A stretch of DNA of 64,000 nt, from the NCBI RefSeq assembly GCF_031200575.1, contig NZ_CP133597.1:558001-622000 (forward strand), read 5' to 3'. The translations under genes and the position numbers were made by a program. The notes under the pieces were generated by a model. The model saw nothing but the letters and a program-made list of their open reading frames with translations, ran no database searches and had not been told where the DNA came from. This document shows, piece by piece, positions 1 to 64,000 of the stretch (position 1 is the stretch's first letter; every line of letters begins with the position of its first letter). This stretch comes from Ferroplasma sp. Lineage in GTDB: Archaea > Thermoplasmatota > Thermoplasmata > Thermoplasmatales > Thermoplasmataceae.

Positions 1-1302
1 CCTGCTGGTGCTGCAGTTGCAACACTGACAGGATCAGCGGCATTCGCCCTTGGATCTCTTCCACTCTCCGCAGTTGTTGCATTTGTAATAGTACTCATCA
101 ATGCGTTTATAATTAACAGGATTTCAAGGCATGTTGCAGGTGCAGGTGGCTATTATGCATATAGCAGAGAGGGACTTGGCAGATTTGCAGGAATATTCAC
201 AGGATGGATGTATATCATGTACCAGATAATGTCACTGGCATTCATAGGGCTCAGTGTTGCCATATTCCTTCCAGCCTTGCTCCAGGAAATATTCGGAATT
301 GCCATTCCATTTTATTCGTGGGCTCTTCTCTTAGTAGTTATCCTTGCATTTGGTTATTTTGTATCATTTTCCGGTGTGAAGAATTCAGTCAGGTATGCAA
401 TGGTGATGGCAACCATCGAGGTTATAATAATAGCGGCAATAAGCGTAATTATAATCACTGCAAAGCCCTCAATAAACACCGTATCTGTATTTACACCTGT
501 ATATGCCAAAAATGGCTTCACAGGAGTTATGCTTGGTGTACTCTTCATGTACACTGCATTCTCAGGATTCGGGACAGCAACCCCGCTGGGCGAGGAGGCA
601 CAGAATGCCAATAAGGTAATAGGCCACGGCGTTCTGATCTCTGTTATCGTTCTCGGGCTCTTTTTTATTCTTGCATCATACGCATTTACTGTAGGCTGGG
701 GTCCAACGAGAATGCTGGAATACTCAAAGGAACTGGTACCTGGAATAATACTTACCAAAAGTTATCTTGGGATAATCGGAGCAATAGTCATCACTGTACT
801 GTTCGTGAACAGCCTATTTACAGATGCTGTTGTTTTCACAAATTCCCTATCAAGGGTTGTTTTCTCCATGAGCAGGGATAACGTGCTTCCAGGAATACTG
901 TCCAGCATACACTCAAGCAGGAGGACACCACATGTGGCTGCCGGCTTAATGGTGATAATTGCATTCGCCATAGGTGCCATATCAGTTGTTTCCCTTGGTG
1001 GCTTCAATGCATTCCTTTATACAGGTATAGCCGCAACACTCAGCGCCCTTCTTGTACACATGTTTGCAAATGCATCATTAGCAGGTATAGTACGCAAAAT
1101 GAAACTGAAAATTAACACCGTAATGGATATAATTATCCCGGCGATTTCAATTGTTATACTTGCCTTTGTTTTCTATGGTAGTTTCATAAGCATTGATAGA
1201 ATTGTCATTATAGCATCCATAAGCTTTATTGCCTGGGTAATAGTTGGTTTGATCTATTCTGGCGTATCAAGAAAATACTTGGTTCATGAAAATGTACCGT
1301 AA
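1..1302 (+). CDS. APC-family amino acid permease, 5' end cut by window edge
   Basis: An open frame runs from base 1 without a stop, so the gene begins outside the window; an ATG at 208 is internal. The visible 433 residues are a chain of hydrophobic segments separated by short basic loops, the pattern of the amino acid-polyamine-organocation (APC) superfamily. The first visible part contains a GAGGYYAY-type segment typical of APC helix 3, and FSGFGTATPLGEEAQN matches the family signature that follows helix 5-6. It should import amino acids or related amines across the cytoplasmic membrane; the substrate cannot be told. It converges on the transaldolase gene with only 19 bases between the stop codons. 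Confidence 0.85.
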   Translation, partial: PAGAAVATLTGSAAFALGSLPLSAVVAFVIVLINAFIINRISRHVAGAGGYYAYSREGLGRFAGIFTGWMYIMYQIMSLAFIGLSVAIFLPALLQEIFGIAIPFYSWALLLVVILAFGYFVSFSGVKNSVRYAMVMATIEVIIIAAISVIIITAKPSINTVSVFTPVYAKNGFTGVMLGVLFMYTAFSGFGTATPLGEEAQNANKVIGHGVLISVIVLGLFFILASYAFTVGWGPTRMLEYSKELVPGIILTKSYLGIIGAIVITVLFVNSLFTDAVVFTNSLSRVVFSMSRDNVLPGILSSIHSSRRTPHVAAGLMVIIAFAIGAISVVSLGGFNAFLYTGIAATLSALLVHMFANASLAGIVRKMKLKINTVMDIIIPAISIVILAFVFYGSFISIDRIVIIASISFIAWVIVGLIYSGVSRKYLVHENVP

Positions 1303-1321
1303 ATTTTTAAAATATATAAAA

Positions 1322-1993
1322 TTATAATGGCAGGGACCCATCCGGAGAAACCTTTTTCCAGTCTTCCAGAAACCTGTTTAGCCCCTCATCTGTTTTTGGA
1401 TGCATTGCCAGCTTCTTTATAACATCATAGGGAATGGTTACGGCATCAGCACCCATAAGAGCCGACCTGAGGACATGTACAGGATTTCTGATTGAGGCAA
1501 CAAGTACCTCTGTTTTGTATCCATAATTTGTGAATTCAGTTTTAATCTGGTCTATTATGGCCATACCATCCTCCCCTATGTCATCCAGCCTTCCCACAAA
1601 TGGAGAGACAAACGCTGCTCCATTTCTTGCTGCCAGAAGGGCCTGTATTGCATTAAATATGAGTGTTGTGTTGACCTTTATCTCCTTCTCCCTCAAAACT
1701 TTCATTGCCTTCAATCCCTGGAGGGTCATGGGTATTTTTATAACGGCATTGCTTCCAAGCGCATGCAGTTTAAGTGCCTGTTCCACCATCTTTTCTGCAT
1801 CCTCTGCCACGACCTCAAGGCTTACAGGGCCATTCACGGCCCTTAGTATTTCTGTGGCTATTTCCTTGAAACTTTTCCCTCCCTTGGCGGCCTTCATCAT
1901 CAGAGACGGGTTTGTTGTCACTCCATCTATGAGCCCAAACTCATTGGCTTCCCTAATTTCATCAATATTTGCTGTATCTATAAATATTTTCAT
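1322..1993 (-). CDS. tal: Transaldolase (fructose-6-phosphate aldolase-like, short type)
   Basis: This 223-residue protein is the short TalB/MipB type of class I transaldolase. It starts with [12 protein letters not shown], carries the substrate-loop motif GVTTNPSLM at about residues 24-32, and has the Schiff-base lysine in IKIPMT at Lys86. It would transfer dihydroxyacetone units in the non-oxidative pentose phosphate pathway; single-step fructose-6-phosphate aldolase activity is possible in this subfamily. It is the last gene of a three-gene minus-strand unit, overlapping the transketolase C-subunit gene by 4 bases (ATGA), so the two are probably translationally coupled. Confidence 0.9.
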
Positions 1994-2943
1994 ATGTAAT
2001 CCCTCTTGAAGAATTTGTCTGCTTTCTCTACTATATCGTTTACGCCTATATGAAAATAATCAAATAGGTCCATTCCCTTTCCACTCTTTCCGAATATATC
2101 TGGCATTCCGATTCTGAGTATGGGTACGGGATACTCCTCTCCTGTAATCTCCGCAACCCTTGATCCAAGTCCGTTGAATATGGAATGCTCCTCTGCAGTT
2201 ATAATCTTACCTGTCTCCCTTGCGGCCTTTACTATGGCTGCACGGTCCAGGGGTTTGATGGATGACATGTTGACTACCCTGGCGTCTATGCCCTTTCCCT
2301 TTAATATCTCTGCAGCCTGAAGTGCAAAGGAAACCATTATGCCATATGCCATTATTGTTATATCAGACCCGTCCCTGAAAGTAACCGATTTTCCCTCATG
2401 GAATTCATAATCATTGTCATTCAACACAGGGAATTTTTCTCTTGTAAGCCTCACGTAGTATGGTGATGTTTTTTTAACAGAAAGATAATCTGTAACACTG
2501 ATAGTCTCAATCGAATCTACAGGAACTATAACTTTCATATTTGGCAGTCCGGACATTATGCCCACATCCTCAAGAATCTGATGGGTGGGCCCATCCTCTC
2601 CTACTGTGATTCCAGAATGGGTGACAACAAAGTTTACCGGTGCCTCATTGTAACATACCGATTGCCTTATTACATTGTACGTATTTGAAAGAAAAACCGC
2701 AAATGTAGACGCAAATACGGTTTTTCCAGATAGTGACAACCCGGCTGCTGTTGAAACCATGGACTGTTCCGATATTCCCATATTATAGAACCTATCTGGG
2801 AATTTCTTACCGAATATTCCTGTTTTTGTCGATGATGATAAATCTGCATCCAGAACAACTATGTCCTTATTTTTGTCTCCAAGGGCAGCCAGTTCCTTCC
2901 CATAAGCCTCTCTCAGGCTTTCCATTTTTTCTGTTGTTTGCAT
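1990..2943 (-). CDS. Transketolase, C-terminal subunit
   Basis: The 317-residue protein carries the pyrimidine-binding and C-terminal domains of transketolase. [14 protein letters not shown] contains the catalytic glutamate that activates thiamine diphosphate, and VGEDGPTHQ is the family signature. Archaea commonly split transketolase into two polypeptides, and the partner gene lies directly upstream with a one-base TAATG overlap. Together they would move two-carbon ketol units between sugar phosphates in the cytoplasm. Length and motifs look complete. Confidence 0.92.
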
Positions 2944-3770
2944 TATTGCATCTCCTCAATTTCCTTCAGTGCCTGCCTGTATTCCTCCTCATTAGCAGGA
3001 GGGGAACCATGGTACTTCGGATTGTTTTCCATATAGCTGACCCCCTTTCCCTTTACTGTGTTTGCAACTATGAACAGTGGCTTTTCCCTTGGTTTTCTCG
3101 CCTGTTCAATGGCATTGACAACCTCATTAAGGATATTTCCGTTTATGGTTATTACATCCCATCCAAATGGTGCAACCTTCTCTGCAATATTTCCCAGCGG
3201 CATTATATCCTCGGTAAATCCATCGAGCTGTATACGGTTTCTGTCCAGTATCGCAGTGAGATTGCCCAGCTTATATTTAGAAGCCGCAAGGAGGGATTCC
3301 CATATGTTTCCTTCCTCCATCTCTCCGTCTCCAAGTATTGCATAGATTTTGTTGCTTCTTCCATCAAGCTTTGATGCAAGTGCAAAGCCTATGGCAACTC
3401 CCAGTCCCTGGCCAAGTGAACCGGTTGAGGATTCAACTCCCGGGATTCCCCTGTGAACATGGCCTTCGAGTTTTGAATTTATGGACCTGAAACCACCTAG
3501 AAGTTCAACAGGGAAATATCCCCTTAGGGCAAGAGTTGCATAAAGTGCAGGGGAAGCATGTCCCTTGCTCATAACAAGTATATCCCTGTCCGGGTCATCC
3601 GGTTTCTCTGGATTTATATTCATTTCCTTGAAGTAAAGTGCTGTGAGCACATCCGTGATACTCAGTGACCCCCCCGGGTGGCCACTTTTTGCACTGTAAA
3701 CCATTTTTATAATTTCTTTTCTAATCTGCCTTGCTACAGGTGCAAGGTCATTAACAGTATAGCTTTCCAT
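2943..3770 (-). CDS. Transketolase, N-terminal (diphosphate-binding) subunit
   Basis: This 275-residue protein is the thiamine-diphosphate/Mg-binding half of transketolase: HPGG at residues 31-34, KGHAS at 69-73 and the diphosphate-binding GDGEMEEGNIW at 148-158. It is the first gene of the tkt-tkt-tal operon. A TATA-like TTTTTAAACATATAG lies about 25-35 bases before the ATG on the minus strand, suggesting a leaderless or very short leader transcript. The three overlapping genes supply pentose and tetrose phosphates by the non-oxidative route. Confidence 0.92.
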   Translation of the reverse strand: MESYTVNDLAPVARQIRKEIIKMVYSAKSGHPGGSLSITDVLTALYFKEMNINPEKPDDPDRDILVMSKGHASPALYATLALRGYFPVELLGGFRSINSKLEGHVHRGIPGVESSTGSLGQGLGVAIGFALASKLDGRSNKIYAILGDGEMEEGNIWESLLAASKYKLGNLTAILDRNRIQLDGFTEDIMPLGNIAEKVAPFGWDVITINGNILNEVVNAIEQARKPREKPLFIVANTVKGKGVSYMENNPKYHGSPPANEEEYRQALKEIEEMQ

Positions 3771-3963
3771 CCATCCTCATTAATGTATTAACTATATGTT
3801 TAAAAATCTTTTCAGTTTTAAATTCTATATTAAAATTAAACCAAATTAGGGTTACTTTCTCTTGCTGTGAAGAGACTCTACTTTCCAGAGAACCCGCCTT
3901 CATTAGGCATAGGAACATCCTGAACTGGCATAAAGTCTATGTATGCAGGCATTATTACACTAT
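3771..3963. other. Intergenic region with promoter and possible peptide-coding debris
   Basis: The left part (3771-3840) is AT-rich and holds the minus-strand transketolase promoter. The right part (3841-3952) has clearly higher GC and a 24-codon minus-strand frame (3952 down to 3878) whose end reads PMPNEGGFSGK followed by a stop. Its composition and lack of a start context resemble the decayed 3' end of a transposon gene, perhaps of the IS200/IS605 kind, but I cannot confirm homology. No clear promoter for the downstream gene is visible. Confidence 0.25.
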
Positions 3964-4476
3964 ATGATTAAAATAGGCAGGGGTGTTTACATGGCGGACA
4001 GCGCTGTTGCCATAGGCGATGTAACTATCGGCGACAATGTAACCATAATGGATTCTGCTGTTATACGTGGGGATGAGAATAGCATAACTATAGGAGACAA
4101 TACAAACATTCAGGACAATGCGACTATACATGTAAATCTCCAGTATGGCACAAAAATTGGTAAAAATGTTTCTATTGGGCATAATGCCATAGTGCACGGC
4201 GCCACGGTTGATGATACAGTATTAATTGGCATGGGGGCAATAGTCCTGAATAACGCCCATCTGAGATCTGGCACAGTAGTTGCAGCAGGCACAGTAATAC
4301 CTGAAAATTTCGAATCTGAGGGGAACTGCATGATTGCAGGTATACCGGGAAAGGTAAAGCGTGAGGGTGAAAAATACCTCAACATGGCATACCTCAATTC
4401 AATGGAATACATCAGATTGAACCAAGAATTCAGGGAAGGCAAATACCAGATCGTAAAAGGAAGCATGCATGAATAA
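3964..4476 (+). CDS. Gamma-carbonic anhydrase-like left-handed beta-helix protein
   Basis: The 170-residue protein is made of hexapeptide repeats ([LIV]-G-x4), such as AIGDVTIGDNVTIMDSAVIRG, which fold as a left-handed beta-helix trimer. The three histidines expected to bind the active-site metal in gamma-class carbonic anhydrases are present (TIH, IGHN, IVHG). It may hydrate CO2 or be one of the related CaiE/YrdA/PaaY proteins of uncertain activity. I prefer the ATG at 3964 (MIKIGRGVYM) to the in-frame ATG at 3943 because family members start close to this point. Its 3' end overlaps cobS by 8 bases. Confidence 0.78.
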   Translation: MIKIGRGVYMADSAVAIGDVTIGDNVTIMDSAVIRGDENSITIGDNTNIQDNATIHVNLQYGTKIGKNVSIGHNAIVHGATVDDTVLIGMGAIVLNNAHLRSGTVVAAGTVIPENFESEGNCMIAGIPGKVKREGEKYLNMAYLNSMEYIRLNQEFREGKYQIVKGSMHE

Positions 4477-5215
4477 ATATATTGAGGGATTCTTATCCGC
4501 AATTTCTTTTTTTACTCTGATTCCGGCAGGGGGAAAATATGAAATCAGTAGGCATACAATGTACTTCTTTACCATTGCCGGGCTTGTTACAGGATTGATC
4601 GCGGGCATACCATACCTGCTGTTAAGCCCTTACAGCCCATTTATAGCCTCGGCCATTGCCGTTTCTATTATAGTAATTATCTACGGATTCAACCACTTTG
4701 ATTCAATTATGGATTTCGGGGATTCCTTCATGGTGAGGGGCACCGAGGCCAAACAGAGAGTTATAAAGGACAGGTACACCGGTTCTGGTGGAATTGGCAT
4801 GGTTTTCATTATATACGTGCCAGCTATCGCATTCCTCACATTTTTCAATCCTTTATCCGGATTCATGGTAATAATATCCGGTGAGATGGTGTCAAAGTAC
4901 GCAACCCTAATATCCATGTACAGATCAAAGCCATTCGGAACTGGAATAGGTAGCATGTTCATATCCCTGGTTGGCACATGGTCAGTACTGTTAAATCTAA
5001 TACCTCTAGCCCTAATCGCATTCTTTAACCTTTATAATATAGGCATAGCATCGGGGGTGCTTATCACGGCATACGCAATAAAACGCGGAATGGAAAAACA
5101 GTATGGTGGAATTAATGGAGACCTGATTGGCAGCGTAGGTGAGATATCAAGAACGCTGTTTTATTTTCTGTCATTCATATTTGTTATACTTCACCTTAAT
5201 CTATTTCTTCTTTAA
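4469..5215 (+). CDS. cobS: Adenosylcobinamide-GDP ribazoletransferase (cobalamin synthase)
   Basis: CobS is a polytopic membrane enzyme that joins alpha-ribazole (phosphate) to adenosylcobinamide-GDP, the last assembly step of cobalamin. The 248-residue protein has the conserved acidic motif NHFDSIMDFGDSFM at residues 75-88, DRYTGSGGIG at 101-110 and about six hydrophobic helices. The start overlaps the beta-helix gene by 8 bases, so the two are probably co-transcribed. It lies about 30 kb from the corrin-ring methyltransferase cluster in this window. Its 3' end overlaps the convergent gene by 15 bases. Confidence 0.92.
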   Translation: MNKYIEGFLSAISFFTLIPAGGKYEISRHTMYFFTIAGLVTGLIAGIPYLLLSPYSPFIASAIAVSIIVIIYGFNHFDSIMDFGDSFMVRGTEAKQRVIKDRYTGSGGIGMVFIIYVPAIAFLTFFNPLSGFMVIISGEMVSKYATLISMYRSKPFGTGIGSMFISLVGTWSVLLNLIPLALIAFFNLYNIGIASGVLITAYAIKRGMEKQYGGINGDLIGSVGEISRTLFYFLSFIFVILHLNLFLL

Positions 5216-5581
5216 TTTTGATGATAGGAGCTGATCGTATTCTATTGTATACTTAATCTTCTTATTCCTTATTTCATGGGCAACCTTTTCTGTCAGATCC
5301 TCGATTTCCTCGGATATTATGTTTCTGTATATGGTCAGCTCTTTTTTATCCTGTGGAAAAATCATCTTGAACCTTGTATTCTCCCTCCTGTAGCCAAAGG
5401 GTTTTTTATTCTTTCTGATCTCCTCCATGTTCAGTTCAAGAAGTATGTCATCATACTGTTTTTCTTCAGCATTGAGCTTTGACTCGCTCTCAACAATTTC
5501 CCATATATCCGGGAAATATTTCTCAAGGTCTCTCCACTGGAAATTATCCTCAAATATGATATGCCCGCTGTAATTCTTCAC
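5201..5581 (-). CDS. Hypothetical charged protein, 126 aa
   Basis: I do not recognise this protein. It is hydrophilic, rich in Lys, Glu and Ile, with no membrane segment and no cysteine cluster. Predicted elements are an N-terminal beta-like portion (GHIIFEDNFQW) followed by mostly helical, highly charged sequence ending in a lysine-rich tail. It stands alone and converges on cobS with a 15-base overlap. The ATG at 5581 has an AT-rich stretch with TATA-like sequence on the minus strand upstream. It is probably a real gene because the frame fills the whole gap and the antisense frames are poorer. Confidence 0.6.
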   Translation of the reverse strand: MKNYSGHIIFEDNFQWRDLEKYFPDIWEIVESESKLNAEEKQYDDILLELNMEEIRKNKKPFGYRRENTRFKMIFPQDKKELTIYRNIISEEIEDLTEKVAHEIRNKKIKYTIEYDQLLSSKLKKK

Positions 5582-5662
5582 AAATACTGATATATAGATT
5601 ATACATTAAGTTTTTCTTTGCCCTTAGAAATTATTATATTTTATTTGGTGATAGGGTATAGA

Positions 5663-7194
<1,532 letters not shown>

Positions 7195-7199
7195 ATGAT

Positions 7200-7832
7200 T
7201 CAGTGGTGGTTCTCCTCCCTCCTTGATATTATAAACCTGCATGCACCGTATCCATTTACCTGCCTGTGTGTTGATTTGACCTCAGAATCAAGAACGTTTT
7301 CAAACATTCCGGTTTCCATTGAACATGCAATGCCGAAATGTTTTGATATGGCGAGTATCGGGCAATTGTATTCAACCATCTCGTAGTTTTCCTGGGATTT
7401 CTTTAATTCTGGGTAGTAGCCCGACCCCTCTCTGAGCAGCGCCAGTTTCCTCACTTTTGCATCAAAGTCTTTTCCTGCCAGGTCTGCAGCATATTCTGAC
7501 CTCACCTTTGAATAACGATCCTTCAAAAATTCTTCAATTATTTTTTCGCGCCCCGTCATTTTCATATAATTCATAAAATCATCGAGCATTGTTTCCGAAA
7601 TACTTCCGAGATTTCTGTCCGCATTCTCTGTTGCATAAAAAACATAGGATGGTCTGCCAACATTCTTTTTCACTGTTTTTCTTCCAATGGAACCATTCTG
7701 TTCCAGAACTGTAATATGATTCAAAACAGCCATCTTTGTTATGCCCAGGCTGGACGCCATTTCCTCAAGGGACATATAATTATTTTTCTTTAACAGGAGT
7801 ATTATCCTGACGGGAGTAGGGTATTCTTCCAT
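7200..7832 (-). CDS. SufR-like winged-helix regulator with three-cysteine Fe-S motif
   Basis: The N-terminal 65 residues form a winged-helix DNA-binding domain (SLEEMASSLGITKMAVLNHI as the recognition part, then a GRPSYVFYAT wing). The C-terminal part carries Cys157, Cys170 and Cys198 in the order NCPI...GIACSMETGMF...GYGACRF. The spacing C-x12-C-x27-C matches, as I recall it, the cluster ligands of SufR proteins that repress suf Fe-S assembly genes when they hold a 4Fe-4S cluster. It is probably an iron-sulfur or redox sensor. A perfect 25-bp palindrome at 7872-7896 lies between its TATA-like element and that of the divergent 63-codon ORF. It converges on trm56 with 5 bases between stops. 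Confidence 0.78.
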   Translation of the reverse strand: MEEYPTPVRIILLLKKNNYMSLEEMASSLGITKMAVLNHITVLEQNGSIGRKTVKKNVGRPSYVFYATENADRNLGSISETMLDDFMNYMKMTGREKIIEEFLKDRYSKVRSEYAADLAGKDFDAKVRKLALLREGSGYYPELKKSQENYEMVEYNCPILAISKHFGIACSMETGMFENVLDSEVKSTHRQVNGYGACRFIISRREENHH

Positions 7833-7871
7833 GATCTAATAATAACCTATCACTATAAATAAATATCTATT

Positions 7872-7896
7872 ATAATTTATAAAGTTTATAAATTAT
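7872..7896. promoter_or_regulatory. 25-bp perfect palindrome, candidate operator of the SufR-like regulator
   Basis: Half-sites ATAATTTATAAA (7872-7883) and TTTATAAATTAT (7885-7896) flank a single G, with no mismatch. It lies between the minus-strand TATA-like region (about 7850-7866) and the plus-strand TATATATAAT (about 7901-7910), the position expected for one operator that controls both divergent promoters. AT-richness makes chance palindromes more likely, but 12-bp arms are still rare. Confidence 0.5.
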
Positions 7897-7929
7897 TATC
7901 TATATATAATATTATTCACTTTTAACATT

Positions 7930-8121
7930 ATGATGCCTATAGATCCGAGGGATATCTGGCTATTAAGGCCGCAAAGGAATGCTGATCTAGAAAAATACAT
8001 AATAGATGAATATAAAGGTGATATTTCCTTTTTATATAATAGAGGAGAAACAGCGGATAACCGCCTGAAACACCCTATGCTCATTAGGAGGTTCTTCCTA
8101 TACATTAAAGGTAGGAAATAG
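7930..8121 (+). CDS. Small hypothetical protein, 63 aa
   Basis: The ATG at 7930 sits about 25 bases after TATATATAAT, the promoter spacing used by clear genes in this window, which supports a real leaderless gene. The product is hydrophilic and basic (MMPIDPRDIWLLRPQRN at the start, FFLYIKGRK at the end), with no cysteine and no membrane helix. It is transcribed away from the SufR-like regulator and shares the palindromic intergenic region with it. An antisense frame (7896-8132) also exists but lacks a promoter of this quality. I recognise no family. Confidence 0.45.
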   Translation: MMPIDPRDIWLLRPQRNADLEKYIIDEYKGDISFLYNRGETADNRLKHPMLIRRFFLYIKGRK

Positions 8122-8124
8122 TTA

Positions 8125-9390
8125 TTATCCAACCTTTCTATGCCCCATCATGGAATTCCTATCTACAACTTTCAATAGTATCAGGATGAACCCAACAAAG
8201 TACAGCACTGCCGAAAGTTCGAAGAGCCTGGAATATGCCAGGGGCCCTGCTGATTTAAAAACAAATAAAACCAGACCATAAATCAGCGGTGAAAATGCCG
8301 CTCCTATCTCTGTGGATACCAGGAATATGGATAGGTATTTGCCGGCACTCCCATGTGGGACTATGAAACTCATATAAGAGTTCGTGATCGTAAAATAATT
8401 TCCATAGGCTATGCCTATAAGTGCTCCGAGAATCAGGAACATATAAAATGCATGGATAAAAGAAATGAAAAGGATGCTCAATCCACTCAAAAGAGGGAAT
8501 ATTAATAAAAGAAGATCTTTGTTTACCTTATCAGCCAGTATTCCTATTCCAACTGTTGATACAGCGGATATCATTAAAATTGTAACGCCGGCTATGGCCA
8601 CATATATTGCTGCATTTTTCAAATCAAGTGAATATTCGAAATAATAATACTCAAAAAATACCAGGCCAGAACTGCCAACAGTAATAAAAAAATTTGCAGT
8701 GGCCATCCACTTGAATTTCCCTGAACGTACCACACTGCGGATTGTTCCCAGAATCCTCCTGCTTATAATTTCAGAATTGCTGATATAGTCATCCTTCTTT
8801 ATTGTTAAAACCGTAACAGATGCGCCTGCAGCCACAGTGATAAGTATAAGAATTACTGCCATTTCTATTCTTCCTGATCCAAGTAAAAGTCCAGAAAGCC
8901 CAAATCCTAAGGCGGAGCCTATCAGTGTAAAAAATCCCCCAATTCCTGAGGATGTACCCCTCTGTGATGATGGTATTACATCCCTTATTAGTGGTTGGTA
9001 GGATCCATATGCAATGTTTGAACCTATTTCAATGAGGATATAAATAAGAAATATCGCAGGAATGCCATTTCTTATAAAGATAAATGCCATGAGCGATAAA
9101 ATAACAATGATGGATCCAATAAGTATCATGGGCCTTCTTCTTCCAAGCCGGGAACTCAGCCTATCTGACAGGGTGCCTGAAAGAAAGTTGAATGTAATTC
9201 CTATCATTATGCCGGAAAAAGCTATGATGCCCAGATAAACTGTCTGAAGGGCAGGGGGAAGGAATAACTCTATTTCATAGGGCAAAAATAATGATTCAAA
9301 GGATGTCCATAGATAATTATTTCCGAGATATACAGAATTCATCCCGAAAATATACCTGAAAGGCTTTAATGAGTATTTTCCCATTGCCAT
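8125..9390 (-). CDS. MFS transporter (paralog 1 of a tandem pair)
   Basis: This is a 421-residue protein with about 12 hydrophobic helices. The MFS loop 2-3 signature appears as GTLSDRLSSRLGRRRP and the mirrored one as GILADKVNKD in the second half. The N-terminus (NYLWTSFESLFLPYEIELF) closely resembles the neighbouring transporter, so the two arose by tandem duplication. It is the downstream gene, 23 bases after the stop of its paralog, and is probably in the same transcript. The substrate is unknown; the conserved charged pattern slightly resembles sugar transporters of the GPH/SUC type. Confidence 0.85.
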   Translation of the reverse strand: MAMGKYSLKPFRYIFGMNSVYLGNNYLWTSFESLFLPYEIELFLPPALQTVYLGIIAFSGIMIGITFNFLSGTLSDRLSSRLGRRRPMILIGSIIVILSLMAFIFIRNGIPAIFLIYILIEIGSNIAYGSYQPLIRDVIPSSQRGTSSGIGGFFTLIGSALGFGLSGLLLGSGRIEMAVILILITVAAGASVTVLTIKKDDYISNSEIISRRILGTIRSVVRSGKFKWMATANFFITVGSSGLVFFEYYYFEYSLDLKNAAIYVAIAGVTILMISAVSTVGIGILADKVNKDLLLLIFPLLSGLSILFISFIHAFYMFLILGALIGIAYGNYFTITNSYMSFIVPHGSAGKYLSIFLVSTEIGAAFSPLIYGLVLFVFKSAGPLAYSRLFELSAVLYFVGFILILLKVVDRNSMMGHRKVG

Positions 9391-9413
9391 TAAATGCGTA
9401 AAGGGCTTATAAA

Positions 9414-10631
9414 TTAATCCTTCAGTATTTTATAGAACATGATAAATCCCACGAAGAAGAACATACCTGCTATGTAAAAGACATAGCGGAATCCCAGGGA
9501 GTAGGAACTGGCAAAGTATAAAATCAATCCATAAATCAGCGGTGAAAGCGTTGAAGCACCACCTGTTGCCATGTTATAGTAACCCATAAACTTACCAGAT
9601 TCACCTGCAGGTGCCATATCGCTGGCAAGTGCGTTGGAAACACTCATAAATATCCCATAGGACATGCCTATAACAGATCCAAGAATCAGGAAAAAATCGA
9701 ATTTTTCGAATTCCGGGATAAGAACCATGGCTATTCCCCCAATTATTGTAACATAAACAAGTATTTTTTTTCTTCCGATTATATCCGACAGTATACCAAA
9801 AATGAAGGATGCAAGCGCCGATGTCATAAGAACTGCTATGCCCACAATAGAAACATAGTAAGCAGGATTTTTGTAATTCAGAATAAATTTAAAAAAATAA
9901 AGTTCGAAAAAAGATAGCCCTATTACACCGGAAAAAACCATGAAGCTGCCCAGAACGACGTATATATAATCCTTCAGGCCGTGTTTTAAATTGAACATAT
10001 CCAGGAATAATTTCCCTATTCCTGGCCTGGTTTGTTTTATTATAACGTCTGATTTCTTTATAGTATTTGCAGTAAGCGATGCAGTTATCATAACTACTAT
10101 GGCAATTAAAATAAGCACATATGATCTGTATCTGGTATCAATGAGAAATCCTGTTATTCCATAACCCATGGCTGACCCAAGAAGCCTGAATATACCTCCT
10201 ATTCCGGTTCCCCCGCCCCGTTCGTCCTCCTTGAGGATATCTGCATACAGTGGCTGATACGCGCCTACCGCAATGTTGGAGGAAACCTGTATCATTATAT
10301 ACCCCAGAAGTACACCTGCCAGGGTAATTGTCAGAATTTTATTCAGGAAGATTGCAAGCACTATGAACACAGCACCTGCAAGGATATATGGCCCCCGGCG
10401 ACCCCACCCAAAATTATATTTATCACTGAGCGTACCGAAGAAAAGGCCGATAGACACACCCAGCGCGGTTCCCAGAAACGCTATGATTCCCAGGAATAAA
10501 CTACTTCTGTTATACGATAATAACTCTATTGGAAGTATGTATGACTCATAGGAAATCCATAGATAATTAGTGCCCAGATGGATTGCATTCATTTTGAATA
10601 AATAACTGTTTGATTTAGGTATATGCACCAC
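9414..10631 (-). CDS. MFS transporter (paralog 2 of a tandem pair)
   Basis: The 405-residue protein has about 12 membrane helices, the loop 2-3 motif GTLSDKYNFGWGRRGP and a C-half counterpart GILSDIIGRKK. It shares its N-terminal pattern (NYLWISYESYILPIELL) and overall helix layout with the downstream paralog. It is likely the first gene of the pair; an AT-rich stretch with TATA-like sequence (minus strand, 10640-10665) precedes the start. Its substrate cannot be assigned from sequence. Confidence 0.85.
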   Translation of the reverse strand: MVHIPKSNSYLFKMNAIHLGTNYLWISYESYILPIELLSYNRSSLFLGIIAFLGTALGVSIGLFFGTLSDKYNFGWGRRGPYILAGAVFIVLAIFLNKILTITLAGVLLGYIMIQVSSNIAVGAYQPLYADILKEDERGGGTGIGGIFRLLGSAMGYGITGFLIDTRYRSYVLILIAIVVMITASLTANTIKKSDVIIKQTRPGIGKLFLDMFNLKHGLKDYIYVVLGSFMVFSGVIGLSFFELYFFKFILNYKNPAYYVSIVGIAVLMTSALASFIFGILSDIIGRKKILVYVTIIGGIAMVLIPEFEKFDFFLILGSVIGMSYGIFMSVSNALASDMAPAGESGKFMGYYNMATGGASTLSPLIYGLILYFASSYSLGFRYVFYIAGMFFFVGFIMFYKILKD

Positions 10632-10981
10632 TTTTTCCTAGTTATTATATATGAATTAATAAATGTATTTCTGTAGCAGTTATTTTCTAGAATTACCATG
10701 CCATTTATCCAGGAGACTGTTTAGAAATTGTGACAGGTAAAGTATTTCCAAATAAATATATAATTTAAAATATACCCTAAGGGATTATAGATTCATATTG
10801 GCATTTCAGATATCCATTCCACTACCATGTACACGCATATGATATCAAGTGCTGTCCAGGAGGATATATACGAGTTATACAGCTGGGTTCGAATGCCTGG
10901 ATTTTTTCGAATCGAGGAGGAGATAGTATATGACTGAGAAAATTGATATGATATCTAAAAGGGATTATGCATTTGAATATG
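10632..10981. other. 350-bp gap with two overlapping short frames next to tRNA-Trp
   Basis: No convincing gene is present. On the plus strand a 36-codon frame (10827-10937) ends YD-stop, and its stop overlaps the ATG of a 46-codon frame (10930-11070) starting MTEKIDMISKRDYAFEY that runs antisense into tRNA-Trp. A GAGGAGG-like Shine-Dalgarno precedes that ATG. The arrangement looks like the junction of two operon genes that have lost the rest of their length, possibly element debris beside a tRNA. The first 100 bases hold the transporter promoter region. Confidence 0.3.
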
Positions 10982-11123
10982 TGGAAGCACTGGGATTTGA
11001 ACCCAGATCTAAGGGTCTCTTCCATGTTTCATTGTTCCAGTCACTCATCATATATTCAGATGACCTTTAGCTAATCACAAACTGACTGGAGCCCTCTAGG
11101 ATACCTGACTACCCCATGCTTCC
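10982..11123 (-). tRNA. tRNA-Trp (CCA) with a 69-nt intron
   Basis: On the minus strand the acceptor arms GGAAGCA and TGCTTCC pair fully. The D-arm has A14, G18G19 and A21 in place, the anticodon stem is GAGGG/CCCTT with loop CT-CCA-GA, and the T-arm is CTGGG-TTCAAAT-CCCAG. Exon 1 is 11123-11086 (through G37) and exon 2 is 11016-10982 (A38 to A73), giving 73 nt after splicing; CCA is not encoded. The intron (11085-11017) sits at the canonical 37/38 site. A relaxed bulge-helix-bulge can be drawn with 32-35 opposite GAAG, with one mismatch. A TATA-like ATATTTATATC lies about 30 bases upstream. Confidence 0.92.
11017..11085 (-). ncRNA. Box C/D guide RNA within the tRNA-Trp intron
   Basis: In RNA order the intron contains box C-like GTGATTA, a guide GCTAAAGGTCAT, box D' CTGA, box C' ATGATGA, a guide GTGACTGGAACA and box D-like ATGA. 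By the N-plus-5 rule the D' guide puts its fifth base (G) against C39 and the D guide puts its fifth base (G) against C34. The second guide pairs 8 bp (TCCAGTCA) across the 5' splice junction of the unspliced precursor. Euryarchaeal tRNA-Trp introns are known to guide 2'-O-methylation at 34 and 39, so the reading agrees with established biology. Confidence 0.75.
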
Positions 11124-11245
11124 TCACTAACAGTATTATTTTTTGATATAAATATCTATAGCATAGTAGGGGGAATTGCTGGAATGCTGGAAAGATTGAA
11201 ACATGTTTGCAAATAAATTTATTAGCAATCAATGCCTTTATTTTT

Positions 11246-12136
11246 ATGGATATCAACAAAAAACGCATAGAGAAAATGAGGGACCTGATTTTCCAGAATT
11301 TGATGGACAGCTACCTGCCATTTCCACTGGACACAAAATTATATTCATCATGGGCAAATAACATTGCAGACGGTGGAGACACTGTAATTTATACTTCCTA
11401 CATGTACCAGATTTCTGGTATTTTAAAGCGTTACGAAGCCTTATTCCCAAAAATATACCGCCTGAATATACCCAAAAGGCTGATGACAGCATCGAAGTTT
11501 CTTATAAAACCAAAGGATGAAGAATTGCAAAGGGCATTCAGAATACTTAAAAGCATAACATCCATGCTGTCTGGATCCGGAGTAAAATTCGGATACCTGT
11601 ATGACCAGGAGCCCTATTCAGGTGCACTCCTCCTAGAATCTGGCTTCATAAAGGAGTATAAGGAATATGGAGAAAAATTATACAGCTTTTTTAAATCTAA
11701 AGGAGTAAAAAATATCATAACCGTTGATCCGCACACCACCAACGCCCTGAAACGATATAAGGATTTTATAGATTTCGACATAGATGTTAAGAACTATCTA
11801 GAGATAGTAAATTTCAAGGGCTCAGGGAACTATGTTATACATGATTCCTGCCTTTATTCACGTGCCATGGGAATGTACGGTGACATAAGGAATAAGGTAA
11901 ATAATTCAGGTCTTGCCATAGATGAAAATTATCTCATAACAAGTAAGGAAATGGGAAGCTGCTGTGGTGGCCCACTCTCACTTGTTTCAGCACAGGACAG
12001 TGAAGAGGTATCACGGGCAAGGGCAGATAAACTTCTATCAGTAAATAAAAATGTTCTGGTTATGTGCCCGCTGTGCTATGAAAATTTATCTCCATATATT
12101 AACAATATAAAGGATCTGGCTGAGGTGGTTTCATGA
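11246..12136 (+). CDS. lutA: LutA/LldE-like CCG-domain Fe-S protein
   Basis: This 296-residue protein belongs to the cysteine-rich-domain (CCG) family found in LutA, GlpC and heterodisulfide reductase HdrB. The C-terminal half has EMGSCCGGPLSLVS and VMCPLCYENLSP, the metal/cluster-binding pattern. The first CCG repeat is degenerate (EPYSGALLLESG). It likely works with the next gene product to oxidise lactate or a similar 2-hydroxyacid. I start at 11246 (MDINKKRIEKM) because an AAATAAATTTATTAG promoter-like element lies about 25 bases before it; an in-frame ATG at 11207 precedes that element. It overlaps the next gene by 4 bases. Confidence 0.75.
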   Translation: MDINKKRIEKMRDLIFQNLMDSYLPFPLDTKLYSSWANNIADGGDTVIYTSYMYQISGILKRYEALFPKIYRLNIPKRLMTASKFLIKPKDEELQRAFRILKSITSMLSGSGVKFGYLYDQEPYSGALLLESGFIKEYKEYGEKLYSFFKSKGVKNIITVDPHTTNALKRYKDFIDFDIDVKNYLEIVNFKGSGNYVIHDSCLYSRAMGMYGDIRNKVNNSGLAIDENYLITSKEMGSCCGGPLSLVSAQDSEEVSRARADKLLSVNKNVLVMCPLCYENLSPYINNIKDLAEVVS

Positions 12137-13272
12137 CCTATGAATGGGATGTTGCAATAAATAAGGCAATACTGAACAATTCACCAAAAGTTCATAAAAT
12201 ACTTGAAGAAAATCCTTACATAAAGGATGTGGCATCAGAATTGAGGGAAACTAAAAATAAGGTGCTGGATGATATGGACAATTACATATCAAAAACTCAA
12301 AAAAGTGTTGAAAAACTTGGTGGGCATGTCCATATCGCAAAGGATAGCGTAGAGGCTATGGAAATTGTAAAGGAGATATTAGGTGAAAAGAGAAAAATAG
12401 TAGTTTCTAAATCCAATGTACTTTATGAAATAAAGCTCAGGGAGGAACTGGAAAATGAGGGCATGGATATCTGGGAAACAGATCTGGGTGAATACCTTGT
12501 TCAGCTCAATAAGGATATGCCATCGCATCTAGTTGCCCCCGCAATCCATCTGACAAAGGATAAAATCGGTAAATTATTGAATGAAAACCTTGATAGCAGC
12601 ATAAATGAAAACACATCGGCTGAAGAAATGGTGAGCAGGGTAAGGAAGTTTCTTATGGAGAAATACCTTGCGGCTGATGTTGGCATAACAGGTGCAAATG
12701 CCATTGCAGCGGATACGGGTTCTGTTCTTCTAATAGAAAATGAGGGGAATATCAGGATTGATACAGTTCTGCCACAAACACATATAGCCATAACTGGCAT
12801 AGATAAGATTGTCCCCACATTGAAGGATGCATTCAATGAGGTCATAGTACAGGCATCATACGCCGGATATTACCCACCAACGTATATAAACGTAACGTCG
12901 GGTCCCAGTGCTACAGGAGATATAGAGCTCCAGAGGGTATCACCAGCCACAGGCCCGAAAGAATTCCATTTAATACTGCTGGACAATGGAAGGAAGGAAG
13001 CAATCAACTCCGAGATACGTGAATCACTGCTCTGCATAAGATGCGGGAGATGCTATTTTTCCTGCCCATCCTACAAGCTTTATGGAAAAGACTTCGGAGA
13101 CAGCCCTTACACCGGGCCTACCGGGATAATGTGGTCTGCAATAACAAATAAAAAATATGACAAGTCTATGCTATGCATGCATTCTGGAGGCTGCAAGGAG
13201 GTATGCCCTATGGATATAAATATACCCAGAATGATAGAAAAAATAAAATTCCGGTACATGGATGAATCGTAA
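12133..13272 (+). CDS. lutB: LutB-like LUD-domain ferredoxin protein
   Basis: Residues about 1-280 are a LUD domain (GITGANAIAADTGSVLLIENEGN is the core, partly cited) as in LutB. The C-terminus holds two ferredoxin-type clusters. The first, CIRCGRCYFSCP, is canonical. The second, CMHSGGCKEVCP, has Ser where the second cysteine is expected and may hold a 3Fe-4S cluster or none. With the ATGA-coupled LutA-like protein it should move electrons from a 2-hydroxyacid such as lactate. No lutC (separate LUD protein) follows, and no permease is adjacent. Confidence 0.78.
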   Translation: MTYEWDVAINKAILNNSPKVHKILEENPYIKDVASELRETKNKVLDDMDNYISKTQKSVEKLGGHVHIAKDSVEAMEIVKEILGEKRKIVVSKSNVLYEIKLREELENEGMDIWETDLGEYLVQLNKDMPSHLVAPAIHLTKDKIGKLLNENLDSSINENTSAEEMVSRVRKFLMEKYLAADVGITGANAIAADTGSVLLIENEGNIRIDTVLPQTHIAITGIDKIVPTLKDAFNEVIVQASYAGYYPPTYINVTSGPSATGDIELQRVSPATGPKEFHLILLDNGRKEAINSEIRESLLCIRCGRCYFSCPSYKLYGKDFGDSPYTGPTGIMWSAITNKKYDKSMLCMHSGGCKEVCPMDINIPRMIEKIKFRYMDES

Positions 13273-13342
13273 AAATATATCAATATTCAATAGCAATTTG
13301 TAGAAAAGTAATACTTATATATAATAATATTATATTTTTGTA

Positions 13343-13561
13343 ATGATAATTAAAACTGGTAGTATAACTGTAAAAGGTCAGGTAACAATACCGAAAGAAA
13401 TTCGTGAATATCTGGATGTACGCCAGGGCGATCACATATACTTTGAATCTTCTAGAGACGGAATAATAATAAAAAAGGCTTACAGTAAAAAATTAGCAGA
13501 TATGAGCACATCTGCAAAGCCATATGATGCTAATGTAAAAGAATCAATTAAAAATATATGA
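13343..13561 (+). CDS. vapB: VapB-type antitoxin (AbrB/SpoVT fold)
   Basis: This 72-residue protein has a swapped-hairpin AbrB domain (GSITVKGQVTIPKEIREYLD, GDHIYFES) followed by a flexible basic tail that would neutralise the toxin. It is the first gene of a toxin-antitoxin pair. A strong TATA-like ACTTATATATAATAA lies about 25-35 bases before the ATG. Such antitoxins usually bind their own promoter. The stop TGA overlaps an ATG, the normal start place for vapC, but that ATG leads to a stop after two codons. Confidence 0.85.
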   Translation: MIIKTGSITVKGQVTIPKEIREYLDVRQGDHIYFESSRDGIIIKKAYSKKLADMSTSAKPYDANVKESIKNI

Positions 13562-13562
13562 A

Positions 13563-14008
13563 ATGAGTGGCATTAGGATTTCCTAGATACCAATGTAATT
13601 CTGAATGTTATCAACATAGAAGAATTATTTTTTTATTCATCCCGGCAACTATTAAATAGAATATCTGATGGGGAATTAGAGGGAGTAATTTCTACTGTTG
13701 TATTATCTGAGGTTCTAACCGGTTTTTATATGAATAATGATATTAAAAGCTCTAAAATGTTAAAAGAATCTCTTATTGAATCACGTAGTTTTATTATTAT
13801 GCCTGTTAATAACGAAATTGCTGATCTGGCCGCCAAAATTAGATCTAGAGGCAAAATAAAGCTCCCGGATGCCATAATTTTAGCAACAGCGATACTGAGC
13901 AAATCAACTTACCTTGTTTCCAGTGATACCGATATAATATACAGAACAAATTATGGAATCGAAGTGGTCAACTCCAACAAACTAATGAAAATAATAAATA
14001 ACTTATAG
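13563..14008 (+). pseudogene. vapC: VapC-type PIN-domain toxin with disrupted 5' end
   Basis: From 13577 to 14008 one frame encodes a complete PIN ribonuclease domain: FLDTNVILNV with the first Asp, LSEVLTGF with the Glu, KLPDAIILATAI with the third acid and SSDTDI with the fourth. No ATG, GTG or TTG opens this frame after the TAG at 13574. The ATG at 13558 overlapping vapB reads only two codons and the ATG at 13563 reads MSGIRIS then stops. An indel near 13570-13582 would restore ATG-to-PIN continuity. The toxin is therefore probably dead, unless frameshifting, an unusual start or a sequence error is involved. Confidence 0.75.
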
Positions 14009-14084
14009 ACCCTAAAAATAAAATTGAATGTAATGTAAATTGTGTTAACCATAAAATCTATATCAAAAATGAAATTACGCCTCT

Positions 14085-15161
14085 ATGGTAAATGCTTTGA
14101 CCACAAATGCACCATCCGGTGGCATTGAATTCCATAATGTACAGATTTCAGACCCGAAAGATTTTGAGGTCAAGCTCAAACCCCTGTATACTGGAATATG
14201 CGGTACAGATCGTGGGGAGGTTCATGGAAACCTATCATTTGCATACAACCATCCTGGATATAATTTCCTGGTTCTGGGGCATGAGGCTGTGTGCCAGGTA
14301 ATAGATGCTCAGGAAAATGAATACGGGATAAAAACCGGTGATTATGTTGTCCCTGTTGTGAGAAGGCCCGGGGAGTGTGTGAACTGCAGAATAGGAAGGG
14401 AGGACAATTGCTCTGATGGAAAGAAGAACGAGGCAGGAATAACCGGCCTTCATGGGTTTATGCGGGATTATTTTTTTGATATGCCGGAGAATCTTGTAAA
14501 GGTCAATGATAGAAGCATGGTGAGAGAAGCAGTTCTCACAGAACCGGCAAAAAATGTTATGAAGGCATTTGAGGTCTTTGACACTGTATCGAGAAGATCC
14601 ATATTTCAGAATAAAGATTCCACATTTATCGGAAAAAACTGCCTTATTATCGGTTCTGGAAGTGAGGCATTCCTATATTCGATGATGGCGAATGAATACA
14701 GGTTTAATGTATATATGACAAACAGGCATAGCCTCGAAGAATCAAAATTATCCATTCTGGAAAAAACAGGAAGCATATTTTTTGATTATACAAGCGGCAT
14801 TCCCCTTAAGGGTATAGACCTGCTAATAGATACAAGCGGGGATCCGGCCACAATATTCAGATTTGTTCGCACGATGAATAACAACGGAGTTGCAATACTA
14901 TTTGGAACAAAGGGAAATGCTCCTGGAACACAGGTTAACGGAGAGGATATAGATTATATAATAGAGAGGAACATAAGCATGGTAGGTTCAGTTGATGGAT
15001 CCAAAAAGCATTATCTTGATGCTTTGAGATACATTGAGAAATGGAACCATGCCCATAATTCCGTGATCGGTGATCTAATAACCGGGACATATTCCCCTGA
15101 AAACACTGAAATTTTCCTGAAAAAACCGGAAGGGGAAATAAAATCAATTATCAAATGGTAG
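14085..15161 (+). CDS. gdh: Glucose 1-dehydrogenase (zinc-dependent MDR)
   Basis: The 358-residue protein oxidises glucose to gluconolactone with NAD(P), the first step of the non-phosphorylated Entner-Doudoroff pathway. [12 protein letters not shown] has the catalytic-zinc Cys, GHEAV the second ligand position, and [12 protein letters not shown] holds three cysteines of the structural zinc site. [13 protein letters not shown] is the nucleotide-binding turn. The whole sequence strongly recalls T. acidophilum glucose dehydrogenase ([31 protein letters not shown] at the end). A TATA-like AAATCTATATC about 25-30 bases upstream supports the ATG. Confidence 0.93.
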
Positions 15162-15225
15162 TAATTTCTGTGTAAGATGGAATTATTCTAGTAATACGTT
15201 AATATAATTTAGTAATATAAATGCA

Positions 15226-16476
15226 ATGATTAACGATGATATGCAGTTCAGATACAGAGATGACGGAAATTTTGTTTATCCTGATTACAATGGCTATAAT
15301 TTTTCCAACATAAACAGCACAATCCTATCATTATTCGGTATAAATAATAATGGAATCCCTCTCAAAAAAGAACTTTACAGCAATCTTTATGGATCAAAAA
15401 AAGTTGTATTCTTTTATATAGATGGACTTGGTTATGATAGCTGGAAGAATTTTCTGGCAAATTACAGGCCATTTCAGGAAATAAACGACTCTGGAATAGT
15501 ATCTCCCATAACATCTGTATTCCCATCTACCACTGCAGCCGCAAGCAACACAATAAATACCGGTTTAACTCCGGCGGAACACGGATTATTCGAATGGAGG
15601 CTTTATCTGGAAAATTATAACATGGTTGTGAAAAGCCTGCCATTTATCCCTGTGTACAGGCAGGACAGGGATCAGTTTGCAGATTTAAATCCAGACCCAT
15701 CAATTCTGTTTCATGGAAAAACCTTCTATGAAACGCTGAATGAGCATGGAGTAAGATCTTATATAATATCATTTGCAGATCTTTTGAAGAGCAGCTACAG
15801 CAGGATAATGTATTCAGGTGCAAAAGAAAAGAAGAGATATGATTTTCTCTTTGAGGGTTTTCTCATACTAAGAAAGCTTCTGAAAAAGGTGCGTGAAAAT
15901 TCATACATATTTTTTTATATAGAGGATCCGGATAAAATGGAGCACAGATATGGCCCGGGAAGTGCGGAACATGTAGAATCACTCCGTTATATAGCATCCA
16001 TGTTCAACGATCTGTTTACGGATCTTGCAGGTGAGGATATTTCAATCATAATATCCTCCGACCATGGCTTTACCCCTGTTAATAAAAAGATATATGTTTC
16101 AGGCATCAGGGAACTAATGAAATCCAACAAGGGAAGGACAATACCGGAAACCTGGAGCCCCCGGGATATGATGATATATTCTGATAGCCCGGAAGATATG
16201 AAAAATAGGCTGGAGAGGCAGCTACATGGCAGTGCTGAAATTATCACCGAAGATGAAATCCTCAAAATGGGGATTATGGGAAACAGCACTGTATCAGAAA
16301 AATACATCTCAAGAATGGGAAATATTCTGGTTCTGCCTCATTCCGGAAATACTGTATGGTATAAATATTATGATGATGACATTATAAAAGACCGGGGCAT
16401 GCATGGCGGCCTAAGCCGGGAAGAAATGATAATACCATTTGCGTCCATCAATTTAAAAGATATTAAAAAATACTAA
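15226..16476 (+). CDS. Type I phosphodiesterase/nucleotide pyrophosphatase family protein
   Basis: This is a 416-residue member of the alkaline phosphatase superfamily. FFYIDGLGYDSW holds the first metal Asp, FPSTTAAASNT the nucleophilic Thr, DPDKMEHRYGPGSAEH the metal Asp/His pair, ISSDHGF the next Asp-His pair and MHGG the last His. It should hydrolyse phosphodiesters or pyrophosphates; the substrate is unknown. No signal peptide is visible, so it probably acts in the cytoplasm. TTAATATAATTTAG about 20-25 bases upstream is a likely TATA box. The gene converges on the aminopeptidase gene with 3 bases between stops. Confidence 0.85.
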   Translation: MINDDMQFRYRDDGNFVYPDYNGYNFSNINSTILSLFGINNNGIPLKKELYSNLYGSKKVVFFYIDGLGYDSWKNFLANYRPFQEINDSGIVSPITSVFPSTTAAASNTINTGLTPAEHGLFEWRLYLENYNMVVKSLPFIPVYRQDRDQFADLNPDPSILFHGKTFYETLNEHGVRSYIISFADLLKSSYSRIMYSGAKEKKRYDFLFEGFLILRKLLKKVRENSYIFFYIEDPDKMEHRYGPGSAEHVESLRYIASMFNDLFTDLAGEDISIIISSDHGFTPVNKKIYVSGIRELMKSNKGRTIPETWSPRDMMIYSDSPEDMKNRLERQLHGSAEIITEDEILKMGIMGNSTVSEKYISRMGNILVLPHSGNTVWYKYYDDDIIKDRGMHGGLSREEMIIPFASINLKDIKKY

Positions 16477-16479
16477 AAA

Positions 16480-18843
16480 TTATTTCGTGTTTTTTACCAG
16501 ATTTTCATAGATTTCCAGGAATTCAAGACCCTTATTTATTCCACCGAAAATTTCCTCGTTTCTAACGGATTCGGCAGCCTTTTTCATTTTTTCTGGATCT
16601 TTAATTCCTGCATTTCCTATCATTGATTGAACGCACCTGTTTATTCTCAGGGGGCTTAGCTGGAATTTATACATGGTATCAACTATATTCTTCAGGTTAT
16701 CTATTATATACTGCCTTGATCCGTCGCTTGATGACATTGCAACAAAGAATGAGTCCATATCCTGCTTCTTAGCTTTTCCTGATTTAACGAATTCCATGAT
16801 GCTTTTATGATTACTGTCACCTTCAAGCACGCCTGATGCGGTTATGGCCTTTGTTTTATCTTCATCATTTGACGTTGTCTCTATTATGTTTGCGAAGTAC
16901 CTGAAATCATTGTTTACCCTCGCCTGGGCAACAAGATAGGCAAGCCTGAAATCCGGTTCTACCTGGCTGTATTCCTTATATTTGCTGAGAAGCGTTTTGC
17001 AGAAATCATTATTAATATATGCAAGTTTTGTATAGAGCCCTGATAATGATATTTTGTAGTTGAACTCATCCTTCTTATTTGTCTCTATATATTCCATCTT
17101 GTCCTTTATGTAGAAGTTTGCAAGGTCTCTAAAATAACCGTTCCCTGTTATATTATACAGGGAATACAGCTGTTTTGATATCTCATCAATTACTATATTA
17201 TCATTTATTCCATAAAGTTTCTCTAGCCTTCTTACATACTGAGTCATGTTTATCTTGCCCGAAAGAAGAAATGCGTAAAGATCATTCGCAATGCCCCATT
17301 TCTCATCGGCAGATATCTGTGAAAGGTTCCTTGTGATGGTTTCGTACATTACATCATCATAGAGCACCCTGTAAAATCCACTATGGCCATAATTCAGTGA
17401 AAGAACATCCCCTTCTATTTCCATTTCCCTGCCGTCCATAAGTGTGTTTTCCTCCCTGGAAAACCTGTTTATAAATAGTGGTATTTTCCACTGCGAGTTT
17501 CTTTCACCGTCCAGGAAATAGAACTGTTTCTGGGTTATTTTTAGCCTGTCCCCATTCCTTTCAGTTATAATATATGGGTAACCTTTCTGTGATATCCACT
17601 GCTCCATAATAGAGGAGACTCCCTTTCCTGATTCTTTTTCTATGGCATTCCATAAATCAGACCCTGAGGCATTCTTATATGAAAATTCCTTTAGATAGTT
17701 TCTCATAGCCTTCATAAAAACATCCTTGCCAACATAGGCTTCAATCATCCTCAAAACATTTGATCCCTTGCCATATCTTATTTCATAGGATAGCTGTGAT
17801 ACACTTCTTGGATCGGAAACATCGGCATTGATGGGATGTGAATTTTTCAGTGCATCCATGGTGTAGGCACCGTCAGTCTGGTCCAGCAGGAAATCACCGA
17901 AAAATTTCCATTCCGGATCTGTACTGTCAACAGTCTTGAATGCAAAAAATGTGGCAAAGCTCTCATTTAACCACAAATCGTTCCACCATTTCATGGTGAC
18001 GAGGTCACCGAACCACATATGAACGAGCTCATGGGTTATTACCTCTGATGTCCTCTTATAGCTTCTGCTGGTTGTGGAATCATCAATATTCAAAAGTATT
18101 TCCCTGAATGTTATTGCTCCCCAGTTTTCCATGGCACCGGATGCAAATTCGGGAACGGAAATAAGGTTTAATTTTGGAAGCATATATTCTATTCCTGTGT
18201 ATGTTTCAAGATAATTCAGGGATTTTTTTGCCACTTCAAGGGGATACCTTGAAGATGTTAAATGGCCCTTCATGGCTGTGAGATAGAGTTTTTTGCCTTT
18301 ATATAAGTCCTCAGCCTCATCAAACTGCCCAACTCCAAGGTATACAAGGTATGTTGCCATTCTGGGAGTTTGCTCAAATTCTACAAGCTTTTTTCCATTT
18401 TCCAGTTTTTCCTGTTTTGCTGGCATATTTGAAATAGCTTTAAGGTCGCTGTCGATCTTCATAGAAATGTCAAACGTAGCTTTGTAATTCGGGTTATCAA
18501 TGCATGGAAATGCCCTCCTGGCATCTGATTCCTCGAACTGTGTTGAAAGTATATACTTGTCCTCTGTGCCTGCGAGATAGAAGCCCTTAAGGCCACGGTC
18601 AACATCGGAAGAGAATTTAACGTCAACAGAAATATTGCCCCCAACAGTGGAGAACGTTAGGCTATTATTATCTGTCTCATATTTTACCGGCGATCCATTG
18701 ATTTTTACATCCTGTATATCTATATTGTTCAGGTCAAAGGTTACCTTTTTTTCTGCATCATTAATTTTTACAGTTTCCTCTCCTTTATATTTCTTCCCCC
18801 TGAAATCTATATCAAGGCTTATCCTGTAATTTATAACTTCCAT
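16480..18843 (-). CDS. M1 aminopeptidase, tricorn-interacting factor F2/F3 type
   Basis: This 787-residue zinc aminopeptidase has the substrate-anchoring GAMEN at 236-240, the zinc/catalytic HELVH at 271-275 and the second zinc Glu at 294 (LWLNESFATF). Length and domain order match the tricorn-interacting factors F2/F3 of Thermoplasma, cytosolic enzymes that trim peptides released by the proteasome and tricorn to free amino acids. Which of F2 or F3 it is I cannot tell. It stands alone, divergent from a small membrane protein gene, sharing a 75-bp promoter region. Confidence 0.92.
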   Translation of the reverse strand: MEVINYRISLDIDFRGKKYKGEETVKINDAEKKVTFDLNNIDIQDVKINGSPVKYETDNNSLTFSTVGGNISVDVKFSSDVDRGLKGFYLAGTEDKYILSTQFEESDARRAFPCIDNPNYKATFDISMKIDSDLKAISNMPAKQEKLENGKKLVEFEQTPRMATYLVYLGVGQFDEAEDLYKGKKLYLTAMKGHLTSSRYPLEVAKKSLNYLETYTGIEYMLPKLNLISVPEFASGAMENWGAITFREILLNIDDSTTSRSYKRTSEVITHELVHMWFGDLVTMKWWNDLWLNESFATFFAFKTVDSTDPEWKFFGDFLLDQTDGAYTMDALKNSHPINADVSDPRSVSQLSYEIRYGKGSNVLRMIEAYVGKDVFMKAMRNYLKEFSYKNASGSDLWNAIEKESGKGVSSIMEQWISQKGYPYIITERNGDRLKITQKQFYFLDGERNSQWKIPLFINRFSREENTLMDGREMEIEGDVLSLNYGHSGFYRVLYDDVMYETITRNLSQISADEKWGIANDLYAFLLSGKINMTQYVRRLEKLYGINDNIVIDEISKQLYSLYNITGNGYFRDLANFYIKDKMEYIETNKKDEFNYKISLSGLYTKLAYINNDFCKTLLSKYKEYSQVEPDFRLAYLVAQARVNNDFRYFANIIETTSNDEDKTKAITASGVLEGDSNHKSIMEFVKSGKAKKQDMDSFFVAMSSSDGSRQYIIDNLKNIVDTMYKFQLSPLRINRCVQSMIGNAGIKDPEKMKKAAESVRNEEIFGGINKGLEFLEIYENLVKNTK

Positions 18844-18918
18844 ATCAGCCTATATACACACGTTTAATAAATTTTTGCGCAGTTGAATATTTTAAATAAT
18901 AACGTGAGATACAGAAAT

Positions 18919-19359
18919 ATGGATAATAAATATAGTTATGCCTATCTTGGCCTTGCCGTTATGATTGCACTCCTTTTCATACAGTTTATTATAGGCATAT
19001 TTATAAACCTCTATGTATCATTTCCACCACTGAATAGCATATCACACATAGCACCAGCTGCATTTCCATCAAATTATATTATCGTAATGCTTCATATGAT
19101 GCTGGGATTTCTTATCCTTATAGTTTCATTTATAATGCTCCTGCTCAGCATAAAAATACAGAATTCAAAAATGGTTATATCATCCGGTATATCCTTTGTT
19201 TTTGTTATAGTTGCCGGTATTTCCGGATTCCTGTTTCTTTTCAATGAATATAATGTATATTCCCTTATTATGGCAGTATCATTTATAATTATTATAATCT
19301 CAGAGTTTTACTATCTATATACCCTAAAACTGTTAACAGGCGCCCCATCCAAAAATTAA
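18919..19359 (+). CDS. Small membrane protein with four predicted helices
   Basis: The 146-residue protein has four hydrophobic segments: around LGLAVMIALLFIQFIIGIFI, MLHMMLGFLILIVSFIMLLL, ISFVFVIVAGISGFLFLF and LIMAVSFIIIIISEFYYLY. The ATG at 18919 is chosen because TTTAAATA lies about 24 bases before it; an in-frame ATG at 18883 lies upstream of that promoter element. No catalytic or metal motif is conserved to my eye, although a His (LHMMLG) sits in helix 2, as in some small haem or quinone-related membrane proteins. Function unknown. Confidence 0.6.
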   Translation: MDNKYSYAYLGLAVMIALLFIQFIIGIFINLYVSFPPLNSISHIAPAAFPSNYIIVMLHMMLGFLILIVSFIMLLLSIKIQNSKMVISSGISFVFVIVAGISGFLFLFNEYNVYSLIMAVSFIIIIISEFYYLYTLKLLTGAPSKN

Positions 19360-19383
19360 ATTAAACTATAAAATTTATAAAAA

Positions 19384-19848
19384 TTATTTTTTCATCAAGT
19401 CACATGACCTTTTATATAATATATCCCTTAAAAGTAAGAAAGCCCTGAAATTTTCCGGATTAAAACGTTCCGAAAAACCCTCCTTTCTTGACATAACCCT
19501 GTAATAATACATAACTTCTATGGTTTTCCTGCATGCCCTGAAAGCTATCCTGGCTACCCTGCTCTCATTCAATAATATGGAATAATCCATGGCCCAGCCC
19601 TTTTCACCTTCTATGCCTTCAAGAAAATTGAAGTCATTTGCTTTGGCACCGGTGATTATGTAGTTTTCCAGCGACTTTATGAATTCAAACATCTTTCTGT
19701 ACTCTTCTGAGTGTTTTTCATCCATTTCAATGAGTCTACCGATTAGTTCCGCCAGTTCATATTCTTTCATAAAGTAGAGCTGTATTCCTGAATCATAATC
19801 CTCTTCCTTCTGATCTACACAGCAATGGAATTTTGGAAATTCTGTCAT
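19384..19848 (-). CDS. Hypothetical all-helical protein, 154 aa
   Basis: I do not recognise this protein. It begins MTEFPKFHCCVDQKEEDYD and is predicted mostly helical, with acidic and aromatic residues and an RIAFRACRKTIEVMYYYRV helix. A Cys-Cys pair near the N-terminus could bind metal. The start at 19848 is favoured over the ATG at 19866 because a TATTTATTTAA element lies about 25 bases before it. It lies between a membrane protein gene and lipB, about 50 bases downstream of lipB on the same strand, with its own promoter. Conservation beyond close relatives is unknown. Confidence 0.55.
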   Translation of the reverse strand: MTEFPKFHCCVDQKEEDYDSGIQLYFMKEYELAELIGRLIEMDEKHSEEYRKMFEFIKSLENYIITGAKANDFNFLEGIEGEKGWAMDYSILLNESRVARIAFRACRKTIEVMYYYRVMSRKEGFSERFNPENFRAFLLLRDILYKRSCDLMKK

Positions 19849-19900
19849 AATTAAAAAGTGTATCATTAAATAAATATTTTTTTAAATGGGAACAATAAAC

Positions 19901-20548
19901 TTACGTAATATTACGGTATGTTTTATAATCTGTGATTTTGAATTTCCTCAGGGTTATTTCAATAAATTTCTCCTTTACATCATTAAAACTATATGATTTA
20001 TTCTGGAGTGCATCCATGGATGTCATTATTTCAGGCGAAAAATTGCATGGATTTATTATATTGAATTTTTTAAGGTCTGTGGATATATTGAGCCCCATGC
20101 CGTGCATTGTTGAGAATTTATCAATGCCCAGCCCTATAGAGCAAATCTTTTTATCCCCAACCCATACACCGGTTTTTTCTTTAAGCTCCGCCCTTCCGCT
20201 GATGCCGTAATATCCCAGCAGTTCAATGACCGAGTCCTGAATTAATCTTATCAGCTTCAGGGCATCGAGATTTGATCTCTTTAAATTTATAATGTAATAC
20301 ACCACAAGCTGACCTGGCCCGTGATACGTCAAATAACCTCCACGGTTAATTTTTATTGCACCTCCAGTATCACCCCTGAAATGGGACCCTGCTGTGTAAA
20401 CATCTGGATGCTGAAGAAAAATGAACGCATCTCCTGATTCCTCTTTATTTACTTTATCATGAATTTTTTTCTGGAGATCAAGTGCCTTTAAATAATCAAC
20501 GATTCCAAGGTCGTATATCATACTGCATTTATTGAAATCCTGTTCCAT
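19901..20548 (-). CDS. lipB: Octanoyltransferase (lipoate biosynthesis)
   Basis: LipB moves octanoate from acyl-carrier protein to the lipoyl domains of 2-oxoacid dehydrogenases or GcvH. This 215-residue protein has RGGYLTYHGPGQ at 69-80, the catalytic lysine in DKKICSIG (Lys134) and the acyl-accepting cysteine in NPCNF (Cys168). Length fits the family. No lipA is in the window. Archaeal lipB is patchily distributed, and octanoyl-ACP is not an obvious archaeal metabolite, so the acyl donor is uncertain. Confidence 0.9.
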   Translation of the reverse strand: MEQDFNKCSMIYDLGIVDYLKALDLQKKIHDKVNKEESGDAFIFLQHPDVYTAGSHFRGDTGGAIKINRGGYLTYHGPGQLVVYYIINLKRSNLDALKLIRLIQDSVIELLGYYGISGRAELKEKTGVWVGDKKICSIGLGIDKFSTMHGMGLNISTDLKKFNIINPCNFSPEIMTSMDALQNKSYSFNDVKEKFIEITLRKFKITDYKTYRNIT

Positions 20549-20682
20549 TTTATTACATCTCCAGCCATAGTTAATATTTTAATTTGGTATATAAAATTCC
20601 CCAAACTTATTCCCCAAACTTAATTACATACAGTATAAATTTGTATAGCAAAAACATTTAAATTATAGGGCATTGTTTAATT

Positions 20683-21603
20683 ATGGAAAACAAAAGTGGA
20701 AGAATAAAACAGATAAGCTACATTATTAAGGGCGTTGAAACAAGAGATGGTGCTGGAGTTCGGCTGAAAAGGATTTTCGGTGGGCCCAATACCGTAAATA
20801 TAACGGACCCATTCCTCCTGCTGGATCATTTCGGTTCTGATCGAATAGATGACTATATCTCAGGGTTCCCATGGCATCCACACAGGGGTATAGAAACTAT
20901 AACATATTTGCTGTCCGGGAAGGTCGAGCACCGGGACAGCACCGACCACCGTGGGACGATATATCCGGACGAACTGCAGTGGATGACTGCCGGAAGCGGT
21001 ATATTCCATGAAGAGATGCCGAAGCCACTGGACGAGAAAAACCCTGAAGAGCTCCTGAGGGCAAATGGGATGCCTACCCTTGTATCAGGTTTCCAGTTAT
21101 GGTTAAACCTTCCTGCTAAATATAAAATGACAGTTCCGGCATACAGGAGCATTAAGGGAAGTGAGGTTCCTGTAATCTCTATTGACGGTGCAAGGGTTAA
21201 GATTATTGCAGGGGAATATAATAAAACCTATGGCATGTACAAATCACAGTATGGAATAGACCCGCTCTACCTTGATGTTTCCATGGATGAGAACTCAGAG
21301 TTCGTTTACCGTATCAAGGATGGATACACATCTATCATTTTTTCTATAACTGGAGAGGGGTTATACCGGGATCAGAAACTTGAGCCAGATACGGCAGCAA
21401 TACTATCAATGGATGGTGAATACGTGAATGTCAGGACCGGCAGATCTGGTTATAGGTTTATCCTCTTATCAGGAAAGCCATTACATGAGCCTGTAAAATG
21501 GTATGGCCCAATAGTTATGAATACTGATGATCAGATACGGGAGGCAATTATGGATCTTAACAACGACAACTTTGTCAGGGAGAAGAATCCATTAATAGAA
21601 TAA
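20683..21603 (+). CDS. Pirin-family bicupin protein
   Basis: The 306-residue protein has the pirin N-terminal cupin with its metal-binding set: DHFG, FPWHPHRGIETITYLLSG (two His), then HRDSTDH and a Glu-containing GSGIFHEEMP. A C-terminal cupin follows (about 190-285). Pirins bind iron; some show quercetinase activity and others act as redox-linked partners, so the cellular role stays open. CATTTAAATTATAG about 20-30 bases upstream gives a leaderless promoter. It is a single gene followed by an ABC transporter pair with its own promoter. Confidence 0.85.
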   Translation: MENKSGRIKQISYIIKGVETRDGAGVRLKRIFGGPNTVNITDPFLLLDHFGSDRIDDYISGFPWHPHRGIETITYLLSGKVEHRDSTDHRGTIYPDELQWMTAGSGIFHEEMPKPLDEKNPEELLRANGMPTLVSGFQLWLNLPAKYKMTVPAYRSIKGSEVPVISIDGARVKIIAGEYNKTYGMYKSQYGIDPLYLDVSMDENSEFVYRIKDGYTSIIFSITGEGLYRDQKLEPDTAAILSMDGEYVNVRTGRSGYRFILLSGKPLHEPVKWYGPIVMNTDDQIREAIMDLNNDNFVREKNPLIE

Positions 21604-21660
21604 AAATACTATCTATTTATTATTAGATAATGGTTAAATATACCTTAACGATTATACGGC

Positions 21661-22518
21661 ATGGAAAATGACAGCGACTTCAATCAGTATATGATATCAT
21701 TCAAGTACCAATTTAAATCATACCTGCGTACGAAAAGGTTCCTGGGGCTGTTTCTCTTCACCCTTATAATCTCGATCGGCATAACAGCCTTAATCCTCCA
21801 TGATGAATACAGCATGTTGAAGGCCGGCACCCCCTTATTTTACTTCTATAATTATCTTGACAGTTTCTCCACAGACCTTGTTGTAATTATAGGGGCCTTC
21901 TTTGGCGGCGATATAATTTCTACTGATACAGGGACAAATGCGGCCTACTACACACTGGTTCAGCCTGTAAGAAGGTCAGTGCTATTTCTCGGTAGATATA
22001 CAGCAGCGCTGATATCATCTTTCATTATAGTGTTTGTTTACTTTCTTGTGGGCATTATAAGCTCATTTTACCTTTACGGCACTGTAACACCGGTTGTGTT
22101 TGAGGGGCTTGGCATACTGGTTTTATTCCTTGCAGCAGCAATATCATTTGCCTCACTGTTTTCAGGAATATTCAAGGGGCAATCAAGTGGAATTATAGTT
22201 TCTGTACTGCTTCTATTCATTGGGTTCCCTATAATAGATACATTTGTAGGTACCATAGGTGGAGTGGACCCACTATTTTCTCTGGATTTTGCCGGAGAGG
22301 TGATGTACCTGATATTCGAGAAGCCATATCCTGCTGCGAAGGTTGTTAGCTCATCTGGATTTGGTGGGCCTGGTGCAGCTGTGGCCGTAGCAAAGGCATC
22401 ATCATTTTATACATTTAGCCCCACTGTAATGCAGGGTATCGGTGTGTTAATTGCATATATAGTAATATGTGGTGTAATAGCAATACTTCTGTATACTAGG
22501 AGGCAGATAGAGGGATAA
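21661..22518 (+). CDS. ABC-2 type transporter permease
   Basis: The 285-residue protein has a cytoplasmic N-terminus followed by six predicted membrane helices, with the ABC-2 feature GGDIISTDTGTNAAYYTLVQPV-like loop between helices 1-3 (drug/polysaccharide exporter type). It is directly followed by its ATPase gene, 2 bases apart, so they form one exporter. TTAAATATACC lies about 25 bases before the ATG. Cargo unknown; in archaea such pairs export small molecules or lipids or serve in antibiotic resistance. Confidence 0.85.
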   Translation: MENDSDFNQYMISFKYQFKSYLRTKRFLGLFLFTLIISIGITALILHDEYSMLKAGTPLFYFYNYLDSFSTDLVVIIGAFFGGDIISTDTGTNAAYYTLVQPVRRSVLFLGRYTAALISSFIIVFVYFLVGIISSFYLYGTVTPVVFEGLGILVLFLAAAISFASLFSGIFKGQSSGIIVSVLLLFIGFPIIDTFVGTIGGVDPLFSLDFAGEVMYLIFEKPYPAAKVVSSSGFGGPGAAVAVAKASSFYTFSPTVMQGIGVLIAYIVICGVIAILLYTRRQIEG

Positions 22519-22520
22519 AT

Positions 22521-23432
22521 ATGGAAATAAGTTTCAAAAATGTATCTAAAAATTACAGTAAATTCAAGGCCCTTGATGATGTGTCGTTCCATTTTAGTGG
22601 ACACGGTGCCATAGGTTACCTTGGTCCGAACGGGGCAGGAAAGACAACCACATTGAAGGTCATGACTAACCTTTTACATCCGACATCAGGGACAGCGGAA
22701 TTGAATGGCATCGACGTAAATAGGCATCCAAAGAAAGCAATGCTGAATGTAGGGTCAATGATAGAGACGCCCACTCCATATCCATTTCTTACAGTAAAAG
22801 AGTCCCTGCAGTTCGTTGCAGAGCTCAGGGGGATAGATAAAAAAACTATGGAATCCAGGATAGAAGAATTTTATGACGCATTAAAGCTTCCTCCATTGAA
22901 ATCAAGGATGGGCCAGCTTTCCAAGGGACAGAGGCAGCGGGCCGTTTTTGCATCTGTGCTTATATCGGATCCAGATATAGTCATACTGGATGAGCCCACA
23001 AGTGGTCTTGACCCATTCGAAAGGAAAATATTCAGGGATTTTATAATTAAACTCAAAAAAACAAAACTTGTGTTTTTCTCATCACACATCCTTTCAGAGG
23101 TTTCAGAAACCTGTGATGATGTTGTATTTATAAACCATGGAAAAATACTCAAGCAGGGAAAAATAGAAGAAATATCACAGGAATTCAATACAAGTGCGGT
23201 CTCTGTTGAGTTTCTCAGGCCTGTCAATGAGTCACTGGTAAAACAGCTGGAAACAATAGGTTCTGGACTACTGAAAACTGATGGGAGGACAGCTGTAATC
23301 AAATTTTCAGGAAAGGAATCAGACAGGGCAGAAATACTTCAGGACGTGATAAAGCTGGCTCCTGTTATTTCCTATTCCTCATATGGATCTGACCTTGAAT
23401 CTGCATATATTTCCATACTTGGTGAAAAATAG
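22521..23432 (+). CDS. ABC transporter ATP-binding protein
   Basis: This 303-residue nucleotide-binding subunit has Walker A GPNGAGKTTT, signature LSKGQRQR, Walker B DIVILDEPTSGLDP and the switch His in FFSSHILSE. A C-terminal extension of about 80 residues is typical of DrrA/CcmA-type ATPases that pair with ABC-2 permeases. It energises export by the upstream permease at the membrane. The downstream glycosidase gene follows by 12 bases and may be in the same transcript. Confidence 0.93.
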   Translation: MEISFKNVSKNYSKFKALDDVSFHFSGHGAIGYLGPNGAGKTTTLKVMTNLLHPTSGTAELNGIDVNRHPKKAMLNVGSMIETPTPYPFLTVKESLQFVAELRGIDKKTMESRIEEFYDALKLPPLKSRMGQLSKGQRQRAVFASVLISDPDIVILDEPTSGLDPFERKIFRDFIIKLKKTKLVFFSSHILSEVSETCDDVVFINHGKILKQGKIEEISQEFNTSAVSVEFLRPVNESLVKQLETIGSGLLKTDGRTAVIKFSGKESDRAEILQDVIKLAPVISYSSYGSDLESAYISILGEK

Positions 23433-23444
23433 AGGCGAAGGCTA

Positions 23445-24896
23445 ATGATCAGAAGGTTCCCTGACAATTTTATGTTCGGAACTGCCACCAGCCCATTTCA
23501 GGTTGAGATGGGCAGATCAGATGGCTCTATATCACCTGAAAGTGACTGGTATAAATGGGTTCACTCTGAATCTATAATAAAAAAAACATATGTAAGCGGA
23601 GATTTCCCGGATGATGGCCCTGACCTCTGGAACGATTATAAAAAATATATTGATTATGCCGTTTCAATGGGAAATAACTCAATTAGGATAGGTATTGACT
23701 GGGCAAGGATATTCAGGGAAACCACAGAAAACATAAAGGTTACTACTGTTGCAAACAAAAATGGGGATGTTTATGAGATTGAATTTCCTGAAGAATTTAT
23801 GGGCCAGATGGAAAATTTAGCTGATGTACCCTCAGTTCAACATTATAAAGAAATAATGGATTATATTAAATCCAGGGGGCTAAAACTCGTACTGACTGCG
23901 TATCACTGGTCACTTCCCATATGGCTCCACGATCCGGTAGAATGCAACGAAAAATTTACAGAATCACAAAGGAGGGGATGGGCGGATAAGAAAACTGTAG
24001 TGGAATTCGGAAAGTATATTTATTACATTTATAAGAAATTCAATAAATACGTGGATATCTGGCACACAATAAATGAGCCGAATATTTTGGCTATTAATGG
24101 TTATCTTTACGGTAATCTTGAGGGGTTCCCTCCAGGCATATCTGATTTCAAAATAACCGTGGGAGTTCTAAGAAATTTGGCCTATGCGCATAATATAGCA
24201 TATAAAATTATCAAAAGGCAAAACCCCGCTGCCACTGTGGGAATAAATGTTGCTGTACCGTACTTCCAGCCAGAATTTGACACACCAAAAAATAAATTTA
24301 TCAATGAATATGTTTCTTATGTATTTTATAAGCTATATCTGGATTCAGCACTCTACGGGAGTTTTGACCCATCGCTTTCAGGCATTTACAGTGAGTCAAG
24401 GCCTGAAGAATTCGCAGGCACCGACTTTATAGGTATAGACTATTACAGCAGAATCATTGTGAGATATGTGGATAATGACAGTGTTGATATTCGTTATAGA
24501 TTCGCCTTCCTCCCATGCAAAAAATGCTCAGATAATTACTTGGATATATTTCCGGAGGGAATAAGAGCTGTTGCTGTATCTCTGTTCAACCGGTACAGAA
24601 AACCCATTATAATACTGGAAAACGGAGTTGCAGATGCAACAGGGAATTTAAGAAGAGAATTTATAGAAAAACATTTAATACAGATCCATAAGGCAATTAA
24701 GGAAGATTTTGTCCCTGTAAAGGGCTACTTCCACTGGTCCCTCATGGACAATTATGAGTGGGCCAGGGGGTTCAGGGATAAATTTGGGCTATATACTGGA
24801 AGTAGGGGGGATTATAAGCCCACTGAATCCTCAGAATATTACAGTAAAATATGCCACGAAAGCGGTGTGTTCGATGAAGAATATAGGGACTATTAG
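23445..24896 (+). CDS. GH1 beta-glycosidase
   Basis: The 483-residue protein has the GH1 start FPDNFMFGTATSPFQVE, the acid/base Glu211 in TINEPN and the nucleophile Glu392 in ILENGVAD. Its size and inserts match archaeal beta-galactosidase/beta-glucosidase enzymes such as Sulfolobus LacS. It would cleave beta-linked glucosides or galactosides in the cytoplasm, since no signal peptide is present. It follows the ABC exporter ATPase by 12 bases. An AGGCGAAGG stretch before the ATG is a weak ribosome-binding site. Confidence 0.93.
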   Translation: MIRRFPDNFMFGTATSPFQVEMGRSDGSISPESDWYKWVHSESIIKKTYVSGDFPDDGPDLWNDYKKYIDYAVSMGNNSIRIGIDWARIFRETTENIKVTTVANKNGDVYEIEFPEEFMGQMENLADVPSVQHYKEIMDYIKSRGLKLVLTAYHWSLPIWLHDPVECNEKFTESQRRGWADKKTVVEFGKYIYYIYKKFNKYVDIWHTINEPNILAINGYLYGNLEGFPPGISDFKITVGVLRNLAYAHNIAYKIIKRQNPAATVGINVAVPYFQPEFDTPKNKFINEYVSYVFYKLYLDSALYGSFDPSLSGIYSESRPEEFAGTDFIGIDYYSRIIVRYVDNDSVDIRYRFAFLPCKKCSDNYLDIFPEGIRAVAVSLFNRYRKPIIILENGVADATGNLRREFIEKHLIQIHKAIKEDFVPVKGYFHWSLMDNYEWARGFRDKFGLYTGSRGDYKPTESSEYYSKICHESGVFDEEYRDY

Positions 24897-25018
24897 GCAT
24901 TACAGGAAGTATTTTGCAATTGCATGATAATTTTATGTGAAGAGCGGCATCTCTATCATTATCTGCTGGGCAGCCAACAGCAAGGTTAAAAATATATAAT
25001 AAACCACCATATATCACT
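24897..25018. promoter_or_regulatory. Intergenic region upstream of tenA
   Basis: These 122 bases end with AAAATATATAATAA, about 20-30 bases before the tenA start, a clear TATA-like element. I looked for a thiamine-pyrophosphate riboswitch (CTGAGA and the ACC...GAACCTGAT pattern) and saw none. A short dyad GCTGGGCAGCCAACAGC-like sequence lies at about 24963-24981. Confidence 0.5.
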
Positions 25019-25624
25019 ATGTACCTAAGAAGCTATCTGAATTCACAGACTGTCATGAATATAATAAATGACATTGTTCATTCCAGTTTTGTAGAATCTA
25101 TGAGGGATGGGACGCTGGAGGATGATAAATTTCGATATTACCTTGTCCAGGATCATGTGTATTTGAAATATTATAAGGAGGCGGGATCAAGAATAAAAAA
25201 TATCTCAGCCAACGGGGATATTAAGAAGCTTTACAGTGACATAGGTAGCGATGAACCCCAATTCCACCGGGATATGCTTCTGAAATTCAATGTGGATGGC
25301 GATAGCATAAAGGATACGGATATGAATTATACCACATATTCATATATAAACCATCTTATTAGATGGTCAGGAGATTCAGATATTAATGGTATGCTGTCAA
25401 TGTTTCCATGCCAGTGGTCATATGGTTATATAGCAGAGGCAGTTGCGGGCCCGGCAGAAAAATTCAAATTCTGGTTTGACTTTTACCGCTCCACGCCGTA
25501 CAGGTCTATAACAGATAGGTACCTGAGCATACTTGGAGATCAGGATCTTGATGAATACCAGGAACAGATAATAAAATTCGGCCTTGAATATGAGCTTAAT
25601 TACTGGATTTCATGTTATAGTTAA
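25019..25624 (+). CDS. tenA: TenA-family thiaminase II / aminopyrimidine aminohydrolase
   Basis: This 201-residue helical protein has the TenA marks: YLVQDHVYLKYY, the catalytic cysteine in FPCQWSYG (Cys131) followed by IAEAV, and a Glu near residue 190 (GLEYELNYW). TenA salvages thiamin by hydrolysing aminopyrimidine breakdown products to HMP. Presence of the active-site Cys puts it in the TenA_C class. It has its own leaderless promoter. No other thiamin gene lies next to it, and its product would feed thiamine diphosphate to enzymes such as the transketolase here. Confidence 0.87.
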   Translation: MYLRSYLNSQTVMNIINDIVHSSFVESMRDGTLEDDKFRYYLVQDHVYLKYYKEAGSRIKNISANGDIKKLYSDIGSDEPQFHRDMLLKFNVDGDSIKDTDMNYTTYSYINHLIRWSGDSDINGMLSMFPCQWSYGYIAEAVAGPAEKFKFWFDFYRSTPYRSITDRYLSILGDQDLDEYQEQIIKFGLEYELNYWISCYS

Positions 25625-25708
25625 ATTACACAGTGAATTTTTTGCCTTATTTATCTCTGTACATAATAATCTGGCAAGCAATAAATACAGGATAAACATT
25701 GCCTTACA

Positions 25709-26995
25709 ATGATCGAACAGACACTGGATTATCTTTATGGTCTAAAGAGGGAGGGTATAAAGATGGACCTCCGGGCAACCAGGGAATTTGCGGAACATCT
25801 GGGTAATCCACAGGATAAATTCAAGAGCATTCATATAGCCGGCACCAACGGAAAAGGTTCGATAGCCTCCTATGTTTACAATATCCTACGGCAGGAATAC
25901 AGAACCGGGATGTATACATCTCCACATCTTCTAGATTTTAATGAAAGAATAATAATGGGAACAGAACCCATACCAGATCAATATATAATAGACTTTATGA
26001 ATTCCAACAGGGCATACATAGACAATCTGGCCATGAACTACAGAAACCCCACATTCTTTGAAACAACAACTGTCATGGCTTTCAAATATTTTGCGGATAG
26101 AAATGCAGATTATGCAGCCATAGAGGTCGGTCTTGGTGGAAGGCTGGATTCCACAAACATTGTTGTGCCAGAGGTAAGTATAATTGCCCAGATAGGGTAT
26201 GAGCACTACCAGCGCCTGGGCTGTTCCCTGACCTCAATAGCACATGAAAAAGGAGGAATAATAAAAAACGGCAGGCCTGTGGTGTTGCTGGATGATAAGC
26301 CAGAGGTAGTAGCAGAAATTAAAAAAATCTCAGATGTCAGGAATTCACGCCTCGTGATGGTAAATAATTACTGTTCAGTGTCAGACCTGAAATACAGCCT
26401 GGATGGCATGTCATTCCTGCTCGAAACACCCCAGGATGAATACCAAATTAAAACCTCCAATCTTGGAATGTTCCAGATAAAAAATGTCTGTGCTGCAGTG
26501 TCAGCAATGGAGGTACTTCCTGAAGGAAGGCCCGGGAAATCAGTAATAGAAAGTGGAATAATGAACAGCAGATGGCCATCGAGGTTTGAGGTCATAAGCA
26601 GGGAACCACTTGTTATAATGGATTCATCACATAATCCACCAGCTGCTAGCGCAGTGGTAGAAACCTTCCAGAAGTTTGTTGACAGGAAACCAACGCTTGT
26701 AATAGGAATGCTTGATGACAAGGATTACTTTGCATACATGTCAATACTCAGGAAAATTTCTGACACCGTTATATTGACCACACCTGATGAACCTGAGCGA
26801 TCAATAGATCCCCAAATACTGGGGAAAAACATTGGGCATATGTTTCCACATATGAAAATTATCAGGGACCCCATAGAGGCCTATAACTATGCAAAGTCAA
26901 ATTCAGACTGTATCCTTGTCACAGGTTCAATGTATCTGGTTGGTCTGTTAAAAAAATACCTGAATTCGTCAGTCAGACCATTTAACATGGATTAA
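25709..26995 (+). CDS. folC: Folylpolyglutamate/dihydrofolate synthase family (Mur ligase) enzyme
   Basis: The 428-residue protein has the FolC P-loop IHIAGTNGKGSIASY, followed by YTSPHLLDFNERI and EVGLGGRLDSTN, and a C-terminal ligase domain with MDSSHNPPA. FolC adds glutamate to folates, and some members also make dihydrofolate from dihydropteroate. In this lineage the pterin carrier may be a modified folate, so the exact acceptor is uncertain. An AATAAATAC element about 22-28 bases upstream supports the ATG. Confidence 0.88.
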   Translation: MIEQTLDYLYGLKREGIKMDLRATREFAEHLGNPQDKFKSIHIAGTNGKGSIASYVYNILRQEYRTGMYTSPHLLDFNERIIMGTEPIPDQYIIDFMNSNRAYIDNLAMNYRNPTFFETTTVMAFKYFADRNADYAAIEVGLGGRLDSTNIVVPEVSIIAQIGYEHYQRLGCSLTSIAHEKGGIIKNGRPVVLLDDKPEVVAEIKKISDVRNSRLVMVNNYCSVSDLKYSLDGMSFLLETPQDEYQIKTSNLGMFQIKNVCAAVSAMEVLPEGRPGKSVIESGIMNSRWPSRFEVISREPLVIMDSSHNPPAASAVVETFQKFVDRKPTLVIGMLDDKDYFAYMSILRKISDTVILTTPDEPERSIDPQILGKNIGHMFPHMKIIRDPIEAYNYAKSNSDCILVTGSMYLVGLLKKYLNSSVRPFNMD

Positions 26996-27011
26996 TCTAT
27001 CGGTAAAATAG

Positions 27012-27073
27012 TCAGTAATAAACCAGGTTAAAAAACATATTTGTATATAGAGTATATATGTCCTAATTACTGA
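27012..27073. promoter_or_regulatory. Inverted repeat flanking the orc1/cdc6 promoter
   Basis: TCAGTAAT (27012-27019) and ATTACTGA (27066-27073) form an 8-bp inverted repeat around the TATA-like AGTATATATG (27051-27060) just before the initiator gene. It could be an autoregulatory or origin-related site. I found no sequence I recognise as a canonical origin recognition box. Confidence 0.3.
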
Positions 27074-27078
27074 TAACC

Positions 27079-28347
27079 ATGGACAATCCTTTTATAAAAT
27101 ACAGCAAATCTAACGATTACGTAACCGGCGACCTTAAGAAGCTGAGCAGTTCATATATTCCTGACAACTTTCCACACAGGGAAAAGCAGATAGACGGGAT
27201 AGCTAGGGTTATGAGTTCCATAGTTACAGGAGGTATATCCTCAAACCTACTTCTTTACGGTAAATCCGGATCCGGCAAAACTTCCTCTGTTCTTTATGTT
27301 ACCAACATGCTCAAAGAGACCCTTAACGGAAATATCAATATTCTCTATATCAACTGTGAGATTTACGATTCACAGTATTCAATCCTGGTATATTTAACCA
27401 ATGCCATAGACACAGGAGACTCGCCTATACCAATACTGGGGCTTCCACAGGATAGGATATACTCTGAACTTGTTAGGAGGTTAAATAAATCTGGCAGGTA
27501 TACAGTTATAATACTGGATGAGATAGATAAATTAATCCAGAAAAGTGGCAGCGATGCGCTCTATGTTTTATTGAAAATTTTAACAGAAAGCAATGCCTCT
27601 ATGATAGGCATTACAAACGATGCGTCCTTTGTCTCCACCCTTGATGCCCGGGTACAGAGCAGGTTAAACCAGGAGAGTATCATATTCCCACCATACAATG
27701 CCATGGAGTTACGGGATATATTAAAGTTCAGGGTATCTGGTGTGATTAAGGATGGTTTTATAACAGATGCAGCCATAAATCTGTGTGCTGCCCTTGGTGC
27801 ACAGGAGCACGGGGATGCAAGGAAGTCCATTGACCTATTGAGAATCGCAATAGATTATGCACTGAAGGATGGAAAATCCTCTATTTCCATTGAAGACGTA
27901 TATATGGCAAGGGATAGATTTGAAATGAACGTTCTCAAGGAATCCATAAAAACACAGCCTATCCACTCAAAAATGGTGTTGCTGAGTGCATGTCTCACCC
28001 AGGAGACCGATGCGGACCTTTCAGTTACCGGTGAAATCTATGAAAATTACAGAAATATATGCTCAGAAATTGGATTCCAGCCACTTACCATGAGGAGGAT
28101 TTCAGATCTGCTCTCTGATCTTGAGGATACAGGACTGCTAACAACAAATACCAGATCTCTTGGGAGGTATGGAAGAATGAAATTCATCCGTGTTATGGGT
28201 TCCATACAGGCCATACAGGGTTATATACTTGAAGACCCTGCGTTTTCAAGCTTTCAGGGTTCAAAGATTGTACGGCAGTCAAAGCTTAGAACAAATTTTG
28301 ATGCATATGTGGAAACCTATAAAAATGGAGATTTTGACAGCAAATAA
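27079..28347 (+). CDS. cdc6: Orc1/Cdc6 replication initiator
   Basis: The 422-residue AAA+ protein has Walker A YGKSGSGKTS (61-69), Walker B VIILDEIDKL, sensor 1 SMIGITND and sensor 2 GDARKSIDLLRIA, then a C-terminal winged-helix domain (about 310-420) that binds origin DNA. It recognises replication origins and helps load the MCM helicase. Archaeal origins often lie next to this gene, and the upstream 80 bases hold an inverted repeat, but origin identity is unproved. It begins a three-gene block with a 96-residue protein and a P-loop kinase. Confidence 0.93.
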   Translation: MDNPFIKYSKSNDYVTGDLKKLSSSYIPDNFPHREKQIDGIARVMSSIVTGGISSNLLLYGKSGSGKTSSVLYVTNMLKETLNGNINILYINCEIYDSQYSILVYLTNAIDTGDSPIPILGLPQDRIYSELVRRLNKSGRYTVIILDEIDKLIQKSGSDALYVLLKILTESNASMIGITNDASFVSTLDARVQSRLNQESIIFPPYNAMELRDILKFRVSGVIKDGFITDAAINLCAALGAQEHGDARKSIDLLRIAIDYALKDGKSSISIEDVYMARDRFEMNVLKESIKTQPIHSKMVLLSACLTQETDADLSVTGEIYENYRNICSEIGFQPLTMRRISDLLSDLEDTGLLTTNTRSLGRYGRMKFIRVMGSIQAIQGYILEDPAFSSFQGSKIVRQSKLRTNFDAYVETYKNGDFDSK

Positions 28348-28387
28348 TTGTTAAAAATATTTAATAACGCATTTATAATACGGTATT

Positions 28388-28678
28388 ATGTTTAAGGTAT
28401 ATAAGCTGGCAAAGGCACAGAGGGAAACACTTGATAATTTGCTTGCAGATGATGTGGTAGGCCGCCAGACTGTAACGTATAAGGACGGTGCCAGTTATGG
28501 TTACGACTCCTCATATATAGTCCTGATTGAGGGATCTGAGGATATATTCAAGAACGTGGACTCTATTGCTAAAGGAGCCCTGGAAGAGCTTCCAAAAACG
28601 AAGGAGGAAGATACCTACAGGAAGATCAAGGATGAGGAGAACAGTTCCCGGGACGGTCTGGGTTTTATATTTGGATAA
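28388..28678 (+). CDS. Small conserved-type hypothetical protein, 96 aa
   Basis: I do not recognise a family with certainty. The protein is a compact alpha/beta sequence: a basic start (MFKVYKLAKAQRETLDNLL), a central strand region (YGYDSSYIVLIEGSEDIF) and a charged, flexible tail ending DGLGFIFG. There are no cysteines and no membrane segment. AAAAATATTTAATAA about 22-35 bases upstream indicates its own promoter. It is followed 2 bases later by the P-loop kinase gene, so the two are likely co-translated. Confidence 0.65.
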   Translation: MFKVYKLAKAQRETLDNLLADDVVGRQTVTYKDGASYGYDSSYIVLIEGSEDIFKNVDSIAKGALEELPKTKEEDTYRKIKDEENSSRDGLGFIFG

Positions 28679-28680
28679 AT

Positions 28681-29247
28681 ATGTTAATAATAACGGGAAT
28701 GCCTGGATCTGGTAAGGATGAATTCGTTAAGGTTGCAAGGGAAATGGGTTTCATAGATGCACATATGGGAAATACCGTTAAGCAGAACGCATTGAAGCAT
28801 AATATAAATATGGATGACAAAAGCATAGGCACATATGCCACAGAGGAGAGAAAAAAATATGGAATGGATATATGGGCAAAAAGAACTGCAGAGTCCATAT
28901 CAAATCCAGATATAACCGTTGTTGATGGTCTGAGAAATGAAGAGGAACTGGATTATTTCAGAAATAACTTCCAGAATATATTTGTGATTGCTGTTTTTGC
29001 AAATGAATCTGACAGGCTCCAGAGAATACTCAACAGGGAAAGGGAAGATGACGGGCATGATTATTCTGGCATGCACCAGCGTGATACACGGGAACTCTCA
29101 TGGGGAATTGGAAAGGTAATATCTCTGGCGGATTTCATGATTGTAAACGATTCCACCCTTGAAGAATACCATAAAAATGTAAGGTTGCTGCTTTCCCACA
29201 TAATAGAAAGACATCCGGAAATAAATCCAGAAAATTCAGGCAGGTAA
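28681..29247 (+). CDS. P-loop nucleotide/coenzyme kinase, UPF0200 type
   Basis: The 188-residue protein starts with a Walker A loop (LIITGMPGSGKDEF) and has VVDGLRNEEELDYF and a lid-like NREREDDGHDYSGMHQRD segment. This fits the archaeal UPF0200 family, often annotated as dephospho-CoA-kinase-like. The true substrate is unsettled because a different family has been reported as the archaeal dephospho-CoA kinase. It follows the 96-residue gene by 2 bases, and its 3' end overlaps the convergent purQ by 12 bases. Confidence 0.75.
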   Translation: MLIITGMPGSGKDEFVKVAREMGFIDAHMGNTVKQNALKHNINMDDKSIGTYATEERKKYGMDIWAKRTAESISNPDITVVDGLRNEEELDYFRNNFQNIFVIAVFANESDRLQRILNREREDDGHDYSGMHQRDTRELSWGIGKVISLADFMIVNDSTLEEYHKNVRLLLSHIIERHPEINPENSGR

Positions 29248-30018
29248 TTTTCTGGTATACTGGTAAAGAGAATCAAAGAAAAGTTTTCCAGTACCCTCCT
29301 TATAGATGTTTCCATCATTCATTAATTGATAGTTATAATATACCCTTTCAGGATGTGGCATCAGCCCTATTACATTTCCAGATCTGTTGGATAGGGCAGC
29401 TATATCCATTATTGATCCATTTGGATTCCACGGATATGAAGAATCCGTACCATTTTCATTTGTATACTGGAATAGCATCTGGTCATTGTCCAGAACACTA
29501 TCCAGTGTTTTATCACTATTAAATAAAACCTTTCCCTCCATGTGCGCTACCGGAACCTGAAATATCTTTTCTGAAAAATATTCCCTGAAAATTTTGTTTC
29601 TGGATGTGTAGCGGATATACGTATACCTGCATTCAAATCTGTTTGAGTCATTCACGGCAAGAACCATATTCCTGTTTTTTCTTCCATCAACATCTGGTAA
29701 CAGGCCCAGTTCGCTTAAAACCTGGAACCCGTTACATACGCCTATTAAAATTTTACCAGAATCTATAAACTTTTCCAGATCGTGCATGTGGGGTAAAACC
29801 CTTGCTGCAAATATGGATCCTGCCCTGATATAATCTCCTGCTGAGAATCCGCCAGGTATAAATAAAAGGTCATAATCCTCAAACCTCTTTTTCCCTATCT
29901 CGGAGATGTGCAAATATTCTGAATCGAAGCCGGACCTTTTCAGGGAGTAGAATGCCTCTTCCTCATTGTTGGTACCCTCCATTCTGAGGATGCCTGCCTT
30001 TAACTCATTATTTGGCAC
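29236..30018 (-). CDS. purQ: Phosphoribosylformylglycinamidine synthase glutaminase subunit
   Basis: PurQ supplies ammonia from glutamine to the PurL synthase in purine biosynthesis. The 260-residue class I amidotransferase has [15 protein letters not shown], the nucleophile elbow [10 protein letters not shown] with the catalytic Cys, and the His-Glu pair in [10 protein letters not shown]. Translation starts at GTG (30018-30016), which overlaps the last codons of the L40e gene by 11 bases, implying coupling. purL and purS are not in the window. Confidence 0.92.
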
Positions 30019-30157
30019 TCTTTCTCTCCTTTGATTTCACTCTTAATCCAGTATACCCACATTTCCTGCATTTTGTAGCGTTAATTGAATTTCTGGCATA
30101 ACATCTCATACATATTTTTCGTGTTAGTCTTCTTTCTATTGCTTCTGCGAACGGCAT
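30008..30157 (-). CDS. rpl40e: Large ribosomal subunit protein eL40 (L40e)
   Basis: A 49-residue basic zinc-ribbon protein reads [19 protein letters not shown] onward. It has C-x2-C-x10-C-x2-C with Cys16, Cys19, Cys30 and Cys33, then [15 protein letters not shown]. This pattern and length are those of archaeal L40e, the free form of the eukaryotic ubiquitin-fused protein. It is encoded just before purQ and overlaps its GTG start by 11 bases. Confidence 0.92.
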
Positions 30158-30331
30158 AAAATCACTTAATCCTTATCTTTAAAGCATATTTTAACTTTGT
30201 TGTGTGAGCCTGTTATCACCTATTACATGATTTGCCTGTATCCCCTAATCATTGCTTATATCAAACAGATGAAAATAAAAGCATCACATAAATAAAATTA
30301 GGATAAAAAATATATCCAAATATTAAAAAAT
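30158..30331. other. 174-bp intergenic region, promoter only
   Basis: AT-rich spacer between fbp and the L40e-purQ unit. The minus strand holds the L40e promoter (AAAGATAAGGATTAAG-like). I see no RNA gene or repeat. Confidence 0.4.
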
Positions 30332-31477
30332 TTATCTCTCAATCTTCATTTCGGATTTTGCACCTTTGTCCTCTATGGTCTGGAACTTTGGGGCAAGTTT
30401 TTCAAGTATCTTTGGAAGAGCTGTATATTCCATGTCCTCATCAGGCAATCTATGTGGCTCGAACACACCCATTCTCCTCATATAGTTGGCCATATTCAGT
30501 GCCTCTGTTCTTGCATAGTCAAAGGCCACATCGTTGAACATATCAACCGGTCCTGCAAGTTTCCCATCTTTCATGGTGAAACCAAGTGCAACAACTCTCG
30601 GAGGGCCGTCAAATCTAGTCATCTGTGCATTGTTGAGCCCAACAGGCATCATGGGCCCATTGAATGATCCCCTCATCCACCCAGATACGAGGTATGAATT
30701 GGCAAAAGGCTCCAGTGCCTCTCCTGATGCCGGAAGCCCGGACTGTATCCTTACTATGCCTGCAGGGTCATCCTTGCCAACATACTCCCCTGCAATAAAT
30801 GAGAGTTTGTCAGTTGTTATGACTGCGACATTCTCATCGGGAAGCCTTGTGTGAGTATCCTTTGTAAATACTCTTTTTATAACATACTTGCCCTTTGACC
30901 CTATAAATGCCAGAAGATCATATGTATCCTCAGGAAGTGAAAGGTATATTTTCTTTCCATTATATATATCCCATACCTCAAATTTGAATCCCATATGCAT
31001 ATTCGGGTCTATCACCAAACCCGGTGTGTTGAAAGGGTCGCCGAACATTTTGTATATTGGGTAGTTAAATGCTCCGGGCTCTGTTTTATCCATCATATAA
31101 ATTATGAATGGCTCTGCCTTTCTGGGTGTTATTTCAAGCTCAGCGACTCCTGGCCCCATTCCTTTGATATTGCCTGAAAATGCATCCTTCAATAAATCCT
31201 GGCCTGCACCATAGAGGCCAACCTTTTTTGCAACCTCGGTTCCTGCCTTGAAAGCATTCCATGCAAGGCCGTGGATTTCCTCGTTGTCCGCGCCTCTTGT
31301 GTGAACCATAGTAATCTGTATGTCATCCCCTATATGGGATATGTGGAAATCTGATATCAAACCCTCAGAATGATTTTTTACATAACTTTCTACTGCGTCT
31401 ACCACCGGTTGATATACAACTGTATGCCCAGGCAGGCTACCTATATCTGCCTTGATGTGTGAAATTGTTGTTTTCAT
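30332..31477 (-). CDS. fbp: Fructose 1,6-bisphosphate aldolase/phosphatase (archaeal bifunctional)
   Basis: This 381-residue enzyme of the FBPase class V family condenses triose phosphates and then dephosphorylates fructose 1,6-bisphosphate, driving gluconeogenesis one way. Family marks are KADIGSLPGHT at the start with the metal Asp and His, HTRGADNEEIHGLAWNAF, GPGVAELE, and the TKDTHTRLP and GWMRGSFNGPMMPVG segments of the active site. It is a single gene with an AT-rich upstream region. It would feed glycogen synthesis by the enzymes encoded at 58-62 kb. Confidence 0.94.
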   Translation of the reverse strand: MKTTISHIKADIGSLPGHTVVYQPVVDAVESYVKNHSEGLISDFHISHIGDDIQITMVHTRGADNEEIHGLAWNAFKAGTEVAKKVGLYGAGQDLLKDAFSGNIKGMGPGVAELEITPRKAEPFIIYMMDKTEPGAFNYPIYKMFGDPFNTPGLVIDPNMHMGFKFEVWDIYNGKKIYLSLPEDTYDLLAFIGSKGKYVIKRVFTKDTHTRLPDENVAVITTDKLSFIAGEYVGKDDPAGIVRIQSGLPASGEALEPFANSYLVSGWMRGSFNGPMMPVGLNNAQMTRFDGPPRVVALGFTMKDGKLAGPVDMFNDVAFDYARTEALNMANYMRRMGVFEPHRLPDEDMEYTALPKILEKLAPKFQTIEDKGAKSEMKIER

Positions 31478-31620
31478 AATTTATCTATATCCTTTATAAC
31501 TATTAAATTTTATGTTATAATGAATGGTAATATGTTGATAGATACAATGATATGCATATTTTTTGCATAATATAAAAATATATCCAGATAAACGAAATTA
31601 AAAAAACAAATGTTTATATA

Positions 31621-32613
31621 TCATATCTCTTTTGCATGGTTGATTGTGAGTGCCACTGCGGCTTCTTTTATTAATCTGGCTGGTATCCCCTGTACAAAGG
31701 TATTCCCAACAGTTCCGAAATAATGTTTGCCCACACGAATTATATTGGCAAAATTATTGGGTTTGAATTTTTTTCTGAAACCCATGGCATTTTCCATTGC
31801 GGTTATTCCGGCTGACCTTGCAATTATGGCAGACATTGGAATGAATCCTCCGTTTTCAACGAACATTGTGTCACCTGCAGCATAAACATCCGGGTAATCC
31901 AGGGACTGCAGATATGAGTTTACGGCAATTCTGGAATTTTTAGTAGTTATATCCTGGGCAGTCTCTGGTATATTGCCGGTAAAACCGCCGGCAAACAGTG
32001 TAAGATCAGATTCATATCTTTTTCCTGAGGCGATTACAGCGTCTCTCTTCACTTCCTCAACCGGGCTTTCCAGTGCTATGTTCACACCAGAACTGGATAG
32101 AAGGTCAGAGGCAGTTTTTGCAAACCTGGAGGGCAATCCTGCCAGAATCTGTTTTCCACCCTCCATCACTGTAACCCGGTTTCCACCTATGGCGCCTGCC
32201 AGTTCTACTCCAAGGTAGCCGCCTCCTATGATTATTATATGTTTTTTATGCATTATTTCATTTCTTAATGACATGGCATCGCCATATCCTGAAAATCCGT
32301 GTATATATTTAGATCCTTTTATAAAACTGTAATTCTGTGAATGCCCCAGTGCAATTATTAGCCTATCATATGTAATATCCTTATTATGAAGGTGTACTCT
32401 CCTGTTTTCGAAGTCTATGCTTTGCACCCTGCCTGTGTGATCAAGTTTCCTCGGTATAAGGGGATAATCAGGGCTCCTGCCGGATATGATATCCATAATC
32501 CTAGGCGCCATTGTAAGATAAGGATTTTCATCAATCAGTACTGAATGCCTGTTTCTCAATTTTGCAGAGACGCCGGCAATACCACCTCCAAGAATAACTA
32601 TCCTCCCCGCCAT
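31621..32613 (-). CDS. NAD(P)/FAD-dependent oxidoreductase (NDH-2/SQR-like)
   Basis: The 330-residue protein has an N-terminal FAD-binding fold (IVILGGGIAGVSA), a second dinucleotide fold for NAD(P)H (HIIIIGGGYLGVELAGAIGG) and the FAD-closing motif DVYAAGDTMFV. These are features of the NDH-2 / sulfide:quinone oxidoreductase / ferredoxin reductase group. I see no conserved cysteine pair for disulfide chemistry, so a type II NADH dehydrogenase-like role is more likely than thiol chemistry. TTAATAAAAGG about 25-35 bases before the ATG is a likely TATA element. Confidence 0.8.
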   Translation of the reverse strand: MAGRIVILGGGIAGVSAKLRNRHSVLIDENPYLTMAPRIMDIISGRSPDYPLIPRKLDHTGRVQSIDFENRRVHLHNKDITYDRLIIALGHSQNYSFIKGSKYIHGFSGYGDAMSLRNEIMHKKHIIIIGGGYLGVELAGAIGGNRVTVMEGGKQILAGLPSRFAKTASDLLSSSGVNIALESPVEEVKRDAVIASGKRYESDLTLFAGGFTGNIPETAQDITTKNSRIAVNSYLQSLDYPDVYAAGDTMFVENGGFIPMSAIIARSAGITAMENAMGFRKKFKPNNFANIIRVGKHYFGTVGNTFVQGIPARLIKEAAVALTINHAKEI

Positions 32614-32694
32614 TTTTTCCAGTGGTGATATTATATCCTTTTATTAATTTTCCTAGGGTCCACGCAGAAAAGGGTGGCATATGAAAATTACCCA

Positions 32695-32716
32695 AAGGCC
32701 GTAATTTCGGTGCCTT
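32695..32716. other. Hairpin between divergent genes
   Basis: AAGGC (32695-32699) pairs with GCCTT (32712-32716), extended by an inner CG/CG pair with a two-base bulge. It lies between the promoters of the flavoprotein and the coiled-coil gene. It may be an operator or a small structured RNA; nothing else supports a function. Confidence 0.2.
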
Positions 32717-32754
32717 AATGTTATTGATTAAATACAATGAAATAATAAGTTATA

Positions 32755-33819
32755 ATGGATGAAAACGATTTGAATGAGTTAAAAAACATTTTTTCTTACC
32801 TTTTAGACTCGTTTTCATATGAAGTGGAAAGGGACATAAAGGCAGATCACATACAAGAAATTACCAAAAAATTAGAAAAAGATAAAAAATCCATAGAGGA
32901 AATGAAAAGCAGGATAAAGGAGGATATAGATCAATTTGTTCTGAGTTATAAAGATTTTGGCCTGTATGAAGATACTATAATGGAATCTATAAACACATAT
33001 GCAGAACAGTTCTTTACAAGGAACTCCCATGAGGCACTGTCAGAGATCGCTGACCTGAAATCAGGCATGGAGAAGGATGTGGAAAATGGCACCAGGGTAA
33101 TGGAGGCATTCCTCTCCCTAAATCCATTTACCGTATTAAATTCCGATATCAAAATTACTGTGGAAGATAACAGGACTGAAATCCTGGAATCCATAAATTC
33201 CAGTTACGGGATTGCATATACCTTCCTTTTAAATCCAGAGGAAAGCCAGTTTATGAAAAATCCATTTTTTGCATCTCTTTATAATGGAATAAGGGTTCCT
33301 GTGGCAGTAAATGGAGAGGATGTGATCTATGAGAGCCTTGATGGATATCACCTGACATCCGGCCAAATAAACGGGAGCAGGCTTGAATGCAGCTTTGTCA
33401 GGTCACGGGAACAGAAGACATTTAACTTCAAATTTGAAAAGGGCTCTCCTGTTATTGACATACAGTTCAATAATGCCGGGAAGATCCTTAAAATAATGGA
33501 CAGCCAGGATCTATTGAAGCACCTAGATTTAAAAATTCTTACAGACGCTCTGGGAAAACTCTTCAACGAAATTACTGATCTTGAAGGGAAAAAGAAGAAA
33601 CTGGCTTCTCTGAAAATGGACGATGTTGAACTACTGGACACCATGGATTTTGGCAGGATATTTTACAGGATAATAGAATCAAGCTACATCAAGTCCCTTG
33701 TAAACTCTCTCCCGGAAAAATCCTCAGACCAGGATGAGCTCTCTAAGGAATTTATTACCCAGAGAATACACACAATTGGCAGGGATCAGGATCATATTAT
33801 TTCAATCCTTTTTGGATGA
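32755..33819 (+). CDS. Hypothetical coiled-coil protein, 354 aa
   Basis: I recognise no family. Residues about 25-60 are a strongly charged helix of heptad type (ITKKLEKDKKSIEEMKSRIK), and a second helical part lies at about 280-350. The middle (about 125-260) is predicted mixed alpha/beta. No cysteine cluster, P-loop or membrane segment is present. A TTAAATA element about 25 bases upstream supports the start. Its 3' end overlaps the convergent cbiF by 18 bases. It could be a cytoskeletal or DNA-associated protein, but this is guesswork. Confidence 0.6.
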   Translation: MDENDLNELKNIFSYLLDSFSYEVERDIKADHIQEITKKLEKDKKSIEEMKSRIKEDIDQFVLSYKDFGLYEDTIMESINTYAEQFFTRNSHEALSEIADLKSGMEKDVENGTRVMEAFLSLNPFTVLNSDIKITVEDNRTEILESINSSYGIAYTFLLNPEESQFMKNPFFASLYNGIRVPVAVNGEDVIYESLDGYHLTSGQINGSRLECSFVRSREQKTFNFKFEKGSPVIDIQFNNAGKILKIMDSQDLLKHLDLKILTDALGKLFNEITDLEGKKKKLASLKMDDVELLDTMDFGRIFYRIIESSYIKSLVNSLPEKSSDQDELSKEFITQRIHTIGRDQDHIISILFG

Positions 33820-34563
33820 TTTCCTGAATAAATGCGTGAAATCTGGATTATAAAGATATGATTTTTTATTTGAATAGTATGAAATATTGCCGCCTACCAT
33901 TATTAGGGCCTGCCTGTTTATCCGATTTTCGAACATTGCATGTTCCAGATTTCCTATAGTAGACATTATCATTTTCTCATCCGGCCATGAAACCCTGTAT
34001 GCTATTATTGCACGGTCCTCCGGAGAATATCCTGCATTGATCAGCTTTTCACTAACCTTTCTGGCGTTGGAAGCACTGAGAAATATTGCCAGTGATGTTT
34101 TATGTTCAGCCAGCAATTCCAGGTCTTCTTTTTCAAAATGCTCCGTTCTTCTTGGAACCCTGGTAAGTATGACAGATTGTGTTGTACCCGGGGCTGTAAG
34201 TTCGAGTCCCAGGCTTGCAGCCGCGGCGAATACTGAACTAATCCCAGGAATTATTTCAAATTCCATGCCATTTTCCCTGAAAAATTGCATTTCATCGTTA
34301 ATTGCGCCATATACGGAAGGGTCACCACTGTGTAGCCTTGCGATTTCCTTTCCATCATCATAATATTTTTTAACGGTTTCATTAATTTCATCTATGTTCA
34401 TTGTTGAGGTTTTTATTATTTTATCCGCCCTGCTATCTTGGAACACTTCAGGGTTCACAAGTGAATCAGCATAAATAATAACATCTGACAGATCTATGAT
34501 CCTCTTTGCCTTTACTGTAAGAAGTTCCGGGTCCCCCGGTCCAGCACCTATTATATGTATCGT
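33802..34563 (-). CDS. cbiF: Cobalt-precorrin-4 C11-methyltransferase, non-canonical start
   Basis: The protein is a SAM-dependent tetrapyrrole methylase that methylates C11 in anaerobic cobalamin synthesis. IIGAGPGDPELLTVKAKRI, DVIIYADSLVNPEVF, LHSGDPSVYGAI and GISSVFAAAASLGLELT are the CbiF pattern. The first in-frame GTG (34458) would delete the GAGPGDPEL SAM-binding loop, so translation must begin upstream. Between the TGA at 34600-34602 and that loop only ACG (34563-34561) and ATA codons are available as starts. The 5' end overlaps cbiL by 13 bases. Annotators may truncate it. Confidence 0.85.
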   Translation of the reverse strand, partial: TIHIIGAGPGDPELLTVKAKRIIDLSDVIIYADSLVNPEVFQDSRADKIIKTSTMNIDEINETVKKYYDDGKEIARLHSGDPSVYGAINDEMQFFRENGMEFEIIPGISSVFAAAASLGLELTAPGTTQSVILTRVPRRTEHFEKEDLELLAEHKTSLAIFLSASNARKVSEKLINAGYSPEDRAIIAYRVSWPDEKMIMSTIGNLEHAMFENRINRQALIMVGGNISYYSNKKSYLYNPDFTHLFRKSSKKD

Positions 34564-35210
34564 TTTATCACCACTATAGTCATATAATCCCTTATATCTT
34601 CAATATTATTATAAATTCTTTCCTGATCTGTAGATACGTAACTCATAATAAAATAATCCTTTATTTCATGTTTGATTATAATATCCTTAATAATATCCTT
34701 AGCCCTTATGGCCTTGAATATAACCGTATTCTGCATGGACATTATCCTGCTCTCCATATACCTGTAATCCTTTATTGCCGGAATTATCTGTAGGGGTTCA
34801 TCCTTTGTTGCCAGAATAATTTTCATGGCAGCTGAAATCCCGTTCATAGAGCTGATTCCAGGAATTATTGTGTATTCAATATCCAGAAATGGATTTATAT
34901 CAAGAAATGTACTGTATAACATTGGCTCTCCTTCTACAGCATACACCGATTCTACATTCCTGTAATATGTCTCCATTATCATCTTTCCATATCCAGCACA
35001 GAGATCCTGTAACTTTTCGCTGCCTATAGGAAATTCCATTGGCCTGAGTTTTTCCCTATCAATTCCCAGGGATAACAGTATGTTTTCCGCGGAATTCAGG
35101 GATGTTTTTGGATAAAATATGATCTGCGCATTATTCAGTGCCCTGTATCCCTTCATTGTTACCAGTTCCGGGTCTCCCGGACCGAGACCAACTACTGTGA
35201 ATTTACTCAT
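34551..35210 (-). CDS. cbiL: Cobalt-factor II C20-methyltransferase
   Basis: This 219-residue tetrapyrrole methylase adds the C20 methyl group to (cobalt-)precorrin-2. VVGLGPGDPELVTMKG at the start binds SAM, and VEGEPMLYSTF and IPGISSMNGISAAM are the family signatures. It overlaps cbiET by 8 bases upstream and cbiF by 13 bases downstream, so all are read from one transcript. It is slightly shorter than typical bacterial CbiL. Confidence 0.87.
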   Translation of the reverse strand: MSKFTVVGLGPGDPELVTMKGYRALNNAQIIFYPKTSLNSAENILLSLGIDREKLRPMEFPIGSEKLQDLCAGYGKMIMETYYRNVESVYAVEGEPMLYSTFLDINPFLDIEYTIIPGISSMNGISAAMKIILATKDEPLQIIPAIKDYRYMESRIMSMQNTVIFKAIRAKDIIKDIIIKHEIKDYFIMSYVSTDQERIYNNIEDIRDYMTIVVIKRYI

Positions 35211-36396
35211 TCTTGATCACCTTTATAATGTAAATCTGATCCATAGGTACAAATCTTCTGTATTTTGATACAGGCATAAGCCGGGATATATTTACCTGTC
35301 TTATTTCAGAATTCAGATTTCTGGATTTTATATAATCCATGGCATCCTCTAAATTTTCTATGGTTGTTATGTTTATAACCATTCTCCCATTTATTTTCAT
35401 TCTTCTGAAAGAATAATCCATAATTTCCTTAATTTTTCCTGAAGAACCCCCTATAAAAACGCAATCAGGATCTGGCAGGTCGTGAAGTGCCTCAGGTGCC
35501 ATCCCATTTATAATATTTATATCGGATGCACACATTTCCATGTTGGATTCTATATTCATGCAGAGTTCCGCCTTTTTTTCTATTGCGTAAATATTTCCGT
35601 TCCAGTTCTGGAAAGAGGCACCTATTGCCACAGACCCAGATCCCGAACCCACGTCCCATAAGGTCTCACCATCATTTATATCCAGATCATATAATGAAAT
35701 ATTCCTTACTTCTCTTTTAGTAATATTTCCATTATGCCTGGCAAACATATCGTCATCGGGCAAAGAGATTTTAGTACTGTTTTCTGATATGAGTATCATA
35801 ACATTAAGGTAACTAAACTCCTTATCGGCCAATTCCCTCACCGGTAGCTTTGATATTTTTTCATTTTCATATCCAAGGTTTTCGAATATATATGCCATAT
35901 ATGATGAGAGCCCGAATCTTATCATGTATCTTGCTATGGCAGCAGGCGTGTTCAGATTATCTGTAAATATGCCTATCTTGGTTTTATTCCTTATTTTCTG
36001 TGCCAGCCCCTTAATGGGTCTTCCATGGAGGCTTATTGTGTACAGGCCCATTGAGTTAAGTGCAATTCTGGAAAGCGCAATCTGAATAGAGCTTACCTCA
36101 GGGATAATCATAATTTCATCCGGTTTATAGTTTTCAGTAATATACTTCCCAATACCATAAAATAGTGGGTCTCCTGTGGCCATCACAGTTATAACTTTGC
36201 CTGTCCTGTATGCAGAGGCCATATCCTCGCGGAATTTTTTTAATTCTCCAATTTTAATAACCTGCTTACCGGATTTATCAAAAAGATCCATATTGCGCTC
36301 TCCTGAGAATATAATATCGCTGCTACTTATGCACTCTAGGGCTTCATGTCTCAGATCCCTTCCGGGGAAAACACCAACAATGTTAATCCTCTTCAT
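35203..36396 (-). CDS. cbiET: CbiE-CbiT fusion: cobalt-precorrin C5/C15-methyltransferase (decarboxylating)
   Basis: Residues 1 to about 190 are a CbiE-type tetrapyrrole methylase (INIVGVFPGRDL, MATGDPLFYGIG). The rest is a CbiT Rossmann methylase (WDVGSGSGSVAIGAS is motif I), which methylates C15 and removes the C12 acetate carboxyl. The arrangement equals the CobL type. I start at the ATG at 36396 because GAGGGAG lies 3 bases before it and the family begins here; an in-frame ATG exists at 36441. It overlaps cobA-hemD by 14 bases. Confidence 0.87.
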   Translation of the reverse strand: MKRINIVGVFPGRDLRHEALECISSSDIIFSGERNMDLFDKSGKQVIKIGELKKFREDMASAYRTGKVITVMATGDPLFYGIGKYITENYKPDEIMIIPEVSSIQIALSRIALNSMGLYTISLHGRPIKGLAQKIRNKTKIGIFTDNLNTPAAIARYMIRFGLSSYMAYIFENLGYENEKISKLPVRELADKEFSYLNVMILISENSTKISLPDDDMFARHNGNITKREVRNISLYDLDINDGETLWDVGSGSGSVAIGASFQNWNGNIYAIEKKAELCMNIESNMEMCASDINIINGMAPEALHDLPDPDCVFIGGSSGKIKEIMDYSFRRMKINGRMVINITTIENLEDAMDYIKSRNLNSEIRQVNISRLMPVSKYRRFVPMDQIYIIKVIKNE

Positions 36397-37672
36397 AATC
36401 TCCCTCAAAAAATGACAGGGTTTTCTCCTGGAAACCATCATAGGGATATTCTACCCTTATTAAGGGAATTTCCCTTGAGATTTTTATCCCCTCCGGAATG
36501 GAATCGGATGCACCTGCCATAACTATCATATCGGATTTTTCAACATAATCCTGAATGTACCCATTGAAGCTAACCTTTTCAAGTCTCGCCACAGGCATAC
36601 TTCCTCCCGCGCCATCTGCCAGTTTAATATATGTATCATCAATTTCTGAGATATCCCAGACATCAAAAATCCCATACGCTTTAAGCAATTCTTTTCCCGT
36701 ACTGTCAGTTGCAATTTTACCTATTTTCCTGATGTCTATCATGGAAGTTCTCATTTCAGAAAAGACTGTTTCCACATATCTGCCCTCAATGGCTATATTT
36801 TTGCCTGATAGATATGCAACGTCCATTTTTTCAGGGAATATCTGGGATTCCCGGATTTTATATACTGTGAACCCCGCACTTTCAAGGTATTCCGTAGGTG
36901 GCGGGAAAAAATCATAAAATACTGTTATGATCCTGCCTGAATACTTCCTGTTCTCAATAACCTGAAAATCTTTATGGTAATCCACAACGTTTCCAACAAC
37001 TATTATAGAGGGGGACCCGCTGTATGTATAGCTAATATTCCCCAGTGTTCCCGTGAAGGTTTTCTGGTGATTATATGTTCCATTCTCAACAATTGCCAGA
37101 GGCGTATCACTGCTATACCCTGATAACAGGAGCTTTTCAATTATTCCTTTCAAATTATACGCCCCCATGAAAATAACAAGTGTATACATACTGCAATTGA
37201 AATTATGGCAGTCAGGTATGCTAAAATTCTCAACACTGTTTCCTGTAGTGACTATCACACCATGGTTAACGTTTCTGTGTGTCAGTGGTATTCCGGCAGA
37301 TTCGGGTACAGAAATCAGCGCCGACACGCCTGGAACAATCTCATATTCTATATGATTTTTTATTAATTCCTCAATCTCCTCCCCACCGCGGCCGAATAGA
37401 AAGGGGTCTCCACCCTTGAGCCTTACCACTATATTAGTTTTCAGGGTTTCGTTCACAATCAATCTATTAATTTCTTCCTGCGATATTCTTTTAACATAAG
37501 GTTTTTTCCCAACGTAAATTTTATTGCATCCGGGTTTAGCCATATCAAGTATCTCGGGATTGATCAGGTGGTCGTAAATTAAAACATCAGCCATGGCTAT
37601 TATTCTTGCACCGGCCAGAGTAAGCATGTTTTTATTTCCCGGCCCACAGCCAACTATGTACGCCTTTCCCAT
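36383..37672 (-). CDS. cobA: Uroporphyrinogen-III C-methyltransferase with HemD-like C-terminal domain
   Basis: Residues 1 to about 240 are SUMT: YIVGCGPGNKNMLTLAG binds SAM, VGKKPY and VRLKGGDPFLFGRGGEE are hallmarks, and GIPLTHRN is also present. It makes precorrin-2, the entry to cobalamin and related rings. Residues about 245-429 look like a diverged uroporphyrinogen-III synthase (HemD): FYDFFPPPTEYLESAGFTVY starts one lobe and VMAGASDSIPEGI falls near its end. HemD sequences diverge strongly, so this half is less sure. It is the first gene of the cob cluster; a plain AT-rich region precedes it. Confidence 0.85.
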   Translation of the reverse strand: MGKAYIVGCGPGNKNMLTLAGARIIAMADVLIYDHLINPEILDMAKPGCNKIYVGKKPYVKRISQEEINRLIVNETLKTNIVVRLKGGDPFLFGRGGEEIEELIKNHIEYEIVPGVSALISVPESAGIPLTHRNVNHGVIVTTGNSVENFSIPDCHNFNCSMYTLVIFMGAYNLKGIIEKLLLSGYSSDTPLAIVENGTYNHQKTFTGTLGNISYTYSGSPSIIVVGNVVDYHKDFQVIENRKYSGRIITVFYDFFPPPTEYLESAGFTVYKIRESQIFPEKMDVAYLSGKNIAIEGRYVETVFSEMRTSMIDIRKIGKIATDSTGKELLKAYGIFDVWDISEIDDTYIKLADGAGGSMPVARLEKVSFNGYIQDYVEKSDMIVMAGASDSIPEGIKISREIPLIRVEYPYDGFQEKTLSFFEGDYEED

Positions 37673-37813
37673 GAAAAGGTTATTTTAATCTAATATATAA
37701 TATTACGAATTCTCTATTTGAAGCGACAATATTCTATGGGAAGAATCCAATACAGAGATACATAAATCTTTCCATTGGGAAATAATTTAAATAACCATAG
37801 AAACTTATCATGT

Positions 37814-38947
37814 ATGAATAAAATCAATGTTATTATACTGGGAGATGCCAATACTGGAATAATAACCGCAAATAAATTGAGAATGCGTACAGGCAATGAT
37901 GTTGAAATAACGATTGTAGGAGATTCTGAAAAAACATATTTCAAGCCAGAAGGTGTTCTTATACCATTTTATGGTATTGATTACAGGGATACTGTGAAAC
38001 CCACAGATTCGCTTATAAATTACGGTATCAGGAGAATAAAGTCCAAGGCCAAAAAGATTAATCCGGATAATAGGCAGGTTATTCTTGAGAATGGGGCCAT
38101 AGTGGAATACGATTACCTGGTTATTGCAACAGGAGATAGGCTTGTTCCAGAAAATATTCCCGGATATAACAGTGATGTATACCATTTTTATGATATGGAA
38201 CACGTTATAAAGCTGAGAGAAAAACTTAAATCCATAAAAGGGGGGAAAATAGTGGTTGGCCCTGCAAGTCTTCCTTTCCAGTGCCCTGTTGCACCTGAAG
38301 AGTTTGTTTTCGGGCTTGATGCTCTACTGAGAAAGAAGGGCATAAGGGACAAAAGCGAGATAACTCTTATAGTTCCCATGGACGATGTCCTTCCATTTAA
38401 AAACGTTTCAGACCTTGAAAAAAAGGGATTTTCGGACCTTGGAATAAATTTTGTTCCGAAGTTCAAAACGCAAAATGTTGATTCAGATAAGCATGCCGTA
38501 ATATCGGAAAGTGGGGAATCTATTGATTATGATACACTTATCCTGATACCCCCACATATGGGGCAGAAGGTTGTAGTGGAATCCGGCATGGGCACCGGTA
38601 ACGGATACATTGATGTGGATAAATTTACAATGCGGTACAGGGATTATGACAACATTTACGTGGTGGGCGATGCGGCTAATTTTCCCATGAAGGTCGGTGC
38701 TCTGGGGCATTCAGAGGCCGCCTATGTTGCAGGGAGAATTGCATCAGACACTGATGGAACTTACAATGAGGATAAATTTGACGGATTTATGGGATGTTCC
38801 AGCGTGTATCCCGGCCAGACAGGGTTTACCCTCTCCTTTGATTACTACTCCAAGCCATTTGTAAATTTTGCATCAAAAACAGATTATTTTCTTAAGTACA
38901 TTTCTGGAGATACATATTTCTCCTCAATAATAAGGGGTATACTTTAG
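37814..38947 (+). CDS. sqr: Sulfide:quinone oxidoreductase-like flavoprotein
   Basis: The 377-residue FAD protein has a Rossmann start (VIILGDANTGIITANKLR), FQCPVAPEEF with Cys157 and MGCSSVYPGQTG with Cys328, the two cysteines expected to form the redox disulfide of SQR. IYVVGDAANFP is the second FAD motif. The C-terminus is amphipathic for membrane attachment. It should pass electrons from sulfide to quinones, fitting a sulfur-rich acid habitat. I use the ATG at 37814 because TTTAAATAA lies about 24 bases before it. The DUF1641 gene follows directly. Confidence 0.8.
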   Translation: MNKINVIILGDANTGIITANKLRMRTGNDVEITIVGDSEKTYFKPEGVLIPFYGIDYRDTVKPTDSLINYGIRRIKSKAKKINPDNRQVILENGAIVEYDYLVIATGDRLVPENIPGYNSDVYHFYDMEHVIKLREKLKSIKGGKIVVGPASLPFQCPVAPEEFVFGLDALLRKKGIRDKSEITLIVPMDDVLPFKNVSDLEKKGFSDLGINFVPKFKTQNVDSDKHAVISESGESIDYDTLILIPPHMGQKVVVESGMGTGNGYIDVDKFTMRYRDYDNIYVVGDAANFPMKVGALGHSEAAYVAGRIASDTDGTYNEDKFDGFMGCSSVYPGQTGFTLSFDYYSKPFVNFASKTDYFLKYISGDTYFSSIIRGIL

Positions 38948-38956
38948 GTGGTTGTT

Positions 38957-39421
38957 ATGAACGGAAATGATGATTTATTAAAGGATAATGAGTTAGAGTC
39001 TGCACTTGAGAACAATATGGATGTTGTTCTTGCATTTCTCAGGTTAATGGAAAGGTTGAAGGCAGCCGGGCTTGTGGAGGCGCTGGATTATATAAGCAGT
39101 GATGTGATTCCGGACAACCTGGCATTTTTCGCAAGGGCATTTACATCAAAGGATATGCTCGAAACCATATCAAAATCTGGAAATACACTGATTTCAGCCC
39201 TATTCCTGCTGTCCAACAGGGAAATGTCAGATATGATAAAGGCTATCTCGTTCAATAGCCAGGGCATTGCTGAGGCAGTTCGTGAAGGAGCATCTGGGTC
39301 TCACCCACTTTCTGTGCTTAAAATAATGGGAATGCTCAAGGATCCGGAGGTTGCAGCGGGGTTAAATGCAATGATTTCCGGACTGAAAGCCTTTGGAAAT
39401 GTGCTTAAAAAGTTAGACTGA
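38957..39421 (+). CDS. DUF1641 protein, partner of the SQR-like flavoprotein
   Basis: The 154-residue helical protein ends with LKDPEVAAGLNAMISGLKAFG, the DUF1641 hallmark. DUF1641 genes commonly sit beside SQR-type flavoproteins in archaea and bacteria, and here the spacing is only a few bases, so a shared function is likely; the biochemical role is unknown. The start is set at ATG 38957 because AGGTGG precedes it by 5 bases; a GTG at 38948 is also in frame. It overlaps the convergent VWA gene by 9 bases. Confidence 0.8.
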   Translation: MNGNDDLLKDNELESALENNMDVVLAFLRLMERLKAAGLVEALDYISSDVIPDNLAFFARAFTSKDMLETISKSGNTLISALFLLSNREMSDMIKAISFNSQGIAEAVREGASGSHPLSVLKIMGMLKDPEVAAGLNAMISGLKAFGNVLKKLD

Positions 39422-40684
39422 CCTTGCAAGCTCCAGGAGCTCAAGGGCTCCGGACTGGTTTAATTTTGCGTCCATGTACGAGGTGCTTATCTTTTTCAAC
39501 CCTTCATTATATCCATTTATCATTACCGTTATGAGTTTTGTTGTTGAATCCTTCCTGAAAATATCATCTGTATTTACGCGGTCCTCCCCATCAGTGATAA
39601 TTATGATGGTGTTTGTTTCATCTGCTATATGCCCCTTCTCAAGATCCATTAATGCCGTTTTCAAAGCACACTCTATGCAGGTCCCCTTGTTTGCCTCAAC
39701 AGTAAGTATATTGTCAACTATGTCCAGCGGACTGTAAAGGAGGTCATGGGGCTTGTTATCAAAAAACCTGAAGAAGTACTTCCTTCTCTTGCTCCTGGCT
39801 ATCCTGAACAGTGCAAGGGCAACAGATCTGGACCACAGTGTTTTATCGCCTTCATACATACTTCCACTTTTATCAAGAAGTACATAGTATGCACCGGGGC
39901 TCAAAAGCCGTTTCTCTTTCCCGGTAAAACCGTTGATTATTTTGGAGTAAAATATTTCATCAGGCATTGCCAGTTCCCTGGAAAGGACATTTGATATGTG
40001 CCTGGTCTTGTAATACCCGGCAAGTTCACCTGTATTTGAATATGCCCGCATTTTTTTTGTATACCTGGGCATTATGTCAACGAGTTTATTTGCCATTGTA
40101 AGTATCTTATCTGCATTTTCCACATTCATTGCCCTGTCGGTCAGGTCAATTAGGCTTTCTACAGATAATCCCTCCTTCTGCCCTGTGGATCCTCCAGGCG
40201 TTCTGTCCTTTACTATTTTTTCAATTTCATGCGCGGTTTCCATCTTCCTCGAGGCGTCTTCCATGGATTTTTCAACTGTTTTCGAGTTAAGTGACGGATT
40301 TGAATTCCCATTCCTGTTCATATTCTTTTTTGCATTGCTATTAAGCTCTTTCATAAAATTTATGCTGTAAAGCATTGATAGCCTGTCATTGAGCATGGAA
40401 TATGTTTTCGCCTGATTAAAGTCCTTGGTTTTTGTCATATATTCCATTTTGAGCCTGACACTTTCCATAAATTCATTTTTATTCCTGGTTCTGCTAACTC
40501 CCGTAATACCTGAATAGAACAAAAAGTAGAGGTCTGCTGCTGCTGTCTTTATCTCCTCTGCCGTATTCCGGTCAAGATCTATATTTACGCGCCTTACAAG
40601 CCTCTCCATGGTAATTCTGTAGACCGTGCTGTTTTCCGGTATGCCTGTTATATTGCTTTTAGTGGAATCACCCATTAAAATCAT
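39413..40684 (-). CDS. VWA-domain protein (CoxE/ViaA-like)
   Basis: In this 423-residue protein the C-terminal ~200 residues are a von Willebrand A domain with an intact MIDAS, DKSGSM (in YYVLLDKSGSMYEG), followed by threonine and Asp sites (TIIIITDGEDRVN). The N-terminal half is helical and charged, like ViaA/CoxE. Such proteins act with MoxR-type AAA ATPases to insert metals or mature large complexes. It is ATGA-coupled to the upstream AAA gene. Target unknown; the adjacent SQR-like flavoprotein is transcribed from the other strand. Confidence 0.82.
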   Translation of the reverse strand: MILMGDSTKSNITGIPENSTVYRITMERLVRRVNIDLDRNTAEEIKTAAADLYFLFYSGITGVSRTRNKNEFMESVRLKMEYMTKTKDFNQAKTYSMLNDRLSMLYSINFMKELNSNAKKNMNRNGNSNPSLNSKTVEKSMEDASRKMETAHEIEKIVKDRTPGGSTGQKEGLSVESLIDLTDRAMNVENADKILTMANKLVDIMPRYTKKMRAYSNTGELAGYYKTRHISNVLSRELAMPDEIFYSKIINGFTGKEKRLLSPGAYYVLLDKSGSMYEGDKTLWSRSVALALFRIARSKRRKYFFRFFDNKPHDLLYSPLDIVDNILTVEANKGTCIECALKTALMDLEKGHIADETNTIIIITDGEDRVNTDDIFRKDSTTKLITVMINGYNEGLKKISTSYMDAKLNQSGALELLELARSV

Positions 40685-41847
40685 CTTCCCTTAAGTTTTT
40701 CATATCGTTCCCCAGCAAAGTTGAGAGATGAGTTTATCCTGTTTACAATATCCTTATGGTATGGTGATTTGTCACTCCCAAGATCGAACTTCATCTTTTC
40801 AAGCTTCTTTATATAAATCTCAAGAAGGCTCAGCTGATCTAGGACAACGTTGTATGGTGAGTTCCTGTTTATAGCATCTTCTGTGGCCTGTATCAGGGAT
40901 TTTGTTTCTTCCATGGTGGTCTCAGCCTTCTGTACGATCTCTGATTTGTTCTCAAGTTTCGAATCAATTATGGCTGCCTCTATTTTAGGTTTGTAATCCT
41001 CGCTATCTGCACTGTACCGAAGTGCCATTGCTATATCATTCCCTGTAATTACTTTAGAGTTCATCAATATGCTGAAAGCAGATGCAATCTTCAAGAGTTT
41101 TATTTTCCTTCTATCGCTGAGTATTACATCATTTTCCTCCAGCTGGAACAGAGCTTCCATGTATCTATCTATAACGTCAGTGCTCATGCTCCTGAGATGA
41201 TTTAGCCTTTCCACTGCCTCAGTCTGAAGGTCCCTCACCTCCTCTATGCTTATAAATGGTTTTTCTTCACCTTTCCTGGCTTCCATGTTTATGCCCCTAT
41301 CAAGCAGGTCCCTGAGAATAGTTCTCTCTACATAACCATGAAATACCTTTATGGGGTATCTATCATAGAGTGCCATATCCTCTTCATCATCAGAAATTTC
41401 ATTGCTTGCAGAGTAAATGCCCAGAAGATCAAGATCCATCATTACACCCCCGTTGGGAAGCCTGCGGTTCAGCATTATATCAAGCAGTGTATTTCTTATG
41501 GCTGAACTGGCCTTGAATATCTCATCCAGAAATACTATATTTGCATCGGGCAGCTTTCCTGTTATTATATTTCTGTACTCACCGTTTTTGAGAGCATTTA
41601 TGTCTATGGGCCCAAGCAATTCTTCCGGCTCAGTAAACTTTGTTAGCAGATAGTAAAAATAACGGGCGTTCATAAGCTTGCTCATTGTGTCTATTATGGA
41701 CGTTTTTGCCGTGCCTGGTGGGCCAACCAGGAGGGTTGGTTCTCCAGATATCAATCCAGCAAGTACACCGTTTATTACATCTTCCCTGCCCACAAACATA
41801 TTTGTAAGATAGTTCTGTACCTCAAAAATTTTGTTGATGCTTTTCAT
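40681..41847 (-). CDS. MoxR-family AAA+ ATPase (RavA-like)
   Basis: The 388-residue protein has Walker A VGPPGTAKTSI, Walker B IVFLDEIFKASSAIRNTLLDIM and the MoxR/RavA signature EELLGPIDINAL. The C-terminal third is helical, as in RavA. With the VWA partner it would form a chaperone-like machine that remodels a client complex using ATP. It is the first gene of the pair and has an AT-rich promoter region upstream (41848-41890, minus strand). Confidence 0.88.
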   Translation of the reverse strand: MKSINKIFEVQNYLTNMFVGREDVINGVLAGLISGEPTLLVGPPGTAKTSIIDTMSKLMNARYFYYLLTKFTEPEELLGPIDINALKNGEYRNIITGKLPDANIVFLDEIFKASSAIRNTLLDIMLNRRLPNGGVMMDLDLLGIYSASNEISDDEEDMALYDRYPIKVFHGYVERTILRDLLDRGINMEARKGEEKPFISIEEVRDLQTEAVERLNHLRSMSTDVIDRYMEALFQLEENDVILSDRRKIKLLKIASAFSILMNSKVITGNDIAMALRYSADSEDYKPKIEAAIIDSKLENKSEIVQKAETTMEETKSLIQATEDAINRNSPYNVVLDQLSLLEIYIKKLEKMKFDLGSDKSPYHKDIVNRINSSLNFAGERYEKLKGR

Positions 41848-41898
41848 TCTTATAACAAATTAAAACAATGTTTTATAAAGTTTTGCCAGGTAAACAAT

Positions 41899-43104
41899 TT
41901 ACTGTTTTTCATTACTTGGTTTACCGCCATCTGGCTTTTTGTCCTCTGTCTTCGGCTCGCTTTCTTTTTTCAATTCACTGTATGCCTGCTCGAAGGCTAG
42001 ATTCGTTTCGTTTATGGTTTTCTCCATGGTTCTTCCGGATAGTTTAACCTTTGCAAGAAAGACATTTGTTCCTGCCCCCCTTGTCAGAAGTATTATCTCT
42101 GTATCAGGTAGCAATTTTCCAGTTTCTTCAATTAATTTTTCAGACGGAACATCAGAATTCAGTGTTACTGTAACCGGATAAACTATCTCTGATCCTTCAT
42201 ACATTGAATTTGGCCCCAGAACATTGAATTTTGATTTTATATCCCAGTATGCCCCATCGATTGCCATATTCGCCCTGGCAGTTTTCTCATTTATTTCCGT
42301 AACCTCATTAAATGATATCAAAGCCTCGAATGTATTGCTGACACCGTTTTTGCTGGAAAGGAAGAATTTCATATCCTTAAGGTCATCTCTTGCATTTACC
42401 TCTTCCAGTATTTTGTCAGCCGGAACATCGGCCTGTGCAGTTATGTTCAGTGGATAAACATAATTGCTGCCGTTATTTCTGAACTCAGTTATAACACTGT
42501 TTCCAAGTATTTCAGAATTTGGCAGGTATATTACATTGTTGTCCTTTGTCAGTATCTTTGAAAACAGAGTTTTAACATCTACAACTTTTCCTGTTGTCTC
42601 TATGCTCCATACCCATGAATTGACTGATATAACCTCCCCGAATTTTATGGTGTTGGAAGATGTTGCAAATACACTGGAAAGAACATTGGAGGCGACCGTC
42701 TGCACGGCAAGGCCCAATACCACACCGCCTATTGCACTCCCTGCCAGTATTCCTGTAACGCTCACATGGAACGCGCTCATCACCAGAGCAAGTATTATTA
42801 TATAAAAAATAATTCTAACAATCAGTGATATCCCATAGAGCCCACGGTTGGTTTTTATCAGCACCTCCCTGAGGTATTTGATAAAAGACCCCACTACCAG
42901 CAATCCAATTATCAGTATAATTACTGCATGTACGGTCTCTACTACGAATACTTCGTAGGATTTATACTGTGGTAGAAACATGTTTATGAATAGGTTCGCA
43001 AGAAAACCGGAAAGTATTGCCAATACTACTCCTATTATGACCTCTGATACTATTTTTAATATCTGATCCCTTCTGGCGGCAAGATTTGATTTAGTTTTTG
43101 ACAT
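41899..43104 (-). CDS. mscS: MscS-family mechanosensitive channel
   Basis: The 401-residue protein has three or four membrane helices (about 15-135). The pore-lining TM3 is glycine/alanine-rich (GILAGSAIGGVVLGLAVQTVA), followed by the MscS beta domain (FGEVISVN...VYLPNSEILG-like) and a long cytosolic part with a charged tail rich in Lys, Glu and Pro. It opens under membrane tension to release solutes after osmotic downshock. It shares one base (TAATG) with the upstream serS stop, so they are probably co-transcribed. Confidence 0.88.
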   Translation of the reverse strand: MSKTKSNLAARRDQILKIVSEVIIGVVLAILSGFLANLFINMFLPQYKSYEVFVVETVHAVIILIIGLLVVGSFIKYLREVLIKTNRGLYGISLIVRIIFYIIILALVMSAFHVSVTGILAGSAIGGVVLGLAVQTVASNVLSSVFATSSNTIKFGEVISVNSWVWSIETTGKVVDVKTLFSKILTKDNNVIYLPNSEILGNSVITEFRNNGSNYVYPLNITAQADVPADKILEEVNARDDLKDMKFFLSSKNGVSNTFEALISFNEVTEINEKTARANMAIDGAYWDIKSKFNVLGPNSMYEGSEIVYPVTVTLNSDVPSEKLIEETGKLLPDTEIILLTRGAGTNVFLAKVKLSGRTMEKTINETNLAFEQAYSELKKESEPKTEDKKPDGGKPSNEKQ

Positions 43105-44438
43105 TATTTTACCTCCATAGATATTTCGCTGAAACCTGTGTATGGTACTAGAACATCAGGAACCTTTATACTATCCTCCTCCTGGAAATTTTCCATTATT
43201 GCAACAAGTACCCTTTCCGTTGCAATTGCAGTACTGTTCAGTGTATGTACAAATTTATTTCCATCCGGGGTCCTGTATTTTATATTAAGCGACCTTGCCT
43301 GGTAATCCGTATCATTAGATGCTGAAACTACCTCTCTGAATTTCCCCTGGGAGGGATACCAGACCTCAATATCGTATTTTTTCGCTGCAAGGCTTCCCAG
43401 ATCCCCTGAACATATATTTACAATTCTATATGGCAGCCTGAGGCTTTTATAGATATCCTCTGCATTGGATACAAGCTCATTGAAGTAATCCCAGGATTCT
43501 TCAGGCCTGCAGTAAACAAACTGCTCTATCTTGTTAAACTGGTGAACCCTGAATATGCCCTTGGTATCCTTTCCATGTGCACCCGCTTCCCTTCTGAAGC
43601 ATGGTGAAACGCCGCTAAGCCTCAATGGCAGCTCACTTTCCTCCAGGGTTTCACCGGCAAGCATTGATGCAAGTGGGTGCTCAGCAGTTGCAATAAGATA
43701 AAGGTCATCCCCTTCTATTTTGTACAGCGCATCCTTGAATGTCTCTATATCTGTAGCACCGGACATGGAGGCATAATTAATCATAAAAGGCGGCTCCATA
43801 ACCGTAAAATTTCTCTGGGAAAGAAAATCAACTGCATAATTAATAAGGGCCAGTTCAAGCTTAAATAGGCGGTTTTTCAGGAAATAAAATCTGGAGCCTG
43901 CTATTTTACCGGCTCTCTGAAGATCGGCGAGATCGTATCTTTCCATGATCGTTTGATGGTCAACGGGCCTGTTTTTCAGTATCTCGTAATCTGTGGCACC
44001 CATACTGTTCTTTTTAAAATAATCCTCATCCTCGCTGAATACCATTGCATGCCCGTAATATTTTACAATTTTACTATTATCATCACCGGAACAAACCGGC
44101 ACATCATCTGCCAGAAGGTTAGGTATGAGGCGCACCAGTTCATTCCTGCGGTTTTCTATGATTTTCTGTTCCTGCTCAATACTGCTGATTTTCTCGTTAA
44201 TTTCCCTTACATTATTTTTCAACTTCTCAGTTTCATCATTACCTGACTTTACCATTTCTGAAATATGAAGACTTATGGTATTTTTTTCATGTTTGTAGTC
44301 ATTTATAACCTTAAGGTTCTCCTTCCATTTTGAATCAAGAGTGAAAAATTCATCAAGGACATTCGTATCAAAGCCCCTGGCTCTGCATGAATCGTAGAAT
44401 ATTTTACTGTTGGACCTAAGAAGTTTTATATCTATCAT
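43104..44438 (-). CDS. serS: Seryl-tRNA synthetase
   Basis: This 444-residue class II synthetase has an N-terminal helical tRNA-binding arm (about 30-110, charged coiled coil), motif 2 SPCFRREAGAHGKDTKGIFR and motif 3 in STAIATERVLVAIMENF. It is the standard bacterial-type SerRS and not the rare methanogen type. It charges tRNA-Ser and selenocysteine-type tRNAs where present. It precedes mscS with a one-base overlap and follows dphB by 57 bases. Confidence 0.95.
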   Translation of the reverse strand: MIDIKLLRSNSKIFYDSCRARGFDTNVLDEFFTLDSKWKENLKVINDYKHEKNTISLHISEMVKSGNDETEKLKNNVREINEKISSIEQEQKIIENRRNELVRLIPNLLADDVPVCSGDDNSKIVKYYGHAMVFSEDEDYFKKNSMGATDYEILKNRPVDHQTIMERYDLADLQRAGKIAGSRFYFLKNRLFKLELALINYAVDFLSQRNFTVMEPPFMINYASMSGATDIETFKDALYKIEGDDLYLIATAEHPLASMLAGETLEESELPLRLSGVSPCFRREAGAHGKDTKGIFRVHQFNKIEQFVYCRPEESWDYFNELVSNAEDIYKSLRLPYRIVNICSGDLGSLAAKKYDIEVWYPSQGKFREVVSASNDTDYQARSLNIKYRTPDGNKFVHTLNSTAIATERVLVAIMENFQEEDSIKVPDVLVPYTGFSEISMEVK

Positions 44439-44495
44439 TATCTCAACCTTTGATATTAATATAAGAATACTATATGTTTTTTATGATATATATTT

Positions 44496-45260
44496 TTATA
44501 ATTCCACGCTGGAGAAAACATTAAGGAATTCCATTTCCTTGTCATTCAAACTGGCGGGTATGATTATTGATGCAGGTGATCCCTCAGGTTTGGTTTTGAT
44601 AATGTTGCCTATGCAGGAATTTATTATTTTTTCATTTTCAGATGCTATGCCTATCCCCACAATTACTTTAGTATTATCGCTTATCATTCCCCTTTTTCTC
44701 TTTTCTTCCATTCCTTCCAGTGTCAGCAGGGCCTGATACACGGGCATGGTCTTTCCATTTGCCAGGTCCAGCAGAAGCAGTGTGTGCATATTATTTGAAT
44801 AATTTAAATAGATTTTATCGTAGACACTTACAGGAAAGAAATTTTCATATACAAATGGCATGGAAACTATGTTGCCGAATCTGTAGTTAAACAATCCTGT
44901 CTTAGAGGTGAAGGCTGTGATAATTGAGGCATTTTCAAATACATTAACTTTAATTCCAAGTTTTTCTGCTTCGAGCCTGATTTCATTATGTGTTGTAGCT
45001 GAAAGTGCATCTCCGGTAACCAGGAGAGTTACATTTTTATTTTTGGCCTCTCTTAATATTTCTGTGCCGGTTTCAATAAATTCTCTGTTTGCCTCAGCCA
45101 GTGTGCCTTTGCATACAATCTTTAAAGAGTCGAATGTAGCTTCCGGAGAAACAGATGTATAGGTTTCAAAATAAACTATATCAGATTTCTGGAGAATTTC
45201 TAACTCCTCAACTGTTAGGCTTTTAATCCCCCTTAGTCCTAAACCCATTATATTCAGCAT
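44496..45260 (-). CDS. dphB: Diphthine synthase
   Basis: This 254-residue tetrapyrrole-methylase-fold enzyme has IMGLGLRGIKSLTVEE, VTGDALSATTHNEIR and the NASIITAFTSKTGL segment of Dph5/DphB. It methylates the histidine side-chain amine of elongation factor 2 on the way to diphthamide. It follows the enolase gene by two bases and precedes serS, in a housekeeping run. It superficially resembles the cbi methylases, but the sequence beyond the SAM loop is Dph5-specific. Confidence 0.93.
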   Translation of the reverse strand: MLNIMGLGLRGIKSLTVEELEILQKSDIVYFETYTSVSPEATFDSLKIVCKGTLAEANREFIETGTEILREAKNKNVTLLVTGDALSATTHNEIRLEAEKLGIKVNVFENASIITAFTSKTGLFNYRFGNIVSMPFVYENFFPVSVYDKIYLNYSNNMHTLLLLDLANGKTMPVYQALLTLEGMEEKRKRGMISDNTKVIVGIGIASENEKIINSCIGNIIKTKPEGSPASIIIPASLNDKEMEFLNVFSSVEL

Positions 45261-45262
45261 TT

Positions 45263-46468
45263 TTATACCAGATCTTCTTCAAGCCTTATGACTTCATTAA
45301 GTTTCGCCAGCCTTTCTCCCCCTATTGTTCCAGTTTTTATGAATCTGGAATTGAACGCTACTGCCAGAGACGCAATGAAATCATCTGTAGTCTCTCCACT
45401 TCTATGTGAAACCACGGTGTCCATGGCATTCTTTGTAGCCAGTTTTACTGATGTAACTGTGTCTGAAAGGGTGCCTATCTGGTTTACCTTGATCAGCACT
45501 GCGTTAGTGGATTTCATTTCTATGCCCTTCTGGATCCTTGATGCGTTGGTGGTATACAGGTCATCGCCTACTATCAGGGCGTTCTTACCTATACTTTTAG
45601 TTATCTCTGCAAAACCTTCAAAATCGCTATCATACAGTGGGTCCTCTATGTAATAAAAGCCGTGGTCCCTGTTCAATGAGATCGCATAATCAATCTGTTC
45701 ATCCCTTGTTTTTATAGACTTTTTGTAATGGTACTTACCATTTTCATGGAATGAATCAGCTGCGAAATCAACTCCGAGATATATTTTAACCTTATTTTCA
45801 GAGGATATCTCTCCAGCTGCCGCCTTCATTATTTCTATTGCTTCCTCATCTGAAACATCTGCAGTCCATGCCTTTTCATCTCCCAGGCCCACGCTCTGCC
45901 CCTTGAGCTTTTCAGATAATTTTTCCCCTACCCGTCTATGGACCATTATGTTGTAAAAAACAGAATCATAGAATGTCTTTCCCTGCGAGGATACCAGAAA
46001 TTCCTGAATGGTGGTACCATTCTTTGAGTGTTTTCCACCTCCTATTATATTGCCCATGGGGCGTGGTATTGCAGGATTCAGGCCACCAACATACCTGTAT
46101 AATGGTATCTCCAGATAGTTGGCCACTGCCTTGGCATTTGCCATGGAAAGTGCTGTGGCAAGGTTTCCACCCATAGCTGAGAAATCATCTGTTCCATCAA
46201 GTTCATGTAGCAGCGTGTCAAATCCTTCCTGATTTATAGCATTAAAACCATTCAGGGAATTTTTTATATGTTTGTTGTAAAAATCCACACTTTTATCAAT
46301 GTCGTTCTCAGGATACGCCTTAACCTCTGTTTTTCCGGTACTGGCACCTGCCGGGGCAGAGGCCGTTCCAGATGCATAATTCAAAAAAATTGTTGCCTCA
46401 ATTGTGGGATTTCCCCGGGAATCAAATATCTTTGTAATTTTCGAATCGACTATTTCTATATCTTCCAT
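45263..46468 (-). CDS. eno: Enolase
   Basis: The 401-residue enzyme converts 2-phosphoglycerate and phosphoenolpyruvate in glycolysis and gluconeogenesis. It has [23 protein letters not shown] (mobile loop), the metal ligands in [15 protein letters not shown] and VGDDLYTTN, catalytic Lys in VLIKVNQIG and [17 protein letters not shown]. It is the first gene of an enolase-dphB-serS-mscS run, divergent from lon with about 160 bases between. Confidence 0.96.
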
Positions 46469-46632
46469 GTGTTGATAACGTTACAGAAAATATATATTTA
46501 TTGATTGGTCGCATGTTAACACATGAAAATAATAGAGAATTACACAGAGCCATTGAAATGCGTCCTATTATAAACATTAACTAGTTAAATGGGTATAGGA
46601 AAGCTTAATTATTAGGATTAGATAATGATAAC
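46469..46632. promoter_or_regulatory. Divergent eno/lon promoter region
   Basis: This region contains the palindrome TGTTAACA (about 46513-46520) inside CATGTTAACACATG, and a TATA-like CTTAATTATTAGG about 20-30 bases before the lon GTG. No RNA gene is visible. The palindrome may be a heat-shock or other regulator site, but this is not supported further. Confidence 0.35.
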
Positions 46633-48606
46633 GTGGACGCTAAAGATGATGATGTTGAAGAATGGGTGTCTAATTTAGGCATAAAAAGCACCAAGGAGAT
46701 TGAGGTTCCCAAACTTCTTTTTAACCAGGTCATCGGGCAGGAGCATGCCGGTGAGGTTATAAAAAAGGCAGCAATGCAGAAAAGACACGTGCTGTTAATT
46801 GGCGAACCTGGTACTGGTAAGTCCATGCTTGCCCAATCTATGGTTGATTTCTTACCTAAAGAGGATCTCGAAGATATACTATGTTTCCCGAATCCAGAAG
46901 ATTCAAATAAACCAAAAATCAAGACCTTCCCTGCAGGCAAAGGCAAGGAAATATTAAGGCAGTATCAGATAAAGGCTGAACGTGAAAAGAAGGATAGATC
47001 CAAAAGCCTGTTGTTTATCGTTTTGTCCATAATTTTACTGGGTGCAATACTTGCAATATATCTATGGATAAGTGGTTTACAGGGAACCGCAATAGAGATT
47101 TTATTCCTTGCCATTATAGGCGCAGCATTCCTTTATATAATCATGGCAATGAATCCAGCAGCCCGTATGGAAAGGGCCATGGTTCCAAAGTTGCTTGTAG
47201 GGCATAATCCCAATGATAAACCACCCTTTATAGATTCTACAGGTGCACATTCAGGTGCCCTTTTAGGGGATGTTAGGCATGACCCATTCCAGTCTGGTGG
47301 GCTGGAAACACCTGCCCATGAAAGGGTAGAAGCTGGAAATATGCAAAAGGCTGACAAGGGTGTTCTGTTCATTGATGAAATCAATCTTCTGAGGCCAGAG
47401 GATCAGCAGGCTTTATTAAGTGCCATGCAGGAAAAACGTTTCGCAATATCAGGACAGAGCGAGAGGAGCGCAGGTGCAATGGTACAGACGGAGCCTGTTC
47501 CATGTGATTTCGTGCTTGTGGCAGCTGGAAATCTTGATGCAATAAGAAACATGCATCCGGCTCTAAGATCAAGGATAAGGGGATACGGTTATGAAGTCTA
47601 CATGAATGACACCATGGAGGATAGTGATGACAACAGAAAGAAGGTTGTCCAGTTTATAGCCCAGGAAATAGCCAAGGATAAAAAAATACCTCCATTTGAT
47701 TCCGGTGCAATCACTGAGATACTGAAAGAGGCACAGAAACGTGCTGGCAGGAAGGGTAGATTAACATTGAGGCTCAGGGAACTTGGTGGACTTGTCAGGG
47801 TTGCTGGGGATATAGCAGTAACAAACAAGCAGGTTATAGTTACAGCAGATGATGTAAACCAGGCAAGGTCACTGAGCAAGCCAGTTGAACAGCAAATAGC
47901 AGACAGGGCCATAGAGGTCAAGAAACTGTATAAAATGTTCACCGGAAGCGGAAGTGCAATAGGAAAAGTTAACGGGCTGGCTGTTATGGGTTCCTCTGAC
48001 ATGTCAGATTTCACCGGGGTTGTTATGCCCATAGTCGCTGAGATAACACAGGCACAGCATCCGCATAACGGTATGGTATACGCAACAGGCAAACTTGGTG
48101 AAATAGCCAAGGAAGCAGTGCAGAATGTTTCTGCTGTCATCAAAAAGATCAGTGGCAAAAATGTTGCAGACGTGGATATTCATATACAGTTTATAGGAAC
48201 ATACGAAGGTGTAGAGGGGGATTCGGCAAGCGTCTCCATAGCTACAGCCGTTATATCATCCCTTGAATCCATTCCCGTTGATCAGACAGTTGCAATGACA
48301 GGTTCACTCAGCGTTCGTGGTGATGTCCTGCCCGTAGGCGGAGTTACCGCAAAGGTTGAGGCTGCAATTGACACAGGTCTTTCAAAGGTCATAGTTCCTG
48401 CATCCAATTTCAACGATATAATACTGGACGAGGCACACAAGGACAAGATCCAGATTATTCCGGCTACAAGAATAGAAGACGTTCTTGAAAACGCTCTTAT
48501 TACCGGTCCTGAAAAAGATAAGTTCCTTCAAAAAATAAAGGATCTGGTAAACCCCGCTAGCGATATCAAAAAGCCCGTTCAGAGAAGGGGCACAAATGTT
48601 GCATAA
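46633..48606 (+). CDS. lon: Archaeal Lon protease (LonB), membrane-anchored
   Basis: In this 657-residue AAA+ protease an N-terminal ATPase half has Walker [13 protein letters not shown] and Walker B FIDEINLL. It is interrupted by two membrane helices (about 120-142 and 148-170) unique to archaeal Lon, and a C-terminal protease domain carries the Ser531-Lys574 dyad ([12 protein letters not shown] and [11 protein letters not shown]). It degrades misfolded proteins at the inner face of the membrane. The start is GTG at 46633; no ATG lies in frame nearby. The stop overlaps the Cgi121 gene by 11 bases. Confidence 0.95.
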
Positions 48607-49018
48607 AATTTCCTATTTTTCCTTAAATAAATTTGATGAACATTTTTTTGATTTCTTTAAGAATAATCATGGACTTTTTCAACTGATCGATGCCAGCACT
48701 ATTATTTCTGAGGTTCAAATAATAGAAGCTATAAGAAAAACTGAAAGGTATATATCATATAATGAAAAGATAAGGTTTCCTGGGACAGTTCTGCTGATGT
48801 ACATTGCAGGTACAAACCAGATAAATGTGGCAATAAAAAAATGCGGGATAAATGAAAAAACTAAGCGGGGAATTGCGGTATATTCAAACCCCGAAGACTT
48901 AGATACAATAACAGGCATGGGTTACATAACCACAACAGATAGATTCCTGCCATTTGATGTAACCGGACATGATTTTCAGGTATTTTCAGAGATGGCAAGA
49001 GTGGATTTTACACTTTAA
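48596..49018 (+). CDS. cgi121: KEOPS complex subunit Cgi121
   Basis: The 140-residue protein matches Cgi121/[25 protein letters not shown], then the conserved [20 protein letters not shown] stretch. Cgi121 binds tRNA and helps Kae1/Bud32/Pcc1 make N6-threonylcarbamoyl-A37. Its ATG lies inside the last codons of lon, an 11-base overlap suggesting translational coupling. No other KEOPS gene is in the window. It converges on the PfkB gene with an 11-base overlap. Confidence 0.8.
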
Positions 49019-49898
49019 CAGCTGAGAGAATATCATAAATTGCGCCGTAAGGAAGATGAAACTGGCTGATCGGATTTTCTATGGCCTTGGCTGCTGTAAT
49101 ATTCCCAAACTTTATGGCCTTTTCCAGTTCTATTCCCCTGTACAGGGCAGCATAAAGTCCCGCTCTAAAGGAATCCCCAGCCCCAATTGTGTCATTAATG
49201 GTTTCAGGCCTGTATGCAGGTATTCTCAGACTCTTGCCATTCTGGATCAGTACAGCACCCTCTGAACCCTCCGTAACAATTACATCATCTACAGTTCTAT
49301 TGATATCGTATTCATCCATACCAGTCATTTCTTTGAGATGTTCAAATTCCTTCCGGTTCATGATCAGCATGCGGCTGTGCTCAACCATATATCTTGCTGT
49401 TTCAGCCGAATATGTATACCAGATTTCCTGACCAGGATCAAATATAATATCTGCTGATTTTTCCCTCTCTATTATTTTCATATACTCTTTAACAGGACCG
49501 GTACCTATGTTGATATGCTTATAATTTCCATATTGAAAATTCGAGGATGGTTTCCAGTCATTCATTGGTCCCTGGAACATATAAGCTATCTGCTCTCTCC
49601 CATCTGAGGGGATATAGCATACAGGACCCATTGCATCTGGTACTATGTCCACGTGGTCAGTACTGATGCCAAGTTCCTTAAATTTTTCGATGTATTGGAA
49701 ATGTGTGGATCCACCCACTGAAGAGTACAGATCGAATTCAAGGCCAAGCGAATGGGCCACATAGGCAAAGTTGCCTGCTGTGCCTGCAAATTGCTCTTTC
49801 AATCCTGTAACGCCCCTGGCCTCTCCAGGTTTTGGTAGAGAACTTACACCTATATTTACGTCAATATTGAGATGACCGAAATAGGCTAAAAATTTCAT
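49008..49898 (-). CDS. PfkB-family carbohydrate kinase
   Basis: This 296-residue ribokinase-fold protein has an N-terminal GHLNIDVNIGVSSLP strand pattern, the sugar-binding GTAGNFAYVAHSLG, and the catalytic DTIGAGDSFRAGLYAAL with the general-base Asp. Substrate could be a nucleoside, ribose, 2-keto-3-deoxygluconate or another sugar; it is not decidable here. I place the start at 49898 (MKFLAYFGHLN) because TTATATAC lies about 24 bases upstream, although an ATG at 49934 is in frame. Confidence 0.83.
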   Translation of the reverse strand: MKFLAYFGHLNIDVNIGVSSLPKPGEARGVTGLKEQFAGTAGNFAYVAHSLGLEFDLYSSVGGSTHFQYIEKFKELGISTDHVDIVPDAMGPVCYIPSDGREQIAYMFQGPMNDWKPSSNFQYGNYKHINIGTGPVKEYMKIIEREKSADIIFDPGQEIWYTYSAETARYMVEHSRMLIMNRKEFEHLKEMTGMDEYDINRTVDDVIVTEGSEGAVLIQNGKSLRIPAYRPETINDTIGAGDSFRAGLYAALYRGIELEKAIKFGNITAAKAIENPISQFHLPYGAIYDILSAVKV

Positions 49899-50048
49899 TA
49901 ACCTGTAATTATATGATTGTATATAATAATTCATAGAACCCGGTTAAAGATGAGGTAATTTTTATGCAAAAAGGTGAAAAATATTTTTCCAGGTAATATA
50001 TAAGTTCATACGAAACATTTATAAGTATATGTAGTATTAATTCTATCA

Positions 50049-51680
50049 TTGAATCATAGGGTTTTGCTGGCAATGGGAATTAGTGCAATTATGATAATTA
50101 TGGTATTTGCAGGTGCTAATATAGCATATCCAGAATATCACCCAGTGGATCGCCTTATAAATGGGCAGGGAAATCAGGGAAATAATACAACATCTCATGG
50201 AACCCATCCTGTACCCTTTTCAAACAGGAATTATACCCTGAGTGGGAATATATCAAATCTTTACAACGGGCTTCCAGTTCATGGAACTCTTATAATAAAA
50301 AATTCTACGATGTCCAGAGAGCTGAATTATAGTAAGAACGGCACATTCAGCACAGTCCTGCCCGGTGGAAGTTACTCAATAACTTATTCTTCTCCAGGTT
50401 TCAGCAACTACACCACATCTCTCTATCTGAATAAAAATACTACAGAAAATCAGGCTATCACACCGGCCCCCAGTATTGGTACTGGTGTTTATAATATCGG
50501 TAGCCTGGGCTCTATAGCCTCTAACAGCGTTAATATTTCGAATACAGTACCTTATTTGAGCAATAAAAGCATTCCGTCCAGTACCGGTAATAATAGCATA
50601 AATTCAAAATATAAAACGAATATAACACTTAATCTTGGTAAGGGCTTGGCCTCCAAGCAATTTGTGGCATTAATCGAGCAGAATGCTGCTGTTTACCAGT
50701 ATTCAGGGTTTACCAATAGTAGTGGTGAGGATAATATAACGCTTGGCTATTCAGGGAATTACACCATAGCAGCATATACCCTTTACTATAATTCCAGTGC
50801 CATTAGATACAATACGGCAGGTGGGTCAGGGGTCATAAATTTCCATATGGTAAAAAGGCAAACATATAATGAAACTGTAGAGTTAAGCAGCGATTATTTA
50901 TTAAATGGAAGTGCGGCTGTCAATAGCTCAACACTGAATGCTTATGGTGGCGTTTTTTCCCTGCAGCATACAAACATTACCTCAAATTCATCAGGAACCT
51001 ATTATAACTATTCAATTCCTTCAGGTATGTATAGATTTTCCTACACAAATCCATACTTTGTTGGAAAATCATTTACCCTGAATGTTACCCATAGTGGTTA
51101 TTCAAGAGAAACCGTGAAGGCCTATATAATATCCGTAAACATTACCGATAATACAGGGTTTTCATATTCTTATACACTGTCAGGGATTCAATACAGCAAT
51201 GGCGCCCACAGGGCTTACGCAGGGTCTAACACCTTAAATATAAATATCTCAGGAAGAATTATTGATACAAAATATATCTATTTAGCCCCGGGTACCCCTT
51301 ATTACGGCATTAACCTAACCATAAACAACAATAATTTTACCCTGAGTGGAACTGAAAATTATAACAGTGGAAAAACACTTTATTTGAACTATACCGGCAT
51401 TGCCACTAATAATAGCCTGATATCAGGAATGGAGCTGAAAAATATAGACTTCAATGGCAACACCTCATATGCCAAAGTTATCCAGGGCTCTAATGTGACA
51501 ACTGTTTATGGTTCGATGAAAAACTACGAATTTAACCTGAAGGCTCCATTTGTCGCATCATCAGGGTCAATTACAGTTGAATTTAATATTAATAATACGG
51601 ATGCAGGTGAATCAGGGGTAATGCAGCTTTATGTTCTGGCCTATACGGTAACTGGAATCGGGACTTATGGTTCGGAGTGA
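50049..51680 (+). CDS. Secreted, N-glycosylation-rich surface protein
   Basis: The 543-residue protein starts at TTG (50049) with a hydrophobic signal/anchor (about 5-25: LLAMGISAIMIIMVFAGANI). A TTTATAAGTATA element lies about 25 bases upstream. The rest is beta-rich with Ig/carboxypeptidase-regulatory-like repeats (YTLSGNISNLYNGLPVHGTL, TFSTVLPGGSYSITY) and very rich in Asn, Ser, Tyr, Gly and Thr. It carries more than 20 N-x-S/T sequons and no cysteine. It is probably an S-layer-like or adhesive surface protein, and the first gene of the MoxR/DUF58 operon. Confidence 0.75.
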   Translation: MNHRVLLAMGISAIMIIMVFAGANIAYPEYHPVDRLINGQGNQGNNTTSHGTHPVPFSNRNYTLSGNISNLYNGLPVHGTLIIKNSTMSRELNYSKNGTFSTVLPGGSYSITYSSPGFSNYTTSLYLNKNTTENQAITPAPSIGTGVYNIGSLGSIASNSVNISNTVPYLSNKSIPSSTGNNSINSKYKTNITLNLGKGLASKQFVALIEQNAAVYQYSGFTNSSGEDNITLGYSGNYTIAAYTLYYNSSAIRYNTAGGSGVINFHMVKRQTYNETVELSSDYLLNGSAAVNSSTLNAYGGVFSLQHTNITSNSSGTYYNYSIPSGMYRFSYTNPYFVGKSFTLNVTHSGYSRETVKAYIISVNITDNTGFSYSYTLSGIQYSNGAHRAYAGSNTLNINISGRIIDTKYIYLAPGTPYYGINLTINNNNFTLSGTENYNSGKTLYLNYTGIATNNSLISGMELKNIDFNGNTSYAKVIQGSNVTTVYGSMKNYEFNLKAPFVASSGSITVEFNINNTDAGESGVMQLYVLAYTVTGIGTYGSE

Positions 51681-51685
51681 TTTAA

Positions 51686-52243
51686 TTGCTATTTAAGAAA
51701 AGTTCAAACAAAATTATAGAAGAGGCGCCACAGGAAAAAACCGTTTTAAAGATTAAAACTGTTGACGATATACCTGTAATAAAGGAGATGCGCAAAAAAA
51801 TAGGCAATAATGAAAGAAGGGAAGCTGTGCTATATGGGTATGTAAACCTGAAAAATGACTATGCGAGATATTTTGGGTCACAAACATATGGGTCAAACCG
51901 GGAGTTCATACTGGCGGAAATGGCGAATTTCGGGGTTAAACCGAAAACTGAGGAGTCACTGACAGATAATCCTGCAATAAAGGCAGTAATTGCAGACTCC
52001 AAATATCCTGAAAAAGAAGGGAGCAGGGATAATGACGTGAAGACAAATGATCGGCAGCATACAAAATTTCTTGCCATGAAGAAGATAGCGCTTTTCTACT
52101 TCAATTATTATGAAATCGCAAGATTCGGAAACTATAACTGGGAAAAACTGGAGGAAAAGGAAATAATAGACCCTGTAAAGGATATCTACAATTATATGGA
52201 TTTGATGAAATTATTCTATAACGGTGATTCCGGTGGGAATTGA
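51686..52243 (+). CDS. DUF4129-like cytosolic protein
   Basis: The 185-residue protein starts at TTG. It has RREAVLYGYVNLKNDYARYFG, then SNREFILAEMANFGV, and near the end MKKIALFYFNYYEIARFG. The order (helix with Tyr/Arg, a TxxEF-like segment, and a final E-x-ARF/Y helix) resembles the DUF4129 C-terminal domain that follows the transglutaminase in bacterial TgpA-type proteins. It lacks a membrane anchor here. It follows the surface protein gene by 5 bases and overlaps the next gene by 20 bases. Confidence 0.5.
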   Translation: MLFKKSSNKIIEEAPQEKTVLKIKTVDDIPVIKEMRKKIGNNERREAVLYGYVNLKNDYARYFGSQTYGSNREFILAEMANFGVKPKTEESLTDNPAIKAVIADSKYPEKEGSRDNDVKTNDRQHTKFLAMKKIALFYFNYYEIARFGNYNWEKLEEKEIIDPVKDIYNYMDLMKLFYNGDSGGN

Positions 52244-52712
52244 CTTATTACACATGGTTACAGATTATAGCACCGGGGTTAAGTTCCTTTATCCGGTAAT
52301 GATTCTGGTAGTGCTAACTATCCTTGTTACAGTGCATTCACGTAAATTCCGGAAATATGATGATGAGGAGGTTATCCATAAAATAGACCTGAAAATACCT
52401 GAAACTGATTTCCTTAAGAAGCTTGAATTAATAAAATCCGGGGATTTTTCCAGCTATATCTCTATGATAGATAGTGATATTAATAAAATATCCACATTAA
52501 TGAGGGAATACCGCACCATGGTTAAAAAATACAATAAGTATAATTCTCAGATAGCTTCGTCATCCAGCAATATCATGAGAAAGCGTGCAATTAGATTGAA
52601 GGACGAATGTCTTATGGGTTTACTGCAAGATCTTGAAAGCATGAGAAATCTGAGGATGTCCATAATCAACGAGGAGGTGTATGAGGAATGGAAGAAGAAA
52701 CAAAAACAGTAA
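52224..52712 (+). CDS. Single-pass membrane protein with coiled coil
   Basis: The 162-residue protein starts at GTG (52224). It has one hydrophobic helix (FLYPVMILVVLTILVTV, about 22-38) and a long charged helical cytosolic part containing MREYRTMVKKYNKYNSQI and a C-terminal KKKQKQ tail. It is probably membrane-bound and may tether the MoxR or DUF58 partners. No enzyme motif was seen. It overlaps the previous gene by 20 bases and the MoxR gene by 25 bases. Confidence 0.6.
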   Translation: MIPVGIDLLHMVTDYSTGVKFLYPVMILVVLTILVTVHSRKFRKYDDEEVIHKIDLKIPETDFLKKLELIKSGDFSSYISMIDSDINKISTLMREYRTMVKKYNKYNSQIASSSSNIMRKRAIRLKDECLMGLLQDLESMRNLRMSIINEEVYEEWKKKQKQ

Positions 52713-53644
52713 GGGATATAGCAATGGATATGGAAACATCAATAGATGAAAAGGTCATAGGTTCCAGAAGAATAGTTCGGTTCATGCTGATCTCACTTTT
52801 CACAAATAATCATATTCTGATGGAGGGTGTCCCTGGCCTGGCCAAAACAATGCTGGCATCAGAGTTTTCAAAGCACCTGGGACTGCAATTTAAGAGGATC
52901 CAGTTCACACCTGATATGCTTCCCTCAGATGTAACCGGAAATATGGTTTTTAACCCAGAAACCCGGAAAATGGAATTCAGGGAAGGGCCTGTTTTTTCAA
53001 ACATAGTCCTGGCCGATGAAATAAACAGGACACCGCCAAAGGTTCAGTCTGCCCTGCTGGAGGCCATGGAGGAAAAGCAGGTTTCTGTTTATGGTATAAC
53101 CACCAGGCTGCCATCGCCCTTCCTTGTAATAGCTACACAGAATCCCATAGAGCAGGAGGGGACATTCCCGCTTGCAGAGGCACTGATGGATCGTTTTCTG
53201 TTCAGGTATTACCTAGATTACCCTGATCGGGATGATGAGGTGAGAATACTGGAATCTGCATACAAAAATAGTATTCAGGCCTATAGTAAACTGGATGCGG
53301 AAACAATTATGAATTTCAGGAAAATGGTTGAAAATGTATATGTCAATGAAGATATAATTGAATACATTATAAATGTCATAAGGAAAACCAGAGAATCGGA
53401 CATGGTATTCGTTGGCGCAAGCACCCGTACAGCAGTGAAATACCTTCAAGCAGCCAGGGCAAATGCCCTTCTGAGTGGAAGGAACTATGTAATACCTGAG
53501 GACATAATTTTCATGGCAAAAGAATTACTCAACCACCGTTTGATACTCCGCCCCGAGGCTCTAATGGACTCAGACTCTGACTATAAAAAAATTGTATACA
53601 ATGCCATAAATTCAATAATAAACTCGGTAGAGGCACCGCAATGA
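52688..53644 (+). CDS. MoxR-family AAA+ ATPase
   Basis: In this 318-residue protein Walker A is EGVPGLAKTMLASEF and Walker B region is IVLADEINRTPPKVQSALLEAMEE. ATQNPIEQEGTFPLAEALMDRF is the sensor 1 segment, typical of the MoxR proper subfamily found with DUF58 proteins. It should remodel or activate the DUF58/VWA partner next door. GAGGAGGTG 8 bases before the ATG is one of the best Shine-Dalgarno sequences in the window. It overlaps the DUF58 gene by 4 bases (ATGA). Confidence 0.92.
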   Translation: MEEETKTVRDIAMDMETSIDEKVIGSRRIVRFMLISLFTNNHILMEGVPGLAKTMLASEFSKHLGLQFKRIQFTPDMLPSDVTGNMVFNPETRKMEFREGPVFSNIVLADEINRTPPKVQSALLEAMEEKQVSVYGITTRLPSPFLVIATQNPIEQEGTFPLAEALMDRFLFRYYLDYPDRDDEVRILESAYKNSIQAYSKLDAETIMNFRKMVENVYVNEDIIEYIINVIRKTRESDMVFVGASTRTAVKYLQAARANALLSGRNYVIPEDIIFMAKELLNHRLILRPEALMDSDSDYKKIVYNAINSIINSVEAPQ

Positions 53645-54933
53645 TAAGAAGGTCTGGCTATGCAATACTTGCACTACTTTCCTACGGGATTATAGAATCA
53701 TTGCTACTTGGCTATAAATATTACATTATACTGACTATTTTACTTTTTTTTACCGTTGCCTTTGAGGTTATATATTTCAATATATATGGATCAAGGGCAG
53801 TTTCCAGAATATATGTGAAAAGGGAGTCAGACACTGTAAAATTCAGAAAGAATAGGAAATTTAAGATAACCCTGCATTTTACGAATGAAAATAAATATCC
53901 TGTAACAGTGCATTTTTTTGATGAGGGCATAGATATACTGGAAATCTCGGGCAATACAGGTGGAAATATAAAGATTCCTGCAAATGGATACAAAAATATA
54001 GAATACTGGATAGTGCCCCGGTATATAGGGAAATACCAGTTCGGGGATATAAGAATAACCGTATCTGATCTATTCCATATTGCATCCATTCAAAAGAACT
54101 TCCTTAGCAGGTCTGAAATCCATATTTCGCCATCCATGTCAGATATAAAATCCAGCAGGAGCGAAATGCTGAGCAGTTTTTTATACACATTTGGAAATCA
54201 TTATTCACATAAAGTGGGTCAGGGATATAACCTCTATGGGGTGAGGCCGTACACATTCGACGATGACCCCAGATATATTGTCTGGTCAAGATACGATGAG
54301 ATAAATAACAATCTTCTCGTAAAACAGATGGAGGAGGAGCGGGAAATTACCACAATTTTTATTGTGGACTACAGCACATCCATGAATTATGGGTCCAGTG
54401 ACAGAATATATGACAGGGCAGTGCTTGACATTATCAATTCATCATACTTCATGATTAAAAACAGGGACAATGTTGGTTTCCTGCTATATTCAGACTCAAT
54501 AAATATTTACATACCTCCTGATAAGGGTGGCAAAAGCATAGAAAACCTTGAAAAAGAAGTCTCTAACCTTATCCCATCAGGAAATTTCAATCCTGTGAGT
54601 GCCCTGAAATATCTTGAAAAAAAGCAGAAAAAGAATGCCCTATTATTCCTGATAACAGCCTCACCAAGTGCCGCAGAAAGCTTAGGTTACCGGAGAAACC
54701 TTACGATCTTTATTGTAAACCACGAATCATATTATGACTACTCCCCTAATGGAGAATTTGATGGCCTTCTAATACATGATGCCAGGTTCAGGGAACTCAA
54801 CAGCCTGGCAAGAACAGCAGGCAGGATCAGAAACAGGGGCGTAAGGTGTACATATGTCAGCCGGGGCAACATGATGCAGAGAATACTTCTAGAATACAAC
54901 TACGGCAGAAGCATGAATAAGGGTGCATCTTAA
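53641..54933 (+). CDS. DUF58 membrane-anchored VWA-like protein
   Basis: The 430-residue protein has two N-terminal membrane helices (about 5-40), a beta-domain, then the DUF58 motif YTFDDDPRYIVWSRYDEI with NNLLVKQMEEE, and a VWA-like domain with a MIDAS of DYSTSM type (VDYSTSMNYG). These proteins are usual MoxR partners and link to cell-envelope functions. It is ATGA-coupled to moxR and overlaps the next membrane protein gene by 11 bases. Function in archaea is not established. Confidence 0.88.
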   Translation: MIRRSGYAILALLSYGIIESLLLGYKYYIILTILLFFTVAFEVIYFNIYGSRAVSRIYVKRESDTVKFRKNRKFKITLHFTNENKYPVTVHFFDEGIDILEISGNTGGNIKIPANGYKNIEYWIVPRYIGKYQFGDIRITVSDLFHIASIQKNFLSRSEIHISPSMSDIKSSRSEMLSSFLYTFGNHYSHKVGQGYNLYGVRPYTFDDDPRYIVWSRYDEINNNLLVKQMEEEREITTIFIVDYSTSMNYGSSDRIYDRAVLDIINSSYFMIKNRDNVGFLLYSDSINIYIPPDKGGKSIENLEKEVSNLIPSGNFNPVSALKYLEKKQKKNALLFLITASPSAAESLGYRRNLTIFIVNHESYYDYSPNGEFDGLLIHDARFRELNSLARTAGRIRNRGVRCTYVSRGNMMQRILLEYNYGRSMNKGAS

Positions 54934-55783
54934 AATGGATAGATTATCAGTTATGGTGGCAGCAGCAATAATCTTCGTTCCTGACTTTATTATGATATTT
55001 GCAATGGGGGACTTAATCTACACCCAGACAATTGTGTATTTTGTTTTGATTTTTACTGCTGCATTTGTACTGATAAAACTTCTAAAAGTATACGGTGTTG
55101 TGTTTTTTTTATTGCTGATACTATCAGTTCTTCTTCTTTACCTTAAAACACTCTATGCATATACTGCCACGATTTCCAAATATTTTTTCTACCTCCCTGA
55201 CATGCCGGTATCATATAAGCTGATCCTCACTGTTATCACCCTCATAATAGTATTTTTTGTAATACAGGGTTTATTTTCTACAACATTCTGGCATGTGCTT
55301 TCCTATTATTTTGCCGCAACCGGAATGCTGCTGATGCAGATGGCAACTTTGGCATATATGAGGGCCGCAAATACCGGAATAAGTACGGTTTCCTATCTTT
55401 CCAGCTACAACTATATATGGGTGCTTGAATACAGGTCTATTATCTCACTTCTGGAGCATGGTTATCAGACATACCTTCCGCTTTACAGGTTGAGCCTTCC
55501 GCTATCACTGCAACTATCAGCCGGGTTTGCCATTTCAGTGATAGGGTCTATTTTCTGGCTTTATGTAAAAGATAGCAAAAGCAGCGACAATACAGCAGGA
55601 TCATTCTCCATAGTCCCGGGTCTTATAATTGGATTTATTTTCTTTGTTTTCCTCCGCTATTTTATATCTGTTAGGTTCGAATTTCTTTACATTGCTATTG
55701 CCATAGTTCTGGTTTTCATCCTTATATCCTACAGCAACAGGAAGGGCAGGGACATTTCTATAAACATTGGAGGTGAACAGTGA
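54923..55783 (+). CDS. Polytopic membrane protein, TgpA-like N-terminal domain without transglutaminase
   Basis: The 286-residue protein is nearly all membrane helices, about eight segments, for example VVAAAIIFVPDFIMIFAM, YFVLIFTAAFVLI, VFFLLLILSVLLLYL and SLQLSAGFAISVIGSIFWLY. Its place after MoxR and DUF58 is that of the TgpA/transglutaminase protein in many bacteria, but only the membrane portion is present and no transglutaminase Cys-His-Asp triad exists in the window. Start is GTG at 54923, or ATG at 54935 preceded by CTTAAA. It is the last gene of the operon. Confidence 0.6.
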   Translation: MHLKMDRLSVMVAAAIIFVPDFIMIFAMGDLIYTQTIVYFVLIFTAAFVLIKLLKVYGVVFFLLLILSVLLLYLKTLYAYTATISKYFFYLPDMPVSYKLILTVITLIIVFFVIQGLFSTTFWHVLSYYFAATGMLLMQMATLAYMRAANTGISTVSYLSSYNYIWVLEYRSIISLLEHGYQTYLPLYRLSLPLSLQLSAGFAISVIGSIFWLYVKDSKSSDNTAGSFSIVPGLIIGFIFFVFLRYFISVRFEFLYIAIAIVLVFILISYSNRKGRDISINIGGEQ

Positions 55784-55984
55784 ATTATCCATGCGGTATC
55801 TTACTGGGCTTTAGGCTTACTGCTAAAAACAGAACAGTGAACAGAAACCGTGTAAATAAAAGCAAAAACTTATAATGTAGGCACGTATTATATTATTATA
55901 GCCCGTTGATAAAAGGCATGGTTTGCCATCCAGCAAAAAGCTGATGTAGTCCCATCAGCATTGCTGAAAGATGGTATAACCCTG
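55784..55984. other. Intergenic region with consecutive hairpins
   Basis: This 201-bp spacer holds CTGATG/CATCAG (55941-55946 with 55953-55958, loop of 6) and a perfect 8-bp stem GGTATAAC/GTTATACC (55973-55980 with 55984-55991, loop CCT), plus a weaker GGCATGG/CCATCC pair near 55916-55930. It lies between the surface-protein operon and the converging rhodanese gene. It may act as a bidirectional transcription terminator or contain a small RNA transcribed from TATTATATTATTATAG (55887-55902). No ORF of note. Confidence 0.35.
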
Positions 55985-55991
55985 TTATACC
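55973..55991. terminator. 8-bp perfect hairpin at the convergent junction
   Basis: GGTATAAC (55973-55980) and GTTATACC (55984-55991) pair perfectly around CCT. It overlaps the last codons of the rhodanese gene on the minus strand and lies about 190 bases after the plus-strand operon. Archaeal terminators usually rely on T-runs, not stems, so the role is uncertain. Confidence 0.3.
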
Positions 55992-56299
55992 AGTGGTTTT
56001 TCCTCTATCTCCCAGCCATATAATCCATTGTAAAGATTATATACATTTTCTATTCCATTCTCCTCCAGGAATTTCCCGGTATAATAGCTTCTGTGGCCCG
56101 AACTGCATACAAGAACTATTTTTTTGCCCTCATACTTCTTTACAAGGGAAATATCATTAAAAATATCGTACATAGGTGCAAGAATTGACCCTTCTATATG
56201 CCCTGTTTCGTATTCGAACGGTTCCCTGACATCAATGATGACACACTCATCCCTGGCAACCATATCTGAAACCTCATCAGGAATTATGTTCAAAACCAT
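55985..56299 (-). CDS. Rhodanese-like sulfurtransferase domain protein
   Basis: This single rhodanese domain of 104 residues has IIDVREPFEYETGHIEGSI at the start and the active-site loop VCSSGHRS with the persulfide-bearing Cys, then YNLYNGLYGWE at the end. It transfers sulfur from thiosulfate or protein persulfides, in line with the sulfide chemistry suggested by the SQR-like protein. The ATG at 56299 is preferred over a TTG at 56314 because TTTAAATA lies about 24 bases before it. It stands alone. Confidence 0.87.
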   Translation of the reverse strand: MVLNIIPDEVSDMVARDECVIIDVREPFEYETGHIEGSILAPMYDIFNDISLVKKYEGKKIVLVCSSGHRSYYTGKFLEENGIENVYNLYNGLYGWEIEEKPLV

Positions 56300-56314
56300 A
56301 ATATGTAATTTCAA

Positions 56315-56487
56315 CCCAATATTTAAAAAATGAGTTTCTCTTCGTGCTAATGCAACGCTTACCGGGGTTTCTATGTAAACAGATCATTGCATTGGCCTCC
56401 CCTGCAGGATCGTAAATTCCGTGAAGGCCCCCATGTAATTTTATTTTAATGCAATTTTTATTGCGTCGCAGGCCTTATTATAAGTAT
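56315..56487 (-). other. Intergenic region with possible decayed coding sequence
   Basis: On the minus strand an open frame of about 65 codons with no start codon context runs through here into the rhodanese promoter. It reads GIYDPAGEANAMICLH in the middle and CISTKRNS near its end. GC content is higher than in ordinary spacers of this genome. It could be a decayed transposon tail. No intact element and no terminal repeats were found. The stop of the GH15 gene lies at the right edge. Confidence 0.25.
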
Positions 56488-58401
56488 TTATGGATTCTGG
56501 TTATGTGAATACGAAGAATATTCCATCAGTGTTATTACCATCTCTGCATGGCTCCAGACCAGAGGTGACACTGAGTGGGGCTGGCCTGTATAAGGATTTA
56601 TCTGTTCTGAGAAAATCCCTGATTTCTGCCTGTGCGATTTTACCCATTCTATCAGTGACCATCCCCTTTCCAGGTCCCCGGTTTTCATGAAATACCTGGC
56701 CATCCACAGTGTTGTGATAATCCATGGATTTCCCGGCACATTGCTGTCCTCCTTAATCCGCATATAATTATCATTCTCATATCTTGCTATTCCGCCGACA
56801 CCATTGACCCAGAGTTTCTCCATGATTGCCTCCATGGTGCTAACAACCCTTGAATCCTGTGGCTCCTTCATTCCGAAGATAACTATGGATGACAGGGCAC
56901 TGTCCACCGTAAAATCAGGTTTGCCGTCAATTATTGCCCTGGCATATCTCCCGTATTCTTCAGAATAAAACTTTTGCTCGAATGCCTCATACATTCTGGT
57001 TGCTGCTGCAGCGTATTTTTTTGACAGATCCTGATCACCAAATACGCTGGCGAAATTTGAGGCTGCTTTGAGGGCAGCAAAGGTGGTTGATACAGTGTAT
57101 GCATGTATCCCGTATCTTTCCTCCCAGAGGTCAAATGACTCCCTGGGAAGCCCGTCCTCATTTACAAAAGATGTCATGAATTCGGCTGCCTTTATAACAA
57201 GGCCTTCATAGAAGGGAGCTGTGAAGCCGATGTCATTATACCTTCGGAAATATTCCCAGAGTACCCATACAAGTAATGCCGTTTCATCCTCCTGGATGGG
57301 GTATATTTCCATGCCATTGATAATATGCGGAAGCCAGCTGCTGGCCAGATGCCCATCCATATTATATTTATGCTGCATAAATCCCTGTTCGGTAATCAGG
57401 GATGTGGAAAGCCCAAAAAATTGCCGTGCTGTCTGGGAATGTCCTGCAATACTAAGTGCATATGCGGCCACTGCTGCATCCCTGGGCCACATGTAATAAT
57501 AACCATCATGGCTCATTTTCAGTATATCGCTGTCAGAGGAGGCGGCTATTGACCCAAGCACATTGGAATGGCTTTTAATAATGAAAAGTGACCTCCTGAA
57601 GAGGGCGTTTGTATCTGGGTCAAGATTCGGGGAAATCTTTGATGACCATAGCTCCCAGTAGTTGGTTGTTCTTCGTTCCAGTTTTCTCAGATAATCCAAA
57701 TTTATGTTGTTTTTGATTTTCTGTATTTCTTTATATCCCTCCCCGGCTACAATATAATAATAAACTGAGAATTTCTTTCCCGGGTCAATATCGACGGAAT
57801 GCCTCAAAACAGAATCCACTGAACCTATAGATACAGGGTTCATGGAAAGTTCATTATCCTCTGCATCCTTCCAGGTTCCCTTGAGCGTTCCAGTATCCTT
57901 TATGCCGGTGGCATACTGATCCATTCCTTTATTATCATCATCAAGTGTTGATGCAAGAAAATACCTGTTCTCCTTGTAATGCACAACACCGCCAAGATCT
58001 GGATAAAACGCGGCAGTATCGCCTATGTCATTTCCATAAATGTAAAAATTCTGGTGGAAAAATAATTTGATATTCTTCCTGGCATTTGAGGTGTTTGTAA
58101 TATTTATGTGCCTCAAATAAACATTAGTGTACATATCTACCATATCCAGGCTTTCAAAATCTATTCCAGCCATGGGATAAAAAACAGTGCCCACCATTGT
58201 ATGATCAAAATAATCCATAAATTTTAAATGGTTTCTATCGACCCACAAAAAATTTCCGTCAATAGAAAGGCCATACATAAAGGGATGGCCTCCTGAATGA
58301 TTTTCAGATGCATATTTTGAATAATAAAAATCTGTTATATGGTAATCCTCATCAAATGTTAATAACATTCTGCCGTTTCCCAGTGGAAGGTATCTAACCA
58401 T
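56488..58401 (-). CDS. GH15 glucoamylase-type glycoside hydrolase
   Basis: In this 637-residue protein an N-terminal beta-sandwich (1 to about 260) is followed by an (alpha/alpha)6 barrel. DGYYYMWPRDAAVAAYAL marks the sugar-binding start, GLPRESFDLWEERYGIHAYT holds the general-acid Glu, and SEQINPYTGQPHSVSPLVWSHAEMV near the end has the general-base Glu. It releases glucose from alpha-glucans. No signal peptide is visible, so it acts in the cytoplasm, perhaps on stored glycogen. It is divergent from the debranching-enzyme gene. Confidence 0.92.
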   Translation of the reverse strand: MVRYLPLGNGRMLLTFDEDYHITDFYYSKYASENHSGGHPFMYGLSIDGNFLWVDRNHLKFMDYFDHTMVGTVFYPMAGIDFESLDMVDMYTNVYLRHINITNTSNARKNIKLFFHQNFYIYGNDIGDTAAFYPDLGGVVHYKENRYFLASTLDDDNKGMDQYATGIKDTGTLKGTWKDAEDNELSMNPVSIGSVDSVLRHSVDIDPGKKFSVYYYIVAGEGYKEIQKIKNNINLDYLRKLERRTTNYWELWSSKISPNLDPDTNALFRRSLFIIKSHSNVLGSIAASSDSDILKMSHDGYYYMWPRDAAVAAYALSIAGHSQTARQFFGLSTSLITEQGFMQHKYNMDGHLASSWLPHIINGMEIYPIQEDETALLVWVLWEYFRRYNDIGFTAPFYEGLVIKAAEFMTSFVNEDGLPRESFDLWEERYGIHAYTVSTTFAALKAASNFASVFGDQDLSKKYAAAATRMYEAFEQKFYSEEYGRYARAIIDGKPDFTVDSALSSIVIFGMKEPQDSRVVSTMEAIMEKLWVNGVGGIARYENDNYMRIKEDSNVPGNPWIITTLWMARYFMKTGDLERGWSLIEWVKSHRQKSGIFSEQINPYTGQPHSVSPLVWSHAEMVITLMEYSSYSHNQNP

Positions 58402-58527
58402 GCTACCTTATAATACATGTGGTTTAAAACCTTTCCTAATTGATATTTTATACCTTATTTTTGACTTCATCCTTTTCAGGCTGTGAAATTCTCGCAATGT
58501 TTATTAGTAAATTAAGGTTATCATTTC

Positions 58528-60360
58528 ATGGATTATAACCAGGAATGGCTGCTTGCCAATTCCCGGGGGTCTTACTCTTCTTCCACCATATCATTTGCTG
58601 GCACGAGGACTTACCACGGGATATTAGTTGTATCAAACCCGGCTGACTATCAACGGTATGTTATACTCTCAAAGCTATTTGAAGAACTGGAATTTTCTGT
58701 GAAACAGTTCAGCCTTGATACAAATTACTATCCAGACACTGTGTACCCCACAGGATGCAAATATATTGACGATTTTTCCATATTCCCGTTTCCAGTAATA
58801 AATTATACTGTGGATGGAAACCGCATAAAAAAATCCCTGGTGATGGATCCTGAATCAGATATGGTAGTAATCAGGTATGAATTTTTTAAAAAAATACCGG
58901 AAAAAGTTACATTATACCCATTACTGGCATTCAGAAATTTCCATGATGTTGTAAGGGCGGGGGAAAGGGAATTCAGATTCTCTGAGTCAGAAAATTTCTA
59001 TAATTTCAGTGATTCCAGTTTCACCCTGCATATTTCCAGGGTAGGATCTTTTATAAATGAGGGATACTGGTATTATAATTTTATATATCCTGTAGAGAAA
59101 GAAAGGGGAACAAACAGCACGGAGGATCTTTACAATCCCGGCAAAATCATAATAAATCCGGTTAAAAATCCCCTGGATATAAAAATCACCATGGAAGATG
59201 CACAAACCCATAATTTTGATGAAATCGTGGGTATTATCAATAAACTTGGATCCAGCAAAGAGAAAAATCCAGATATCAACGCTCTCAGATTTTCTTCCTC
59301 AAAGTTCCGGCTGAAGGATGATTTAATTGCAGGTTACCACTGGTTTGGGCCATGGACAAGGGACACATTCATCTCAATGCCAGGACTTGTAATAATACCT
59401 GGAAATTATGAATTTGCGAGAAGCATATTCAGCAACTATGCTGGCCGGATGGTTAATGGGATTGTACCAAACAATGCCTATTCCAGTGAATTTTACAGAT
59501 CGGCCGATGCGTCCCTGTGGTACATATATGCCCTGCATAAATATTATCACTATTCCCATGATAAAAGCTTTATTTCACAGATGTACGGTAGGGTTAAAAG
59601 CATTGTAGATGCATATTTCAATGGAAATGATGATTTCTATCTGGATGGAAGGTTTATCCACATCAAATCGGCGCAGATGACATGGATGGATGGAAAAACT
59701 GGCGATGTTTCATTCACGCCGAGACTGGGAAAACCTGTGGAAATAAATGCACTTTGGTACAACGCGTTGAACTCATATTCATATTTTTCCAGAATAACCG
59801 GCAGCAAAGTTGGGGATCGAGTTGAGGACGTTTTATCCTCATTCCGGAATGAATTCATCAAAAGATTCACAGTAAACGGGCAAATTGCGGACGTCATAGA
59901 CCCCGTCGATGTATCATTCCGCCCAAACTTTCTGTTCGCATATTCGCTGCCATATAAATTGATGGACAGGCCAGATTTCCTCGAAAAAGCGGTGAATGAA
60001 CTTGCAACCCCGTACGGGATCAGAACACTTTCTCCAGAGGACCCTAAATTTAAAGGGATTTATTCGGGGGACCAGTATGAGCGTGATAGCGCCTACCATA
60101 ACGGTACTGTATGGCCATGGTTAGCCGGACCCTATATATCTGCTATGGTTAATAACGGCCATGACCCAGGTGAGCTTTTAAGATACTTTTCTCCACTTTT
60201 TTCCATGAAGAACGTGCCAGAAATTTTCGATGGGTTGAATCCCGGGATACCAAGGGGATGCATGATGCAGGCATGGAGCTATGGCGAACTAATTAGATCC
60301 TATTATGAAGATCTAAAAATTTCCAGACGGCCAAAAATTACTGGGGGTGATAAAAGTTGA
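58528..60360 (+). CDS. Glycogen debranching enzyme (amylo-alpha-1,6-glucosidase type)
   Basis: The 610-residue protein has the GDE N-terminal domain (EWLLANSRGSYSSSTISFAG, TRTYHGILV) and an (alpha/alpha)6 C-terminal domain with GYHWFGPWTRDTFISMPGL, MTWMDGKTG, PRLGKPVEINALWYNAL and AYHNGTVWPWLAGPY, the GH133 landmarks. It removes alpha-1,6 branches from glycogen. It leads a three-gene operon with a GT4 synthase and a GH57 amylase, overlapping the synthase gene by 4 bases. GTTTATTAG about 25 bases upstream is a promoter candidate. Confidence 0.93.
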   Translation: MDYNQEWLLANSRGSYSSSTISFAGTRTYHGILVVSNPADYQRYVILSKLFEELEFSVKQFSLDTNYYPDTVYPTGCKYIDDFSIFPFPVINYTVDGNRIKKSLVMDPESDMVVIRYEFFKKIPEKVTLYPLLAFRNFHDVVRAGEREFRFSESENFYNFSDSSFTLHISRVGSFINEGYWYYNFIYPVEKERGTNSTEDLYNPGKIIINPVKNPLDIKITMEDAQTHNFDEIVGIINKLGSSKEKNPDINALRFSSSKFRLKDDLIAGYHWFGPWTRDTFISMPGLVIIPGNYEFARSIFSNYAGRMVNGIVPNNAYSSEFYRSADASLWYIYALHKYYHYSHDKSFISQMYGRVKSIVDAYFNGNDDFYLDGRFIHIKSAQMTWMDGKTGDVSFTPRLGKPVEINALWYNALNSYSYFSRITGSKVGDRVEDVLSSFRNEFIKRFTVNGQIADVIDPVDVSFRPNFLFAYSLPYKLMDRPDFLEKAVNELATPYGIRTLSPEDPKFKGIYSGDQYERDSAYHNGTVWPWLAGPYISAMVNNGHDPGELLRYFSPLFSMKNVPEIFDGLNPGIPRGCMMQAWSYGELIRSYYEDLKISRRPKITGGDKS

Positions 60361-61475
60361 AAGTTGCAGTGATAGGATGGGAGCTTCCTCCGGCATTCTC
60401 GGGTGGGCTGGGAATACATACATACAACGTGTTTTCCATAGTTGGGAAAATTATTCCTGTTGACATATATATACCTTATATGGGATATTCATTTCCAGAG
60501 TATCCATTCAATGTCAGAACAGTCAAAATTAAATCAGGAATAGCCGGCAGTGTTTATTCACATGTAACAAACTTTATTGAGGCGGTCAATGACTATAATG
60601 AACGTGTCGTAGAAAACTTCCAGCCTGAGGGGGTTGCACTTGTGCACTGCCATGACTGGATAACCTTCAGGGCAGGAATAGAAATTAAAAAAAGATACAA
60701 GATTCCACTGGTGGTAACATTCCACAGCACGGAGTTTGATAGGTCAGCGTATTTCAACCCGCAGGAATCAATAATGAGGATCGAGGCTGAAGGGGCCAGT
60801 GAGGCCGATGCAGTAATTACAGTATCAAATCTTACAAGGGATATTGTGGCACATAATTATCACATAAACCCTGATAAGATAACAACAGTATACAATGGGG
60901 TAAAGGCATCAGCATACACATCAGGCCTGAAATTCAAAAGGGAAAGGCAGGTGCTGTACTTTGGAAGGATAACAAGCCAGAAAGGCCCAAAATTTTTCAT
61001 GGAGATGGGCAAAAAGGCACTTGAATATGAAAACAACATAAGGTTTATAATGGCCGGAACAGGGGACATGCTTGATGAGATGAAGGCATATGCCTATGAC
61101 CATGGCATTCAGGATAAATTTTATTTTCCTGGGTTTGTGGAATTCCAGAAGGCTATTGAGTACTATAAAAAATCCTCAGTATTCGTTATACCATCTGTTT
61201 CAGAACCCTTCGGGATAACTGTCCTGGAATCCATGGTATCCGGGACACCTGTAGTCATGAGCAGAACAACGGGTGTCGGGGAAGCCCTGAACAATGCATT
61301 GAAAGTGGATTTCTGGGATACAGATGTAATGTCATCATACGTAGTTTCCGTACTGAATCATAAAAGCCTTATGGAAACACTTTCACTTTACGGTAAGTAC
61401 GAAGGCATGTCATTTACCTGGGAAAAATCCGCCATGAAAACACTGGAGGTTTACAGATCAGTATGGAAGATATAA
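60357..61475 (+). CDS. GT4 glycosyltransferase, probable glycogen synthase
   Basis: In this 372-residue protein GWELPPAFSGGLGIHTYNV at the start is the acceptor-side glycine loop, VYFGRITSQKGPKFF-like sequence is the donor-domain start, and VSEPFGITVLESMVSGTPVV is the E-x7-E donor-binding motif of GT-B retaining transferases. It probably elongates alpha-1,4-glucan from a nucleotide sugar. Start is TTG at 60357, overlapping the debranching gene by 4 bases. The GH57 gene overlaps its end by 13 bases. Confidence 0.88.
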   Translation: MKVAVIGWELPPAFSGGLGIHTYNVFSIVGKIIPVDIYIPYMGYSFPEYPFNVRTVKIKSGIAGSVYSHVTNFIEAVNDYNERVVENFQPEGVALVHCHDWITFRAGIEIKKRYKIPLVVTFHSTEFDRSAYFNPQESIMRIEAEGASEADAVITVSNLTRDIVAHNYHINPDKITTVYNGVKASAYTSGLKFKRERQVLYFGRITSQKGPKFFMEMGKKALEYENNIRFIMAGTGDMLDEMKAYAYDHGIQDKFYFPGFVEFQKAIEYYKKSSVFVIPSVSEPFGITVLESMVSGTPVVMSRTTGVGEALNNALKVDFWDTDVMSSYVVSVLNHKSLMETLSLYGKYEGMSFTWEKSAMKTLEVYRSVWKI

Positions 61476-62581
61476 TTTTTTATTTTGAATTGCACCAACC
61501 ATTCAGGCTCAGGCCATTAAGAATGCAGGATAAACTAGATTCAAGGGATATTTTCTGGGAAGAGAAAGACATGGAACTGTTCAAACGTATATCTGATAAT
61601 GCCTATATACCTGCAACAAGGACCTTCATGGAAAATGGCATACATTCCACATTTTCATTATCCGGCACATTCATAGAACAGGCACTGAAATATAGCCCGA
61701 AAACCATTGATGTAATTGATGATTATGTGAAGTCTGGCCTGTGCGAATTAATGGGGGAAACATACTTTCACTCACTTTCATCAATATGGAACGAGGATGA
61801 ATTTGCGTTACAGGTAAATGACCAGATGAAGCTTATAAAGGGCACATTTAACTATATTCCTGAATCCTTCAGGAATACCGAGCTCATATATAATAACAGA
61901 ATAGCTAAAATTGCCAGAAATATGGGCTTTAAAAACATAATTGCCGAGGGAACAGATGACATCATAAAAAATCATAATCCCAATTACCGGTATCTTACTC
62001 CATCAGGAATAAATCTATACTTAAGGAATTACCCCATGAGTGACAATATATCCTTCAGATTTTCTAATGACAGGTGGCCTGGATACCCACTTACTGCAGA
62101 TAAATTCATAAAATGGGTTGCTGAAAGCCCTGGAGAAATTATGAATCTTTTTATGGACTATGAAACCTTTGGCGAGCATCAGAAAAAGGAGAGTGGGATA
62201 TTTGAATTTGTTAAATATCTTCCGGGATACATGGAAGAATATGGGCTGAAAACCATGAATATCAGGGATATTTCAAAATACCACAGGCCCATGGGAGATG
62301 TAAGCATTGAAAAAACCATCTCATGGGCAGATACAGGTAGGGATTTGTCTGCATGGCTGGGAAATTCAATGCAGAATGATGCCTTCAACAGATTGAAGTC
62401 CTGCAAAAATCCTGGTAAAATGAAAATATGGAGGTATCTTCAAACATCTGACCTAATATACTATATGTCCATGGGGAATCCTGAGGATTTCAGTGTACAT
62501 GAGTATTTTAATCCATATAGATCTCCATACCTGGCTTTTATATACTATATGTTTGCCCTGGATATTTTATGCAGGAAGTAG
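61463..62581 (+). CDS. GH57 family alpha-amylase-type enzyme
   Basis: The 372-residue protein has GH57 motif 1 (ELHQPFR), motif 2 (MGETYFH), motif 3 with the nucleophile Glu140 (FRNTELIYNN) and motif 4 with the acid Asp232 (FMDYETFGEHQ). It hydrolyses or rearranges alpha-1,4-glucan; branching enzymes of GH57 are longer, so amylase is more likely. It is in a tight operon with debranching enzyme and glycogen synthase, consistent with intracellular glycogen turnover. Confidence 0.9.
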   Translation: MEDIIFYFELHQPFRLRPLRMQDKLDSRDIFWEEKDMELFKRISDNAYIPATRTFMENGIHSTFSLSGTFIEQALKYSPKTIDVIDDYVKSGLCELMGETYFHSLSSIWNEDEFALQVNDQMKLIKGTFNYIPESFRNTELIYNNRIAKIARNMGFKNIIAEGTDDIIKNHNPNYRYLTPSGINLYLRNYPMSDNISFRFSNDRWPGYPLTADKFIKWVAESPGEIMNLFMDYETFGEHQKKESGIFEFVKYLPGYMEEYGLKTMNIRDISKYHRPMGDVSIEKTISWADTGRDLSAWLGNSMQNDAFNRLKSCKNPGKMKIWRYLQTSDLIYYMSMGNPEDFSVHEYFNPYRSPYLAFIYYMFALDILCRK

Positions 62582-62652
62582 ATTGATCAATATTTCTTCA
62601 TTAAATACAGGATTTAAAAATATCTTTAATATTTAAAACGAATAAGGCTAAA

Positions 62653-63861
62653 ATGGTTGGATCTATTGGCAAAACTGCAAGCAGGCATCTACCTGCAGTT
62701 ATCCAGAGCATGTTTATCATTGCACTGGGGAATTTTATAGATTCGTCATACGCACCACTTGCACCGTTTATCAAGAATTATTATATTCTGACGGCAACAC
62801 AGGTAGGCCTTATAACAAGCATACTTTTCATAGGCTCCTCCAGTGTTGCTGTATTTACAGGATTTCTGGTGGACAGGATAGGCCATCATAATGCCATGAA
62901 ATTATCCTTTGGGATAATGGCTATAGGGTCAACTGTCCTTTTCGGCTCAAGGGATTATGCTACTCTCCTGGCCGGGTTTTATTTCATAGGCTTCGGCTAT
63001 GGCATGCTCACTCCTGCAACCAATAGCCAGATAATGGAAGAATATTATCCAGAGCATCTTACCAGAATGGGGGTGAAACAGGCAGGTGTTCCAATGGGTG
63101 CCGCACTGGCAGCAATAATGCTCCCTCCTGTGGTTATTAAGGTAGGAATACCACATGTTTATCTCCTAATCATAACCATGGCAGCAATCTTGCTTATCAT
63201 ACTCCCCCTGAGAAATCCAGTGAATAAAGACAGATTCCAGCTTGGAAAATATATAAAAGAAATGTTTGAAACTGTAAAGGACAAATATCTACTTTTGATA
63301 GGTTTTTCAGCGCTTTTCATGTCGTGGTCACAGCAATCTGTCATGACGTACTATGTACTTTACTTTAGAAATATCAAATTTGGAACCCTCATTGCAGAAT
63401 CATTTCTTTACTCCGTTCTCATCAGTGCCATATTCGGTAGAATCCTGTGGACGAGGCTGGGAAATAGGTTGTTTGGTCAGAACCACATAAAAACATTCTC
63501 ACTTATTATGGTTTTCGCTGCCGCAGTAATTATTCTGCTTCCCAGATTCTCATCTGATATTTTCACTGCTTACATATTCTCTATTTTTGTAGGTATCACT
63601 GCAATTTCCTGGAATGGTGTATTTGTTTCAATGACCTCAGAAATTGCACCCACAGGAAAGGTTGGAATGTACAGTGGGATGGGAATACTGCTGATTAGCT
63701 CTGGAACGATACTGGGAACACCTATTTCAGGGATGATAATAGACCATTTCCATTCATATAATTTGATGTGGATGATTATGGGAGTTACTGTAATGGTAGT
63801 TGGCATAGTGCTGTTTATTATATCCAATAAAATGAAAATAACCTCTAAAAGATCAACGTGA
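62653..63861 (+). CDS. MFS transporter
   Basis: The 402-residue protein has about 12 helices, the loop 2-3 motif as GFLVDRIGHHNAMKLS and helix 4-5 YGMLTPATNSQIMEEYYP, a pattern of sugar-phosphate/anion MFS proteins. It follows the glycogen operon with its own promoter (TTTAATATTTAAAAC about 15-30 bases upstream), so a link to sugar import is only suggestive. It is not a close paralog of the tandem pair at 8-10 kb. Confidence 0.85.
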   Translation: MVGSIGKTASRHLPAVIQSMFIIALGNFIDSSYAPLAPFIKNYYILTATQVGLITSILFIGSSSVAVFTGFLVDRIGHHNAMKLSFGIMAIGSTVLFGSRDYATLLAGFYFIGFGYGMLTPATNSQIMEEYYPEHLTRMGVKQAGVPMGAALAAIMLPPVVIKVGIPHVYLLIITMAAILLIILPLRNPVNKDRFQLGKYIKEMFETVKDKYLLLIGFSALFMSWSQQSVMTYYVLYFRNIKFGTLIAESFLYSVLISAIFGRILWTRLGNRLFGQNHIKTFSLIMVFAAAVIILLPRFSSDIFTAYIFSIFVGITAISWNGVFVSMTSEIAPTGKVGMYSGMGILLISSGTILGTPISGMIIDHFHSYNLMWMIMGVTVMVVGIVLFIISNKMKITSKRST

Positions 63862-63897
63862 ATACCAATAAAAAAACAATATAACGGGATGATAAGA

Positions 63898-63982
63898 TGC
63901 GGAGAGTGGGATTTGAACCCACGAATCCCTGCGGAAATGGACCCTGAATCCATCGCCTTTGTCCTAGCTCGGCAATCTCCGC
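63898..63982 (-). tRNA. tRNA-Leu (CAG)
   Basis: On the minus strand acceptor GCGGAGA pairs with TCTCCGC, the D-arm has TAGGAC, the anticodon stem ATGGA/TCCAT carries loop TT-CAG-GG (Leu), a long variable arm reads TTCCGCAGGGATTC, and the T-arm is GTGGG-TTCAAAT-CCCAC. Length 85 nt with the discriminator A at 63898; no intron and no encoded CCA. The class II variable arm agrees with leucine. Confidence 0.93.
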
Positions 63983-64000
63983 TTTCTAAAGTCCACAGTT

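What the first reader, a model, noticed from the sequence alone, without database searches (positions are those of the whole stretch)
10982..11123. tRNA-Trp intron whose two guides match C34 and C39 across both splice junctions
The 69-nt intron holds C, D', C' and D boxes. The D guide pairs 8 bp with TCCAGTCA, spanning exon 1 and the first intron bases, and by the N-plus-5 rule addresses C34. The D' guide pairs 8 of 9 positions with GACCCTTAG, spanning the last intron base and exon 2, and addresses C39. Because both duplexes include intron bases, modification should occur before splicing. Box C (GTGATTA) and D (ATGA) are each one base off consensus.
Basis: partly seen in the sequence, partly recalled or inferred. 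Interest (0 to 1): 0.6.

Follow-up and report, generated by a model that had tools for sequence, protein, structure and literature searches.

The report
Methylation-guide RNA inside tRNA-Trp intron
The spliced-out piece of this archaeon's tryptophan tRNA gene is also a small guide RNA that directs two methyl marks onto the same tRNA; this arrangement was already known in other archaea, and here it proves to be conserved across most of the phylum, with an unusual but matched change in its protein-binding motif.

Summary
Window 11123-10982 (minus strand) is a tRNA-Trp(CCA) gene with a 69-nt intron after position 37. The intron holds boxes C, D', C' and D, a D guide addressing C34 and a D' guide addressing C39, both crossing a splice junction. 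None of 60,000 dinucleotide shuffles reproduced the full layout.

The layout is conserved in the order and in most sampled genomes of the phylum, and guide bases covary with the intron bases they pair with. A functional guide RNA is very likely. Fibrillarin, Nop5 and L7Ae genes are present.

The mechanism is not new: intronic box C/D guides for Cm34 and Um39 (or Cm39) in archaeal pre-tRNA-Trp are published, including methylation before splicing. This is a new member of a known kind.

One correction adds something. The off-consensus bases of box C (UGAUUA) and box D (AUGA) pair with each other at kink-turn position 4b:4n. That pair, reported as strongly conserved G:C in archaeal box C/D kink-turns, is U-A in 22 of 32 families here and C-G, A-U or G-C in others.

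No methylation data exist for this organism.

The parts
10982..11123 (-). tRNA-Trp(CCA) gene, G1 at 11123 to A73 at 10982, with intron
   Evidence: Rfam RF00005 46.7 bits; sequence
11086..11123 (-). exon 1, through position 37
   Evidence: 7-bp acceptor GGAAGCA/TGCTTCC, anticodon CCA
11017..11085 (-). 69-nt intron = dual box C/D guide RNA
   Evidence: conserved in relatives
10982..11016 (-). exon 2, from position 38
11089..11089 (-). C34, predicted 2'-O-methylation target of the D guide
   Evidence: faces fifth base upstream of box D
11015..11015 (-). C39, predicted 2'-O-methylation target of the D' guide
   Evidence: faces fifth base upstream of box D'
11072..11078 (-). box C GTGATTA
   Evidence: position 5 U pairs with box D position 1 A
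11062..11070 (-). D' guide CTAAAGGTC
   Evidence: 8/9 pairs with 11017-11009
11056..11059 (-). box D' CTGA
   Evidence: consensus; invariant in Thermoplasmatales alignment
11045..11051 (-). box C' ATGATGA
   Evidence: consensus; TGATGA invariant
11036..11043 (-). D guide TGACTGGA
   Evidence: 8/8 pairs with 11090-11083; covaries with intron base 2
11029..11032 (-). box D ATGA
11080..11082 (-). kink-turn stem I, 5' arm (GTT)
   Evidence: all three pairs covary
11026..11028 (-). kink-turn stem I, 3' arm (AAC)
   Evidence: all three pairs covary
11083..11090 (-). target of D guide, TCCAG|TCA, across the 5' splice junction
11009..11017 (-). target of D' guide, G|ACCCTTAG, across the 3' splice junction
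11019..11022 (-). intron strand of the bulge-helix-bulge central helix (GAAG against C32-C35)
   Evidence: 3 of 4 pairs, mismatch at C34; 3 or 4 of 4 in all 113 introns

Best explanation
The tRNA-Trp intron doubles as a dual-guide box C/D RNA. After transcription, L7Ae, Nop5 and fibrillarin assemble on the C/D and C'/D' motifs. The D guide pairs with the anticodon loop and first three intron bases and directs 2'-O-methylation of C34. The D' guide pairs with the last intron base and the 3' anticodon arm and directs 2'-O-methylation of C39. The RNA then adopts the alternative bulge-helix-bulge fold, in which the same anticodon-loop bases pair with the intron's 3' end, and is spliced. Shown here by sequence and comparison: anatomy, conservation, covariation, presence of the protein genes. 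Inferred from work on H. volcanii: the methylation itself, its order, and whether the guide acts on its own molecule or on another pre-tRNA.
For: Exact anatomy. Full layout in 0 of 60,000 shuffles. Introns of 64-86 nt with the four motifs in register in all 60 distinct relatives parsed from the order, two of them with a changed box D, AAGA. On 25 introns: kink-turn stem I covaries at all three pairs, box C5-D1 is U-A in 19 and G-C in 6 with no exception, and the covariation score exceeded all 500 shuffles. D guide duplex 99% paired, with the intron-base-2 pair C-G in 15 and U-A in 10. Over 113 introns that pair takes all four Watson-Crick forms, and the last-intron-base/guide pair is G-C 64, A-U 31. 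Model hit: one strong hit in this genome, E 2.8e-22; 139 of 150 genomes of the class; 248 of 295 of the phylum, at E up to 1. Fibrillarin, Nop5 and L7Ae present. Mechanism established for H. volcanii and reviewed in PMC2584109, PMC4090602, PMC7994747.
Against: No RNA or methylation data for this organism. In this genus the D' duplex has a mismatch at C41, and the D' guide pairs less completely than the D guide in relatives (84% of cells against 99%). The weaker model hits may be chance or other RNAs, so the genome counts are approximate.
Confidence: 0.93

Rival explanations
1. Only C34 is methylated; the C39 guide is weak or inactive in this genus because of the C41 mismatch.
For: Mismatch at C41 in the window's genus and in L012; D' duplex pairing is less complete than the D duplex (84% against 99%).
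Against: A38, C39 and C40 stay paired in all 25 introns, positions 42-45 are fully paired in this genus, and the last intron base covaries with its guide partner.
Confidence: 0.15
2. The active guide is mainly the excised (linear or circular) intron, or another pre-tRNA, acting in trans on pre-tRNA-Trp, rather than the same molecule folding on itself. This is a version of the best explanation, not exclusive of it.
For: Reported for H. volcanii in vitro (Singh 2004 as described in PMC4090602 and PMC7994747). Intron base 2 and the anticodon loop have two mutually exclusive partners, guide and bulge-helix-bulge, which a trans arrangement would separate.
Against: Not testable from sequence; cis and trans give the same conservation and both act on unspliced RNA.
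Confidence: 0.6
3. The intron is kept only for splicing and the box and guide matches are chance or an evolutionary relic.
For: A splicing motif (bulge-helix-bulge) is also present, 3-4 of 4 central pairs in all introns.
Against: Shuffle test; covariation of guides, kink-turn stem and kink-turn pair, which splicing does not explain.
Confidence: 0.02

Closest known systems
Haloferax volcanii pre-tRNA-Trp intronic box C/D guide (Clouet d'Orval 2001; Singh 2004; cited in PMC2584109, PMC4090602, PMC7994747)
   Same: Intron after position 37; box C/D and C'/D' motifs in the intron; guides to positions 34 and 39; part of the intron is in the guide-target pairing; methylation precedes splicing.
   Different: Target 39 is C here and U in H. 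volcanii; intron 69 nt against 103 nt; kink-turn pair 4b:4n is U-A in this intron (the H. volcanii pair was not compared).
Pyrococcus sR50 (intron of pre-tRNA-Trp; PMC7994747)
   Same: Intron-encoded C/D RNA that targets its own tRNA.
   Different: Not compared by sequence here.
Archaeal box C/D kink-turns surveyed in PMC5689011
   Same: U-U at 3b:3n in most introns including this one; G-A/A-G core invariant but for one intron.
   Different: The survey reports 4b:4n strongly conserved as G:C; in these introns it is U-A in 22 of 32 families, G-C in 4 (plus family f5), C-G in 3, A-U in 1.

Membership tests
Archaeal pre-tRNA-Trp intronic box C/D dual guide | Intron at position 37/38 of tRNA-Trp(CCA) | tested here: met
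Archaeal pre-tRNA-Trp intronic box C/D dual guide | Boxes C, D', C', D in order within the intron | tested here: met
   C and D each one base off consensus but compensating
Archaeal pre-tRNA-Trp intronic box C/D dual guide | D guide addresses C34 and D' guide addresses position 39 by the N-plus-5 rule | tested here: met
Archaeal pre-tRNA-Trp intronic box C/D dual guide | Guide-target duplexes include intron bases, so the target is unspliced RNA | tested here: met
   covariation of intron base 2 and of the last intron base with the guides
Archaeal pre-tRNA-Trp intronic box C/D dual guide | L7Ae, Nop5 and fibrillarin encoded in the genome | tested here: met
Archaeal pre-tRNA-Trp intronic box C/D dual guide | Cm34 and Nm39 present in the mature tRNA, dependent on the intron | not testable with these tools
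   needs RNA from the organism
Standard archaeal box C/D kink-turn | Tandem G-A/A-G pairs and a stem I next to them | tested here: met
   G-A letters in all 111 introns, A-G in 110; stem I covaries
Standard archaeal box C/D kink-turn | 4b:4n = G:C | tested here: not met
   U-A here; Watson-Crick in 92 of 98 introns outside family f5, mostly U-A; survey value from PMC5689011

The most novel reading that the evidence does not exclude
In this phylum the C/D kink-turn of the tRNA-Trp intron guide departs systematically from the archaeal rule: 4b:4n is normally U-A and is C-G, A-U or G-C in other families while staying paired, with 3b:3n also Watson-Crick in a few. If this changes how readily the kink-turn folds without L7Ae, the intron could switch between a methylation fold and a splicing fold differently from an ordinary C/D RNA.
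Probability: 0.4. Interest if true: 0.45.

Novelty: new member of a known kind. Interest (0 to 1): 0.28.

Why it matters
It confirms by covariation, across a phylum of archaea, that the intron-guided methylation worked out in Haloferax is under selection and acts on unspliced RNA. It also shows that off-consensus C and D boxes can be a matched pair, so C/D finders that score UGAUGA and CUGA separately could under-call such guides. The kink-turn variation gives a natural series for testing how the 4b:4n pair affects folding and L7Ae binding.

Tried and rejected
Chance origin of boxes and guides: rejected by shuffling. Two independent box defects: rejected, they are paired partners. A degenerate box D in one genus (AAGA; L030, L034): partly explained, since its 3b:3n becomes U-A, but L034 also loses the box C adenine of the A-G pair. 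A control set of other C/D RNAs from this genome, to see whether U-A at 4b:4n is general: the pattern search returned 10 places, of which only the tRNA-Trp intron had a box C at a fitting distance, so no control was obtained. Naming the organism: the own record seems to be left out of the named collection; an identical tRNA lies in a MAG named only Thermoplasmata archaeon. The original 2001 and 2003 papers are not held. In family f5, stem I could not be used to place box C; its 13 introns were read by the consensus TGATGA and left out of the permutation test; an earlier permutation that included them by the stem rule placed box C wrongly there and is not relied on.

Full report
What is there. 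The minus strand from 11123 to 10982 is a tRNA-Trp(CCA) gene: acceptor GGAAGCA/TGCTTCC, discriminator A73, anticodon CCA, Rfam tRNA 46.7 bits on exactly these coordinates. ARAGORN does not report it. It carries a 69-nt intron after position 37. The genome is 1,859,113 bases in one contig, and this is the only strong hit of an intron model in it. By the sizes of its closest relatives (matched to published genome sizes from my own knowledge) the organism is probably a Ferroplasma; two further genomes of the family have the sizes of Thermoplasma acidophilum and T. volcanium. The named collection confirms only 'Thermoplasmata archaeon' for near relatives.

Box C GTGATTA, D' guide CTAAAGGTC, D' CTGA, C' ATGATGA, D guide TGACTGGA and D ATGA lie in order in the intron. 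Counting five bases up from box D gives C34, and from box D' gives C39. When the interior of the intron was shuffled preserving dinucleotides, an equally good C34 guide arose in 75 of 60,000 trials, an equally good C39 guide in 5, and the complete ordered arrangement in none.

Relatives. A DNA search over 101 genomes of the order found the gene in most. From the loci and regions fetched, 77 pre-tRNAs were parsed, 60 of them distinct. All 60 have C, D', C' and D motifs with the C34 and C39 guides in register; two have box D AAGA, one of them also a changed box C. A covariance model built from 25 of them matches 139 of 150 sampled genomes of the class and 248 of 295 of the phylum at E up to 1; the weakest of these hits are uncertain. 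Fifty-three of sixty further introns taken from across the phylum were parsed, giving 113 distinct introns in all.

Covariation. On 25 order-level introns (alignment A2), kink-turn stem I varies on both sides at all three pairs, and the structure exceeds all 500 shuffles on the covariation score. In the D duplex, 99% of cells pair, and the pair between intron base 2 and the guide is C-G in 15 introns and U-A in 10. Across 113 introns that same pair is C-G 42, U-A 63, A-U 2, G-C 1 and U-G 5, with no mismatch. The last intron base and its D' guide partner are mostly G-C (64) or A-U (31) of 112. Because these are intron bases, selection is acting on pairing that exists only before splicing. Position 39 is C in 111 of 112.

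The off-consensus boxes. In the kink-turn, position 5 of UGAUGA pairs with position 1 of CUGA (4b:4n in the nomenclature of PMC5689011; the mapping of box letters to that nomenclature is mine). In this intron both have changed, G-C to U-A. In the order, U-A (47 introns) and G-C (13) occur with no mixed case. Across the phylum, outside family f5, the pair is U-A 84, G-C 4, C-G 3, A-U 1 and unpaired in 6 of 98. Collapsed to one row per family and pair type, 30 of 35 are Watson-Crick against 18.6 expected under permutation, a value never reached in 50,000. Box C was placed by stem I, without using this pair. PMC5689011 reports 4b:4n as strongly conserved G:C in archaeal box C/D kink-turns. The introns of this phylum are therefore an exception in sequence that mostly keeps the pair. 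The permutation does not fully correct for relatedness, and the number of independent changes was not counted on a tree.

Two folds. The anticodon loop has a second partner: C32-C35 pair with intron bases -6 to -3 in a bulge-helix-bulge, 3 or 4 of 4 pairs in all 113 introns, and intron base 2 also pairs with intron base -7 in most. In 79 of 113, including this one, C34 faces A or U in that helix. The guide duplex and the splicing fold are thus mutually exclusive within one molecule. That this orders methylation before splicing is inference.

Machinery. Single matches for fibrillarin (6.1e-61), Nop5 (3.0e-33) and L7Ae (9.8e-24) are in the genome.

What is known. PMC2584109 states that the intronic guide for positions 34 and 39 of pre-tRNA-Trp exists in at least 29 archaea and that methylation has to occur before splicing. 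PMC6313347 lists 'Cm34 and Um39 (or Cm39)' made with the intron as box C/D guide RNA. PMC4090602 and PMC7994747 describe action in trans by pre-tRNA or excised intron. PMC4090602 also cites, by title, a report that the intron and these methylations are not essential in H. volcanii (Joardar 2008). I therefore file this as a new member of a known kind, with the kink-turn pair as the one departure I did not find described; the literature search was limited to openly licensed papers.

Limits. No RNA data. Exon and intron parsing used rules of my own; seven of sixty phylum loci failed to parse. No other C/D RNAs from this genome were obtained as a control.

Noticed in passing
L181 (G246), L183 (G224): tRNA-Trp genes of two distant relatives carry an extra insert within the T loop, besides the canonical intron; probably a second, non-canonical intron.
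   Followed up: no
L033 (G007:C10:116351-116492): A second tRNA-Trp-like copy 1.8 kb from the intact one, with changes in the T arm and acceptor region; possibly a pseudogene that keeps the guide intron.
   Followed up: no
L030, L034, L036, L037 (genus g3): Box D is AAGA; with box C UGAUUA this makes 3b:3n a U-A pair. L034, L036 and L037 also have UGUUUA as box C, which breaks the A-G pair. Whether these guides still work is open.
   Followed up: partly
L063-L066, L068-L073, L075-L077, L081 (family f5): These introns have consensus boxes C and D but no recognisable stem I next to them, the reverse of the situation in the window's family.
   Followed up: partly
L130-L132, L134-L139, L142-L144 and others: Introns of about 97-104 nt in several other families carry an additional hairpin 3' of box D.
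   Followed up: no
window 11133-11159: The stretch upstream of the tRNA gene (TATA-like TTTATATC on the minus strand) has a 27-nt, 93% match elsewhere in the genome (C1:1718987, L002); no RNA family is found there.
   Followed up: partly
genome G000 C1:1779899 and C1:61027: Fibrillarin and Nop5 genes lie far apart in this genome.
   Followed up: no
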